Shown here: piece after piece, positions 1 through 47,269 of the stretch
Layout of the letters: each line of letters begins with the position of its first letter
How positions within the stretch are numbered: the first letter of the stretch is position 1
Assembly (NCBI GenBank): GCA_025965195.1
Contig: JAOPXK010000007.1
Location: 1 to 47,269, forward strand
DNA from: Marmoricola sp.
GTDB lineage: Bacteria; Actinomycetota; Actinomycetes; Propionibacteriales; Nocardioidaceae
Direction: 5' to 3'
Length of the DNA stretch: 47,269 nucleotides
The notes under the pieces: generated by a model
The model's database searches: none
What the model was told of the DNA's origin: nothing
Seen by the model: only the letters and a program-made list of their open reading frames with translations
Program-made: the position numbers and the translations under genes

Positions 1-114
1 GAACCGAGGTCCGCGACCCTGACATCGCCGGCGTCGGAGGGTGCAGCCCGTGATCCGCGGCAATTCCGTTACCAAACTCTCACTTCTCGGGCTGCGTCGG
101 CGCACGCGGCGGAC

Positions 115-120
115 TAGCCT
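115..120 (+). promoter_or_regulatory. Possible -10 element upstream of kgd
   Basis: The hexamer TAGCCT fits the actinobacterial TANNNT -10 pattern and lies 65 nt before the kgd GTG start, which would give a leader of about 58 nt. No convincing -35 hexamer is visible. The rest of bases 1-185 shows no credible gene on either strand. Confidence 0.35.
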
Positions 121-185
121 TGTCTGCGGCGCCGACCGCGACGTCACCACCTAGCACACAGCATCGGAAGAGGCGAAAGTAAGCC

Positions 186-3100
186 GTGCCTGAGCCAGAA
201 GAAGGCAACCCACTCGCAGCGTTCGGAGCCAACGAATGGCTCGTCGACGAGATGTACGAGCAGTACCAGAAGGATCCGAACGCCGTGGATCCGGCCTGGT
301 GGGACTTCTTCGCGTCGTACAAGAACGGTGCTCCTGAGTCGAACGGGACCGCGCCGGTGGCATCGCCCGTGGCAGCGCCGGCTGCGACTCCGGCTGCGGC
401 TCCGACCGTTCCGACGCCGGTCGCCACCCCGTCACCGGCTCCGACCCCGGCCGCGGTGACCGCACCGGTGCCGGTCGCGCCGACGACGCCGACCGCCCCG
501 CCGGTCCCGAAGGAGGCCGCGAAACCGGCCCCCGCGGCTGCGACCGACGAGCCGACGTACACGCTGCTGCGCGGTATCGGCGCGGCCACCGCGAAGAACA
601 TGGATCTCTCGCTGGCGGTCCCGACCGCGACCAGCGTCCGCAACATCCCGGTCAAGCTGCTCTGGGACAACCGCATCGTGATCAACAACCACCTCAAGCG
701 CGCCCGCGGCGGCAAGGTCTCGTTCACCCACCTGATCGGTTACGCGATCGTCAGGGCGGTCCGCTCGCTGCCCGAGATGAACAACACCTTTGCCGAGATC
801 GACGGCAAGCCGAACATGGTTACGCCAGCCCATATCAACCTCGGACTGGCGATCGACCAGCAGAAGGCCGACGGCACCCGGCAGCTGGTGGCGCCGTCGA
901 TCAAGGCCTGCGAATCCATGGACTTCGCCCAGTTCTGGGTGGCGTACGAGGAGATCGTCCGCAAGGCCAAGGACAACAAGCTGACCATGGACGACTACTC
1001 CGAGACGACGATCAGCCTCACCAACGTCGGCGGCCTCGGCACCAACAACTCGGTGCCGCGCCTGATGCAGGGCCAGGCAGCGATCATCGGTGTCGGCTCG
1101 ATGGACTACCCGCCGGAGGCACAGGGCGCGTCCGAGGAGACGATCACCCGCAACGCGATCAGCCGGATCATGACGATCACCTCGACCTACGACCACCGGG
1201 TCATCCAGGGCGCGCAGTCCGGTGAGTTCCTGGGCCGGGTGCACAAGCTGCTGCTCGGCGAGGAGGGTTTCTACGACGAGATCTTCCGGGCGCTGCGGAT
1301 CCCCTACGAGCCGATCCACTGGGCGGTCGACGTCTCAGCCAACCACGACGACGACGTCAGCAAGCAGGCCCGGATCCTCGAGCTGATCCACGCCTACCGG
1401 GTCCGCGGCCACCTGATGGCCGACACCGACCCGCTGGAGTACAAGCAGCGCAGCCACCCCGACCTCGAGGTCGAGTCGCACAACCTGACCCTGTGGGACC
1501 TGGACCGCGAGTTCGCCACCGGCGAGTTCGGCGGCGAGCGCCGGTTCATGAAGCTGCGCAACATCCTCGGCATCCTGCGCGACTCGTACTGCCGCACCGT
1601 CGGCATCGAGTACATGCACATCCAGGACCCGGACCAGCGTCGCTGGATCCAGGAGCGCGTCGAGCAGCCGCACCAGAAACCGCCGCGCGAGGAGCAGCTC
1701 CGGATCCTGCTCAAGCTCAACCAGGCCGAGGCGTTCGAGACCTTCCTGCAGACCAAGTTCGTCGGGCAGAAGCGGTTCAGCCTCGAGGGCGGCGAGACCA
1801 CCGTCGCGGTGATCGACGAGATCTGCGAAGCCGCTGCCGAGGTCAGCCTCGACGAGGTCGCCATCGGGATGGCGCACCGCGGCCGGCTCAACATGCTCGC
1901 CAACATCGTCGGCAAGTCCTACAACCAGATCTTCCGCGAGTTCGAGGGCAACATCGACCCGCGCACGGTCCAGGGCTCCGGCGACGTGAAGTACCACCTC
2001 GGCGCCGAGGGTGAGTTCACTGCCGGATCCGGCGACAAGATCAAGGTCTCGATCGCCGCGAACCCGTCCCACCTCGAGACCGTCGACCCGGTCCTGGAGG
2101 GCATCGCCCGCGCCAAGCAGGACGTGCTCAACAAGGGCGCCGCGTTCCCCGTGCTGCCGCTGCTCGTGCACGGTGACGCAGCCTTCGCCGGCCAGGGCGT
2201 GGTGGCGGAGACGCTGAACCTCTCGCAGCTGCGCGGCTACCGCACCGGCGGCACGATCCACGTGATCGTGAACAACCAGGTCGGCTTCACCACCTCACCG
2301 GCCTCGTCGCGCTCGTCGCTGTACTGCACCGACGTCGCGCGGATGGTGCAGGCGCCGATCTTCCACGTCAACGGTGACGACCCCGAGGCGTGCATCCGGG
2401 TCGCCCGGCTCGCGTTCGAGTACCGGCAGGCGTTCAAGAAGGACGTCGTCATCGACCTCGTCTGCTACCGCCGTCGCGGTCACAACGAGGGCGACGACCC
2501 GTCGTACACCCAGCCGCTGATGTATGACCTGATCGAGCAGAAGCGCTCGGTGCGCAAGCTCTACACGGAGTCGCTCATCGGTCGTGGTGACATCACCGTC
2601 GAAGAGGCCGAGCAGGTCCTCAAGGACTACCAGCAGCAGCTGGAGCGGGTGTTCACCGAAGTCCGCGAGGCGGACAAGGCGCCCGACGAGTGGACCACGG
2701 TCCCCGACTACCCCGAGAAGCGTGTCGGCGAGACGACCACGGCGATCTCCAAGGAGGCCATGAAGCGCATCTCGGACGCACACGTGAGCCCGCCCCCGGG
2801 CTTCACCGTGCACCCGAAGGTGCTGCCGCAGCTGCAGCGCCGTGCGGCCGCGATCAACTCCGGCCCGATCGACTGGGGCACCGGCGAGATCCTCGCGTTC
2901 GCGTCGTTGCTGATGGACGGCCGGCCGGTGCGGCTGTCCGGCCAGGACTCGCGTCGCGGCACGTTCGTGCAGCGGTTCGCGACGATCATCGACCGGGTCA
3001 ACGCCAACGAGTGGACCCCGCTCGCCAACCTGACCGAGGACCAGGGCCAGTTCTACGCCTATGACTCGCTGCTCTCGGAGTACGCCGCCCTCGGGTTCGA

Positions 3101-3890
3101 GTACGGCTACTCCGTCGCCCGGCCCGATGCCCTCGTGCTGTGGGAGGCCCAGTTCGGCGACTTCGTCAACGGCGCCCAGATCGTCATCGACGAGTACATC
3201 ACCGCCAGCGAGCAGAAGTGGGGCCAGCAGTCCGGCGTCGTACTCCTGCTCCCGCACGGCTACGAAGGCCAGGGCCCGGACCACTCCTCGGCCCGCATCG
3301 AGCGGTTCCTCGCGATGGCCGCCGACGACGCGTTCGTGGTCGCCCAGCCGTCAACCCCGGCCAGCCACTTCCACCTGCTGCGTCGGCACGCGCTCGGCGA
3401 GGAGCACCGGCCGCTGATCATCTTCACTCCGAAGTCGATGCTCAAGCGCAAGGAAGCCGCCTCGCAGCCGGAGGCGTTCACCGAGGGCTCGTTCGCACCA
3501 GTGGCCGGCGACACCATCGCCGACCCGGCCAAGGTGACCAAGGTGCTGCTCTGCAGCGGCCGGATCACCTGGGACCTGATGGTCGAGCGCACCAAGCGCG
3601 AGGGCGACGACACGACCACCGCGATCGTGCGGATCGAGCAGCTCTACCCGCGTCCACTCGACGAGCTGCAGTCCGAGCTCGGCCGGTTCCCGAACCTCGG
3701 GGAGGTCCGCTGGGTGCAGGACGAGCCGCTGAACATGGGCCCGGCTCCGCACTTCCAGGTGAACCTGTTCCCCGAGCTCGACCACGACGTCAAGGTGATC
3801 TCCCGGGTCGCGTCCTCGTCTCCGTCGGTGGGCCAGCACTCCCGCCACGTGGCGGAGCAGAAGGACCTGATGGACAGGGCATTCAGTTGA
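186..3890 (+). CDS. kgd: Multifunctional 2-oxoglutarate decarboxylase / dehydrogenase E1-E2 (Kgd/SucA type)
   Basis: A 1234-residue TCA-cycle enzyme that decarboxylates 2-oxoglutarate with thiamine diphosphate and, with E3 and an E2 partner, feeds succinyl-CoA formation. Domains in order: a short E1 N-terminal motif ([16 protein letters not shown]), a Pro/Ala/Thr-rich linker at about residues 55-120, an E2-type acyltransferase core at about 125-365 ending in the DHRVIQGAQ catalytic motif, then the full E1 dehydrogenase with the diphosphate-binding stretch GDAAFAGQG...NNQVGF. There is no lipoyl domain, as expected for the actinobacterial fusion, and the length matches mycobacterial Kgd (about 1230). 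The start is GTG, with GGAAGAGG about a dozen bases upstream. A DUF6104 gene follows 18 bp downstream. It may act as decarboxylase, carboligase or dehydrogenase; sequence alone does not decide. Confidence 0.96.
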
Positions 3891-3908
3891 GCTTGACCAG
3901 CCGAGGTC

Positions 3909-4088
3909 ATGTACTTCACTGACCGAGGCATCGAGGAGCTCGACAAGCGCCGGGGTGACGAGGACGTCACCCTGGCGTGGGTGGCCGAACGGCTGCAGGA
4001 GTTCTGCGACATCAACCCGGAGTTCGAGACCGCCGTCGAGCGCTTCGCCACCTGGCTGGCGCGTCACGACGATCCGGACGACGAGTAG
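3909..4088 (+). CDS. Small DUF6104-like protein
   Basis: A 59-residue soluble, acidic protein beginning MYFTDRGIEELDKRRGD and ending in an Asp/Glu-rich tail (HDDPDDE). It carries the pattern of the short actinobacterial family I recall as DUF6104, which often sits just after kgd. It starts 18 bp after the kgd stop and is probably cotranscribed. There are no membrane segments or known catalytic motifs. Its function is unknown; constant linkage to kgd suggests an accessory or regulatory role, but that is inference. Confidence 0.8.
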   Translation: MYFTDRGIEELDKRRGDEDVTLAWVAERLQEFCDINPEFETAVERFATWLARHDDPDDE

Positions 4089-4117
4089 CCCTCCGGCGTG
4101 GTGACGCCGGGCGCGAC

Positions 4118-4288
4118 CTAGCGGGCGTGCAGGTCGTGCAGCACGCGCTCGAGGTCGACGTCGCAGCTGAGATCGGTGCCGAGCGGTATGCCGGGCAGGC
4201 CGGCGGTCCGCCGGTGGTTGCGCTCGACCAGTGCGACGACCGCACCGAGCAGCAGGATCAGGACTGCGAAGGCAAGTAGGGTGCTCAT
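4118..4288 (-). CDS. Small single-pass membrane protein
   Basis: A 56-residue protein starting MSTLLAFAVLILLLGAVVAL, one hydrophobic helix at about residues 3-21, followed by a basic stretch (VERNHRR) and a short soluble tail. The positive charges after the helix predict the tail inside the cell. It is transcribed away from the AraC-type regulator gene and shares its intergenic region, including the palindrome at 4309-4340, so that regulator may control it. A CAAACT hexamer lies 7 nt before the ATG. I do not recognise the family. Confidence 0.55.
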   Translation of the reverse strand: MSTLLAFAVLILLLGAVVALVERNHRRTAGLPGIPLGTDLSCDVDLERVLHDLHAR

Positions 4289-4308
4289 GGCACTAAGTTT
4301 GCGACCGT

Positions 4309-4340
4309 CGACATTCCTGCCACGAGTGGCAGGAATGTCG
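4309..4340. promoter_or_regulatory. Perfect 14-bp-arm palindrome, AdpA-like double site
   Basis: The arms CGACATTCCTGCCA and TGGCAGGAATGTCG are perfect reverse complements separated by CGAG. Each arm holds TGGCAGGAAT, matching the AdpA consensus TGGCSNGWWY at 9 of 10 positions, with the two sites inverted and their centres 14 bp apart. A weaker third half-site (reverse complement TGGCAGAAAA) lies at 4352-4361. It sits between the small membrane gene and an AraC regulator that has AdpA architecture, so an operator for that regulator is likely. Confidence 0.7.
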
Positions 4341-4382
4341 TAGTTCGTCGATTTTCTGCCATATTGATGCGACACTGCATGG

Positions 4383-5366
4383 ATGGCCCTGAAAACCGTT
4401 GCCGTCGTCGTTCCGCACCGCTGCGCGATGTTCGAGTTCGGGGTGATCTCCGAGGTGTTCGGCATCGACCGCACCGACGAGGGCGTGCCCGCGATGGAGT
4501 TCCGGGTCTGCTCGGAGTTCCCCGGCGAGCCGATCGAGATGCGCAACGGCGTCACGATGATCACGCCGTACGGACTGGACGGGCTGGTCGGAGCCGACCT
4601 GGTCTGCGTGCCGGCCTGCGACTACGACGTACCCACCTCGCCGGCCCTCATCGCGGCCCTCCAGCAGGCCCATGCCGCTGGCTCCCGGATGCTCTCGGTC
4701 TGCTCAGGGGCGTTCCTGCTCGGCGAGGCCGGTCTGCTCGACGGTCGCCGGTGCACGACGCACTGGAAGCACGCCGATGAGCTCGCCCGGCGCTATCCCG
4801 AGGCCGAGGTTGACCCGGGCGTGCTGTTCGTCGACGACGGCGACGACCTGATCACCAGTGCGGGCACGGCCGCGGGCATCGACGCCTGCCTGCACCTGAT
4901 CCGGTGCGAGCTCGGTGCCGATGTCGCCACCAAGGTCGCGCGCCGGATGGTGGTGCCTCCGCAGCGGGAAGGCGGCCAGCGCCAGTACATCTCGTTGCCC
5001 GTGCCGGAGATGTCGGACTGCAGCCTCGAGCCGTTGCTGATCTGGATGCGCGAGAACCTCCACGAGGAGCAGCCGGTCCGCGACCTGGCCAAGCGATCCT
5101 CCATGTCCGAGCGCACCTTTGCGCGTCGCTTCTCTGCCGAGACGGGCACCACCCCCGCGCGCTGGCTGCTGCTGCAGCGGCTGCACCATGCGCGCACGCT
5201 GCTGGAGAAGACCGACCTCGGAGTCGAGGCGGTTGCTGCTCGCGCCGGCTTCGGGTCAGCCGCGCTGCTGCGCCACCACTTCAACACCCACGTCGGCGTC
5301 GCGCCGGGCGACTACCGCCGATCGTTCCGGTGCAACGAACCGGAGAGCGGCGACAACGTCGCCTGA
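4383..5366 (+). CDS. AraC-family regulator with DJ-1/PfpI domain (AdpA/FtrA/GlxA type)
   Basis: A 327-residue transcription regulator. The N-terminal half (about 5-190) is a DJ-1/PfpI-like, ThiJ-type domain with the nucleophile-elbow-like stretch LSVCSGAFLLGEAGLL, used for dimerisation or ligand sensing rather than catalysis. The C-terminal 100 residues hold two helix-turn-helix motifs of the AraC type (RDLAKRSSMSERTFARRF; VEAVAARAGFGSAALLRHHF). This is the domain layout of Streptomyces AdpA and of FtrA/GlxA regulators. There is no Shine-Dalgarno; GACACT lies 6 nt before the ATG, so the message may be leaderless. The palindrome upstream suggests self-regulation. Which targets it controls cannot be told from here. 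Confidence 0.88.
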   Translation: MALKTVAVVVPHRCAMFEFGVISEVFGIDRTDEGVPAMEFRVCSEFPGEPIEMRNGVTMITPYGLDGLVGADLVCVPACDYDVPTSPALIAALQQAHAAGSRMLSVCSGAFLLGEAGLLDGRRCTTHWKHADELARRYPEAEVDPGVLFVDDGDDLITSAGTAAGIDACLHLIRCELGADVATKVARRMVVPPQREGGQRQYISLPVPEMSDCSLEPLLIWMRENLHEEQPVRDLAKRSSMSERTFARRFSAETGTTPARWLLLQRLHHARTLLEKTDLGVEAVAARAGFGSAALLRHHFNTHVGVAPGDYRRSFRCNEPESGDNVA

Positions 5367-5368
5367 GC

Positions 5369-5620
5369 TCAGTCGGTCAGGTCCTCCGGGTCCTCGGCGT
5401 CGAGCACCTTCGTCGTACCGACCTCCTGGTCGGACTCAGCCTTGACAGCAGCGTCACGGATCTCGAAGACCTCCGTGGCGAGCCCGCCGACGGCGTTCGC
5501 GATGTCACGTACGGCGTTGGTGAGGATCGTCGCCACCTGACCGACCGTGGTGGCTGTTGCGTCGACGGCGTCCTGCAGGGCGTCCTTGCGGATCTCGTTC
5601 TTGCTCAGGTTGTCCTTCAT
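5369..5620 (-). CDS. Small helical acidic protein, unknown function
   Basis: An 83-residue protein starting MKDNLSKNEIRKDALQDA. Residues 10-62 form one long predicted amphipathic helix rich in Ala, Val, Thr and Asp (for example VGQVATILTNAVRDIANAVG), followed by an acidic tail. It loosely resembles phasins and other surface-coating helices, but I cannot assign it. The start was chosen because GGCAGGA precedes this ATG; an upstream in-frame ATG lacks support. It ends 3 bp from the AraC regulator stop on the other strand and lies downstream of the desaturase in the same direction, so it may be the last gene of that operon. Confidence 0.6.
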   Translation of the reverse strand: MKDNLSKNEIRKDALQDAVDATATTVGQVATILTNAVRDIANAVGGLATEVFEIRDAAVKAESDQEVGTTKVLDAEDPEDLTD

Positions 5621-5709
5621 TGCAGTCCTGCCTGTCGAAGATAGGAACAACTCAAGTGTGTGCTCACGCCCGCGTCGCCACAACTGCGGGACGGCATTTG
5701 TGACCGGAC

Positions 5710-6876
5710 TCATGCAGCATTCGGTACGGCGACGGGTCCGGTCGGCTCGGCGGCTGACGTGCGGGTGGGCAGTGCCAACTTGCAGATCTTGCGGGCGACG
5801 CTGAAGAGCTGCTTGCCGAGCGGCCCGGTGTTGTAGGCGATGCCGTACTTCTCGCAGATCGTCCGAACCTCTGCGGCGACCTCGGGATAGCGCCGGGCCG
5901 GCAGGTCCGGGAACAGGTGGTGCTCGATCTGGTGCGACAGGTTCCCGGTGAGGATGTGGAAGGTCTTGCCACCGGTGATGTTCGCCGAGCCAAGGATCTG
6001 CCGGTAGTACCAGTGGCCGCGGGACTCGTCCTCGGTCTCCTTCTCGGTGAACGTCGAGACACCCGCCGGGAAGTGGCCGCAGAAGATGATGTTGAACGCC
6101 CAGATGTTGCGGACCAGGTTGGCGGTCGCATTGCCAGCGAGCGTGCTCAGGAAGAACGGGCCGGTCAGCGCCGGGAACAGCAGGTAGTCCTTCAGCGTCT
6201 GGTTACCGATCTTGCGGAGCATGCCGCGGTGCAGCGGCTTGGTCTCCGACCACTTCTTCTTGCCGGTCAGGATCAGGTCTGCCTCGAGGTCGTGCATCGC
6301 GACGCCCCACTCGAAGCCGACCATCAGCAGGAACGCATAGAGCGGGTTGCCCAGGTAGTAGGGGTTCCACTTCTGGTCCTCATCCATCCGCAGAATCCCG
6401 TAGCCGATGTCGCGGTCCTTGCCGAGGATGTTCGTGTAGGTGTGGTGGATGTAGTTGTGCGAGTACTTCCACTGCTCGCCCGGGCAGACGTTGTCCCAGT
6501 CATAGATGCGCGAGTTCAGCTTCGGGTCACCCAGCCAGTCGTACTGGCCGTGCATCACGTTGTGGCCGATCTCCATGTTCTCGAGGATCTTGCTGATGCT
6601 CAGCGCGGCGACGGCGAGGGGCCAGGCCGGCGGCAGGTAGAACAGTGCGCGACCCGCGACCTCGAACTGCTGCTGACGCTTGACGATGTTGCGGATGTAC
6701 GTCGCGTCCTCCTCGCCGAGCGACGCGATGATCCGCTGGCGGATCACGTCCATCTCGACACCGAACTCGTCGAGCTGCTCGCGGGTGAGTCGCGGGTTCT
6801 TGGGGTCCGAGGCGGCGACGGTGACGTTCCGCCGTACAGGCTCGGTCTTCACGGACGTGCTGATCGTGGCAGTCAT
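5710..6876 (-). CDS. Membrane acyl-CoA fatty acid desaturase (DesA3-like)
   Basis: A 388-residue di-iron membrane desaturase that would insert a cis double bond into a long acyl chain, probably stearoyl-CoA delta-9. All histidine boxes are visible: H105-x3-H109 (GHNVMHG), H140-x3-HH145 (HNYIHHTY) and H315-x3-HH320 (HQIEHH), plus H268. Hydrophobic segments near 76-95 and 175-195 fit the family fold. AAAGGA sits upstream of the ATG. The gene lies about 100 bp downstream of, and in line with, the [2Fe-2S] reductase that would feed it electrons, as in M. tuberculosis Rv3229c/Rv3230c. A long hairpin (6910-6975) separates the two genes. Confidence 0.93.
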   Translation of the reverse strand: MTATISTSVKTEPVRRNVTVAASDPKNPRLTREQLDEFGVEMDVIRQRIIASLGEEDATYIRNIVKRQQQFEVAGRALFYLPPAWPLAVAALSISKILENMEIGHNVMHGQYDWLGDPKLNSRIYDWDNVCPGEQWKYSHNYIHHTYTNILGKDRDIGYGILRMDEDQKWNPYYLGNPLYAFLLMVGFEWGVAMHDLEADLILTGKKKWSETKPLHRGMLRKIGNQTLKDYLLFPALTGPFFLSTLAGNATANLVRNIWAFNIIFCGHFPAGVSTFTEKETEDESRGHWYYRQILGSANITGGKTFHILTGNLSHQIEHHLFPDLPARRYPEVAAEVRTICEKYGIAYNTGPLGKQLFSVARKICKLALPTRTSAAEPTGPVAVPNAA

Positions 6877-6909
6877 GACTGATTCCTTTCGGTTGGTCGT
6901 TGGCGTGTT

Positions 6910-6975
6910 GGATAGTCCGAGACGTTCTGGCCCTGATTCGGGTCCTCCAAGGGGCCATTTCGTCTCGGACTATCC
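6910..6975 (-). terminator. 15-bp perfect inverted repeat after the reductase stop
   Basis: GGATAGTCCGAGACG (6910-6924) is perfectly repeated in inverse at 6961-6975, one base after the reductase stop codon; TGGCCC/GGGCCA inside extends the fold. No T-run follows, so it may be a partial terminator, an RNA-stabilising or processing hairpin that sets reductase/desaturase ratios, or a pair of operator sites. The choice is open. Confidence 0.5.
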
Positions 6976-6976
6976 G

Positions 6977-8080
6977 TCAAATTGCTAGTGCGCAGTCGCC
7001 TACGGGGGCGGAGACGCAGATCCGGATGTCCTCATCGGGCAGCGAGGACTCTTCGCCGGTGAGGATGTTGCGGACGGTGCCCTCGGTCTTGGTCGAGACG
7101 CACGAGAAGCAGATGCCCATCCGGCAGCCGAAGTCCGGCTTCAGCCCGAGGGCCTCGGCCTGCTCGAGCAGGCTGGCGCCGGTGTTGCTGGCCGACCGGC
7201 CGGACCGGGTGAACGAGACGTCGCCTTCGGTCGACCCGCCGGCGATCGCGCCGGTGGAGATCTTGAAGAACTCCATCCGCAGCCGCGGCGACTCGGCGTA
7301 CGCCTCGGCGACCAGCCGGATCAGGCCGGCGGGGCCGCACGCCCAGGTGTCGGTGTCGCGGTAGTCCGGGACGAGATCGGCGAGCTCCTCGGCGGTGAAG
7401 AAGTTGTCTCCGTGCCGAAGATGTACGTCGATCCCGTTGTCCTGCTCGGCGATCTCGGCGAGCTCGGCGGCGAAGATCTGATCCTCGGGCGACCTGGCGT
7501 AATGCAGGAAGGTGACCTTCCGGTTGGCGTGCCCGTTGTAGCCATCACGCAGCAGGGTCCGGATCTGGGACATCACCGGAGTGATGCCGGAGCCACCGGA
7601 GATCATCAACAGATGACTGTTCGTCGGTGTCGCCGGGCTCTCGACCAGCGTGAAGTCGCCGTCCGCCTGGCTCAGGTGCAGCAGCTGTCCGGGCCGGGCG
7701 TCGTTGACGAGGAACTTCGACACGCTCTGCCGCCCCGCCGGCGCCTCCTTGTTGGCGCGCACGGTGATCGTGAACCGCTCGCCCGGGAGCGATGCGGCCG
7801 ACGAGATCGAGAAGCAGCGCGTGATCCTACGAGCGTCACTGCCCGGCAGCTCCACCCCGACCTGGACGTACTGGCCGGCCCGGTGGCCGCGCCAGGTGTT
7901 GGTGGGTTGCAGGGTCAGAGTCGCCACCCCGTCGACCTCGGGAGTGCTGTCGACGATGCGGGCGCGCACCTCGGTGGCAGCCCACATCGGGTTGATCTGC
8001 TCGAGGTAACGGTCCACGCCGTGCGGTGAGGTGAGCGCCGCGAGAGCTCTGGACCCGAGGATCCGTTCGGTGATCGGCAT
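6977..8080 (-). CDS. Ferredoxin reductase with C-terminal [2Fe-2S] domain, desaturase partner
   Basis: A 367-residue NAD(P)H-dependent electron donor. It has an FAD-binding barrel with the motif ARRITRCFSISSA, a nucleotide-binding domain (LLMISGGSGITPVMSQI) and a plant-type ferredoxin domain at the C-terminus with Cys-x4-Cys-x2-Cys (GCRMGICFSC) and a late fourth Cys (RICVSAP). This matches the Rv3230c type that drives the DesA3 desaturase. The ATG at 8080 was chosen because GGAGGA lies 5 nt before it; a GTG at 8092 would put that signal inside the gene. A 26-bp operator lies immediately upstream. Confidence 0.9.
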   Translation of the reverse strand: MPITERILGSRALAALTSPHGVDRYLEQINPMWAATEVRARIVDSTPEVDGVATLTLQPTNTWRGHRAGQYVQVGVELPGSDARRITRCFSISSAASLPGERFTITVRANKEAPAGRQSVSKFLVNDARPGQLLHLSQADGDFTLVESPATPTNSHLLMISGGSGITPVMSQIRTLLRDGYNGHANRKVTFLHYARSPEDQIFAAELAEIAEQDNGIDVHLRHGDNFFTAEELADLVPDYRDTDTWACGPAGLIRLVAEAYAESPRLRMEFFKISTGAIAGGSTEGDVSFTRSGRSASNTGASLLEQAEALGLKPDFGCRMGICFSCVSTKTEGTVRNILTGEESSLPDEDIRICVSAPVGDCALAI

Positions 8081-8097
8081 GCTGTCCTCCACTCAAA

Positions 8098-8123
8098 TTT
8101 CAGTGAACATGTGTTCACTGAAA
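8098..8123. promoter_or_regulatory. Perfect 26-bp operator, FabR/DesT-like
   Basis: The arms TTTCAGTGAACA and TGTTCACTGAAA are perfect reverse complements around TG. The core AGTGAAC-N4-GTTCACT closely resembles the site I recall for the Pseudomonas desaturase repressor DesT. It begins 17 bp before the reductase start codon and lies between that gene and a FabR/DesT-like TetR gene, so it is the probable operator of the desaturation operon. Confidence 0.78.
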
Positions 8124-8226
8124 CTATGGCCGGGAACCCACGGCGAGGTCAAGGAACGCTGACGTGATGCCGCACACGGAAGCGACCCGGAGCCGCTCCC
8201 GGTGCACGAACGTCCACCCGGCCGTT

Positions 8227-8232
8227 TACGCT
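8227..8232 (+). promoter_or_regulatory. -10 hexamer of the TetR gene
   Basis: TACGCT lies 6 nt before the ATG at 8239, predicting a leaderless message and fixing the start there rather than at the GTG at 8164. It is about 100 bp from the operator. Confidence 0.5.
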
Positions 8233-8238
8233 GGAGCC

Positions 8239-8892
8239 ATGACTCGAGCCAGTTCCGGGCCCGCGGCAACGGCGGTGAGCCGCGGTGACCGCAAGGAGCG
8301 CACCCGCCGGGCGATCCTCGATGCGGCGCTCTCCCTGTGCGCCGAGTCCGGGCTTGCCGGGCTCTCGCTGCGGCAGGTCGCCAAGGAGGTCGGCATCGTG
8401 CCGACCGCGTTCTACCGGCACTTCGCGTCGATCGACGAGGTCGGGCTGGCCCTTGTCGACGAGTCGTTCGTGTCACTGCGCGAGATGCTCCGCGACGTAC
8501 GCCGGGGGCGGCCCGAACCAGCGCAGATCATCGCCCGCTCGGTCGAGGTGCTCGACGAGCACGTGCGCCAGAAGCGGGCCCACTTCGGCTTCATCGCCCG
8601 CGAGCGCGTCGGTGGGACGCCAGTCGTCCAGACCGCCGTCCGCCAGCAGCTCGACCTGTTCGAGCGCGAGCTCGCGACCGACCTGGTCCGGCTCACCGGC
8701 ACCGAACGGTGGTCGAACGACGACCTGCAGGTACTGGCCAACCTGATCGTCACGGCGATGGTCTCGACCGCCGAGGCGATCCTGCTCGCGGCCGCGCGAC
8801 CGGGCGCCGAGAAGGACATCGTGAAGCGCGCGGAGACGCAACTGCGGATGGTCGTGGTGGGCGCGCTCAACTGGGAGTCCGACCACCCCTGA
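8239..8892 (+). CDS. TetR-family regulator of the FabR/DesT type
   Basis: A 217-residue repressor or activator. Residues about 14-64 are a TetR helix-turn-helix (LSLRQVAKEVGIVPTAFYRHF) followed by the block DEVGLALVDESFVSLREMLR, which I recall as closely similar to E. coli FabR and Pseudomonas DesT, both of which sense acyl-CoA saturation. The C-terminal half is the helical ligand domain. It is divergent from the reductase-desaturase operon with the perfect AGTGAAC-N4-GTTCACT palindrome between them. Control of membrane unsaturation is the expected role; ligand and sign of action are inferred. Confidence 0.88.
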   Translation: MTRASSGPAATAVSRGDRKERTRRAILDAALSLCAESGLAGLSLRQVAKEVGIVPTAFYRHFASIDEVGLALVDESFVSLREMLRDVRRGRPEPAQIIARSVEVLDEHVRQKRAHFGFIARERVGGTPVVQTAVRQQLDLFERELATDLVRLTGTERWSNDDLQVLANLIVTAMVSTAEAILLAAARPGAEKDIVKRAETQLRMVVVGALNWESDHP

Positions 8893-8923
8893 CCACCCTG
8901 ACCTCTCGGGCGGCCCTGGCTCC

Positions 8924-10402
8924 TCAGGCGGCCGCGGCGACCTCGTCCGGCTCGTCGTCCACGACAGGTGTGGTCGGGCCGGAGACCCGGGCCGGAAGCA
9001 GTACCGCGAACGCAAGCACGACCAGGCAGAGCGCCGCGCTGACAGCGAAGGCCCACTTCATGCCACCGAGAGCTGCCGCCGTCGTGCTCGCGCCACCTGC
9101 CAGCAGCGAGGTCGACCTGGCGGTCATGATCGTCACGACCAGTGCCGTGCCCATCGCGCCGGCGACCTGCTGGACGGTGCCGAGCACTGAGCTGCCGTGT
9201 GAGTAGAGCTGTGGCGGCAGTGCGCCCAGACCGATCGTGAAGACCGGCGTGAAGATCATCGCGAGGGCAACCATCAAGGTCACGTGGATCACCAGGATCA
9301 ACCAGGTCGGTGTCGTGGCGGTGAGGAACACGAGCGCCGCCATCGCGACGAAGAGGCCGATGACACCCGGGATGACCAGCACTCGTGCGCCGTGGGCGTC
9401 GTACAGCTTGCCGACGCGTGGTCCGAGCAGACCCATCGCCAGACCACCGGGCATCACCAGCATCCCGGTCGCCAGCGGACTCATCCCGCGGACGTTCTGG
9501 AGGTAGAGCTGAAGCAGGATCATCGAGCCGAGCATCGCCATGAACGCGACAGCCATCACGCCGAGCGAGAGCGAGAAGGTCCGCAGCTTGAGGGTGCGGA
9601 GGTCGAGCAGCGGGGTGTTGGTGCGCTGCAGCAGGATCTGACGCCAGACGAAGAGGCCGATACCGAGGACGCCGAGCACCAGCACCACCACGGCTGTCCC
9701 GCGCCGGCCGTTGGAGCCGATCTCGCTGAGGCCGTAGACCAGACCGCCGAAGCCGATCGCGGCAATGACCACGCTCAACCAGTCGACACTCGACACGACG
9801 GGCTCACCCACGTTGCGCAGCTTTCGCAGACCGACCACCGCGATGCCACCGGCGATCGGCAGCACCACCAGGAAGATCCAGCGCCACGACAGCGACTGGA
9901 GGACCAGTCCCGACACGGCCGGGCCGAGCGCGGGAGCGACGGACATGGCCAGCGTGACGTTGCCCATCACCTTGCCGCGGTCCTTCTCCGGCACGACCGC
10001 CATCACGGTGGTCATCAGCAGCGGCATCATCACCGCGGTGCCGCTCGCCTGGACGACGCGGGCCACGAGCAGGATCGGGAAGGCCCAGGCGCACGCCGCG
10101 AGGATCGTGCCGGTGCAGAACAGTCCCATCGCGACGCCGAACGCGGATCTGGTGCTCACCCGTTGCAGGAACCAGCCGGTGATCGGGATGACGACCGCCA
10201 TCGTCAGCATGAAGACCGTCGAGAGCCACTGCGCCGCCGTTGCGCCGACGTTGAAGTCGACCATCAGGCGCGGGATCGCGTTGATCATGATGGTCTCGTT
10301 GAGGATCACCACGAAGGTCGCCGCGACGAGCCAGCGCAGCACGCCGTAGTCCGGGGCGGGAGCAGTCTCCTGAGTGGTCGCCTCAGCGGCAGGGGTGGTC
10401 AT
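8924..10402 (-). CDS. MFS multidrug efflux transporter, DHA2 (EmrB/QacA) type
   Basis: A 492-residue inner-membrane drug:H+ antiporter. The opening helix LRWLVAATFVVILNETIMINAIPRL carries the N-terminal signature of the DHA2 family, and about 14 hydrophobic segments can be counted, as usual for EmrB/QacA pumps. The ATG at 10402 was chosen because AAGGAC lies just upstream. It converges on the TetR gene, 31 bp away. A short AT-rich inverted repeat at 10465-10484 lies upstream. Substrate unknown. Confidence 0.9.
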   Translation of the reverse strand: MTTPAAEATTQETAPAPDYGVLRWLVAATFVVILNETIMINAIPRLMVDFNVGATAAQWLSTVFMLTMAVVIPITGWFLQRVSTRSAFGVAMGLFCTGTILAACAWAFPILLVARVVQASGTAVMMPLLMTTVMAVVPEKDRGKVMGNVTLAMSVAPALGPAVSGLVLQSLSWRWIFLVVLPIAGGIAVVGLRKLRNVGEPVVSSVDWLSVVIAAIGFGGLVYGLSEIGSNGRRGTAVVVLVLGVLGIGLFVWRQILLQRTNTPLLDLRTLKLRTFSLSLGVMAVAFMAMLGSMILLQLYLQNVRGMSPLATGMLVMPGGLAMGLLGPRVGKLYDAHGARVLVIPGVIGLFVAMAALVFLTATTPTWLILVIHVTLMVALAMIFTPVFTIGLGALPPQLYSHGSSVLGTVQQVAGAMGTALVVTIMTARSTSLLAGGASTTAAALGGMKWAFAVSAALCLVVLAFAVLLPARVSGPTTPVVDDEPDEVAAAA

Positions 10403-10464
10403 CCGGTGTCCTTCACGGGGGTCGGGGCGGTCGCACGTCGTCGTCATGAACATTGGACTCCACC

Positions 10465-10484
10465 ACCGACAGAAAATAATCGGT
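10465..10484. promoter_or_regulatory. AT-rich inverted repeat upstream of the MFS pump
   Basis: ACCGA and TCGGT flank a 10-bp spacer holding AGAAAATAA, strikingly AT-rich for this genome, about 63 bp before the pump start. It could be a repressor site; the arms are short, so this is weak. Confidence 0.3.
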
Positions 10485-10545
10485 CGAGCACAGCCTGACC
10501 GTTGCGCTGCCTTGCTGACAACCGGATTTCGGGCGTCGTCGAGCC

Positions 10546-11304
10546 CTACGTCGGACGGATCGTCAGGTCGGGAATCGTCGCGTCTCGCGGCAGGTCGAGC
10601 ACATGCAGGATCGCGTCCGCGACCGTCTCGGGCCGGATCCAGCGGGAGGCATCGTAGGTATTGCCCTCCTGCTCGTGCATCTTCTCCTGCATCGGCGTCG
10701 CCGTCCGGCTCGGAAAGATCGTCGTGACCCGTACGCCGTTCGCGGCCTCCTCCGCGCGAAGCGCATCGGCGAGCGCCCGGAGGCCGAACTTCGACGCGGC
10801 GTATGCCGACCAGCTGGCGTTGGCGACCAGGCCCGCCGAGGAGTTCACGAACACGACAGTGCCCCTGGCGTTGCGAAGCGCGGGAAGCAATCCCTGCGTC
10901 AGCACGGCGGGCGCGGTGAGGTTGACCGCCAGCTGGTGCTGCCACTGGGGCAGATCGAACTCCGCAACGGTGTCGAGCTCGACGACCCCGGCGACGTGGA
11001 TCAGCGAGTCGATCCGGTCGAGCTTCGGCGCGCCGGGCCCCGAGCCCACGAGGCTCGCACCGAACTCCGCGACCGCCTCCGCGTCGGCCAGGTCGACCAC
11101 GACCACCTGCTCGAAGCCCGGGTGGTCGCCGAGCTCCGGGTGCTGCCCGACGACGGCCCGCAGCTGTTCGGCGATCGGGTCGATGCGTTCCTCGGAGTGC
11201 ACCAGCACGATCAGCCGGTCACCGCGCGCGACCAAGCTCTGCGCGACCGCCAGGCCGATGCCGGAGGAGGCACCCGTGATGACGTGAGTCTTCGGCTCGG
11301 TCAT
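10546..11304 (-). CDS. Short-chain dehydrogenase/reductase
   Basis: A 252-residue SDR-family NAD(P)-dependent oxidoreductase. It has the classical N-terminal TGASSGIG nucleotide-binding motif at about residues 10-17, the NSSAG catalytic-serine region and the YAASK catalytic tetrad. An acidic/basic stretch after the second strand (VHSEERID) leaves coenzyme preference unclear. GAGGA precedes the ATG at 8 nt. It lies between the FAD oxidoreductase and the MFS gene, all on the same strand, so the three could share a transcript. Substrate not predictable. Confidence 0.9.
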   Translation of the reverse strand: MTEPKTHVITGASSGIGLAVAQSLVARGDRLIVLVHSEERIDPIAEQLRAVVGQHPELGDHPGFEQVVVVDLADAEAVAEFGASLVGSGPGAPKLDRIDSLIHVAGVVELDTVAEFDLPQWQHQLAVNLTAPAVLTQGLLPALRNARGTVVFVNSSAGLVANASWSAYAASKFGLRALADALRAEEAANGVRVTTIFPSRTATPMQEKMHEQEGNTYDASRWIRPETVADAILHVLDLPRDATIPDLTIRPT

Positions 11305-11362
11305 CAGCGGGTCCTCGTTCTGGTGGCGTCGTTGGCTGGACTGCCCGACCGAGGCTAGCCGG

Positions 11363-12580
11363 TCACGCGCCGTGGGCCACCGTGGCTGCGCCCAGGATCG
11401 CCCCGATGTTCTCCTCCGAGAAGAACGCGACCGGCGACAGCGTTCCTGCGTTCACGCTGACGAAACCGTCCATCGCCTCGCGGTTGCCCGCCACCGCTCC
11501 CAGCAGCTGCTGCATCTCCGGCGGCGGTGGCTCGAGGGTGGCCAACTGCGTGGTGAACTCATAGAGCGGCAGCATTTCCTCGTCGCGCGCCCGGTGCCAG
11601 GCTGCCATGGCCGCGTCATACGTCGACCGCTCCCGCAGCCAGTCGTCGACCGCACTCGAGCACTGTTCCGCGTCCCGGAAGGCGTCGCAGATCCCCTGCG
11701 CGGTGATGGGGTCCTTGTTGTAGCCCGCGTCGCCCACGAGGGCCCAGCCGTTGCCGTAGGGCGTCCGGAAGAAGTTGGGCACCGCGCCTCCGAGAAACTC
11801 CTCGACCCGCTCGGCCGCCTTCACCCGTGCCGCGAACTCGGGCGCGAGCTCGAGCGTGGCGAGGAAGTTGCCCTCGACGTCCTGCTTGTACTCACCACTC
11901 TGGCGGTAGGGCCAGCCGACGACGACCATCGTCAGCCCGTCATTCGTCGGTGCCGCCGCGAACCCCCGGTCGGGCCGGATGTAGATCTCGAACCCGTCGG
12001 TGGGGAGCCCGCGGAAGTAGGTGTAGAAGCTCCACAGCAACCTCTCCTTCTGGTGGTACGCCGGCGCGGCGACCGCCTTGGCGACATGGCTGTTGCGGCC
12101 GTCCGCCCCGATCACGAGGCGCGCGGTGAGCAGCTCCTGGTCCCCGTCACCACTGTGCCCACGGACACCGACGACCCGGTCGCCGTCCATCGCGATCTCG
12201 TCCACGTTGAATCCCTCCCGGACCTCGGCACCGGCCTCGGCTGCAGCGTCGACGAGGATCTTGTCCAGCACGACCCGTCGGGGGGCATATCCCGTCGTGT
12301 TCCCTGCCACCGGCCGCGTCGTGCCGCTGATCGTGAAGTGCCCGAAGTCGAACGAGTAGCTCTCGATCGGTGGGCAGCCGGTCGCGACGACGCGGTCCAG
12401 CAACCCCCAGCGCTCCAGCGCCGCGACGCCAGGGGCATGGATCACGTGGGTCGAAAGGGTGTCGCTCGGGAAGGTCGCCCGGTCGACGACCAGCACCCGA
12501 TGGCCATTGCGGGCGAGCAGCATTGCGGTGGTCGAGCCGGCACACCGCGCACCCACCACGATCACGTCATAGTCGGTCAT
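11363..12580 (-). CDS. FAD-dependent oxidoreductase (PHBH/geranylgeranyl-reductase fold)
   Basis: A 405-residue flavoprotein. The N-terminus has the dinucleotide-binding motif DVIVVGARCAGSTTAMLLAR with a modified glycine motif; GADGRNS and the second FAD motif VGDAGYNKDPITAQG follow at about residues 160 and 280. This is the p-hydroxybenzoate hydroxylase-like fold shared by monooxygenases, halogenases and prenyl reductases. No halogenase WxWxIP motif is seen. The start at 12580 was chosen because GGAGG lies 6 nt upstream; an earlier in-frame start would bury it. The LuxR-type regulator gene lies upstream on the same strand. Confidence 0.85.
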   Translation of the reverse strand: MTDYDVIVVGARCAGSTTAMLLARNGHRVLVVDRATFPSDTLSTHVIHAPGVAALERWGLLDRVVATGCPPIESYSFDFGHFTISGTTRPVAGNTTGYAPRRVVLDKILVDAAAEAGAEVREGFNVDEIAMDGDRVVGVRGHSGDGDQELLTARLVIGADGRNSHVAKAVAAPAYHQKERLLWSFYTYFRGLPTDGFEIYIRPDRGFAAAPTNDGLTMVVVGWPYRQSGEYKQDVEGNFLATLELAPEFAARVKAAERVEEFLGGAVPNFFRTPYGNGWALVGDAGYNKDPITAQGICDAFRDAEQCSSAVDDWLRERSTYDAAMAAWHRARDEEMLPLYEFTTQLATLEPPPPEMQQLLGAVAGNREAMDGFVSVNAGTLSPVAFFSEENIGAILGAATVAHGA

Positions 12581-12652
12581 CAGATCCTCCAGGAGTCGCT
12601 GTGGAGCTCTCACACTGCTCCGTGGACGACGTCGGCGGATCGGTGAACTCCC

Positions 12653-14302
12653 CTATTCGGGACCCGGCTTGCGGCGTACGACGTACGCCGCGGCCTCGGC
12701 CCGGGTGCGCAGCCCGAGCTTCGAGAGCACGTTGCCGACGTGGTGCTCGACGGTCTTGCGGGAGATGAAGAGTCGCTCGGCGATCTCGGGGTTGCTCAGC
12801 CCGCGGCCGAGCAGCTCGAGGATCTCGACCTCGCGCCTGGTCAGGCCGTCCGCATCGTCGCCGCGAGTCGTGGGGACCCGGACGCCGAGCGAGCGCAGCA
12901 GGGCGGACGCCGCGTCGAAGTAGCGGGCCGCGCGCAGCTGCTCGAAGCCGCTCAGCGCTGCCCGGGCTTCGCGGATCGCCACCTCGGGGCGATCCTTCAC
13001 GGAGGCTGCGGCGAGCTCGAGGTGGCTGCGCGCGGACTCCAGTGGGAGCAGTGCCCGGCCAAAGCCTTCGATGGCGTCGCGCAGGAACCCCTCGGCATCA
13101 CCGGTTCCCGTCGCCAAGGCGACCCGACCGCGTGCGAGGGCGACCATCGCCTCCAGGTGGCCTGAGGGATGGGCATCCGCGCAGGCGCCCATGGCCTCGG
13201 CGGCCGCCGCCGCGTCGCTCAGCCGGTCATCTGCAAGGTTCAGGTCGACCAGCAGCGCGAGCAGCGGAACGGTGTTGGTGCTCGCCGGGTCGGCGCCTCG
13301 CAGAGCGTGCTCCAAGATCTCACGGGCGCGTCCGGTCTCACCCTTGGCGAGGTGGAGGGCCGTCAGGGGCCGCACGGTGTCGTCGTCGACGGGCAGATTG
13401 CTCAGCAGCTGCTCGGCCTCCTCGAGCCGGCCCTGCCGAACCCGCAGGTCCGCGAGACGCGCGATCGCACCCGACTTCAGCGTGCGCCGGCCGACCGTCC
13501 ACAGCCGGACCGCCTCGGTCAGCGCCGCCTCCGCCTCGGCCCACCTTCCGGCCGCAATCAGCACGCCACCGAAGTGGGTGTGGCAGTACGCCGCGACGGC
13601 AGGCAGGTTTCGTCGTACGGCGAGAGTCTCGCCGACCCGGATCCACTGCTCCGCCCGGTCGACATCCTGCGCCCGCTCGCAGGCCGAGAAGAGCTGGCAG
13701 AAGATCTCCTCAACGACGAACCAGTCCTCGACCTCGCCGCCGGCAACGGCAGCGAGGGCTTCGTCGAGCAGGAGCATGCCCTCCTCGACCCGGTCACCGT
13801 GCACCAGGCTCGCGCCGTAGTAGGCGAGGGTGGCAAACGTCAGGTCGGCGTCGTTCGTCGCGCGACCGCGTTCGAGCGCCATGCCGAACCGCTGCTCCTT
13901 GAGAGCCCGGTTGGCCTCGAACATGCCCTGGCTGAGCGCGACCCAGCCCTGCTCCCGGGGGTCGTCGACGTCATCGAGGAGATGCTGCGCGCGGGCGATC
14001 CAGCCGCCCGCGATCGCCCAGTCGCCGACCACGGTGCCGTAGAGGCAGCCCAGGGTTCGCGCCGTCCGCACTGCACCGGCCCCGTCCCCGATGGTCCGGT
14101 AGCCCGCGAAGGCCTGCTCGTACCGGTCGATCGCCTTCAGCGAGTCCTGGCCCAGGTAGAACGCGCCGGCCAGGCCCTCCAGGGCAGCCGCGCGCGAGCC
14201 GGTCTCGAGAGCATCCGTGAACGCACCCCGTGCCGCGTCGGCGTCGCCTCTCTTCAGCGCCGCCCGGCCCTCCGACATCAGATCGTCGACGATGGCGTCC
14301 AC
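12653..14302 (-). CDS. LuxR-family regulator with TPR-like sensor region
   Basis: A 549-residue transcription regulator. Residues 1-470 are a long all-helical, Ala/Leu/Glu-rich repeat region of the tetratricopeptide kind (for example GDADAARGAFTDALETGSRAA). The C-terminal 65 residues are a LuxR/GerE helix-turn-helix (LTRREVEILELLGRGLSNPE; SRKTVEHHVGNVLSKLGL). There is no P-loop ATPase, so this is not a full LAL/MalT protein. The start is GTG, with CAGGAT 7 nt upstream. Position between an alcohol dehydrogenase-like gene and a flavoenzyme, all on the minus strand, suggests it may control these, but no operator is obvious. Confidence 0.85.
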   Translation of the reverse strand: MDAIVDDLMSEGRAALKRGDADAARGAFTDALETGSRAAALEGLAGAFYLGQDSLKAIDRYEQAFAGYRTIGDGAGAVRTARTLGCLYGTVVGDWAIAGGWIARAQHLLDDVDDPREQGWVALSQGMFEANRALKEQRFGMALERGRATNDADLTFATLAYYGASLVHGDRVEEGMLLLDEALAAVAGGEVEDWFVVEEIFCQLFSACERAQDVDRAEQWIRVGETLAVRRNLPAVAAYCHTHFGGVLIAAGRWAEAEAALTEAVRLWTVGRRTLKSGAIARLADLRVRQGRLEEAEQLLSNLPVDDDTVRPLTALHLAKGETGRAREILEHALRGADPASTNTVPLLALLVDLNLADDRLSDAAAAAEAMGACADAHPSGHLEAMVALARGRVALATGTGDAEGFLRDAIEGFGRALLPLESARSHLELAAASVKDRPEVAIREARAALSGFEQLRAARYFDAASALLRSLGVRVPTTRGDDADGLTRREVEILELLGRGLSNPEIAERLFISRKTVEHHVGNVLSKLGLRTRAEAAAYVVRRKPGPE

Positions 14303-14329
14303 ACAGCCGATCCTGCCACGGTGGACCGG

Positions 14330-15298
14330 TCAGCGGGTGAACACGATCTTCCCGAAGACGTCGCCCGAGGCCATGGCGGCAAAGCCGTCGCGGGCCTGGT
14401 CCATCGGAATGCTGCGGTCGATCAGCGGGCGGGCACCGGAGGCGTCGAGGAGGTTCACCAGCCCGGCGAGCTCTCCGGAGGTGCCCATCGTCGAGCCGAT
14501 GATCCGCAGCTGCAGGAAGAAGATCCGGGTCAGCTCGGCGTCATCGAGGTTCGGCCCGGACGTCGTACCGGAGATGACGATCGCACCGCCGGGACGCAGC
14601 GCGCGGATCGAGTGCGACCAGGTGGCACGACCGACGGTCTCCATCACGGCATCAACCTTGACAGGCAGCCGGGCGCCGGACTCGAAGACCTCGTGAGCGC
14701 CAATCTCCAACGCACGTTGACGTTTCGTCTCGTCGCGGCTGGTCGCCAGCACCTTCAGCCCACCCGCACGGGCGAGCGTGATGAGTGCGGTCGCGACTCC
14801 TCCACCGGCACCCTGGACGAGGACGGTGTCGCCGGCCTTGAGGTTGCCCTGGGTGAAGAGCATCCGGTACGCCGTCAGCCAGGCGGTCGGCAGACACGCT
14901 GCTTCCTCGAAGGAAAGCGAGGCAGGCTTCGGGATCACGTTGCGCGTCGGCACGACCACCTTGTCGGCGAAGGTGCCCTGGTGGCGCTCACTGAGCAGCG
15001 ACCGCTTCGGGTCGAGGGTCTCGTCACCGGTCCAGGACGGATCACTGATCACCGCGTGTACGACGACCTCGTTGCCGTCCTCGTCGTACCCCGCCGCGTC
15101 ACAGCCAAGGATCATCGGCAGCGCTTCCTGGCGGAGCCCGACGCCCCGCAGCGACCAGAGGTCGTGGTGGTTGAGGGACGCGGCCTTGACGGTGACCGTC
15201 GTCCAGCCGTCAGGGGCGACCGGGTCGGGGCGCTCCCCGATCACGAGTCCGGACAGGGGATCTTCGGTCGAGAAGCTCTCGGCGTACACAGCGAACAT
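14330..15298 (-). CDS. Zinc-independent alcohol dehydrogenase / quinone oxidoreductase-like protein (MDR)
   Basis: A 322-residue medium-chain dehydrogenase/reductase. It has a GroES-like N-terminal domain (SLNHHDLWSLRG; ILGCDAAG) and a Rossmann domain with VLVQGAGGGVATALITLARA at about residues 148-168. The catalytic and structural zinc cysteines of true alcohol dehydrogenases are not present in the usual places, so it is more like quinone oxidoreductase or enoyl-reductase types. TAGGGT lies 7 nt before the ATG. A long inverted repeat (15324-15371) lies upstream. Substrate unknown. Confidence 0.87.
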   Translation of the reverse strand: MFAVYAESFSTEDPLSGLVIGERPDPVAPDGWTTVTVKAASLNHHDLWSLRGVGLRQEALPMILGCDAAGYDEDGNEVVVHAVISDPSWTGDETLDPKRSLLSERHQGTFADKVVVPTRNVIPKPASLSFEEAACLPTAWLTAYRMLFTQGNLKAGDTVLVQGAGGGVATALITLARAGGLKVLATSRDETKRQRALEIGAHEVFESGARLPVKVDAVMETVGRATWSHSIRALRPGGAIVISGTTSGPNLDDAELTRIFFLQLRIIGSTMGTSGELAGLVNLLDASGARPLIDRSIPMDQARDGFAAMASGDVFGKIVFTR

Positions 15299-15305
15299 GT
15301 GACCG

Positions 15306-15311
15306 ACCCTA
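15306..15311 (-). promoter_or_regulatory. -10 hexamer of the MDR gene
   Basis: On the minus strand TAGGGT lies 7 nt before the ATG at 15298; no Shine-Dalgarno is present, so a leaderless message is predicted. Confidence 0.5.
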
Positions 15312-15323
15312 GCGAGCCTGGGC

Positions 15324-15371
15324 GGACGTCATACGACGTGGTCGCCCCGACCGCCGGGGGGTATGACGTCC
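15324..15371. repeat. 11-bp perfect inverted repeat between malic enzyme and MDR genes
   Basis: GGACGTCATAC (15324-15334) is inversely repeated at 15361-15371 around a 26-nt loop that contains CCCC/GGGG. It starts 12 bp after the malic enzyme stop and just upstream of the MDR promoter. It could be a malic enzyme terminator without a T-run, or a regulator site pair. Confidence 0.45.
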
Positions 15372-15383
15372 CGGAAGGAGGAG

Positions 15384-16580
15384 TCAGCGGCGGGCGACAC
15401 CGTCGCGCCGAGCCGCTTCGGCAACCGCGGCGGCAACCGTGGGACCGACGCGCGGGTCGAACGGCGACGGGATGATCAGGTCCTCGCTGGCCTCGTCGGC
15501 CACCATCGCGGCGAGCGCGTTGGCGGCAGCGAGCTTCATGCCCTCGGTGATCGCGGTCGCGCGAGCATCGAACGCACCCCGGAAGATGCCGGGGAACGCG
15601 AGCACATTGTTGATCTGGTTCGGGAAGTCCGAGCGACCGGTCGCCACCACGCGGGCGTACTTGTGGGCGATGTCGGGGTGCACCTCGGGCATCGGGTTGG
15701 CCAGCCCGAAGATGATCGCGTCTGCCGCCATCGAAGCGACAACCTCCTCGGGCACGGTGCCACCGGAGACGCCGATGAAGACATCCGCGCCAATCATCAC
15801 GTCGGCGAGCTTCCCGATGCGACCGGTCCGGTCAGCGGTGTCCTCGGCGAGGGCCCGCTTCGACGGGTTCAGGTCGGCGCGCGCGGAGTGGATCACACCA
15901 GTGCGGTCGACAACCGCGATGTCACGGATGCCGGCGGCGAGAAGGATCCGGGTGACCGCGACACCTGCCGCGCCAGCACCGGAGATGACCACGCGAGTGG
16001 TCTCCATCAGCCGGCCGGTGATCCGCAGCGCGTTCTCCAGCGCGGCGAGGACGACCACCGCCGTGCCGTGCTGGTCGTCGTGGAAGATCGGGATGTCGAG
16101 GCGCTGCTTGAGCTTCTCCTCGATCTCGAAGCACCGCGGCGCCGAGATGTCCTCGAGGTTGATGCCACCGAAGCTCGGCGCCAGCCGGACCACGGTCTCC
16201 ACGATCTCGTCGACGTCCTTGGTGTCCAGGCAGATCGGGATCGCGTCGACCCCACCGAACTGCTTGAACAGCACGGCCTTGCCCTCCATCACCGGCATCG
16301 CGGCCCTCGGGCCGATGTCGCCGAGCCCGAGCACGGCGGTGCCGTCGGTGACGACCGCGACGGTGTTCGAGACCCAGGTGTAGTCGTCGGCGAGCGACGG
16401 GTCCTCGGCAATGGCCTCACAGACCCGGGCAACGCCGGGCGTGTAGGCCATCGAGAGCTCCGCGCGACCGCTGAGGGAGACCGTCGAGGCGATCTCCATC
16501 TTTCCCCCCGCGTGCAGCGCGAAGATCGGGTCCTCGGCGCGGGGATTGTGCAGGTCGGGCAGGGCGTCAGATGCAACCAT
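15384..16580 (-). CDS. NAD(P)-dependent malic enzyme
   Basis: A 398-residue enzyme for oxidative decarboxylation of malate to pyruvate, linking the TCA cycle to gluconeogenesis and supplying reducing power. The N-terminal malic domain has SMAYTPGVARVCEAI and the metal/substrate region DDQHGTAVVVLAALENAL; the Rossmann domain begins VVISGAGAAGVAVTRILL. The length matches the short bacterial malic enzymes without a phosphotransacetylase domain. The ATG at 16580 was chosen from usual family length; no strong ribosome site is visible and an in-frame upstream start at 16703 would add an unlikely 41-residue extension. Coenzyme preference not decided. Confidence 0.93.
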   Translation of the reverse strand: MVASDALPDLHNPRAEDPIFALHAGGKMEIASTVSLSGRAELSMAYTPGVARVCEAIAEDPSLADDYTWVSNTVAVVTDGTAVLGLGDIGPRAAMPVMEGKAVLFKQFGGVDAIPICLDTKDVDEIVETVVRLAPSFGGINLEDISAPRCFEIEEKLKQRLDIPIFHDDQHGTAVVVLAALENALRITGRLMETTRVVISGAGAAGVAVTRILLAAGIRDIAVVDRTGVIHSARADLNPSKRALAEDTADRTGRIGKLADVMIGADVFIGVSGGTVPEEVVASMAADAIIFGLANPMPEVHPDIAHKYARVVATGRSDFPNQINNVLAFPGIFRGAFDARATAITEGMKLAAANALAAMVADEASEDLIIPSPFDPRVGPTVAAAVAEAARRDGVARR

Positions 16581-16668
16581 GGGGGCTGGACTTTCTCGTG
16601 TACGGCGGGGGGTCAGGAAACTGGCTTCGGCGGCTGCAACACCGGCCTTGATTAGCCCGTGGAACCAC

Positions 16669-16702
16669 TGGAACGGGGGGTGACCCAAGCCCCATCGTTC
16701 CA
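16669..16702 (-). terminator. Hairpin downstream of sodX
   Basis: TGGAACG and CGTTCCA (16669-16675, 16696-16702) enclose a GGGG/CCCC inner stem, 60 bp after the sodX stop. There is no T-run. CGTTCC also pairs with GGAACG at 16709-16714, so alternative folds are possible. The rest of the 181-bp gap 16581-16761 shows nothing else clear. Confidence 0.35.
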
Positions 16703-16761
16703 CAACCCGGAACGCTCACCCAACCGATCCCCAGCAATGTGGCCGACCTGACATCCGGCGT

Positions 16762-17076
16762 TCACACCTTCAGCGCGGGCCGTGGCCAGAGCCGGCCGAG
16801 CACCACACCGAGTACGTCGTCCCGGGCAATTGCCCCCACGGACCACGAGTCGATGCCCTCGTCGGGGTTGTCGCGCGAGACCCAGAAGCCGTCCGCGTCC
16901 ACCAGCGTCACCCGCTTCACCACGATCACGCCGCCCGGAAAGCGGGCCACCACCACCTGGCCGATCCGCGGGTTGGCGCCGTACCTCACCACCAGGCGAT
17001 CGCCGTCTCTCAGCGTCGGCAGCATCGAGCGCCCCCGGACCACGGCAAGACCGAGTCGCGGCAGCTGCCTTCTCAT
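16762..17076 (-). CDS. sodX: Nickel superoxide dismutase maturation protease (SodX, S26-like)
   Basis: A 104-residue serine protease of the signal-peptidase (S24/S26) fold, lacking a membrane anchor. The catalytic serine is S17 in GRSMLPTL and the general-base lysine is K54 in VVKRV. Its partner gene, sodN, is divergent 134 bp away and encodes a pre-protein whose leader must be cut before His15; this pairing is the known arrangement for NiSOD maturation. GGAGG lies 10 nt before the ATG at 17076 and 4 nt before an in-frame GTG at 17082, so either start is possible. It could be mistaken for a generic signal peptidase, but size and context favour SodX. Confidence 0.9.
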   Translation of the reverse strand: MRRQLPRLGLAVVRGRSMLPTLRDGDRLVVRYGANPRIGQVVVARFPGGVIVVKRVTLVDADGFWVSRDNPDEGIDSWSVGAIARDDVLGVVLGRLWPRPALKV

Positions 17077-17121
17077 CCGCACGTCGCCTCCATGTAATGC
17101 ACCCGGGGACGCCGGGTAGTG

Positions 17122-17136
17122 TCGCAGGTGTTGCGA
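17122..17136. promoter_or_regulatory. Inverted repeat between sodX and sodN, possible Nur site
   Basis: TCGCA-N5-TGCGA lies midway between the two divergent genes. NiSOD genes in Streptomyces are repressed by the nickel-dependent Fur homologue Nur, whose box has GCA/TGC halves with a 5-bp spacer. The match is partial. Confidence 0.35.
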
Positions 17137-17210
17137 TTTCACCACCACAGCAGCATTTCAAGAGCACAACACAACTGCACATGACCACCCCTGAGAGAGG
17201 ACGAAACCGG

Positions 17211-17612
17211 ATGTTCAGGCAACTGTTCGCCCCGACGATTGAGGTTCAGGCGCACTGCGACCTGCCTTGTGGCGTCTACGACCCGGCCCAGGCTCGGATC
17301 GAGGCCGAGTCGATCAAGGCCATCATCGGCAAGCTGGCCGACAACGACGATCCCGACTTCCGCACCCGCGCGGTGCTCATCAAGGAGCAGCGCTCCGAGC
17401 TCGTCAAGCACCACCTCTGGGTGCTGTGGACCGACTACTTCAAGCCGCCCCACTTCGAGAAGTACCCGCAGCTGCACACGCTCGTCAACGACGCCACCAA
17501 GCTCGCCGGTGCCACCGGCACCAAGGGCTCAATGGATGCCGACGTGGCCGACCAGCTGCTCGCGAAGATCGACGAAATCGCAGAGATCTTCTGGGAGACC
17601 AAGAAGGCCTGA
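17211..17612 (+). CDS. sodN: Nickel-containing superoxide dismutase precursor
   Basis: A 133-residue precursor of the cytoplasmic NiSOD that converts superoxide to oxygen and peroxide. A 14-residue leader (MFRQLFAPTIEVQA) is followed by the nickel hook HCDLPCGVYDPAQARIEAES: after cleavage His1, Cys2 and Cys6 ligate the nickel. The mature length of 119 residues fits the four-helix family. The ATG at 17211 follows AGAGGA at a good distance; an in-frame ATG at 17181 would lengthen the leader. Nickel-dependent control is expected. A tandem 64-bp repeat begins 12 bp after the stop. Confidence 0.97.
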   Translation: MFRQLFAPTIEVQAHCDLPCGVYDPAQARIEAESIKAIIGKLADNDDPDFRTRAVLIKEQRSELVKHHLWVLWTDYFKPPHFEKYPQLHTLVNDATKLAGATGTKGSMDADVADQLLAKIDEIAEIFWETKKA

Positions 17613-17624
17613 ACGAAGTGAGGG

Positions 17625-17806
17625 CCTTCGACGTCCCAAGCGCGGCTGAGCTTGCGAAGCCGCGACCGTCAAGGCAACCACAGCGGATCCTTCGACGTCC
17701 CAAGCGCGACTGAGCTTGCGAAGCCGCGACCGTCAAGGCAACCACAGCGGATCCTTCGACGTCCCAAGCGCGGCTGAGCTTGGGAAGCCGCGACGTTGAG
17801 GGCAAC
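17625..17806. repeat. 64-bp tandem repeat, 2.8 copies
   Basis: Copies begin at 17625, 17689 and 17753 with CCTTCGACGTCCCAAGCGCG. Copies 1 and 2 differ at one base; copy 3 diverges after about 40 bp and stops near 17806. Each unit contains a 7-bp stem (CGCGGCT/AGCCGCG, for example 17641-17647 and 17658-17664); the single change in copy 2 breaks one pair. No gene spans the 329-bp gap 17613-17941; it holds this array and the terminator at 17839. Confidence 0.9.
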
Positions 17807-17838
17807 GACGCCAGCTGGCGATTCGGCGCGAACATGAT

Positions 17839-17862
17839 GGGGTCGGGCGTTTGCCCGGCCCC
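17839..17862 (+). terminator. GC-rich terminator-like hairpin
   Basis: GGGGTCGGGC-GTTT-GCCCGGCCCC forms a 10-bp stem with one G-T pair and a four-base loop, followed by TTCGTGT. It lies between the repeat array and rsbW and probably ends the sodN transcript. Confidence 0.65.
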
Positions 17863-17941
17863 TTCGTGTCGTTCGCAGGCCCCCATCATCGGTCCGCACT
17901 AGTGTTCACTCGGTGCACCGACGGCAGATGAGGAATACATC

Positions 17942-18322
17942 GTGACCATTCGCCCCGACGTCGAACTTCGGCTGCCTGCAGAGAGCGCCTACGTGTCCGT
18001 GTTGCGGATGACGACGGCAGGTCTTGCCGCCAGGGTCGACTTCACCCTCGACGACATCGAGGACCTCCGGATCGCGGTCGGCGAGGCGAGCGCGATTCTC
18101 CTCGACCGCGCAACCGGCGACGGCAGCCTGCACTGCGCGTTCGAGCTCGGCGAGAAGCAGATGCGGATCAGCGTTGCGGCCGACACCGTGGACCCGAAGG
18201 CACCTGACCTCGACAGCTGGGCCTGGCAGGTGCTGGCGGCCCTGACGACCGGCCTCGAGGCCGAAGCCAGCGCCGACCGCGTGACGATCACGCTGTCGAT
18301 GTCGTCCGGTGCCTCGGACTGA
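17942..18322 (+). CDS. RsbW-like anti-sigma factor (degenerate HATPase)
   Basis: A 126-residue protein of the RsbW/SpoIIAB GHKL type, expected to bind the sigma factor encoded 4 bp downstream. The N-box region reads LRIAVGEASAILLDRA; the asparagine that holds magnesium-ATP in active kinases is not at its usual place, and the glycine-rich G-boxes are not recognisable. It may therefore bind sigma without phosphorylating an antagonist. No RsbV-like antagonist gene is in the window. GTG start with GAGGA 7 nt upstream. No candidate SigF promoter was convincing in front of it. Confidence 0.82.
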   Translation: MTIRPDVELRLPAESAYVSVLRMTTAGLAARVDFTLDDIEDLRIAVGEASAILLDRATGDGSLHCAFELGEKQMRISVAADTVDPKAPDLDSWAWQVLAALTTGLEAEASADRVTITLSMSSGASD

Positions 18323-18326
18323 TCCG

Positions 18327-19118
18327 ATGCCCGACATCCACGACGAGGCGAGCGACCTCCCGACGGTCCGCGAGCGCAGCTTTGCGCTGTTCGCGGACTT
18401 CGTCGACGCCGCCACGTCGACCGAGCGCAAGGCCGAGTGTCGAGACGACCTGGTGCACCTGCACCTGCCCCTCGTCGACCACTGTGCCCGCCGTTTCCTC
18501 AACCGCGGCGAGCCCTTCGATGACCTGGTGCAGGTCGGCACGATCGGACTGATCAAGTCCATCGACCGATTCGACCTGGACCGCGGGGTGGAGTTCTCGA
18601 CGTACGCGACACCAACGATCATCGGCGAGATCAAGCGCTACTTCCGCGACAAGGGCTGGGCCATCCGAGTCCCGCGCCGACTCCAGGAACTGCGGATGTC
18701 GATCACCAGTGCCACCGCCGAGCTCTCCCAGCAGCTCGGTCGCTCGCCGACACCACGCGAGATCGCCGCTCGGCTCGAGGTCAGTGTCGAGGAGGTCCTG
18801 GAGGGCATCGAGTCGTCGAACGCCTACTCCACGCTCTCCCTGGACGCCGGCGACTCGAGCTCGGACGGCGCGGCGAGCATGCTCAATGCGCTGGGCGAGA
18901 CCGACGAGGCACTTGAGCACGTGGAGATCCGTGAGTCGATCAAGCCGCTGCTCGAGAGGCTCGAACCCCGGGAGAAGCGGATCCTGCTGCTGCGGTTCTT
19001 CAAGGGGATGACCCAGTCACAGATCGCCAGTGAGATCGGCGTCTCGCAGATGCACGTCTCCCGGTTGCTGAACCGGACCCTGGAGCAGCTTCGCGAGCAG
19101 CTGCATGAGGTCGGCTGA
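18327..19118 (+). CDS. sigF: RNA polymerase sigma factor, SigF/SigB subfamily (group 3)
   Basis: A 263-residue alternative sigma factor. Region 2 reads DDLVQVGTIGLIKSIDRFDL and STYATPTIIGEIKRYFRDKG, region 3 RVPRRLQELR..., and region 4 ends in MTQSQIASEIGVSQMHVSRL, all typical of the SigB/SigF stress and sporulation group. It follows the rsbW-like gene by 4 bp with no ribosome site of its own, indicating translational coupling; a GTG at 18309 is an alternative start. A candidate target promoter, GGTTT-N14-GGGTAT, lies in front of doxX at 30500-30524. Activity is presumably released by partner switching with anti-sigma antagonists encoded elsewhere. Confidence 0.93.
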   Translation: MPDIHDEASDLPTVRERSFALFADFVDAATSTERKAECRDDLVHLHLPLVDHCARRFLNRGEPFDDLVQVGTIGLIKSIDRFDLDRGVEFSTYATPTIIGEIKRYFRDKGWAIRVPRRLQELRMSITSATAELSQQLGRSPTPREIAARLEVSVEEVLEGIESSNAYSTLSLDAGDSSSDGAASMLNALGETDEALEHVEIRESIKPLLERLEPREKRILLLRFFKGMTQSQIASEIGVSQMHVSRLLNRTLEQLREQLHEVG

Positions 19119-19120
19119 GG

Positions 19121-19522
19121 TCAGGGCTGCTCGTGGCGGTTGAGCGCGTCGAGCGAGGCCGGCTGCAGCAGGGCCACCAGGACGAGTACGGCGGGGACCG
19201 CCAGGATCACCGAGATCGGCCAAGTGCCGCCGGTTCGGAAGTTCCACGCCAACCCGAGCCAGGCCAACTGGGAGAACAGCACGGGCCCACGGGACCACGA
19301 GCGGAGCGAGTTCATCCCCCACGCGCACAGGATCAGGGCTGCGCCATAGACCACGAAGAAGAGCGTCGTCGAGGCGCCCATCACGAACCGGTGCGACGTG
19401 GTGTTGGCCGCCTCGCTGATCCCGTAGCCGAGGGTCATCAGACCCTCCACGAAGGTGAGTCCAGCCGCCACCACGAGGGGTGCCGGAGTCCCGGGCTGAG
19501 GGTTCTCGGTCGGTGGAGTCAC
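19121..19522 (-). CDS. Small four-helix membrane protein
   Basis: A 133-residue protein with about four hydrophobic segments (near 18-40, 52-75, 83-100 and 105-125; for example LFFVVYGAALILCAWGM and VILAVPAVLVLVALLQ) and short hydrophilic ends. I do not recognise catalytic motifs; similar unnamed integral membrane proteins are common in actinobacteria. The GTG at 19522 was chosen because TACCCT lies 7 nt before it, predicting a leaderless transcript; a GTG at 19555 has no support. It converges on sigF, only 2 bp apart. Confidence 0.65.
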   Translation of the reverse strand: MTPPTENPQPGTPAPLVVAAGLTFVEGLMTLGYGISEAANTTSHRFVMGASTTLFFVVYGAALILCAWGMNSLRSWSRGPVLFSQLAWLGLAWNFRTGGTWPISVILAVPAVLVLVALLQPASLDALNRHEQP

Positions 19523-19529
19523 GTGGATG

Positions 19530-19535
19530 AGGGTA
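19530..19535 (-). promoter_or_regulatory. -10 hexamer of the small membrane protein gene
   Basis: TACCCT on the minus strand, 7 nt before the GTG at 19522. A TTGACA lies further upstream (19557-19562) but 21 bp away, too far to be its ideal partner. Confidence 0.45.
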
Positions 19536-19720
19536 ATCGTCGCCGGGGAGCACACCTGTCAACCCCGTCACGCAAGTAACTCCTGTGATCAACGCGACCG
19601 TCATGGGGCTTGTGCCGGGGCGCATGACTTGCAACGATTGAACGGTCGTGTCGCCCGGCTTGGGTTGACTGCGACATCCCACTTGCCCGCGACGAGAACT
19701 GTCACGTGCAGGTCGGGTCT

Positions 19721-19736
19721 CGTGAAAGCGTTCACA
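19721..19736. promoter_or_regulatory. CRP-type site upstream of whiB1
   Basis: CGTGA-N6-TCACA differs at one base from the mycobacterial CRP consensus TGTGA-N6-TCACA. M. tuberculosis whiB1 is controlled by the CRP homologue Rv3676, and the position here, 83 bp before the whiB1 start, fits. The remaining gap from 19523 to 19818 shows no gene. Confidence 0.6.
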
Positions 19737-19818
19737 ACGATGCGCGCAGACACACCGACCGCGGTTGGCTGACCCTCAGGCAGTTGCCTGCGACGAGAAG
19801 AAAGAGGAGCCCTTCCCC

Positions 19819-20070
19819 ATGGATTGGCGTGACCGCTCTGCATGCCTTGATGAGGACCCGGAGCTGTTCTTCCCGATCGGCAACACCGGTCCAGCGATCC
19901 TCCAGATCGAGGAGGCCAAGGTCGTGTGTCGACGCTGCGACGTACGCGAGCAGTGTCTCGCGTGGGCTCTCGAGGCGGGGCAGGACCACGGCGTCTGGGG
20001 TGGACTCAGCGAGGACGAGCGCCGCGCCCTCAAGCGCCGCAACGCCCGGGCCCGCGTCCGCACCGCCTAG
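19819..20070 (+). CDS. whiB1: WhiB1/WblE iron-sulfur regulator
   Basis: An 83-residue cytoplasmic [4Fe-4S] protein. The four cluster cysteines are C9, C37, C40 and C46, the exact spacing of M. tuberculosis WhiB1, and the GVWGG turn plus basic tail (ALKRRNARARVRT) are present. WhiB1 binds region 4 of the primary sigma factor, reacts with nitric oxide, and is essential in mycobacteria. The ATG at 19819 follows GAGGAG at 9 nt; residues upstream of it in the open frame do not belong to the family. A probable CRP site precedes it. It converges on pdtaS, as Rv3219 does on Rv3220c. Confidence 0.96.
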   Translation: MDWRDRSACLDEDPELFFPIGNTGPAILQIEEAKVVCRRCDVREQCLAWALEAGQDHGVWGGLSEDERRALKRRNARARVRTA

Positions 20071-20078
20071 ACGACTGC

Positions 20079-21539
20079 CTACACGGGCATCTCCAGCACG
20101 ACGCGGGTGCCCTTCCGGTGCCCGCGTCCGCCGATGCTGATCGAGCCACCGAGCTCTGAGACGAGCGTCTTGACGATCGAGAGCCCGAGGCTTGACGACG
20201 TCTCCAGGTCGAAACCTTCGGGGAGGCCGATGCCGTCGTCCTCGATCGCAACGGTCAGGAGCTCCCCGTTCGATGTGCAGATCACCTCGATCGTGCCGCC
20301 GACCTCTGGCTCGAAGGCGTGCTCGACGGCGTTCTGCAGCACCTCGGTCAGCACCATCGCGAGCGGAGTGGCGGCGTCGGAGCTGAGCGTCCCGAAGGAG
20401 CCGGTACGCCGGGTCAGGATCGGCGCCCCCTGCGTGCCGACATCGGTGACGAGCCGCTGCAGCCGGTCGGCGATCTCGTCGAACTCCACCAAGGCGTCGA
20501 AGTTCGTGCTGAGGGTCTCGTGGACGATCGCAATCGATCCGACCCGGCGGACGGCTTCCTCCAGGGCCTCGCGACCCTCCCCCGGGCCGATCCGCCGGGC
20601 CTGTAGCCGCAGCAGCGCAGCGACCGTCTGCAGGTTGTTCTTCACCCGGTGGTGGATCTCGCGGATGGTCGCGTCCTTGGTGACCAGCTCACGATCACGC
20701 CGGCGCAGCTCGGTCACGTCGCGGAGCAGGATCAGTCCCCCGGTGAGCTCTCCGGTCGGGCGCATCGGGATCGCGCGCATGATCACGGTCGCGCCACTGT
20801 TGCCGAGCTCGGTGTCGCGGGGCATCCGGCCACCCAGGACCGCGCTGATCGTCTCCTCGTCGGGGCGCTGCCGGGGCGGGATGAGCTCGCGCGTGGTGTC
20901 GGCGAGGCTCAACCCGGCGAGGTCACCCTGGAGCCCCAGCTTGCGGTAGACCGACAGCGCATTGGGGCTGGCGTAGGCGACCCGGCCCGAGGAGTCGACC
21001 CGGATGAACCCGTCACCGACCCGCGGTGAGTCGGCGTGGTCGGAGCGCTGGCCGGGATAGGGAAAGAACCCGTTGGCGATCATCTGGGTGAGCTCGCTGG
21101 CCGTCTGCAGGTAGGAGAGCTCGAGGCGGCTCGGCGTACGGACGCCCTGAAGGTTGGTGTTGCGGGCGACGACCGCGATCACCCGGGCGCCCCGGCGCAC
21201 CGGAATCGCCTCCACCCGCACGGGTACGTCGTCGCGCCACTCGGGATCTCCGTCACGGGCGATCCGGCCGTTCAGGAAGGCTGCGTCGAGCAGCCGTCGC
21301 CGGCCGGTCCGGACGAACTCGCCGACGACATCGTCGACGAGCGCGGTCGGCCCCGTCGTAGGCCGCATCTGGGCGCCGGCCCAGTAGCCCGAGCCGTCCC
21401 GGTCGGGCAACCAGAGCACCAGGTCGGCAAACGACAGATCGGCGATGATCTGCCAGTCGGCGAGCAGCAGCGAGATCCAGCCGAGGTCCTCCGGAGCGAG
21501 GTCGGTGTGGGCCCGGGCGAGCTCATGTAGGGACGGCAC
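20079..21539 (-). CDS. pdtaS: PdtaS-type sensor histidine kinase
   Basis: A 486-residue soluble kinase. Order: an N-terminal GAF-like domain (about 1-150), a PAS domain (about 175-280) and a HisKA_2/HWE-type kinase module with the phospho-acceptor region EIHHRVKNNLQTVAALLRLQ at H296-H297, then an HATPase domain with VLTEVLQNAVEHAF and DDGIGLPEGF. This is the layout of Rv3220c PdtaS, which phosphorylates the ANTAR regulator PdtaR; no response regulator is encoded here, as in M. tuberculosis. The GTG at 21539 has TAGGGT 6 nt upstream. The DUF2785-like gene is divergent. Confidence 0.92.
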   Translation of the reverse strand: MPSLHELARAHTDLAPEDLGWISLLLADWQIIADLSFADLVLWLPDRDGSGYWAGAQMRPTTGPTALVDDVVGEFVRTGRRRLLDAAFLNGRIARDGDPEWRDDVPVRVEAIPVRRGARVIAVVARNTNLQGVRTPSRLELSYLQTASELTQMIANGFFPYPGQRSDHADSPRVGDGFIRVDSSGRVAYASPNALSVYRKLGLQGDLAGLSLADTTRELIPPRQRPDEETISAVLGGRMPRDTELGNSGATVIMRAIPMRPTGELTGGLILLRDVTELRRRDRELVTKDATIREIHHRVKNNLQTVAALLRLQARRIGPGEGREALEEAVRRVGSIAIVHETLSTNFDALVEFDEIADRLQRLVTDVGTQGAPILTRRTGSFGTLSSDAATPLAMVLTEVLQNAVEHAFEPEVGGTIEVICTSNGELLTVAIEDDGIGLPEGFDLETSSSLGLSIVKTLVSELGGSISIGGRGHRKGTRVVLEMPV

Positions 21540-21545
21540 GCGCCC

Positions 21546-21551
21546 ACCCTA
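21546..21551 (-). promoter_or_regulatory. -10 hexamer of pdtaS
   Basis: TAGGGT on the minus strand with exactly 6 nt to the GTG start at 21539. Confidence 0.5.
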
Positions 21552-21565
21552 GTGATGGGTGATGC

Positions 21566-21571
21566 GACAAT
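21566..21571 (+). promoter_or_regulatory. -10 hexamer of the DUF2785-like gene
   Basis: GACAAT with 7 nt to the ATG at 21579. It overlaps two earlier in-frame ATGs (21552 and 21570), which argues against them. Confidence 0.4.
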
Positions 21572-21578
21572 GTGCGGC

Positions 21579-22433
21579 ATGGCATCGGGGTTCTGGGAGC
21601 AGGTGGTTGCCGACGGACTCAAGGTCCCCGACACCCGTCCACTGGACGAGATGACGGCCGATCTGACCCGGATGCTCGGTGACACCGATCCCCACGTCCG
21701 CGACGGCATCGCCTATCCGACGCTGGCGACCTGGGTCGCCGACGGGGTGTACGACGACCTGCTGACCGGCCTCGGCGACGGCATCTGCGACGGTCTGGAC
21801 GTCGGTATCGGGGAGAACGGCACCGACAGCGTCTTCCGCCGCAGCTTCTCCTCGCTGATCGTGGCCGAGTGCATCGAACGCGACACCGCCTCCGCTCTCG
21901 TGGCGCCCAATGTCATCCTCCGCTGGGGCGACCGGCTCGCCGGCTGGCTGGTGCGCGAGAACGACCTGCGGGGGTTCGTCGCCGACAAGGGCTGGGCGCA
22001 CGCCGTCGCCCACGGTGCGGATGCGATGGGCGCGCTTGCCCAGTCCCCGCAGATCGGTCGGCTGGAGCTGACCGTGATCCTCGACGTGATCGCGGACCGG
22101 CTGCTGCTGCCAACCGAAGAGTTCTTCGTCTGCGGCGAGGACGACCGGCTGGCGCGGGCCACGATGCACATCCTGCGGCGCGACGTACTCGGTCTCGAGG
22201 TGCTTGAGCCCTGGGTCGCGCGCGTCGCGGCCGGGGCGAGGGTCAAGGGCGGCAACGAGACCCGCAACCCGTTCGAGGTGTCCGGCAATGTGCAGTCCTA
22301 CCTGCGCAGCCTGCATCTTCAGCTCGGCCTCGGGAGCAAGCATCCGCAGGTGCGTAGCGACCTGCTGCTCGTGCTGATCGACCAGCTGCGGGCCACGAAC
22401 ACGGCGTATTTCGTGCCGCCGCACAGGCACTGA
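21579..22433 (+). CDS. DUF2785-like protein
   Basis: A 284-residue soluble, helical protein. The central segment ENDLRGFVADKGWAHAVAHG and the spacing around it match my memory of the DUF2785 family, whose function is unknown. Length is normal for the family. It lacks signal peptide and membrane segments. It is divergent from pdtaS with promoters 20 bp apart, and the IlvG-like gene follows 29 bp downstream behind its own -10 element. A role in signalling cannot be inferred. Confidence 0.72.
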   Translation: MASGFWEQVVADGLKVPDTRPLDEMTADLTRMLGDTDPHVRDGIAYPTLATWVADGVYDDLLTGLGDGICDGLDVGIGENGTDSVFRRSFSSLIVAECIERDTASALVAPNVILRWGDRLAGWLVRENDLRGFVADKGWAHAVAHGADAMGALAQSPQIGRLELTVILDVIADRLLLPTEEFFVCGEDDRLARATMHILRRDVLGLEVLEPWVARVAAGARVKGGNETRNPFEVSGNVQSYLRSLHLQLGLGSKHPQVRSDLLLVLIDQLRATNTAYFVPPHRH

Positions 22434-22450
22434 CACCCGGCGCGCGCTAG

Positions 22451-22456
22451 TAGCCT
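22451..22456 (+). promoter_or_regulatory. -10 hexamer of the IlvG-like gene
   Basis: TAGCCT with exactly 6 nt to the ATG at 22463. Confidence 0.45.
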
Positions 22457-22462
22457 CCCTGC

Positions 22463-24163
22463 ATGGCGTCTGAAACCTCTGCTGAGACCACTCCGTCGAC
22501 CGAAGCCGTCGAGGCGCACTCCGGCCAGCATGCCGTGGCTGTCGCGCGCGAACACGGCATCGAGGTGATGTTCACGCTGTCGGGAGCCCACGTCTTCCCG
22601 ATGTACGACGGCGCAGTGACCGCCGACCCGCAGATGCGGATCCTCGACGTCCGCCACGAACAGACGGCCGCGTTCGCTGCGGAGGCAATGGGCAAACTGA
22701 CGCGCAAGCCCGGACTCGCCGTGCTGACGGCCGGACCCGGTGTCACCAACGGTGTCAGCGCGATCGCTCAGGCGAGCTTCTCCGGTTCCCCGCTGGTCGT
22801 CATCGGTGGGCGCGCGCCGGCCAACCGCTGGGGCAGCGGCTCGCTGCAGGAGCTCGACCAGCCGCCGATCATCGCGCCGGTCGCCAAGGCGGCACACACG
22901 ATCCACACCGCACCCGAGGTCGCCGACGGCGTCCACGAGGCGTTCACCCTCGCCGGCTCGTCCCACCGCGGACCGGTCTTCCTCGACATCCCGATGGACG
23001 AGTTCTTCAACACCTCAGCGGTGGTCCGGCCGGTCGTCGTCCCAGCGGCCCCGGTCGAGCCGGACAGCGAAGCGATCTCCGACATCGCGGAGCTCCTCGG
23101 CAACGCCAGCCGCCCGGTGCTCGTGCTCGGCACGGATGTCTGGGCCGACGGTGCCGAGGAGGCCGCGCTCCGCCTCGTCGAGGAGACCGGCATCCCGACG
23201 ATCACGAACGGGATGGGCCGCGGCGTCGTACCCGGTGGACATCCGCTGCTCGTCACCAAGGCTCGCGGTGCGGCGCTCGGCGGCAGCGACCTCGTGGTCG
23301 TCGTCGGCACCCCGCTCGACTTCCGGCTCGGCTACGGAGTCTTCGGCGGCCCGGACAAGAACCCCGACGGTGCGCCCGCCGCCCTGGTCGTTCACATCGC
23401 GGACTCCGAGGGTCAGGTCTCTGGTCACGCCAAGCTCGCCGGCCACGCCAGCGGGGACCTCACCCTCGCCCTTGACGGGCTGCGCGGCGCCATCGGCCAG
23501 CTGGTCCGCAAGCCCGACTGGGCGGCCTGGACGAGCCAGCTCCAGGACACCGTGCAGGCGGCAACGGCCCGTGACAACGAGCTGCTGACGGCAACGGCCG
23601 ACCCGATCCACCCGGCCCGGATCTACGGTGAGCTGCTCCCCCGGCTCGCCGAGGACGCGATCGTGATCGGCGACGGCGGCGACTTCGTGTCCTTCGCCGG
23701 CAAGTTCGTGGAGCCGAAGAAGCCCGGCGGCTGGCTCGACCCCGGTCCCTACGGCTGCCTCGGTGCCGGTCTGGGCGCGGCCATCGCGGCTCGGCTGCAC
23801 CGGCCGTCGGCCCAGGTCGTCCTGTTGTACGGCGATGGCGCGGCCGGCATGTCGCTGATGGACGTCGACACCCTGGTCCGCCACCAGTTGCCGGTCGTGA
23901 TGATCGTGGGCAACAACTCCGCCTGGGGCCTGGAGAAAGGCCCGATGCAGATGCTCTACGGCTACGACGTTGCCGCGGATCTCGCGCCGCAGACGCGCTA
24001 CGACGAGGTCGTGAAGGCGCTCGGCGGAGCCGGCGAGCTGGTCACCGACCCGGCTCAGATCGGGCCTGCGATCGACCGCGCCTTCGCAGCGAACGTGCCC
24101 TACCTGATCAACGTGATCACCGACGTCAACGCGGCGTACCCGCGGAACACGTTCGGCATCTGA
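22463..24163 (+). CDS. Thiamine diphosphate-dependent enzyme, acetolactate synthase large-subunit-like (IlvG/IlvX type)
   Basis: A 566-residue TPP enzyme. The activating glutamate is in VRHEQTAAFAAEAMG, the central domain is present, and the diphosphate/metal motif is GDGAAGMSLMDVDTL...NNS. It is closest in feel to actinobacterial IlvG/IlvX-like paralogues rather than IlvB: no small regulatory subunit gene (ilvN) follows; a GNAT gene does, 8 bp later. It could be acetolactate synthase, oxalyl-CoA decarboxylase-like or another 2-keto acid lyase; the real reaction is not determined by sequence here. Confidence 0.87.
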   Translation: MASETSAETTPSTEAVEAHSGQHAVAVAREHGIEVMFTLSGAHVFPMYDGAVTADPQMRILDVRHEQTAAFAAEAMGKLTRKPGLAVLTAGPGVTNGVSAIAQASFSGSPLVVIGGRAPANRWGSGSLQELDQPPIIAPVAKAAHTIHTAPEVADGVHEAFTLAGSSHRGPVFLDIPMDEFFNTSAVVRPVVVPAAPVEPDSEAISDIAELLGNASRPVLVLGTDVWADGAEEAALRLVEETGIPTITNGMGRGVVPGGHPLLVTKARGAALGGSDLVVVVGTPLDFRLGYGVFGGPDKNPDGAPAALVVHIADSEGQVSGHAKLAGHASGDLTLALDGLRGAIGQLVRKPDWAAWTSQLQDTVQAATARDNELLTATADPIHPARIYGELLPRLAEDAIVIGDGGDFVSFAGKFVEPKKPGGWLDPGPYGCLGAGLGAAIAARLHRPSAQVVLLYGDGAAGMSLMDVDTLVRHQLPVVMIVGNNSAWGLEKGPMQMLYGYDVAADLAPQTRYDEVVKALGGAGELVTDPAQIGPAIDRAFAANVPYLINVITDVNAAYPRNTFGI

Positions 24164-24171
24164 GGGCCCCG

Positions 24172-24708
24172 ATGCGTATCGAGCTCGTCGACCCCGACAC
24201 TGCCGACCCGAAGCTGCTGGACGAGATCGGTGTGCAGACCGCAACCGTCTATCTGGCCGGTGACTTCATCGCACCGGCCGATGGCTACGTCGAGCGCCTC
24301 CGCGACGCGACCAGGCGTGCCAGGGAAGCCGAGCTGTGGATCGCGCTGGGGGACAACGGTGTGCTGCTCGGCTCGGTGACGTTCTGCCCGACCGGTTCGT
24401 CCTACGTCGAGATCGCCGAGCCCGGTGAGGGCGAGTTCAGGATGCTCGCGGTCAGTCCGCTCGCGCGCCGCCTCGGCATCGGGTCGAACCTCGTCGACAA
24501 GTGCATCGAGCGCTCCCGCGAGCTCGGCCACACCGGCGTCCGGCTGTCCACGATGTCGACGATGACGGCGGCTCACAAGATCTACCAGCGGCTGGGGTTC
24601 GTGCGCGACGAGGCGCACGACTGGTCACCCGTGCCGGGCGTGCTGCTGTGGGCGTTCTACCTGGCGCTTGCGGGTCCGGTGGATTCGGCCGACGTCGCCG
24701 GCCGCTGA
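24172..24708 (+). CDS. GNAT-family N-acetyltransferase
   Basis: A 178-residue acetyl-CoA-dependent acyltransferase. The conserved acetyl-CoA loop is LAVSPLARRLGIGSNLVDKC (Q/RxxGxG/A form RRLGIG), preceded by the strand FRMLAV and followed by the YQRLGF motif. It starts 8 bp after the IlvG-like stop and is surely cotranscribed with it. Substrate (amine, protein N-terminus or other) unknown. Confidence 0.87.
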   Translation: MRIELVDPDTADPKLLDEIGVQTATVYLAGDFIAPADGYVERLRDATRRAREAELWIALGDNGVLLGSVTFCPTGSSYVEIAEPGEGEFRMLAVSPLARRLGIGSNLVDKCIERSRELGHTGVRLSTMSTMTAAHKIYQRLGFVRDEAHDWSPVPGVLLWAFYLALAGPVDSADVAGR

Positions 24709-24728
24709 ACCAGCCCGAACCCTGCCGG

Positions 24729-25115
24729 TCAGCTGATCCTGGACATGAACCGCGCGGCGTCGACGACCACCCGGGTGATCTCGCCCGAGCCGACCAGCTT
24801 GCCGTCGGCGTGCGAGGCCGCCACGGCAAAGCGGACCAGCCGGCCATCGACGTACGCCGTGGTGGCGGTGACGGAGACGGTCGCGCCGACCGGCGAGGCC
24901 ACGAGGTGCTCGAGCGAGATCCGGGTGCCCACGCTGGTGGAGCCATTGCCGAGGGAGTCCGCGAGGGCCTGACAGGTCACGGCCTCACACCAGGCCAGCA
25001 GCCTCGGCGTGCCGAGGACGGGCAGGCTACCCGACCCGACCGCGATCGCGGTGTCGTCAGTGGTGACCGTGAACGATTGGGTGGCAGCTGTGCCGACGTC
25101 GACCATGTCGTTCAT
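24729..25115 (-). CDS. Hotdog-fold thioesterase, fluoroacetyl-CoA thioesterase-like
   Basis: A 128-residue thioesterase. The run PVLGTPRLLAWCEAVTCQAL followed by TSVGTRISLEHLVASPVG matches the FlK-like hotdog family, which hydrolyses short acyl-CoAs; the conserved Thr, Glu and His positions appear present. The ATG at 25115 lies almost on the end of the bL37 terminator and has no ribosome site, so the true start may be the ATG at 25106. Downstream of, and on the same strand as, bL37. Substrate unknown; the fluoroacetyl specificity of FlK should not be assumed. Confidence 0.78.
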   Translation of the reverse strand: MNDMVDVGTAATQSFTVTTDDTAIAVGSGSLPVLGTPRLLAWCEAVTCQALADSLGNGSTSVGTRISLEHLVASPVGATVSVTATTAYVDGRLVRFAVAASHADGKLVGSGEITRVVVDAARFMSRIS

Positions 25116-25119
25116 CAAA

Positions 25120-25168
25120 GCAAACAAAAGAGCCCCAGGCACCTGTCGAAAACAGGGTCTTGGCGCTC
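25120..25168 (-). terminator. Rho-independent terminator after bL37
   Basis: On the minus strand an imperfect 16-bp stem (GAGCGCCAAGACCCTG with CAGGTGCCTGGGGCTC) and a TTTTCGA loop are followed by TTTTGTTTG. It ends the sigR-rsrA-bL37 transcript. Confidence 0.75.
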
Positions 25169-25183
25169 ATTTGTTTCGCTGAT

Positions 25184-25258
25184 TCAGGCGTTGGGGCGCT
25201 TGCCGTGGTTGGCGGCTTTCTTCTTGCGCGCGCGACGCTTGCGTCCAGTCTTGCCCAT
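25184..25258 (-). CDS. 50S ribosomal protein bL37
   Basis: A 24-residue, highly basic peptide, MGKTGRKRRARKKKAANHGK followed by RPNA. The tail matches the small actinobacterial ribosomal protein bL37 seen in mycobacterial ribosome structures. AGGAGG lies 5 nt before the ATG, one of the strongest ribosome sites in the window. It is 92 bp downstream of rsrA on the same strand, then a clear terminator follows, so it may be expressed with the thiol-stress regulators. Too short for most gene finders. Confidence 0.9.
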   Translation of the reverse strand: MGKTGRKRRARKKKAANHGKRPNA

Positions 25259-25350
25259 GGATCCTCCTACGACGTCCTCCGCGGCTCGTTCCACCGGCAG
25301 AGCGACGTACATCTTCTCAGGAACTCGGCCTGAGCACGAATCGGGCCGAT

Positions 25351-25659
25351 TTACTGGTCGGTGATGGTGATCCGCACCTGGTGGATCCGGAGCAGCACCT
25401 TCTGCCGGAGTGCGTCCGGCGCGACCTCGGAACACGACCGTGCGACGAGGCTCTTCACGGTGCGCTCGAGGTCGTACTTCGCCAGGCACGGACCGCACTC
25501 GTCGAGGTGCTGTTGGATCTCGGAGCAGTCGGCCTGGTCAAGCTCGTTGTCGAGGAAGAAGAACACCCGGTCGAGGACCTCGGAACAGTCCTTGGAGTGA
25601 CGATGACTCGCCGAAGGACTCGCCGGAGCGACCTTGTCGGCGTCAGATCCGCAGCTCAT
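25351..25659 (-). CDS. rsrA: Zinc-binding redox-sensitive anti-sigma factor (RsrA/RshA)
   Basis: A 102-residue anti-sigma factor with the ZAS motif H51-x3-C55-x2-C58 (HLDECGPC) and the upstream partner cysteine C25 in KDCSEVL. In Streptomyces RsrA these residues hold zinc and form a disulfide on oxidation, freeing SigR. Extra cysteines C3, C45 and C76 are present. The start overlaps the sigR stop (ATGA), indicating coupled translation and tight stoichiometry. Confidence 0.94.
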
Positions 25660-26312
25660 GACTTCCCACCGGACGAGGCCCCGGAACGAAGCAGGTCGTT
25701 GTCACGCACGTAGTCGGACAGCATCTCGCGCAGCTGACGGCGGCCGCGGTGCAGCCGCGACATCACCGTGCCGATAGGAGTTTCCATGATCTCGGCGATC
25801 TCCTTGTAGGGGAATCCCTCGACATCGGCGAGGTAGACGGCCATCCGGAAGTCCTCCGGGAGCTTCTGGAGTGCGTCCTTCACATCGGAGTCGGGCAGGT
25901 GCTCCAGCGCCTCCATCTCGGCGGACTTGAGGCCGGCCGAGGAGTGCGACTCTGCGCGTGCGAGCTGCCAGTCCTCGACCTCTTCGGCCATCGACTGCTG
26001 CGGCTCGCGCTGCTTCTTGCGATAGGTGTTGATGAAGGTGTTCGTCAGGATCCGGTAGAGCCACGCCTTCAGGTTCGTGCCGGGCTTGAACTGGTGGAAC
26101 GCGCCGTACGCCTTGGCAAAGGTCTCCTGCACCAGGTCCTCGGCGTCCTGCGGGTTGCGGGTCATCCGCATCGCCGCGGAGTAGAGCTGGTCCAGGAACG
26201 GCATGGCGTCGCGTTCGAAGCGGAGCTGACGCTCGGCTTCGGTCTCCGTCTCCACGTCCACAGGGGCGTCGATCGAAGTGGCGGTGCTGGCTGGGTCAAA
26301 AGAGTCGGTCAT
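25656..26312 (-). CDS. sigR: ECF sigma factor SigR/SigH, thiol-oxidative stress
   Basis: A 218-residue ECF sigma factor. Region 2 reads [20 protein letters not shown] and [17 protein letters not shown]; region 4 reads [20 protein letters not shown] followed by [10 protein letters not shown]. Both are typical of SigR (Streptomyces) and SigH (M. tuberculosis), which direct thioredoxin and other thiol-repair genes and their own operon. Adjacent rsrA confirms the assignment. The ATG at 26312 has GGGAG just upstream and TAGTCT 8 nt before. I could not find a proper GGAAT-N18-GTT autoregulatory promoter within the first 100 bp. Confidence 0.94.
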
Positions 26313-26423
26313 CGTCTCCCAGACTAACGAGGAATCCCCAAGCGTGGGTCGTTGCGGCAGCGTGGCAAGCACCGGCAACCTCCAGTTGCTCTCGTCGGAT
26401 CGGTACGACGTAAGAACAAGTGG

Positions 26424-27068
26424 TCAGCGAATTCGATTCCCCGCGATGTCACGAACAATCCACTCCAGCGTCGCCTCGAGGATCACTCCGAGTGCGTCCT
26501 CCTGGCTCAGGGGCGCGCTCTTCGCGACCTTGAAGGAGTGGTCTCCGGCCGGAACGACGACCATGTTGGTGTCCTCCGGGAACTCCTCAGGCGTGCCGAA
26601 CGGGTCCTTCTCCCCCTGGATCACCAGGGTGCGCACCCGGGCCTGCTGGAGCTCCTCGAGCCGCGAACGCTCCGGCTTGCCGGGCGGGTGCAACGGGAAG
26701 GACAGCGCGAGCACGCCGCTGGCACCGGCAGACCTGGCGATCCGGGCCGCCGATCTGGCCCCTGCGCTGCGGCCGCCGATGACCAGTCGGGTTCGCATTC
26801 GCATGTCGTCGAGGGCCGCCCGATAGCACTCGTCGAGCACTGCCGGACGAGGCGCAACCTTCTTGCCGGCGACCCGCCAGGGCATCTCCACGAGCGTGAC
26901 CGAGATGTCCTGCTGGGGCAGCGTGCGGGCCAGCGTGAGGAGGTCCGGAGCGTCGATGCCGCCGCCGGCTCCATGCGTGAGCACGAGGGTTGCGATCGGC
27001 CGCTTTGCCCGACGTACGACGACCCGGGCCTCGCCGTGCGGGGTGGCGACCAGGCGTTCGTCGGGCAT
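26424..27068 (-). CDS. Alpha/beta hydrolase, KANL3/Tex30-like family
   Basis: A 214-residue hydrolase. The oxyanion motif THGAGGG follows the first strands, the nucleophile is S101 in GGRSAGARSA, and a late GDHSFKV supplies the catalytic histidine. This compact type resembles the Tex30/KANL3-like dienelactone-hydrolase relatives of unknown substrate. Its ATG overlaps the SRAP stop (ATGA), so the two are translated together; a link to DNA-damage repair is only suggestive. Confidence 0.8.
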   Translation of the reverse strand: MPDERLVATPHGEARVVVRRAKRPIATLVLTHGAGGGIDAPDLLTLARTLPQQDISVTLVEMPWRVAGKKVAPRPAVLDECYRAALDDMRMRTRLVIGGRSAGARSAARIARSAGASGVLALSFPLHPPGKPERSRLEELQQARVRTLVIQGEKDPFGTPEEFPEDTNMVVVPAGDHSFKVAKSAPLSQEDALGVILEATLEWIVRDIAGNRIR

Positions 27069-27823
27069 CAGGACTCCACTTCGGAGAGCGGCAGGGGCTC
27101 GATCAGCTCTGGCCCATTGTTCTTCACATTGGAAACCAGCGGCGCGACCGGGTAGGCCTCGAGCAATCCTGGAGCCGCCGGCTCGAGCAGGTCCACCAGG
27201 TCGCTGCGGTGCACGGTCGGGTCGAGCCATTCGGCGTACCGCTCGGGCGAGAGCATCAACGGCATCCGGTCGTGGATGTGGCCGAGCGAGTCCTCGGCCG
27301 TCGTGGTGAGCACCGTGCAGGTCCAGCTGAACCGCTCCGGATCGTCCTCGGCGCGAGCAGGATCTCGCCAGATCTCGTAAAGCCCGGCCATCGCCAGGAT
27401 GCCGCCGTCCTTGGGACGGATGAAGTACGGCTGCTTCTTCGGTTTTCCTGCCTTGGTCTTCTCCGCCGTCGGGTACCACTCGTAGTAGCCGTCCGCCGGG
27501 AGCACGCACCGACGCTTCTCGAACGCCCGGCGGAACGCCGGTTTCTCCGCGACGGTCTCCATCCGGGCGTTGATCATCCGGCTGCCGATCGAGAAGTCCT
27601 TCGCCCAGAACGGCACCAGGCCCCACGTGAGCACCCGGAGCTGGCGCTCGGCTGGCCCGGTCGGGTCTCCGGAGGACCGCGCAGCTCGTTCCAGGACGGC
27701 GTACACCTCTTTGGTGGGCGCGACGTTGTAGTCCGCCTCGAGTCTCGGCGCCTCGGAACTGCGGATCTCGAAGGCCCCGACCAGGTCCTCGGGCTCGAGA
27801 CTCGACGCATAGCGACCGCACAT
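27068..27823 (-). CDS. SRAP/HMCES (YedK-like) abasic-site protein
   Basis: A 251-residue protein that forms a covalent crosslink to abasic sites in single-stranded DNA. After removal of Met, Cys2 (MCGRY) is the crosslinking residue; YNVAPT, the NAR-x-E segment (INARMETV), GYYEWY and HDRMPLML complete the family signature. The start was fixed at this MCGRY because Cys2 must be N-terminal; TAACGT lies 7 nt upstream. M. tuberculosis Rv3226c is the counterpart, also near aroA. Confidence 0.94.
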   Translation of the reverse strand: MCGRYASSLEPEDLVGAFEIRSSEAPRLEADYNVAPTKEVYAVLERAARSSGDPTGPAERQLRVLTWGLVPFWAKDFSIGSRMINARMETVAEKPAFRRAFEKRRCVLPADGYYEWYPTAEKTKAGKPKKQPYFIRPKDGGILAMAGLYEIWRDPARAEDDPERFSWTCTVLTTTAEDSLGHIHDRMPLMLSPERYAEWLDPTVHRSDLVDLLEPAAPGLLEAYPVAPLVSNVKNNGPELIEPLPLSEVES

Positions 27824-27830
27824 GAGCGCA

Positions 27831-27836
27831 ACGTTA
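27831..27836 (-). promoter_or_regulatory. -10 hexamer of the SRAP gene
   Basis: TAACGT on the minus strand, 7 nt before the ATG at 27823. Confidence 0.4.
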
Positions 27837-27899
27837 AGGCCCATGCGCAAGGAGAAGAGAGGAACTGGACCGCGACACCCCCGGGGCCGCGGTACAGCC

Positions 27900-28655
27900 C
27901 TAGCCTCTTGTCAGCTCGTCGAGCAATGACACCGCTGCGTCGTTGCTCGCCGGCAGACCCTCGATCCAGACCCGGACGGCTTGTCCGCGGGGATCGAGCC
28001 CCTCGATCAGCTCGCGGAGCAGGCCCACTCGATGACCGAGTACGTCGGACCTGTCCACCAGCACGGCGAGCCGCGACCCGCCGACCCTGCCGATCGTCTC
28101 GTTGCCGGAAAAGACCGCCCGCACGGTCTCGGTCAGCTTGACCATCCAGAGCGCATCTCCGAACCGGTCCGCCAGCTCCCCTGTGGCTGGCAGTGGCAGG
28201 TCGACGACCACGACTGCGTGGGCGACGGTCCTTCCGGTCTGTTCTGCTCCCCGGTAGATCTCCGCCAACCGGGCGCGCACATGGGCCGTGCTCGCCAGGC
28301 CGGTCAACGGGTCCTCACACGAGAGCTGGTGCACGTACGCCAGCGTCGCTTCCCCCCAGGCCACGCTGAGCGAGACTGCAGCGTGGTAGTCGGGCTCCCG
28401 ACCGACCACAAGCGCGTAGGTGGACCGAAGCCCGCGCAGCGCCGCACCCAGGTCGGCACCGTCACGAGCCGTTTTCCGGCCCACCTCCGCACACGCCGCG
28501 CGCATCCCGACTCCCGAGGCAAGCGCCTCCCCCACCGCTTCGAAGCGCGCAGGCAAACCTCGCCGCACGTTCTCGGACAGCTCCCGGCTCCGCTCGGTCA
28601 CCGGTTCGGCGCCGGGCACGGGCTGCTTGCGCATCGATGGCACGAAGATCCCCAT
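27900..28655 (-). CDS. Degenerate GGDEF-domain protein
   Basis: A 251-residue soluble protein. The N-terminal 110 residues are helical and unassigned. From residue 113 a GGDEF-like domain begins with EDPLTGL (115-120), the usual opening of diguanylate cyclases, and the active-site hairpin reads RVGGSRLAVLV, so the GGDEF signature is GGSRL (192-196). Loss of both acidic catalytic residues predicts no c-di-GMP synthesis; it may bind nucleotide or be a structural remnant. AGAGGAG precedes the ATG. It is divergent from the fused ECF sigma gene, with 182 bp between. Confidence 0.7.
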   Translation of the reverse strand: MGIFVPSMRKQPVPGAEPVTERSRELSENVRRGLPARFEAVGEALASGVGMRAACAEVGRKTARDGADLGAALRGLRSTYALVVGREPDYHAAVSLSVAWGEATLAYVHQLSCEDPLTGLASTAHVRARLAEIYRGAEQTGRTVAHAVVVVDLPLPATGELADRFGDALWMVKLTETVRAVFSGNETIGRVGGSRLAVLVDRSDVLGHRVGLLRELIEGLDPRGQAVRVWIEGLPASNDAAVSLLDELTRG

Positions 28656-28837
28656 GTCCGACTCCTCTCTGGTTCGTACGCCCTCCCCAGCGCGACCTGC
28701 GCAATTGAAACGGGGCAACGGCAGGTCCATGACGCGGAAATGACCAGGAATCTGACGCGTCCTCGATTTCGGACGTCGGCAGACTCACACGTACAGTGGC
28801 GTCACCTACTGCCCTCAGGCGCGTTACTCCAGATGAC

Positions 28838-30484
28838 ATGAATGAACAAGACCTTGACCCAGGCCCCAACGACGCCGAACTGATCTCGAGCGTCCGCGGT
28901 GGGGACGTCGCTGCCTACGGGACGCTCTTCTCCCGGCACGTCGATGCCGCCAACCGCCTCGCGCAGCAGCTGATGCCCGGCTCGGATGCCGACGATCTCG
29001 TCTCCGAATCGTTCGTGAAGGTGCTCAACGTGCTTCTCGACGGGGGCGGCCCGGACATCGCGTTCCGTGCCTACCTGCTCACCGCCGTACGCCGTCTGCA
29101 CATCGACAAGATCCGCGCGACGAACCGGACCAGGCCGACCGACGACCTGACGCCGCTCGACCCCGGTGTCCCGTTCCACGACACCGCCGTCTCCGGCTTC
29201 GAGGACGGCGCCGCCGGCAGGGCGTTCGCGTCACTGCCCGAGCGCTGGCAGCTGGTGCTGTGGCACCTCGAGGTCGAGCAGCAGAAGCCGGCCGAGATCG
29301 CGCCGCTGCTCGGGATGAGCGCCAACTCGGTGTCCGCGCTCGGCTACCGGGCCCGCGAAGGCCTTCGGGAAGCCTTCCTCAACATGCACACCAGTGACCT
29401 GGTCGACGAGGACTGCCGCTGGACGCACGACCACCTCGGCGGGTACGTCCGCAGCGGGTTGTCGAAGCGTGACGCCGCCAAGGTCGATGACCACCTCAAC
29501 GGGTGTGCCAAGTGCACTGCGATCTACCTCGAGCTCACCGAGGTCAACTCCGAGCTCGGCGTGCTGATTGCACCTCTGGTGCTCGGCGTTGCCGCCGCTG
29601 GCTACCTCGGCACCACGGCCGTCACGGGCACCGCGGCTGCGGGCGGCACCGCCGCCGCTGGCACCGGTGGAATCGCGCTGGCCTTCGGCCGCACGAGGGA
29701 CTTCCTCGGCGCCCACGCCCAGGCAGCGATCGCCTTCGGCGCGGCAGCAGCCGTCGCCGGAGCGGTGGCCGGCGGGATGCTGATCACCCAGCACAACAAC
29801 GAGAAGTTCGCTGGATCCGATGTGAACGCCTCGCTGAGCACGCCGACGGCCACGGCCGACCCGGACCCCAGCGACGTGGACCCCGGCACGCCTGACGCGA
29901 CACCCACGACCACAACGGGTAAGCCGACCGACACGGCAACCACGGATCCGACCGACACGACGACGCTGCCGCCGCTGCTCGTCGGCACGGCGACGACCGT
30001 TCCGATCCTCGGCCCGACGTCGACGCCGAGCCCGACCCACAAGCCGGCACACTCTCCGTCCTCGCATCCCACGACGGGCCACCCGGCCAGCACACCCACG
30101 AACGACCCCACCACGAAGCCCAGTGACCCGACCAGCGCTCCGCCGCCCCCGCCGACGGCTGACGTCGCGGTCGGCGCCTCGGCGTCCGGCATGCTCCTCT
30201 CGGCCAGGGTGAACTCCACCGTGACCGGCGTTCCCGACGGCAAGACCGTCACGATGCACGTCCGGGCCAGCAGCGGATCGTTCTCCGCGGCGTCCAGCTC
30301 GGCCTGTCAACGTGCCGGCAGCGGCTACGACTGCACGGTCGGACCGAACACCGGGACGATCAGGTTCACCATCAACCTGCTCGCCAAGTCGACGGTCAGC
30401 TTCAACGTCAGCTCGGCCAATGGGTACGACGACCCGAACAACGGCAACAACTCGACGTCGGTGACGGTCAGCGGACTCGGCTGA
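28838..30484 (+). CDS. ECF sigma factor fused to zinc-finger anti-sigma, membrane and outer domains (ECF52/53-like)
   Basis: A 548-residue protein. Residues 20-95 and 130-182 are sigma regions 2 and 4 (SLPERWQLVLWHLEVEQQ; SANSVSALGYRAREGL). Residues 195-232 hold a ZAS-type zinc finger, H219-x3-C223-x2-C226 (HLNGCAKC). Hydrophobic, Ala/Gly-rich segments at about 240-265 and 294-316 are probably membrane helices. Then a Pro/Thr/Ser linker (330-450) and a CARDB/DUF11-like beta domain (455-548) with two cysteines. Such fusions are known as ECF52/53-type in Actinobacteria. With two helices both ends would be cytoplasmic, so topology needs checking. Release presumably needs proteolysis. The ATG at 28838 has no clear ribosome site; TACAGT at 28792 is a possible -10. 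Confidence 0.88.
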   Translation: MNEQDLDPGPNDAELISSVRGGDVAAYGTLFSRHVDAANRLAQQLMPGSDADDLVSESFVKVLNVLLDGGGPDIAFRAYLLTAVRRLHIDKIRATNRTRPTDDLTPLDPGVPFHDTAVSGFEDGAAGRAFASLPERWQLVLWHLEVEQQKPAEIAPLLGMSANSVSALGYRAREGLREAFLNMHTSDLVDEDCRWTHDHLGGYVRSGLSKRDAAKVDDHLNGCAKCTAIYLELTEVNSELGVLIAPLVLGVAAAGYLGTTAVTGTAAAGGTAAAGTGGIALAFGRTRDFLGAHAQAAIAFGAAAAVAGAVAGGMLITQHNNEKFAGSDVNASLSTPTATADPDPSDVDPGTPDATPTTTTGKPTDTATTDPTDTTTLPPLLVGTATTVPILGPTSTPSPTHKPAHSPSSHPTTGHPASTPTNDPTTKPSDPTSAPPPPPTADVAVGASASGMLLSARVNSTVTGVPDGKTVTMHVRASSGSFSAASSSACQRAGSGYDCTVGPNTGTIRFTINLLAKSTVSFNVSSANGYDDPNNGNNSTSVTVSGLG

Positions 30485-30499
30485 GTCTCGGCTCTGCGA

Positions 30500-30524
30500 G
30501 GTTTGTTCACCACTGAGCGGGTAT
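30500..30524 (+). promoter_or_regulatory. SigF/SigB-type promoter upstream of doxX-aroA-rsgA
   Basis: GGTTT (30500-30504) and GGGTAT (30519-30524) with a 14-bp spacer match the group-3 stress sigma consensus. The expected start site lies 1-3 nt before the ATG at 30534, so the message would be almost leaderless. The window encodes a sigma factor of this group at 18327. Confidence 0.65.
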
Positions 30525-30533
30525 GAGTAGGTC

Positions 30534-31067
30534 ATGACCGTGACCAGAACCATCGCCCGCCCGATGCTTGCGTCGATGTTCTTCGTTGGCAGCGTCAACG
30601 CCCTCAAGAATGCCTCCGGTGCTGCGGAGCGGGCCCGGCCGGTGACCGACCGGTTAACTGCGCTGACCCAGCGGGTTGCCCCCGGTGCGCCCGTGCCGAC
30701 CGACCCGAAGCTGCTGGTCCGGCTCAATGCGGCCCTTCAGCTGCTCGGTGCGGCCGGTCTCGCCAGCGGCCGTGCTCCGCGGCTGTCGAGCAGCCTGCTC
30801 GCGGTCACACTCGTGCCGACGACGCTCGCTGGTCACCGGTTCTGGGAGGAGACCGACCGGTCGGCCCGGGCCAACCAGAAGGTGCACTTCTTCAAGAACA
30901 TCTCCATGCTCGGCGGACTGCTGCTCGCCAGCGTCGACACCGACGGCAAGCCCGGGGTGGCCTGGCGGGCGCGGCGTGCTGCTTCCGACGTACAGAAGCA
31001 GGCTCGGCACCTGCGCAGGACCGCTCGCCTCGAGGCACGAGTTCACGCCGGTAACCTTCGGGGGTGA
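30534..31067 (+). CDS. DoxX-family membrane protein
   Basis: A 177-residue membrane protein with the DoxX opening ([19 protein letters not shown]), a middle pair of hydrophobic stretches ([35 protein letters not shown]) and a final helix near [15 protein letters not shown]. The tail is basic and probably cytoplasmic. DoxX proteins are linked to thiol and oxidative stress in mycobacteria. Its stop overlaps the aroA start (GTGA), and the gene heads an operon with aroA and rsgA behind a SigF-like promoter. Confidence 0.87.
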
Positions 31068-32326
31068 CCCTCGATCCCTGGCCTGCCCCCGTCGCGCGGA
31101 CCCCTGTCCACGCGAGGGTCGAGCTGCCGGGATCGAAGTCGCTGACCAACCGGGCGCTGGTGCTGGCTGCGCTGTCCGACGGCCCCTCCGTCGTCCGCCG
31201 GGCGCTGCGGTCGCGGGACACGGAACTGATGGCGACCGCGCTGACGAGCCTCGGCTCGGCCGTTGACACGACCGGCATCGACTGGACCGTGACTCCTGGC
31301 GCGTTCGCCGGTGGCGTCGACATCGACTGCGGACTGGCCGGCACGGTGATGCGGTTCGTCCCACCGGTCGCTGCCCTGAGCAAGGGCGCCGTCGGGTTCG
31401 ACGGCGACGAGCACGCCCGGACCCGTCCGATGGCCGAAGTGCTCACCGCGCTCCGGGGCCTGGGTGTCAACATCGACGGCGAAGGCACTTTGCCCTTCAC
31501 CGTAAGGGGATCCGGCACCGTGCGGGGCGGGACCGTGGTGATCGATGCGTCCGCCTCGAGCCAGTTCATCTCCGCGTTGCTGCTCGCCGGTCCTCGCTAC
31601 GAGCTCGGCGTCGACGTACGCCATGACGGCAAGCCGGTGCCGTCGCTCCCTCACATAGAAATGACTGTCGCCTGCCTGCGCGAACACGGCGTGGAGGTCG
31701 ACGACAGCGACCCGAACCGGTGGCACGTGCTCCCCGGCCCGATCCGCGCGACCGACGTGACGATCGAGCCCGATCTCTCCAACGCGGCACCGTTCCTGAT
31801 GCTTGCGCTCACCAGCGGCGGCTCGATGACGATCCCGGGTTGGCCCGCCGAGACGACCCAGCCCGGTGCCGAGCTCCGCGACATCCTGCGGCGGATGGGC
31901 GCGAGCGTCGCCCTCGGGTCCGACGGCCTGACCGTCTCCGGCGAGGGCACGATCAGCGGGATCGACATCGACCTGCACGATCTCGGCGAGCTGACCCCGG
32001 CGATCGCGGCCCTGTGCGCTCTCGCGGACACCCCGTCGCACCTGCGCGGGATCGCCCACATCCGCGGCCATGAGACCGACCGGCTGGCCGCCCTCGCGAC
32101 CGAGCTGTCGGGTCTGGGCGCGGACGTCACCGAGCATGTCGATGGACTCTCGTTCAAGCCTGCACCGCTTCACGGCGGCGTCTTCCACACCTATGCCGAC
32201 CACCGGATGGCCCATGCCGGGGTGATCGTGGGCGCAGCGATCGACGGCGTGCTCGTCGAGAACGTCGCGACCACCTCGAAGACCTATCCCGGCTTCGCCG
32301 AGGTGTGGTCGGGGCTCTTCGGATGA
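31064..32326 (+). CDS. aroA: 3-phosphoshikimate 1-carboxyvinyltransferase (EPSP synthase)
   Basis: A 420-residue shikimate-pathway enzyme joining shikimate 3-phosphate and PEP. The N-terminus has [16 protein letters not shown], then [16 protein letters not shown], and the C-terminal domain has KESDR-like [13 protein letters not shown] and [12 protein letters not shown]. Length is normal. GTG start overlaps the doxX stop, and the stop overlaps the rsgA start. The same aroA-rsgA order is found in M. tuberculosis (Rv3227-Rv3228). Confidence 0.96.
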
Positions 32327-33306
32327 CCAACCGGTACGACGAGAACGACCCGGAGAGCTACGAACGGCCGCGTCGGCGTACCCGCCCCAGGACGAAGGAC
32401 CGCCCGGCCCATCTCGACGCCGTTCCGGCCGTGGTCATCACCGTCGACCGTGGCCGCTACACCTGCCTGATGCCCGACGACGGGCGCATCGTCACCGCGA
32501 TGAAGTCCAGACCCCTTGGCCGCAAGGGCGTCGTGGTCGGGGACCGGGTGCGCCTGGTCGGTGACTCGTCGGGTGACGACGGATCGCTCGCCCGGATCGT
32601 CCGCGTCGACGAGCGCGAGACCGTGCTACGGCGTACGGCGGACGACGATGACCCGGTCGAGCGCGTGATCGTCGCCAACGCCCAGCAGCTTGTCGTCGTC
32701 ACGGCCCTGGCCGACCCCGAGCCACGGCCGCGGCTGATCGACCGGGCCCTCGTCGCGGCGTACGACGCAGGCATGGATCCCCTGCTGTGCTTGACGAAAG
32801 CCGACCTGGCCGACCCCGAGACGCTGCTGTCGATCTACCGACCGCTCGGGGTGCCGTACATCGTCACCGAGCGCGGCGCGAACATCGAAGAGCTGCGAGA
32901 CCTTCTGGCTGACAGGACCAGCGTGCTGCTCGGCCACAGCGGCGTCGGCAAGTCCACGCTGGTGAACGCGCTCGTCCCCGATGCCAACCGCGAGATCGGG
33001 GTCGTCAACACGGTCACCGGCCGTGGTCGGCACACCTCCGTCAGTGCGCTGATGCTTCCGCTGCCCGGCGGCGGCTGGATCGTGGACACCCCCGGCATCC
33101 GGTCCTTCGGGCTGGCGCACGTCGATCCGAACAAGCTGATCGAGGCCTTCGACGACCTCGCCGAGCTGACCCTCGAATGCCCGCGCGGCTGCACCCATGG
33201 CGACGGCGAGCCCGAGTGCGGGCTCGACAATGCGCCTCCCGGGCTGGTCGACCGGGTGGTGTCGTTCCGGCGGCTGCTCGCGAGCCGCGAGAGCACCGAC
33301 TACTGA
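32323..33306 (+). CDS. rsgA: Ribosome small-subunit GTPase RsgA
   Basis: A 327-residue circularly permuted GTPase for late 30S assembly. An OB-fold N-terminal domain precedes the G motifs in permuted order: G4 LTKADL, G1 [15 protein letters not shown]3 DTPGIRSFG, then a C-terminal zinc region ([16 protein letters not shown]). The ATG overlaps the aroA stop (ATGA); an earlier in-frame start at 32305 would lie inside aroA. Its end overlaps the stop of the convergent DUF2231 gene by 7 bp. Confidence 0.95.
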
Positions 33307-33779
33307 GCGTTCGCCGCCCAGACGGCCTTGGCGCCGGCATCACCGGTCAGGTAGACGAGGACCAGCGCCACGGCGGCGAGAACCGGCAGCGACACGATCA
33401 ACGGCTTCACCAGCACTGAGAGGCGCGACGCGCGGTTCGACCGGCCGTCGACCGGCGTCACGACGGGAAACACCCACCAGGCGGCCACGACGACCGCGGC
33501 CAGCACCCACGACACGAACTGCAGCCGACCGGCCCACATCTCGTGGTTGTGGATCAGCGTTCCTTGCAGCCCGAGCTGGTGCTTGAGGCTGCCACCCGTC
33601 ATCGCTGCGAACTGCACGCTGCCGGCAGCGGCGATCGCCAGCACCAGAGTCGGCCACCGTAGTGCCCACCGCCACCGCGGAACGACCGCGAACAGGATCG
33701 CCGAGAGCGCCGCCATCGGGGCGAACACGACTGCGGCGTGGACGACCAGAGGGTGGAGCGGAATCCCGTTGAGAGTCAT
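33300..33779 (-). CDS. DUF2231-family membrane protein
   Basis: A 159-residue integral membrane protein with four hydrophobic helices; the opening GIPLHPLVVHAAVVFAPMAA is the DUF2231 signature (paired histidines HPLVVH may bind a cofactor). Function unknown. The ATG at 33779 has GATACT 6 nt upstream on the minus strand. It is divergent from hisN, with 42 bp between the two start codons. Confidence 0.83.
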   Translation of the reverse strand: MTLNGIPLHPLVVHAAVVFAPMAALSAILFAVVPRWRWALRWPTLVLAIAAAGSVQFAAMTGGSLKHQLGLQGTLIHNHEMWAGRLQFVSWVLAAVVVAAWWVFPVVTPVDGRSNRASRLSVLVKPLIVSLPVLAAVALVLVYLTGDAGAKAVWAANAQ

Positions 33780-33785
33780 GGTGGG

Positions 33786-33791
33786 AGTATC
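33786..33791 (-). promoter_or_regulatory. -10 hexamer of the DUF2231 gene
   Basis: GATACT on the minus strand with 6 nt to the ATG at 33779; back to back with the hisN element. Confidence 0.4.
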
Positions 33792-33809
33792 CCCGGAGCG
33801 ACCTGCGAA

Positions 33810-33815
33810 TAACCT
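33810..33815 (+). promoter_or_regulatory. -10 hexamer of hisN
   Basis: TAACCT with exactly 6 nt to the ATG at 33822. Confidence 0.5.
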
Positions 33816-33821
33816 GAGCAC

Positions 33822-34730
33822 ATGTCCTCTGACTTCACCGACGACCTCCGGCTCGCGCACGTGCTCGCCGACGACGCCGACTCGCTCACCACCACGCGTT
33901 TCAAGGCGATCGACCTGCACGTGATGACCAAGCCCGACCTGACCCCGGTGACAGATGCCGACAAGGCCGTCGAGGACGGAATCCGCCGCACGCTGGGACG
34001 GGCCCGGCCACGCGACGCCGTACTCGGCGAGGAAGGTGGCTCCACCGGCCACAGCCAGCGACGCTGGGTGGTCGACCCGATCGACGGCACCAAGAACTTC
34101 GTCCGCGGAGTCCCGGTCTGGGCGACGCTGATCAGCCTGATGGTCGACGACGAGGTCGTCGTCGGCGTCGTCTCCGCGCCCCAGCTCAACCGCCGCTGGT
34201 GGGCGTCCAAGGGTGGCAACGCCTGGACGGGCAAGTCGCTGATGCGCGCCACCCAGTGCCAGGTCTCGGACGTCTCGCGCATCGAGGACGCCTCGCTGTC
34301 CTACTCCTCGCTCGGCGGTTGGGACGAGCGCGAGCGCCTCGATGACTTCCTCGCGCTGTCGCGCCGCTGCTGGCGCACGCGGGCGTACGGCGACTTCTGG
34401 TCCTACATGCTGGTCGCGGAAGGAGCCGTCGACATCGCCGCGGAGCCGACGCTCGAGCTCTACGACATGGCCGCACTCGACGTGATCGTCCGCGAGGCTG
34501 GCGGGATCTTCACCTCGCTCGAGGGCGAGCCCGGGCCGGGGGGCGGCAACGCGCTGGCCACCAACGGCAAGCTGCACGACCAGGCGCTCGCCTTCCTCGG
34601 CGCCCTCCCCGATGACGAGCAGCCATCGGGCGGCGGCTCGGTACACGACCTGAGCGCCCACCGGCGTCCGAGTGCGGTCCCCGCAAACGACAGCGAAGAC
34701 GACTATCCGGACGGCGACGGGTCCTACTGA
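33822..34730 (+). CDS. hisN: Histidinol-phosphatase HisN-like, inositol monophosphatase family
   Basis: A 302-residue lithium-sensitive-type phosphatase. Metal ligands are in LGEEGG and DPIDGTKNF, and the C-terminal motif AAEPTLELYDMAAL is present. The actinobacterial version usually acts as histidinol-phosphatase in histidine synthesis; inositol monophosphatase or 3'-phosphoadenosine phosphatase are alternatives. The last 45 residues are a disordered acidic tail (DSEDDYPDGDGSY) not needed for the fold. Confidence 0.87.
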   Translation: MSSDFTDDLRLAHVLADDADSLTTTRFKAIDLHVMTKPDLTPVTDADKAVEDGIRRTLGRARPRDAVLGEEGGSTGHSQRRWVVDPIDGTKNFVRGVPVWATLISLMVDDEVVVGVVSAPQLNRRWWASKGGNAWTGKSLMRATQCQVSDVSRIEDASLSYSSLGGWDERERLDDFLALSRRCWRTRAYGDFWSYMLVAEGAVDIAAEPTLELYDMAALDVIVREAGGIFTSLEGEPGPGGGNALATNGKLHDQALAFLGALPDDEQPSGGGSVHDLSAHRRPSAVPANDSEDDYPDGDGSY

Positions 34731-34829
34731 TCCCGGAATTGGCTGAGACGGGCGTTTCAGGCCTGTCACTTCCGGGCACCCACCACTAGCGTGGGGATTC
34801 AGTCAGCAATCGACCTCGAGGGGCCGGCC

Positions 34830-35261
34830 ATGAAGATCAGCGAAGTCCTCAGCGCAAAGCCAAGCCAGTCGGTCATCACGATCGGGCCGGACGCCACGGT
34901 GCGTGATCTGCTCGGCGTTCTCGCCGAGCACAACATCGGCGCGGTGATCGTGAGCGGCGACGGCAGCTCCGTCGACGGGATCGTCAGCGAGCGCGACATC
35001 GTGCGCAAGCTCAACGGCGACGACGCCGTGCTCGGCGCGCCGGTCTCGCAGATCATGACGGCTGTGGTGCACACCTGCTCGCCGGACGACTCCCTGGACA
35101 CGATGCGGTCGGTGATGACCGACAACCGGATCCGCCACGTGCCAGTGGTCAAGGATGGCCAGCTCGTCGGCGTCGTCAGCATCGGTGACGTGGTGAAGAG
35201 CCACATCGACCAGGTCGAGTTCGAGCGCGACCAGCTCGACAGCTACGTCCACCAGACCTGA
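34830..35261 (+). CDS. CBS-domain pair protein
   Basis: A 143-residue protein made of two CBS motifs (about 5-60 and 72-128; for example EHNIGAVIVSGDGSSVDGIV and NRIRHVPVVKDGQLVGVVSI), which together form a Bateman module binding adenine nucleotides. No enzyme is attached, so it is a stand-alone energy-state sensor of unknown partner. GAGGGG lies about 7 nt before the ATG. A possible -10 TAGCGT lies upstream. Confidence 0.88.
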   Translation: MKISEVLSAKPSQSVITIGPDATVRDLLGVLAEHNIGAVIVSGDGSSVDGIVSERDIVRKLNGDDAVLGAPVSQIMTAVVHTCSPDDSLDTMRSVMTDNRIRHVPVVKDGQLVGVVSIGDVVKSHIDQVEFERDQLDSYVHQT

Positions 35262-35268
35262 CATGATC

Positions 35269-35293
35269 GGTGGTCGAGCCTGCCGAAACCACC
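35269..35293. repeat. Short dispersed palindromic repeat
   Basis: GGTGGT and ACCACC flank CGAGCCTGCCGAA. This resembles the GGTGGTTGAGCCTGTCGAAACC-like elements I recall as dispersed in intergenic regions of Nocardioides and relatives. It sits in the 50-bp gap before the FKBP gene. Confidence 0.6.
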
Positions 35294-35311
35294 ATCCGAA
35301 AGAGGAACCTC

Positions 35312-35683
35312 ATGGCTGACAAGCCCGAGATCGATTTCCCCGATTCGCCGCCGCCGACCGAGCTCGAGGTCACCGACCTCACCGAGGGCGACGGCGACGA
35401 GGCGACCGCCGGCAAGACCGTTTCGGTCCACTACGTCGGGGTTGCCCACTCGACCGGCGAAGAGTTCGACGCGTCGTACAACCGCGGCAACCCGCTCGAC
35501 TTCCGCCTCGGCGTCGGCCAGGTCATCTCCGGCTGGGACCAGGGCGTCCAGGGCATGAAGGTCGGCGGCCGTCGCAAGCTGGTCATCCCGCCCCACCTCG
35601 GGTACGGCGACCGCGGTGCCGGTGGCGCGATCAAGCCCGGCGAGACGCTGATCTTCGTCGTGGACCTGCTCGCCGTCAGGTAG
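35312..35683 (+). CDS. FKBP-type peptidyl-prolyl cis-trans isomerase
   Basis: A 123-residue cytoplasmic prolyl isomerase. The FKBP fold is evident from VSVHYVGVAHSTGEEFDASY, GQVISGWDQGVQGMKVGGRR and IPPHLGYGDRGAGGAIKPGE. There is no signal peptide. AGAGGA precedes the ATG. It ends exactly where the S4-domain gene on the other strand ends. Confidence 0.95.
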   Translation: MADKPEIDFPDSPPPTELEVTDLTEGDGDEATAGKTVSVHYVGVAHSTGEEFDASYNRGNPLDFRLGVGQVISGWDQGVQGMKVGGRRKLVIPPHLGYGDRGAGGAIKPGETLIFVVDLLAVR

Positions 35684-35953
35684 CTACCAGGGCAGGCCGT
35701 CGTCGGTGGCGTCTCCAGACGTCACCCGGACGGTCTCCCCACGCAGGGTGACCTCGTCGCCGGGCACCAGCTGGCGCCCGCGGCGGGTGTCCACCTCGCC
35801 GTTGACCAGCACCTGCCCGTCCTGGACCAGTGGCTTGGCCTCGCTGCCGCTGTCGATCAGGTTGGCGAGCTTGAGGAACTGCCCGAGGCGGATGGTGTCC
35901 TCCTTGATGGGCACCTCGCGGACCGGGGGGTTCGGTTTCCTGCGCAACCTCAT
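35684..35953 (-). CDS. S4-domain RNA-binding protein (YbcJ/YaaA-like)
   Basis: An 89-residue protein, nearly all S4 domain: IRLGQFLKLANLIDSGSEAK followed by VNGEVDTRRGRQLVPGDEV. Such small proteins bind structured RNA or the ribosome. The ATG overlaps the DUF445 stop (ATGA), coupling the two genes. A GTG inside at residue 14 is an alternative start, but the overlap supports the longer form. Confidence 0.85.
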   Translation of the reverse strand: MRLRRKPNPPVREVPIKEDTIRLGQFLKLANLIDSGSEAKPLVQDGQVLVNGEVDTRRGRQLVPGDEVTLRGETVRVTSGDATDDGLPW

Positions 35954-37212
35954 CAGTTCAGCACCTGACTCACCGCGTGGATCAGCAGGCCGACCAGCCC
36001 ACCGACGATCGTGCCGTTGATCCGGATGAACTGCAGGTCGGGTCCGACGTGCAGCTCGATCTTGCGAGCCGCCTCGCGGCCGTCCCAGCGTTCGATCGTG
36101 CTGGTGATGATCGCGGTGAGCTCACCGCCATAGCGACGTACGGCGAACACGGCGAGGTCGGCTCCCCCGGCGTCGATCCGCTCGCGGAGCGCGTCGTCCG
36201 AGCCGAGGCGCTGGGCGAACTTCACCAGCTCGCCGACGGCTCGCTCACGCAACGGGCCGACCTCATCGGCCAGCGAGTCGACGAGGGCCGTGCGGAGGGC
36301 ATCCCAGACCGCCATCCCCGCCGAGACGAGCTCCGGCGTCTCGAGCATCCGGGTCTTGAACCGTTCGGCTCTCTCCATGGTCTCGGGGTTGCTCAGCAGG
36401 TCCTCGGCCAGCTGGGCGAGCAGGCTGTCCAATGCCTCGCGGGCATGATGCTGCGGGTCGGCACGGATGTCGGCGATCCACCTGATCGCCTCGAGGTGGA
36501 TCCGCTCGGTCACCCGCTCGTTGAGCCGCTGGGGCGCCCACCACGGCGCACGCTCGCCGAGCACCTCGGTGAAGGTGTCCTGGTTGTGCACCAGCCAGCG
36601 GTGACCCTCTTCGAGGACCAGGTCAACGACACCATGATGCGCGTTGTCCTCGAGGATCCCGGTGAGCAAGCTCCCTGCGACCGGTGCGATGGGCTCCTGG
36701 ATCAGTCGAGGCAGCAGCACCTCGGTCACCAGTGCCGACACGTCCTCGTCGCGGATCCGACGCAGCCCGAGGCTGAGCAGCGTCGAGGCCTCGGCGACGA
36801 CCTTTGCGGCGTTGTCCGGCTCGCTGAGCCAGACGCCGACCCGGCTGCTGACGTTCGCGTCCTTGATGCGTTCGCGAATCACCTCCTCCTGCAGGAAGTT
36901 CTCGGCAAAGAAGTCCTCGAGGCTCTTGCCGAACTCGTCCTTGCGGTTGGGGATCAGCGCCGTGTGCGGGATGGGTAGTCCGAGTGGATGCTTGAACAGC
37001 GCGGTCACCGCGAACCAGTCCGCGATCGCACCCACCATGCTGGCCTCGGCGCCGGCGTTGACATAGCCGAGGAACCCGTGATCGCCGAGCGTCAGCAGGT
37101 AGACGACCGCTGCCAGCACCAGCAACGAGACCGCGAGCGTGCGCATCCTCCTGAGCCGGCTGCGACGCAGCGCATCGGCTTCGGGATCAGGAGTGATCAA
37201 CGAGATCGACAT
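35953..37212 (-). CDS. DUF445-family membrane protein
   Basis: A 419-residue protein with an N-terminal helix (LAVSLLVLAAVVYLLTLG), the DUF445 core motif GAIADWFAVTALFKHPLGLP followed by IPHTALIPNRKD, a long helical central region and a C-terminal helix (VGGLVGLLIHAV). The family (E. coli YjiN) has no known function. TAGGTT lies 8 nt before the ATG, so a very short leader is expected. Confidence 0.88.
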   Translation of the reverse strand: MSISLITPDPEADALRRSRLRRMRTLAVSLLVLAAVVYLLTLGDHGFLGYVNAGAEASMVGAIADWFAVTALFKHPLGLPIPHTALIPNRKDEFGKSLEDFFAENFLQEEVIRERIKDANVSSRVGVWLSEPDNAAKVVAEASTLLSLGLRRIRDEDVSALVTEVLLPRLIQEPIAPVAGSLLTGILEDNAHHGVVDLVLEEGHRWLVHNQDTFTEVLGERAPWWAPQRLNERVTERIHLEAIRWIADIRADPQHHAREALDSLLAQLAEDLLSNPETMERAERFKTRMLETPELVSAGMAVWDALRTALVDSLADEVGPLRERAVGELVKFAQRLGSDDALRERIDAGGADLAVFAVRRYGGELTAIITSTIERWDGREAARKIELHVGPDLQFIRINGTIVGGLVGLLIHAVSQVLN

Positions 37213-37267
37213 TGGCCGTGAACCTACCCGAACCCGGATGCGGTCCGCCGCTCACAGGATGTACACC

Positions 37268-37273
37268 TATGCT
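37268..37273 (+). promoter_or_regulatory. -10 hexamer of the metalloprotease-like gene
   Basis: TATGCT with exactly 6 nt to the GTG at 37280; this favours the GTG over the ATG at 37259. Confidence 0.45.
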
Positions 37274-37279
37274 CCTCGC

Positions 37280-38833
37280 GTGCTGCTGCGATCTCGTACC
37301 CTCGCCGTCCTGACCGTTGCCGTTGCTCTCGTCGCTCCGCTGAGCGTTGCCGGCGCAGCCCATGCCGACAAGCAACCGCCGCAACCGCTCGTGCAGCCGA
37401 TGAGCAAGTCCGCCGCGGCAAACGCGCTGTCTCGGGCCAAGGCACTCTGGACCAACCCGACGAGCGCCCGGGAAGTCACCGCTCGCCACGACACCGACGT
37501 CACGATGGTGCTGCGCGACCTCTCTCGCGCTCTCCCGACACTGACCGGCGACGACCACACGACGGCAGCCCGGATTCTGGCGCGACCGACGGACGGGGCC
37601 GCCGACCAGTACGGCGACGGCTACTCCGTACCCGAAGCAACTCCGGTGTGCGGTCCCGATGTCTGCGTCCACTACGTCACCAGCACGGCAGATGCCGCGA
37701 CGCCCGCCCAGGTGACGCTGACGCTGAACACCATGGAGCACGTCTACACGACCGAGACGGGCACGGGGGCGGGTCAGATGGGCTTCCGCAAACCGCTCAG
37801 CGATGGCTCGAAGGGTGGCGACGGCAGGCTCGACGTCTACCTCGCGGACGTCGGTGCGGAGGGTTACTACGGCTACTGCTCCACCGACCCGACCCTTGCG
37901 CCGGGCATCCACCAGTCGGCGTACTGCGTGCTCGACAACGACTTCCGGTCCGGCCAGTTCGGCGGGGCACTACCGGTCAACTCCCTCGACGTCACTGCCG
38001 CGCACGAGTTCTTCCACGCGGTCCAGTTCAGCTACGACTTCACCGAGGACACCTGGTTCATGGAGGGCACCGCGGTCTGGATGGAGGACCAGGTCTACGA
38101 CTCCATCAACGACTACTTGCAGTACGCCCCGTTCAGCGCGATCGGCGAGCCGCGGGTTCCGGTCGACTACGCCGGTGAGTTCGAGAGGTACGGCGCGTTC
38201 CTGTTCTGGAAGTTCCTGTCGGAGAAGACGCACGACAACAACATCATCCGCGACATCTGGACGGCGGCCGACGGCAGCCGGTTCTCGACCCAGGCCGTCC
38301 GCGCCGTCCTGGCGGCACGTGGCCTGTCCTGGACCACCTACTTCGCGAACTTCGGCGCCTGGAACACCCTCCCGGGCAACAGCTACCAGGAGCGCGCGCT
38401 CTACCCGGCGGTGAAGTGGTGGCAGCAGGTCACCCTGACCAAGTCGCACCGCGCCTCCGGCCTGAAGACGGTGACGCTGCGGCACCTGAGCAACGCGTCG
38501 ATGCGGATCTTCCCGAGCAAGGGCCTCACCTCGCGGGCGAAGCTCCGGATCACCGTGAACGGCCCCGGCCTCACCCTCGGGACAGCCGCAACCATTCAGG
38601 TACGCCGTGGCAACGGCAAGGTCGAGATCTGGAAGATCAACCTGAACTCCGCCGGCAACGGCACCGCGACCGTCGCGTTCCCGCCGAAGCAGGTGCGTGC
38701 CGTCGCCGTCGTACTGACCAACAGCAGCCCGACGATGACCAGCTGCGGCACCGACCCGAACTACGTGTACTCCTGCGCCGGCCGGGCGGTCTACGACAGC
38801 GACAAGTTCACGATCCGCGCCAACCTGCTCTGA
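37280..38833 (+). CDS. Secreted HExxH metalloprotease-like protein
   Basis: A 517-residue exported protein. The signal peptide is MLLRSRTLAVLTVAVALVAP then LSVAGAAHA, with cleavage likely after AHA. The zinc motif HEFFH is at 242-246 and WFMEG at 259-263 offers the third ligand E262, a gluzincin-like HExxH-x15-E arrangement. Several cysteine pairs fit an extracellular fold; the C-terminal 140 residues look like a beta-sandwich. MXAN_6640-like putative metalloproteases have this core. Activity and substrate unknown. Confidence 0.75.
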   Translation: MLLRSRTLAVLTVAVALVAPLSVAGAAHADKQPPQPLVQPMSKSAAANALSRAKALWTNPTSAREVTARHDTDVTMVLRDLSRALPTLTGDDHTTAARILARPTDGAADQYGDGYSVPEATPVCGPDVCVHYVTSTADAATPAQVTLTLNTMEHVYTTETGTGAGQMGFRKPLSDGSKGGDGRLDVYLADVGAEGYYGYCSTDPTLAPGIHQSAYCVLDNDFRSGQFGGALPVNSLDVTAAHEFFHAVQFSYDFTEDTWFMEGTAVWMEDQVYDSINDYLQYAPFSAIGEPRVPVDYAGEFERYGAFLFWKFLSEKTHDNNIIRDIWTAADGSRFSTQAVRAVLAARGLSWTTYFANFGAWNTLPGNSYQERALYPAVKWWQQVTLTKSHRASGLKTVTLRHLSNASMRIFPSKGLTSRAKLRITVNGPGLTLGTAATIQVRRGNGKVEIWKINLNSAGNGTATVAFPPKQVRAVAVVLTNSSPTMTSCGTDPNYVYSCAGRAVYDSDKFTIRANLL

Positions 38834-38841
38834 CCCAAACG

Positions 38842-38858
38842 CCGGTTGGACGTGCACA
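38842..38858 (+). repeat. Outer inverted repeat, left copy
   Basis: Seventeen bases ending in GTTGGACGTGCACA, inversely repeated with one mismatch at 39880-39896; 14 of them are a perfect match. It lies 8 bp after the metalloprotease stop. Confidence 0.75.
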
Positions 38859-38901
38859 GGCCCCCCACTCTGCGCCCGGTTGGGCCTGAGGTCGCGCTCT
38901 T

Positions 38902-38913
38902 CTGCACGTTCAG
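38902..38913 (-). repeat. Inner inverted copy at the left end
   Basis: CTGCACGTTCAG, related to the reverse complement of the outer motif; it overlaps the DUF559 stop codon and pairs with 38845-38858. Confidence 0.6.
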
Positions 38914-39773
38914 ATGGTCAGCGGGCCGGAAACCGCTTGGTCAAGGCATTCGCGCACGTAGTCGGGGCGCAACATCACGTGCTCCCAGGAGAACCGCAAG
39001 ATCCTCCAGTCGCCGAGCGTGAGCTTGTTGTAGCGCTCGCAGTCCTGAACAAGCGCGCCTCGCTTGCCATGGAACTCAAACGAGTCCGCCTCGATCACCA
39101 GCCGACGTCCTACGTCGACAAGGTCGGGCTGGACGACCTGCCAACCGAGCGCCACTGAGCGCTGGGGTTCGACGTCGAGTCCGCGGACATCGAGGGCAAT
39201 CGCTCGGAGAACGGACTCGAACGGGTTGGCCGCGCGGGAGTCAGCGGCCAGCGCCACCCTCCGCGCGCACGCGCTACCCGGCCCGGCGAGCGCAGCGGCG
39301 ACCCGGACCAGGTCGTTGCCCGTGACCGCCTCGTGCCGCAGCGCGGAGTCCGCAACGGCGAGCGCCTCGTCGAACGGCAGCGTCAACGCGCAGTCAAGGA
39401 CCGTCCGTAGCGGCGAGGTCACCGGCCCGACCAGATCACCAGCTCGCAGATTCCGCCAGCGCAGGTCGACCCCATCCCGGCGATCCGCGTCGACCTTGCG
39501 ATTGCGCGGCACGATCACACACGGCGCTTCGGGCTGCCACTTCAGCTGCCAACCCCAGTGAGCCGCCGCACTCAGGTGCGACACGACACCCGTGAGACGA
39601 TTCGCCGCACGCAGCGCTTCGGAGGCGGTGGGCAGGGCGTACCTACCTTGGGTGTCCCGGATGACCTCGCCCCGGCGCACCGCTCGGCGCAGTCGGCCCC
39701 GCGGGACCAGACCAGCCAACTCACGAGCAGACGCGACTCCACCCAGACGGCCGAGCGCTTCGGTGACTTCCAT
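38910..39773 (-). CDS. AbiEi-like helix-turn-helix plus DUF559 (Vsr-like nuclease) protein
   Basis: A 287-residue protein. Residues 1-50 resemble the winged-helix of AbiEi-type antitoxins (GGVASARELAGLVPRGRLRR); a middle region follows; residues about 195-275 form a DUF559/Vsr-type PD-(D/E)xK nuclease with QPDLVDVGRRLVIEADSFEF and the later WRILRFSWEHV. Such proteins are numerous in actinobacterial genomes and often mislabelled as type IV antitoxins; no toxin gene is adjacent. A defence, mismatch-repair or homing role is possible. It lies within the inverted-repeat box. Confidence 0.8.
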   Translation of the reverse strand: MEVTEALGRLGGVASARELAGLVPRGRLRRAVRRGEVIRDTQGRYALPTASEALRAANRLTGVVSHLSAAAHWGWQLKWQPEAPCVIVPRNRKVDADRRDGVDLRWRNLRAGDLVGPVTSPLRTVLDCALTLPFDEALAVADSALRHEAVTGNDLVRVAAALAGPGSACARRVALAADSRAANPFESVLRAIALDVRGLDVEPQRSVALGWQVVQPDLVDVGRRLVIEADSFEFHGKRGALVQDCERYNKLTLGDWRILRFSWEHVMLRPDYVRECLDQAVSGPLTI

Positions 39774-39824
39774 GCGTCATTGGTGCCCGGCCCGGACCCC
39801 CGAACGCAGCATCCACAGGATCAT

Positions 39825-39838
39825 TTCAACGTGCACAA
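39825..39838 (+). repeat. Inner inverted copy at the right end
   Basis: TTCAACGTGCACAA pairs with TTGTGCACGTCCAA at 39879-39892, with one extra base, forming a hairpin upstream of the DUF559 start. Confidence 0.6.
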
Positions 39839-39879
39839 GCGGCCACGAAGGCGGGCGCCGTGAACGCCCTCGAGCTGGT

Positions 39880-39896
39880 TGTGCACGTCCAACTGG
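39880..39896 (-). repeat. Outer inverted repeat, right copy
   Basis: TGTGCACGTCCAAC plus three bases; inverse partner of 38842-38858. It ends 6 bp before the stop of the neighbouring oxidoreductase. Confidence 0.75.
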
Positions 39897-39901
39897 TCCA
39901 G

Positions 39902-40747
39902 CTAGCGCAGGCCGAGCTTGCCGGCGAGGCGCTCGAGGTAGGCGAGGACCTCTTGCTCGGGCTTGTCGGGCAGGCCGTAGACGCATTCGGTGACGCCGAT
40001 GCGCTCGAGGTGCTCGATGCGGGCGGGATCGGGCTTGCCGCCGAGCGCGACCACCTCTGGTTCGCCGTCGCGACCGGCTTCGTGCCAGAGCTTCTGGAGC
40101 TGCGCGACCTGGTCGTCGATCTCGGTCTCGTACGGCGTGGTCAGCCAGCCGTCGGCCGACTTCACGATCCAGTTGAACGTCTTCTCGGTGCCGCCTGCGC
40201 CGATGATCACCGGGATGTGCGCCTGGGCGGGCTTCGGGTAGGCCCAGCTCGGCCCGAAGGAGACGTAGTCACCGTCATAGGCCGCCTCCTCCTGGGTCCA
40301 GAGGGCTTCCATGGCCTCGAGGTACTCGCGCAGCACGGTCCGCCGCATGGACGGGGGTACGCCGTGGTCGCCGAGCTCGTCGGTGTTCCAGCCGAAGCCG
40401 GCGCCGAGCGTGACGCGCCCACCGGAGAGATGGTCGAGGGTCGCGATCGTCTTGGCGAGCGTGATGCAGTCGGACTCGACCGGAAGCGCGACGGCGGTGG
40501 CCAGCCGGATCTTCGAGGTCACGGCGGCGATGGCCGCAAGCGTCACCCACGGATCCAGCGTGCGCAGGTACCGGTCGTCGGGCAGCGACGAGTCACCGGT
40601 GGTCGGGTGGGCGGCATCGCGGCGGACCGGGATGTGGGTGTGCTCAGGCACGTAGAACGTGTCGAAGCCGAGGTACTCCCCTGCCTTTGCGGCGCCGGTG
40701 GGCGTGATGCCCCGATCGCTGGTGAAGAGCACGAGTCCGTGGCGCAT
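39902..40747 (-). CDS. Luciferase-like (LLM class) probable F420-dependent oxidoreductase
   Basis: A 281-residue TIM-barrel flavin/F420 enzyme. Recognisable segments are GFDTFYVPEHTHIP, KIRLATAVALPVESDCITLA, LDHLSGGRVTLGAGFGWNTD and the late HIPVIIGAGGTEKTF. Actinobacterial members of this subgroup usually use coenzyme F420. Its ATG overlaps the stop of the upstream reductase (ATGA), so the two are coupled. The shared control region holds a KstR-type box, pointing to steroid or lipid metabolism. Confidence 0.87.
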   Translation of the reverse strand: MRHGLVLFTSDRGITPTGAAKAGEYLGFDTFYVPEHTHIPVRRDAAHPTTGDSSLPDDRYLRTLDPWVTLAAIAAVTSKIRLATAVALPVESDCITLAKTIATLDHLSGGRVTLGAGFGWNTDELGDHGVPPSMRRTVLREYLEAMEALWTQEEAAYDGDYVSFGPSWAYPKPAQAHIPVIIGAGGTEKTFNWIVKSADGWLTTPYETEIDDQVAQLQKLWHEAGRDGEPEVVALGGKPDPARIEHLERIGVTECVYGLPDKPEQEVLAYLERLAGKLGLR

Positions 40748-41802
40748 CAGGCCTCATTCCTGGAGTCGGGTCGCCCGGTGATGAGGGGCAGTTCGTTGAA
40801 GGTGACGATCCCGGGCTCGGCCGCGACCACGACGGGTACGGCGTTGAGTACGGGCATGGCGGTGTAGATCATCCCGAGGCCCATGTAGCCGGGCTCGTCC
40901 CAGTCCTCGCCGGGAAGGACCCGGACCAGCGTGCGCATGTTGGGCCGGCCCTCGATGGAGATCACGTGGCCGTGCGCGAGCTTGAACGGCGGGTCGATCT
41001 GGTCGCCCATCGTCCAGCGGAAGCCGACGTTGACGACCGCGCGGTCCCCGACCCAGCCACGGTGATAGCCCTCTACTGCACCGACCGTGCCCTTCGGGAT
41101 CGTCATGAAGCCGAGGTCGCTGTCGCCGTGTGCGGCCGTGAACGTCGCGTCGAAGGTGAGCTTGTCGAGGGTGATCCCGAGTGCGTCGGCCATCATCGCG
41201 GCGGACTCGGCGAAGACCTCGCTCTCCCGGCGTACGGCGTCGGCCAGGCCTGGCGTAGCGGGGTCCTGGGCGAAGCCCATCGCCTCTTGGGTCTCCTTGG
41301 ACTCATACGTCGAGCAGTCGACCGACTCGGTGATCGTGACCCGGTCCACGCGCTCGCAGGCGGCCGTCGTGACGATGCCGATCAGGTTGGTCATCCCCGG
41401 GTGGGCGCCCGAGCCGAAGATCGACGATTTCCCTTGCTGGCAAGCCTTCTCGACGCGCTCGCGCTCCTCGGCCGGCAGCTTGCCGCCCGTGATCCAGCCG
41501 GCCGACGTACAGACATTGATGCCCGCCTCGAGAAGCCGGCAGAGCTCGTCGGTGCTCGACCAGAGTGGGTTGTAGACGCAGGCATCGGGCTTGAGCGCGA
41601 TCAGCGCGTCGATGTCGTTGGTCGCGACGATGCCCGTCGGCGTCGGCCAGCCGGCGAGCGTTGCCGCGTCGACCCCCACCTTGTCGGCTGCGTGCGCGTA
41701 GACACCGACGAGCTCCATGTCGGATCTGCCGATGATGGCGTGCAGGGACCGGGTACCGATGTTGCCCGTCGTCCACTGGATCACGCGGAGGGGTGAACTC
41801 AT
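40747..41802 (-). CDS. Dihydrodipicolinate-reductase-like NAD(P)-binding oxidoreductase
   Basis: A 351-residue Rossmann-fold protein opening LRVIQWTTGNIGTRSLHAII, with a central GAHPGMTNLIGIV segment. This is the family annotated in mycobacteria as dihydrodipicolinate-reductase-like or diaminopimelate-dehydrogenase-like; it is not DapB, and its substrate is unknown. It heads an operon with the LLM oxidoreductase. TAGTAT lies 6 nt before the ATG and overlaps the KstR-type box, so a bound repressor would block it. Confidence 0.8.
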   Translation of the reverse strand: MSSPLRVIQWTTGNIGTRSLHAIIGRSDMELVGVYAHAADKVGVDAATLAGWPTPTGIVATNDIDALIALKPDACVYNPLWSSTDELCRLLEAGINVCTSAGWITGGKLPAEERERVEKACQQGKSSIFGSGAHPGMTNLIGIVTTAACERVDRVTITESVDCSTYESKETQEAMGFAQDPATPGLADAVRRESEVFAESAAMMADALGITLDKLTFDATFTAAHGDSDLGFMTIPKGTVGAVEGYHRGWVGDRAVVNVGFRWTMGDQIDPPFKLAHGHVISIEGRPNMRTLVRVLPGEDWDEPGYMGLGMIYTAMPVLNAVPVVVAAEPGIVTFNELPLITGRPDSRNEA

Positions 41803-41808
41803 CCGCCG

Positions 41809-41814
41809 ATACTA
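41809..41814 (-). promoter_or_regulatory. -10 hexamer of the reductase-LLM operon
   Basis: TAGTAT on the minus strand, exactly 6 nt before the ATG at 41802; its last two bases lie within the KstR-type box. Confidence 0.55.
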
Positions 41815-41826
41815 GAACGTGTTCCA
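41813..41826. promoter_or_regulatory. KstR-type operator
   Basis: TAGAACGTGTTCCA matches every fixed base of TNNAACNNGTTNNA, the published KstR consensus of cholesterol-catabolism genes. It lies between the reductase-LLM operon and the acyl-CoA dehydrogenase pair. Confidence 0.72.
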
Positions 41827-41906
41827 GTTCAGGGGTAGTGGTGTCTCGACCCGGTAGCGTGGCGAGGACTGACACCTCACGGCCGCTGCCCACTCCAGGA
41901 GCCTGC

Positions 41907-43067
41907 ATGAAGCTGCATCTCACCGAAGAGGAGTCCGCATTCCGCGAGGAGATGCGGACTTTCTTCACCACCCAGATCCCGCAGGAGATCCGCGACACGG
42001 TCGCCGCCGGCCGGCATGTCGGCAAGGACGGCATCGTCGAGACGATGCGGATCATGAACAAGGCGGGGCTCGCGGTACCGAACTGGCCGGTCGAGTGGGG
42101 TGGGCGCGACTGGACTCCTCTGCAGCGACACATCTGGCACGAGGAGATGCAGCTGGCATCGGTGCCGATCCCGCTGGCCTTCAACGCCTCGATGGTCGGG
42201 CCGGTGATCGCCAACTTCGGGTCGCAGGAGGTCAAGGAGAAATTCCTGCCGCCGACCGCGAACCTCGACATCTGGTGGTGCCAGGGATTCTCGGAGCCGG
42301 ACGCGGGCTCCGACCTCGCGTCCCTGCGTACGACGGCCGTCCGCGACGGCGACGACTGGATCGTCAACGGACAGAAGACCTGGACCACCCTCGGGCAGTT
42401 CGCGGACTGGATCTTCTGCCTGGTGCGCACCGATCCCGAGGCCGAGAAGAAGCAGGCTGGCATCTCGTTCCTGCTCTTCCCGATGGACTCCCCCGGTGTC
42501 ACGCTGCGGCCGATCAAGCTCATCGACGGTGGCTATGAGGTCAACGAGGTCTTCTTCGAGGACGTCCGGGTGCCCGGCGAGAACCTCGTCGGTGAGGTCA
42601 ACAAGGGCTGGAACTACGCGAAGTTCCTGCTCGGCAACGAGCGCGTCGGGGTCGCGCCGGTCGGGTCGACCAAGCGCAACCTGGCAACGGCCAAGGACAT
42701 CGCCCGCTCGACCGGCCAGCTCGACGATCCACTGATTGCGGCGCACATCGTCGAGCTCGAGAACGAGCTCCTCGCCCTCGAGCTGACCGCGCTCCGGGTG
42801 GTCGCGAACTCCGCCGATGGCAAGCCGCACCCGGCTTCCTCCGTCCTCAAGCTCAAGGGCACCGAGCTCCAGCAGGCGGTCTCCGAGCTGATCGTCGACC
42901 TCGGCGGTCCACTCTCGCTGGCCTCCGGCGCGACCGACGAGTCCGACGTCCCCGAATGGGCGCGGCTGGCCACACCGACGTACCTCAACCTCCGCAAGGC
43001 GTCGATCTACGGTGGATCCAACGAGATCCAGCGTCAGATCATCGCCGGCACGATCCTGGGACTGTGA
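41907..43067 (+). CDS. Acyl-CoA dehydrogenase, first subunit of a probable heteromeric pair
   Basis: A 386-residue FAD enzyme for alpha,beta-oxidation of an acyl-CoA. Signature segments are CQGFSEPDAGSDLASLRTTA, DDWIVNGQKTWTT and the C-terminal YGGSNEIQRQIIAGTILGL. The ATG at 41907 follows AGGAG. The second dehydrogenase starts 6 bp after the stop; paired FadE genes of steroid catabolism form alpha2beta2 enzymes in which only one subunit keeps the catalytic base. The KstR-type box lies 80 bp upstream of the start. Likely substrate: a steroid side chain or ring-derived CoA ester (inference). Confidence 0.93.
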   Translation: MKLHLTEEESAFREEMRTFFTTQIPQEIRDTVAAGRHVGKDGIVETMRIMNKAGLAVPNWPVEWGGRDWTPLQRHIWHEEMQLASVPIPLAFNASMVGPVIANFGSQEVKEKFLPPTANLDIWWCQGFSEPDAGSDLASLRTTAVRDGDDWIVNGQKTWTTLGQFADWIFCLVRTDPEAEKKQAGISFLLFPMDSPGVTLRPIKLIDGGYEVNEVFFEDVRVPGENLVGEVNKGWNYAKFLLGNERVGVAPVGSTKRNLATAKDIARSTGQLDDPLIAAHIVELENELLALELTALRVVANSADGKPHPASSVLKLKGTELQQAVSELIVDLGGPLSLASGATDESDVPEWARLATPTYLNLRKASIYGGSNEIQRQIIAGTILGL

Positions 43068-43073
43068 GACGAC

Positions 43074-44207
43074 ATGGACTTCACTCTTGACGAAGAGCAG
43101 ACCGCGCTCCGTGGCGCCGTACGGGCGCTACTGAAGGGCTATGACGCAGAACAGCGCCGCTCGGTCGTGGCCGAGGACCCCGGCTTCGACGAAGGCATGT
43201 GGAAGAAGCTCGCCGAGATGGGGCTGCTCGGGCTGCCGTTCTCCGAGGAGGACGGCGGCATGGGCGCGGGACCGGTCGAGGTCTCGATCGTCGCCGAGGA
43301 GATCGGCCGGATGGTCGCTCCGGAGCCGTTCGTCGAGGCGATCGTGCTCGCCGGCGGACTCGTGGCCGCCTGTGGCACCGCCGAGCAGCGTGCCGAGATC
43401 CTGGGCGCCGTGGCGTCCGGTGCCAGTCTGCCGGCCTTTGCGTACGCCGAACCACACGCTCGCTGGAACGTCGCCGCCGGTGGCGTGACCGCCTCGCAGG
43501 ACGGCGACAGCTGGACGCTGACCGGGGTGAAGGAGCCAGTCCTCAACGGGGCAAGGGCAGACGTGCTGATCGTTTCGGCGCGGACCGACGCGGGCATCGG
43601 GCTGTTCGTCGTCGATCCGTCCACCGTGGAACGCACCGGCTACGACACCATCGACGGTGGCCGGGCAGCCCGGATCGCCTTCGACAAGACGGCCGCAGCC
43701 CCCCTCGGCGAGGCCGGCGTCGATGCGACCGAGGCGTTGGCCACGGTCATCGCGGCAGCGCAGATCGCGTACTCGCACGAGGCGCTCGGCGCGATGGATG
43801 TGGCGCTGACGATGACCACGGCGTACCTCACCACGCGCAAGCAGTTCGGCGTGACGCTGAACCGCTTCCAGGCGCTGACCTTCCGTGCCGCCGACATGTA
43901 CACCTCGCTCGAGCTGACCCGCAGCATCGTCACCTGGGCAACGATGGTGCTCCAGGACAATCCGCGAAGCGCCGACGCGGTCGAGGCCGCTGCGCGCGCG
44001 AAGCTGCAGGTGAGCAAGGCCGGTCGTCATATCGGCAAGGAGGCGATCCAGCTGCATGGTGGCATCGGGATGACCGATGAGTACGCCGTCGGCCACTACA
44101 CCGCACGCCTCACCGCGATCGACCACCTGCTCGGTGACGGTCGCGAGCAGATTGCGCACCTGTCGAAGACGCTCGGCGACCACGACGTGGTGGAGCCGCT
44201 GCCCTAG
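43074..44207 (+). CDS. Acyl-CoA dehydrogenase, second subunit
   Basis: A 377-residue partner of the preceding dehydrogenase. It has the family N-terminal domain (MDFTLDEEQTALRGAVRALL), a less conserved central part and a C-terminal KEAIQLHGGIGMTDEYAVGH followed by YTARLTAI. The first subunit has the typical GSNEIQR ending, this one does not, consistent with split roles for FAD binding and catalysis. The gene is 6 bp downstream and has no promoter of its own. Confidence 0.92.
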   Translation: MDFTLDEEQTALRGAVRALLKGYDAEQRRSVVAEDPGFDEGMWKKLAEMGLLGLPFSEEDGGMGAGPVEVSIVAEEIGRMVAPEPFVEAIVLAGGLVAACGTAEQRAEILGAVASGASLPAFAYAEPHARWNVAAGGVTASQDGDSWTLTGVKEPVLNGARADVLIVSARTDAGIGLFVVDPSTVERTGYDTIDGGRAARIAFDKTAAAPLGEAGVDATEALATVIAAAQIAYSHEALGAMDVALTMTTAYLTTRKQFGVTLNRFQALTFRAADMYTSLELTRSIVTWATMVLQDNPRSADAVEAAARAKLQVSKAGRHIGKEAIQLHGGIGMTDEYAVGHYTARLTAIDHLLGDGREQIAHLSKTLGDHDVVEPLP

Positions 44208-44211
44208 GGGC

Positions 44212-44610
44212 CTAGTCCTCGAAGTCCTCGATCGTGTGCATCGCGGCTTCCTCGGCACTCGCGCCGGCGCCGTCGATACCTTCGTCCTCGGCGTACATCT
44301 CGGAGTCGATGTCCTCCCCGGAACCCTCGTCGGGTGCCATCAGCCGGCCGGTCCGGGCGGTCCCGACCTCGCCACCGACCGGGCCATCGAGGATGTCGGC
44401 GGCGTTCTCATCCTCGGACTCTGCCCAGACCTCCGGCTCCTCCTGGGCGAGGCGCTCGTCGATCGTCTCGCCCTCGAGCTCACCGCGGGCGGTCACGCCC
44501 TTGGCGTCCGAGCCGCGGAGCTTCTCGGGCGGCGAGATGCCTTCGTCGAGGATGTCATCCACCCCGCGGTCGTCGAGCGTGTCCTCTGGCTGCAACTGGT
44601 CTGAACCCAT
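44212..44610 (-). CDS. DUF5709-like acidic protein
   Basis: A 132-residue, very acidic, low-complexity soluble protein (many Asp/Glu, Gly and Ala; for example LDDRGVDDILDEGISPPEK and MYAEDEGIDGAG). It fits the actinobacterial family I recall as DUF5709; probably largely disordered. Function unknown. TAGGTT lies 6 nt before the ATG, and the gene converges on the dehydrogenase operon with 4 bp between the stops. Confidence 0.75.
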   Translation of the reverse strand: MGSDQLQPEDTLDDRGVDDILDEGISPPEKLRGSDAKGVTARGELEGETIDERLAQEEPEVWAESEDENAADILDGPVGGEVGTARTGRLMAPDEGSGEDIDSEMYAEDEGIDGAGASAEEAAMHTIEDFED

Positions 44611-44616
44611 GCTCCG

Positions 44617-44622
44617 AACCTA
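44617..44622 (-). promoter_or_regulatory. -10 hexamer of the DUF5709-like gene
   Basis: TAGGTT on the minus strand, exactly 6 nt before the ATG at 44610. Confidence 0.5.
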
Positions 44623-44660
44623 GCCCGGGTCTCCACCATCGACCAGGGACCAACCAGTGA

Positions 44661-45467
44661 TCAGCCCGCGAAGTGCTCGGCGAGCACCGGTCCGGTCACC
44701 TTCGCGCGAATCATGTGGGTCTGACCCGGCAGGCTGACCAGCCGGCCGTTCGGCAGCTGCTCGGCGATGGCTGCCTGGGCGTTCCTCATGTACGTCGGGC
44801 TCTTGCCACCCGCGATCGCCAGCGTCGTGGCCGACACGCCGGCGAAGTGGCCCTCAGGCAGCGGCTGCCCCTGCTCGAAGGGCACCACGAACGCCATGTC
44901 GTAGGACAGCGTGTGCGCCACGCCGGTCAGCTTCTTCCAGACCGGCATCAGCGGCATGATCGCGATCATCGGCGCAGGCGCTCCGACAACGTGCATGAAG
45001 GTCTTGACCGCCTTGCCGCGGTCCCCGGCGTCAACCATCGTCTTCAGCTGCTGCGGCAGGTCGATCGGGTTCGCCGGGTGGGTGTCGTCGAGGATGAACG
45101 GTGCCTCGTAGAGCGCGAGCCGGTCAATCGGCAGTCCCTGCCGGGCCGCTTCCAGAGCCAGTGCCGCGCCGGACGACGAGCCGAACACATGGGCATGACC
45201 TCCGACCGCAGCAAGAACCGCGGCCAGGTCCTCGATCTCCCGCTGCACGTCGTACGCCGTCTCACCGGCTCCGCTCTCGCCCCGCCCACGCCGGTCGTAG
45301 GCGACGACTGCGAACCGGTCGGCCAGCTGCTTGGCGAGCCCCCGCGCCGGGCCCATGCTGCGCTGGCACAGCGCGCCGTCCACGAGGACCAGCGACGGGC
45401 CGCGCCCGGTGGTCTCATAGGCGATCCGGGTGCCATCGGCTGAGGTCGCGTACTGGGTGTCGGTCAT
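44661..45467 (-). CDS. Alpha/beta hydrolase
   Basis: A 268-residue serine hydrolase. The nucleophile elbow is GSSSG (S98), AYDRRGRGESG is typical of haloperoxidase/esterase-like members, and the terminal PGQTHMIR region supplies the histidine. GGAGGA lies just before the ATG, which overlaps the ECF stop (ATGA). Coupling to an ECF42-type sigma factor suggests it is an effector of that system or simply cotranscribed. Substrate unknown. Confidence 0.87.
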   Translation of the reverse strand: MTDTQYATSADGTRIAYETTGRGPSLVLVDGALCQRSMGPARGLAKQLADRFAVVAYDRRGRGESGAGETAYDVQREIEDLAAVLAAVGGHAHVFGSSSGAALALEAARQGLPIDRLALYEAPFILDDTHPANPIDLPQQLKTMVDAGDRGKAVKTFMHVVGAPAPMIAIMPLMPVWKKLTGVAHTLSYDMAFVVPFEQGQPLPEGHFAGVSATTLAIAGGKSPTYMRNAQAAIAEQLPNGRLVSLPGQTHMIRAKVTGPVLAEHFAG

Positions 45468-46807
45468 GGTTCCTCCTGGGTCGATCCGCTGTCGTCAGTA
45501 CGTCGAACGGAGCGGTCGGCCTTCGACATCCTGGACTCGACTTCTTCGGCACGGCCCGACAACAACCTCCGCTCCCCGTCGTTGGCACTGACCTCGGCCG
45601 CCGCCCGGAACGCCTGAGCCGCATCGGCTGACCGACCGAGCCGAGCCAGCAGGTCACCACGGACGGCAGGCACCATCGGCGAGCCGGCCAGGGCGTCGAC
45701 CGCGATCTCGTCGAGCACGACCAGGCCGGCTTCCGGTCCGAACGCCCGGCCGTGCGCAACTGCGCGGTTGACCTCGACCACCGGCCCGGGCGCGGAGCTG
45801 GCGAGGACGTCGTAGAGCTGGGCGATCGCCGGCCAGTCGGTGTCCTCGGCACGGGCCGTCCGGGCGTGCTCGGCGGCGATGGCAGCCTGGAGGTAGTAGC
45901 GGCCGACGGGCCGTCCGTTCGCAGCGAGCTGGTCGGCTCGGGACAGCGCCCCCTGACCTCGCCGGATGAGCAGCAGGTCCCAGCGCCGCCGGTCCTGGTC
46001 TTCGAGAAGCACCGGCTCACCGCGGCCGTCGACGCGGGCGTGCAGCCGTGACGCCTGCAGCTCGAGCAGCGCCTGCAGTCCGTGCACCTCCGGTTCGCCC
46101 GGCACGAGCCCGGCCAGGATCCGGGACAGCCGGATCGCCTCGTGGCACAGGTCCGGGCGCGTCCAGTCCGCACCCGCCGTGGCGGCGTACCCCTCGTTGA
46201 AGACCAGGTAGATCACCGCCAGCACGTCGTCGAGCCGCTGTAGCCGCTCGGCGCCCGTCGGCAGGTCGAGGCTGGCCCCTGCGTCGGCCAGGGTCCGCTT
46301 GGCGCGCGAGATCCGCTGGCCCATCGACGTCTCGGCGACCAGGAAGCCACGGGCGATCTCGACCGTGGTCAGCCCACCGACCAGCCGGAGGGTGAGCGCT
46401 GCCCGTGAGTCCGGGGTGAGGGTCGGGTGGCAGCACAGGAACATCAGCCGCAGTACGTCATCCTCGATGTGGTCCACCTGCGCGTCCAGGTCCGGCACGT
46501 CGATCTCCTCCAGTGCGTTTCCGAGCTCGTCGGTACGACGGCGCAACGTCGCGGCCCGCCGGAAGTGGTCGACCGCGCGCCGCTTCGCCGTGGTCATCAG
46601 CCAGGCCGCCGGACTGTCCGGTACGCCGTCTCGTGGCCACTGCTCCAGCGCAGCCACCAGGGCGTCCTGCGCCAGGTCCTCGGCAAGCCCGACGTCGCGG
46701 GTCATCCGGGTCAGAGCGGCGATCAGGCGGACGGACTCCCGGCGCCAGACGGCCGTGATCGCCGTACTCGCGGCATCGGAGGCTGCGGAGCCGGTCGGTT
46801 CGCCCAT
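45464..46807 (-). CDS. ECF42-type sigma factor with C-terminal TPR-like region
   Basis: A 447-residue sigma factor. Region 2 (DVGLAEDLAQDALVAALEQW; SPAAWLMTTAKRRAVDHFRR) and region 4 (GGLTTVEIARGFLVAETSMG) are followed by about 230 helical residues with the YLVFNEGYAAT motif, the long extension typical of ECF42 members. ECF42 genes are normally next to a YCII/DGPF protein and have no anti-sigma; both hold here. TACCCT lies 6 nt before the ATG. The extension is known to be needed for activity in the family. Confidence 0.92.
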   Translation of the reverse strand: MGEPTGSAASDAASTAITAVWRRESVRLIAALTRMTRDVGLAEDLAQDALVAALEQWPRDGVPDSPAAWLMTTAKRRAVDHFRRAATLRRRTDELGNALEEIDVPDLDAQVDHIEDDVLRLMFLCCHPTLTPDSRAALTLRLVGGLTTVEIARGFLVAETSMGQRISRAKRTLADAGASLDLPTGAERLQRLDDVLAVIYLVFNEGYAATAGADWTRPDLCHEAIRLSRILAGLVPGEPEVHGLQALLELQASRLHARVDGRGEPVLLEDQDRRRWDLLLIRRGQGALSRADQLAANGRPVGRYYLQAAIAAEHARTARAEDTDWPAIAQLYDVLASSAPGPVVEVNRAVAHGRAFGPEAGLVVLDEIAVDALAGSPMVPAVRGDLLARLGRSADAAQAFRAAAEVSANDGERRLLSGRAEEVESRMSKADRSVRRTDDSGSTQEEP

Positions 46808-46813
46808 TCGTGC

Positions 46814-46819
46814 AGGGTA
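46814..46819 (-). promoter_or_regulatory. -10 hexamer of the ECF42-type gene
   Basis: TACCCT on the minus strand, exactly 6 nt before the ATG at 46807, in the 47-bp gap after the YCII gene. Confidence 0.5.
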
Positions 46820-46854
46820 GAGCGAACCAACCGGCGCATCACACGTACCACCCG

Positions 46855-47247
46855 TCAGGCGACCGGTGAATCGGCGCCGGGACTGCCGGCGTCGTCGGGC
46901 CCCGCGATCCTGCGTGCCTCGACCGCGCCTTCCCACTCGGGCCAGTGCTGCCGATGCAGCTCGGCCATCCGGCGCGCGTTCTCGACCGCCTCCGCGTGGT
47001 CGCGGACGTCGATGATGGCGTAGCCGCCCACCGCCTCCTTGGCCTCGGTGAAGGGTCCGTCGGTTGAGGTCAACTCGCCTGCGCGGACCCGGATCTCGGT
47101 GCGAAACGACGTCGCGTACAGCCCGCCGGTGTGCACCAGGGTCCCGTCCGCGAACCCCTGTGCCATCTCGGCGCCCATCGCCTCATACAGCGCGGCAGGT
47201 GGCTCGCCGATGTCCTCGGCCATCTTCACGAACACCATGTAGTGCAT
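46855..47247 (-). CDS. YCII/DGPF-domain protein
   Basis: A 130-residue dimeric alpha-beta barrel-type protein of the YCII family. It begins MHYMVFVKMAEDIGEPPAALY and carries the diagnostic TDGPFTEAKEAVGGYAIIDV. Members of this family accompany ECF41/42 sigma factors and are often their targets; function is unclear. GAAGGTGACG precedes the ATG, so it has a leader unlike its neighbour. The rest of the window after 47247 is its upstream region. Confidence 0.92.
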   Translation of the reverse strand: MHYMVFVKMAEDIGEPPAALYEAMGAEMAQGFADGTLVHTGGLYATSFRTEIRVRAGELTSTDGPFTEAKEAVGGYAIIDVRDHAEAVENARRMAELHRQHWPEWEGAVEARRIAGPDDAGSPGADSPVA

Positions 47248-47269
47248 TGCGTCACCTTCTCTGTCGGGG

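Follow-up and report, generated by a model that had tools for sequence, protein, structure and literature searches.

We propose that proteins of a family combining an AbiEi-like part with a Vsr-type nuclease part probably recognize a palindrome specific to their own locus and copy or move it to new intergenic places. A broader formulation, for which we judge the odds to be slightly better than even, is that these AbiEi-Vsr nucleases nick and spread their own palindromic elements of 65–100 bp in actinobacterial chromosomes. They would thus constitute mobile DNA unrelated to transposases and a convergent counterpart of REPIN/RAYT, in which the specificity of the arms usually switches at about 40% protein divergence. 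Three arm types (termed A, B and C here) also exist as solo copies, which lie mostly between genes and fall into one or two narrow length classes per type. An earlier, sequence-only reading of this DNA had likened the locus to a one-gene mobile or homing cassette. The spreading unit appears instead to be the palindrome, because solo palindromes exist and because, in three related genomes, the type B gene has kept a single syntenic position.

The locus that gave rise to this analysis lies in a 47,269-nucleotide stretch of DNA from Marmoricola sp., referred to below as the window. Its features are as follows.

38910–39773, minus strand: AbiEi-like plus Vsr-type nuclease gene, encoding a 287-residue protein
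39240–39773, minus strand: AbiEi-like part, predicted to bind DNA (residues 1–178)
38913–39239, minus strand: Vsr-type nuclease part (residues 179–287)
38846–38913, no strand: downstream palindrome, 68 bp; arms at 38846–38859 (plus) and 38900–38913 (minus), 54 bp apart
39825–39892, no strand: upstream palindrome, 68 bp; arms at 39825–39838 (plus) and 39879–39892 (minus), 54 bp apart
39812–39818, minus strand: CTGTGGA box, about 45–48 bp upstream of the nuclease start codon

The neighboring DUF6055-like and luciferase-like genes are both directed toward the nuclease gene, and the gap between them consists of palindrome, nuclease gene and palindrome. The downstream palindrome begins 12 bp beyond the end of the DUF6055-like gene (38833). 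The luciferase-like gene has its stop codon at 39902, and the upstream palindrome ends 9 bp away from it. All four arms are related to TTGGACGTGCACAA, and the two palindromes have the same size and arm distance. The 17-bp inverted repeats that the sequence-only reading had described as enclosing the gene are indeed present (38842–38858 and 39880–39896; 16 of 17 positions match), and the outer arm of each palindrome is a member of this pair. The additional opposite-facing copy reported for each end also exists, but only in imperfect form (TTCAACGTGCACAA at 39825–39838 and CTGAACGTGCAGAA at 38900–38913 on the minus strand). One of these inner copies overlaps the stop codon, as had been noted: positions 38910–38912 fall inside the right arm of the downstream palindrome.

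The 9-mer GACGTGCAC occurs exactly twice in the window, compared to an expectation of 1.3, and is therefore not unusual by itself. The informative feature is rather the presence of four related arms in two palindromes of the same size. The four-arm score of the locus (68 of a possible 84) was exceeded in none of 400 dinucleotide shuffles (mean 46.2, standard deviation 1.9, maximum 53); together with the predicted fold of the protein, this score upholds the description of an AbiEi/Vsr-type nuclease gene boxed by palindromes. The window arm is not enriched in the genome that carries it (62 matches vs. 94 for the reversed control). Since the window palindromes are not dispersed, and their arms are imperfect while the architecture is present, the window copy is likely a quiet or dormant member of the family, or one that has not spread so far. 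Thirteen relatives have conserved the DUF6055-like gene and its other neighbor; neither the nuclease gene nor the luciferase-like gene was found beside these in those relatives, within flanks of at most 1.5 kb, two of which were shortened by contig ends. This comparison yielded no precise empty site for the window segment.

The window contains a further 68-bp palindrome at 6909–6976, located between genes as far as the open reading frames show. Its 15-bp arms (one mismatch) are 53 bp apart and share the 13-letter core GATAGTCCGAGAC, of which no exact copy exists in 399 fetched loci.

The window protein scored just below the Pfam cut-offs for both MTES_1575 (24.2 bits; cut-off 38.2) and DUF559 (20.0 bits; cut-off 20.6). 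Its predicted fold comprises a Vsr-like nuclease part and an AbiEi-like N-terminal part. Among 33 aligned family proteins, MTES_1575 was found in 31, DUF559 in 30, AbiEi_4 in 11 and AbiEi_1 in one; no transposase family was found among these 33. Residues E186, D217, E228, H235 and D244 are invariant in all 33 and are presumably catalytic. The family is large: of 7998 candidates that were scored, 4209 proteins reach E ≤ 1e-10; the names shown among its best 120 members are very-short-patch-repair endonuclease, DUF559 or hypothetical protein.

We examined the flanks of family genes at 110 loci, comprising L001–L035 from the genus and order and 75 named loci; 107 of them gave a match. L036 was excluded as a second fetch of the gene in L019. 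After filtering for length and flanks, 95 genes remained, including that of the window (L015, L017, L022, L028, L032, L033, L035, L127, L129, L130, L140 and L141 were dropped). The own-flank score of a gene is the best ungapped match between its upstream and downstream flanks, and a score of at least 15 was counted as a match. Such a match was present in 60 of the 95 family genes vs. 6 of 192 control genes, which were neighboring genes from the 75 named loci (Fisher test, 9e-30). The removal of near-identical proteins (> 90%) left 58 matches in 92 genes, and mismatched upstream/downstream pairs reached a score of 15 in 2.4% of 2168 cases. The threshold was missed by 35 of the 95 genes, among them the window gene, which falls slightly below it (14.5; 9 of the 192 control genes reach 14); some typA-linked genes have a downstream palindrome only. 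Of two matching copies, the upstream one is usually located some 70–150 bp ahead of the start codon and the downstream one around the stop codon.

The sequence-only reading had suggested a search for the window motif next to other DUF559 genes. The exact motif is absent there, but many homologues have an arm of their own that is matched on both sides of the gene, and for this reason the literal absence of the motif elsewhere is misleading. The exact motif is thus local, and the architecture of flanking palindromes is family-wide. Another element of the upstream flank, CTGTGGA, is present in 78 of the 95 homologues, with 69 occurrences at −50 to −41; in the same orientation, it is found in none of the 95 downstream flanks. 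Four upstream flanks have it extended to TGTGGATAAC, which we take to resemble a DnaA box.

The arm sequence differs between loci and, as judged from flank comparisons, tracks the protein sequence. In these comparisons, the upstream flank of one gene was matched to the downstream flank of another at a score of 15. Such cross-gene matches were found in 26 of 3327 pairs with protein identities below 40%, in 37 of 3110 pairs at 40–45%, in 24 of 1437 at 45–50%, in 10 of 294 at 50–55%, in 2 of 55 at 55–60%, in 36 of 83 at 60–70%, in 27 of 42 at 70–80% and in 15 of 24 at 80–90%. Below 50% identity, this amounts to 87 matches among 7874 pairs, and between 50% and 60% to 12 among 349. Overall, 43–64% of pairs above 60% protein identity match, vs. 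1–4% below.

Dispersal was followed for arms of several homologues. With a strict Terrabacter-type pattern, one gene's own copy was found in one of eight genomes, and no dispersal was seen. The tie to mobile DNA that the sequence-only reading had suspected is likely. The exact type A pattern (ACATGCGAATGTCGC arms) occurs at 19 places in 7 of 24 genomes of the genus, and its reversed control at none. All 19 places measure 65 bp, with 50–80 bp allowed, and 11 of them sit in 10 fetched loci (4–7 kb) that lack a family gene. A covariance model built from these 19 places, which counts most places on both strands, found matches in 15 of the 24 genomes (28 in G021, 22 in G024, 20 in G007, 18 each in G006 and G008, 14 in G001 and 2–10 in nine others) and none in the other nine. 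Where its matches are weak, as in G012 and G027 among others, they may represent different palindromes.

The nuclease gene lies between type A copies on both sides in G001, G006, G007, G008, G021, G022 and G026; in G000, the readable side has a type A flank and the contig ends on the other. Solo copies and gene flanks in G007 have arm variants in common. No type A-flanked gene was found in G024, which has 11 type A places; its assembly is 92% complete, and the matching gene may be absent from it. A close family gene that is readable in G024 (L380, C55) has no type A flanks. In G010, too, a clear type A copy is not accompanied by a type A-flanked gene. To the eye, type A copies seem to gather around the gene in G006, G007 and G008, and some form close doublets.

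Type B arms (GACGCGCGGACACAAGT, at most two mismatches) number 24 in G010, 26 in G003 and 18 in G002, for a total of 68. The other 14 of the 17 genomes searched contain two lone arms (G000 and G021), with none in 12; the reversed control yields 0–4 per strand. The arms make up 34 palindromes, of which 28 are solo and 6 flank the gene (two per gene in G002, G003 and G010). Arm distances are 62–64 in 24 palindromes and 73–74 in 10. None of the 17 genomes has type B copies without a type B-flanked gene, a link that is partly circular because a genome lacking arms cannot have an arm-flanked gene. In all three genomes, the gene occupies the same syntenic place, and its region is 71–75% identical between them, vs. 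79–89% in the flanks. The solo sites, by comparison, are rarely the same: among the fetched loci, only two (five loci) are common between genomes. By a GC3-based ORF heuristic, 27 of the 28 solo copies are intergenic (14 between tandem, 8 between convergent and 5 between divergent genes), and type B copies often lie closely behind stop codons. In G002, arm letter 10 is altered both in solo arms (13 of 14) and in flank arms (3 of 4), vs. none of 50 arms in G003 and G010.

The genome G009, which is mostly 89–95% identical to G010 at the compared loci, lacks the type B palindrome at all five sites checked of the ten solo sites in G010. Three of these absences are clean: 49 vs. 175 nucleotides separate the aligned flanks at L249, 18 vs. 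130 at L251, and about 118 bp are missing at L255. The site at L247 is shorter in G009 (36 vs. 109) and possibly holds a remnant, and that at L248 has a different palindrome in place of type B. The palindrome at L255 is also missing in G003, suggesting a gain in G010; at L251, a counterpart is present in G003, and loss in G009 is therefore equally possible. For the G009 sites as a whole, we infer gain rather than loss. The G009 copy of the type B-linked nuclease is frameshifted near residue 183 and is 77% identical, vs. 93–94% in its flanks; this genome has no type B arms and another, whole family gene elsewhere (L006).

Other repeats occupy some of these places. At about 720–890 of L323 in G009, a different palindrome with GGTTTCCCAGGTGATGAACCC arms, possibly of another family, lies at the place of a G010 type B copy. 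In G002, two places orthologous to G010 copies (L268 and L291) hold other repeats with inverted parts, and these intergenic positions could be hot spots.

Type C arms (GTCCCGACCGACAGGACATAGT) were sought in 31 Kribbella genomes with at most one mismatch to the 15-letter arm. G065 has 195 (100 and 95 on the two strands), half of which gives about 97 copies, and G014 has 67 (33 and 34); the remaining 29 genomes have 0–11 per strand vs. 1–9 for the control. We read 23 type C palindromes in 20 loci: 19 measure 100 bp and 4 measure 88 bp. These loci were chosen by exact 15-letter arms, which in part accounts for the uniformity of the 15 letters. Seven further arm letters were subject to no selection beyond a limit of three mismatches; across 46 ends, six of them never vary and the seventh does so in a few. 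The spacer is variable, and outside the arms conservation drops within two bases. The G065 nuclease gene lies between two nearly identical type C copies, and two copies likewise enclose a family gene in G063, a genome with a few type C copies.

At the ends of the dispersed copies, no target-site duplication is seen for types A, B or C, in agreement with what the sequence-only reading had reported for the window locus. Over 26 offsets, the two ends of a type C copy never share a 6-mer (23 copies); shared 6-mers occur in at most 1 of 34 type B copies and at most 1 of 46 type A copies. Shared 4-mers at one offset in 9 of 46 type A copies are expected from the self-complementary GTAC ends of the arms. 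An insertion sequence or MITE with a DDE transposase was rejected as a candidate on the basis of these ends.

Passages of two reports (PMC2817692, PMC3116915) tie RAYT to REP by flanking repeats, scattered copies, co-variation, fast gene evolution and dependence on the cognate gene. The REP/REPIN plus RAYT systems (REPtrons), as those passages present them, resemble the present elements in that a single gene lies between its own palindromes, two inverted arms are separated by a spacer, repeat and protein co-vary, and the gene evolves faster than its neighbors. Their many solo intergenic copies have a parallel in types A, B and C, not in the window arm or the Terrabacter-type pattern, and the abundance of copies where the cognate gene is present is matched here in part. 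In contrast, RAYT is described there as a Y1/HUH tyrosine transposase (PF01797), whereas the window family has AbiEi-like and Vsr-type parts. REPtron repeats carry a GT(A/G)G head, and no such head appears when the ends of types A, B and C are pooled into a consensus; also unlike REP/REPIN, the present elements are about 65–100 bp long, with arms of about 15–22 bp. The system is thus not a REPtron, its enzyme being unrelated to RAYT, but by analogy it would work like one.

Three other systems bear comparison. Homing enzymes have a target that becomes disrupted by the insertion. The homing endonuclease I-Bth0305I (EDxHD family) and Vsr differ from the present case, in which matching palindromes stand on both sides of the gene and solo copies exist. 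TIRtrons (TIRYT), from what part of one report (PMC3733652) relates, also have a gene between long inverted repeats, some in moderately abundant families; their enzyme is of the same Y1 class as RAYT and not an AbiEi-Vsr nuclease. The AbiE type IV toxin–antitoxin system has the N-terminal fold in common with the present proteins, and likely also binding to inverted repeats (PMC7319586), but here the AbiEi-like part is joined to a nuclease part. An AbiE toxin–antitoxin pair was rejected for the window locus: no AbiEii (DUF1814) toxin gene is adjacent, and the neighbors match luciferase-like and DUF6055 proteins.

From these comparisons, we infer that the nuclease mobilizes the palindromes. As a dimer, the N-terminal AbiEi-like part would bind the arms in double-stranded DNA, the Vsr-type part would nick or cut at the palindrome, and host repair would insert the freed or copied element elsewhere without target duplication. 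In line with one alternative of the sequence-only reading, the palindromes may be sites that the nuclease itself handles.

Could the palindromes instead be operators, through which the AbiEi-like part represses its own gene and, via the solo copies, others? AbiEi proteins autoregulate via inverted repeats in their own promoters, as one report states (PMC7319586), the upstream palindrome is positioned where an operator could be, and nearly all solo type B copies are intergenic by our heuristic. This explanation leaves the second copy around the stop codon unaccounted for, and spread fits better with 195 arms in one genome and with 8 of 28 copies between convergent genes. The species-specific places and the absences in a close relative likewise favor spread. 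We consider operators unlikely as the whole explanation; self-regulation may occur alongside spread.

A different enzyme, e.g. a Y1 transposase, might also move the palindromes, with the nuclease gene merely situated between two copies. Our comparison of genes with copies covered the nuclease family, whose role as the mover is putative, and G024 has type A copies with no matching gene found. However, each of the three arm types, which are unrelated to one another, agrees with the flanks of a single subtype within one nuclease family, and the flank sequence tracks the nuclease sequence; a rider gene would need to meet every new palindrome family afresh. An outside mover thus seems improbable, to about the same degree as operators. 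Bidirectional transcription terminators are a very improbable account of the flanking hairpins: the good RNA folding of type A copies and the frequent position of type B copies closely behind stop codons would suit them, but a terminator could do without arms that are alike on both sides of a gene or throughout a genome, and it would need neither a rigid length nor a tie to a nuclease.

If mobilization by the nuclease is correct, a likely function would emerge for its large family, and the spread of elements credited in other bacteria to one enzyme family would have an unrelated counterpart. REP-like repeats without a known transposase would acquire a candidate enzyme class; CGTC palindromes are one case in which a dedicated transposase is reported to be missing (PMC3733652). 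Because each gene brings its presumed recognition sequence on both sides, the specificity of binding or cutting would be directly testable, and many protein/target pairs could be compared.
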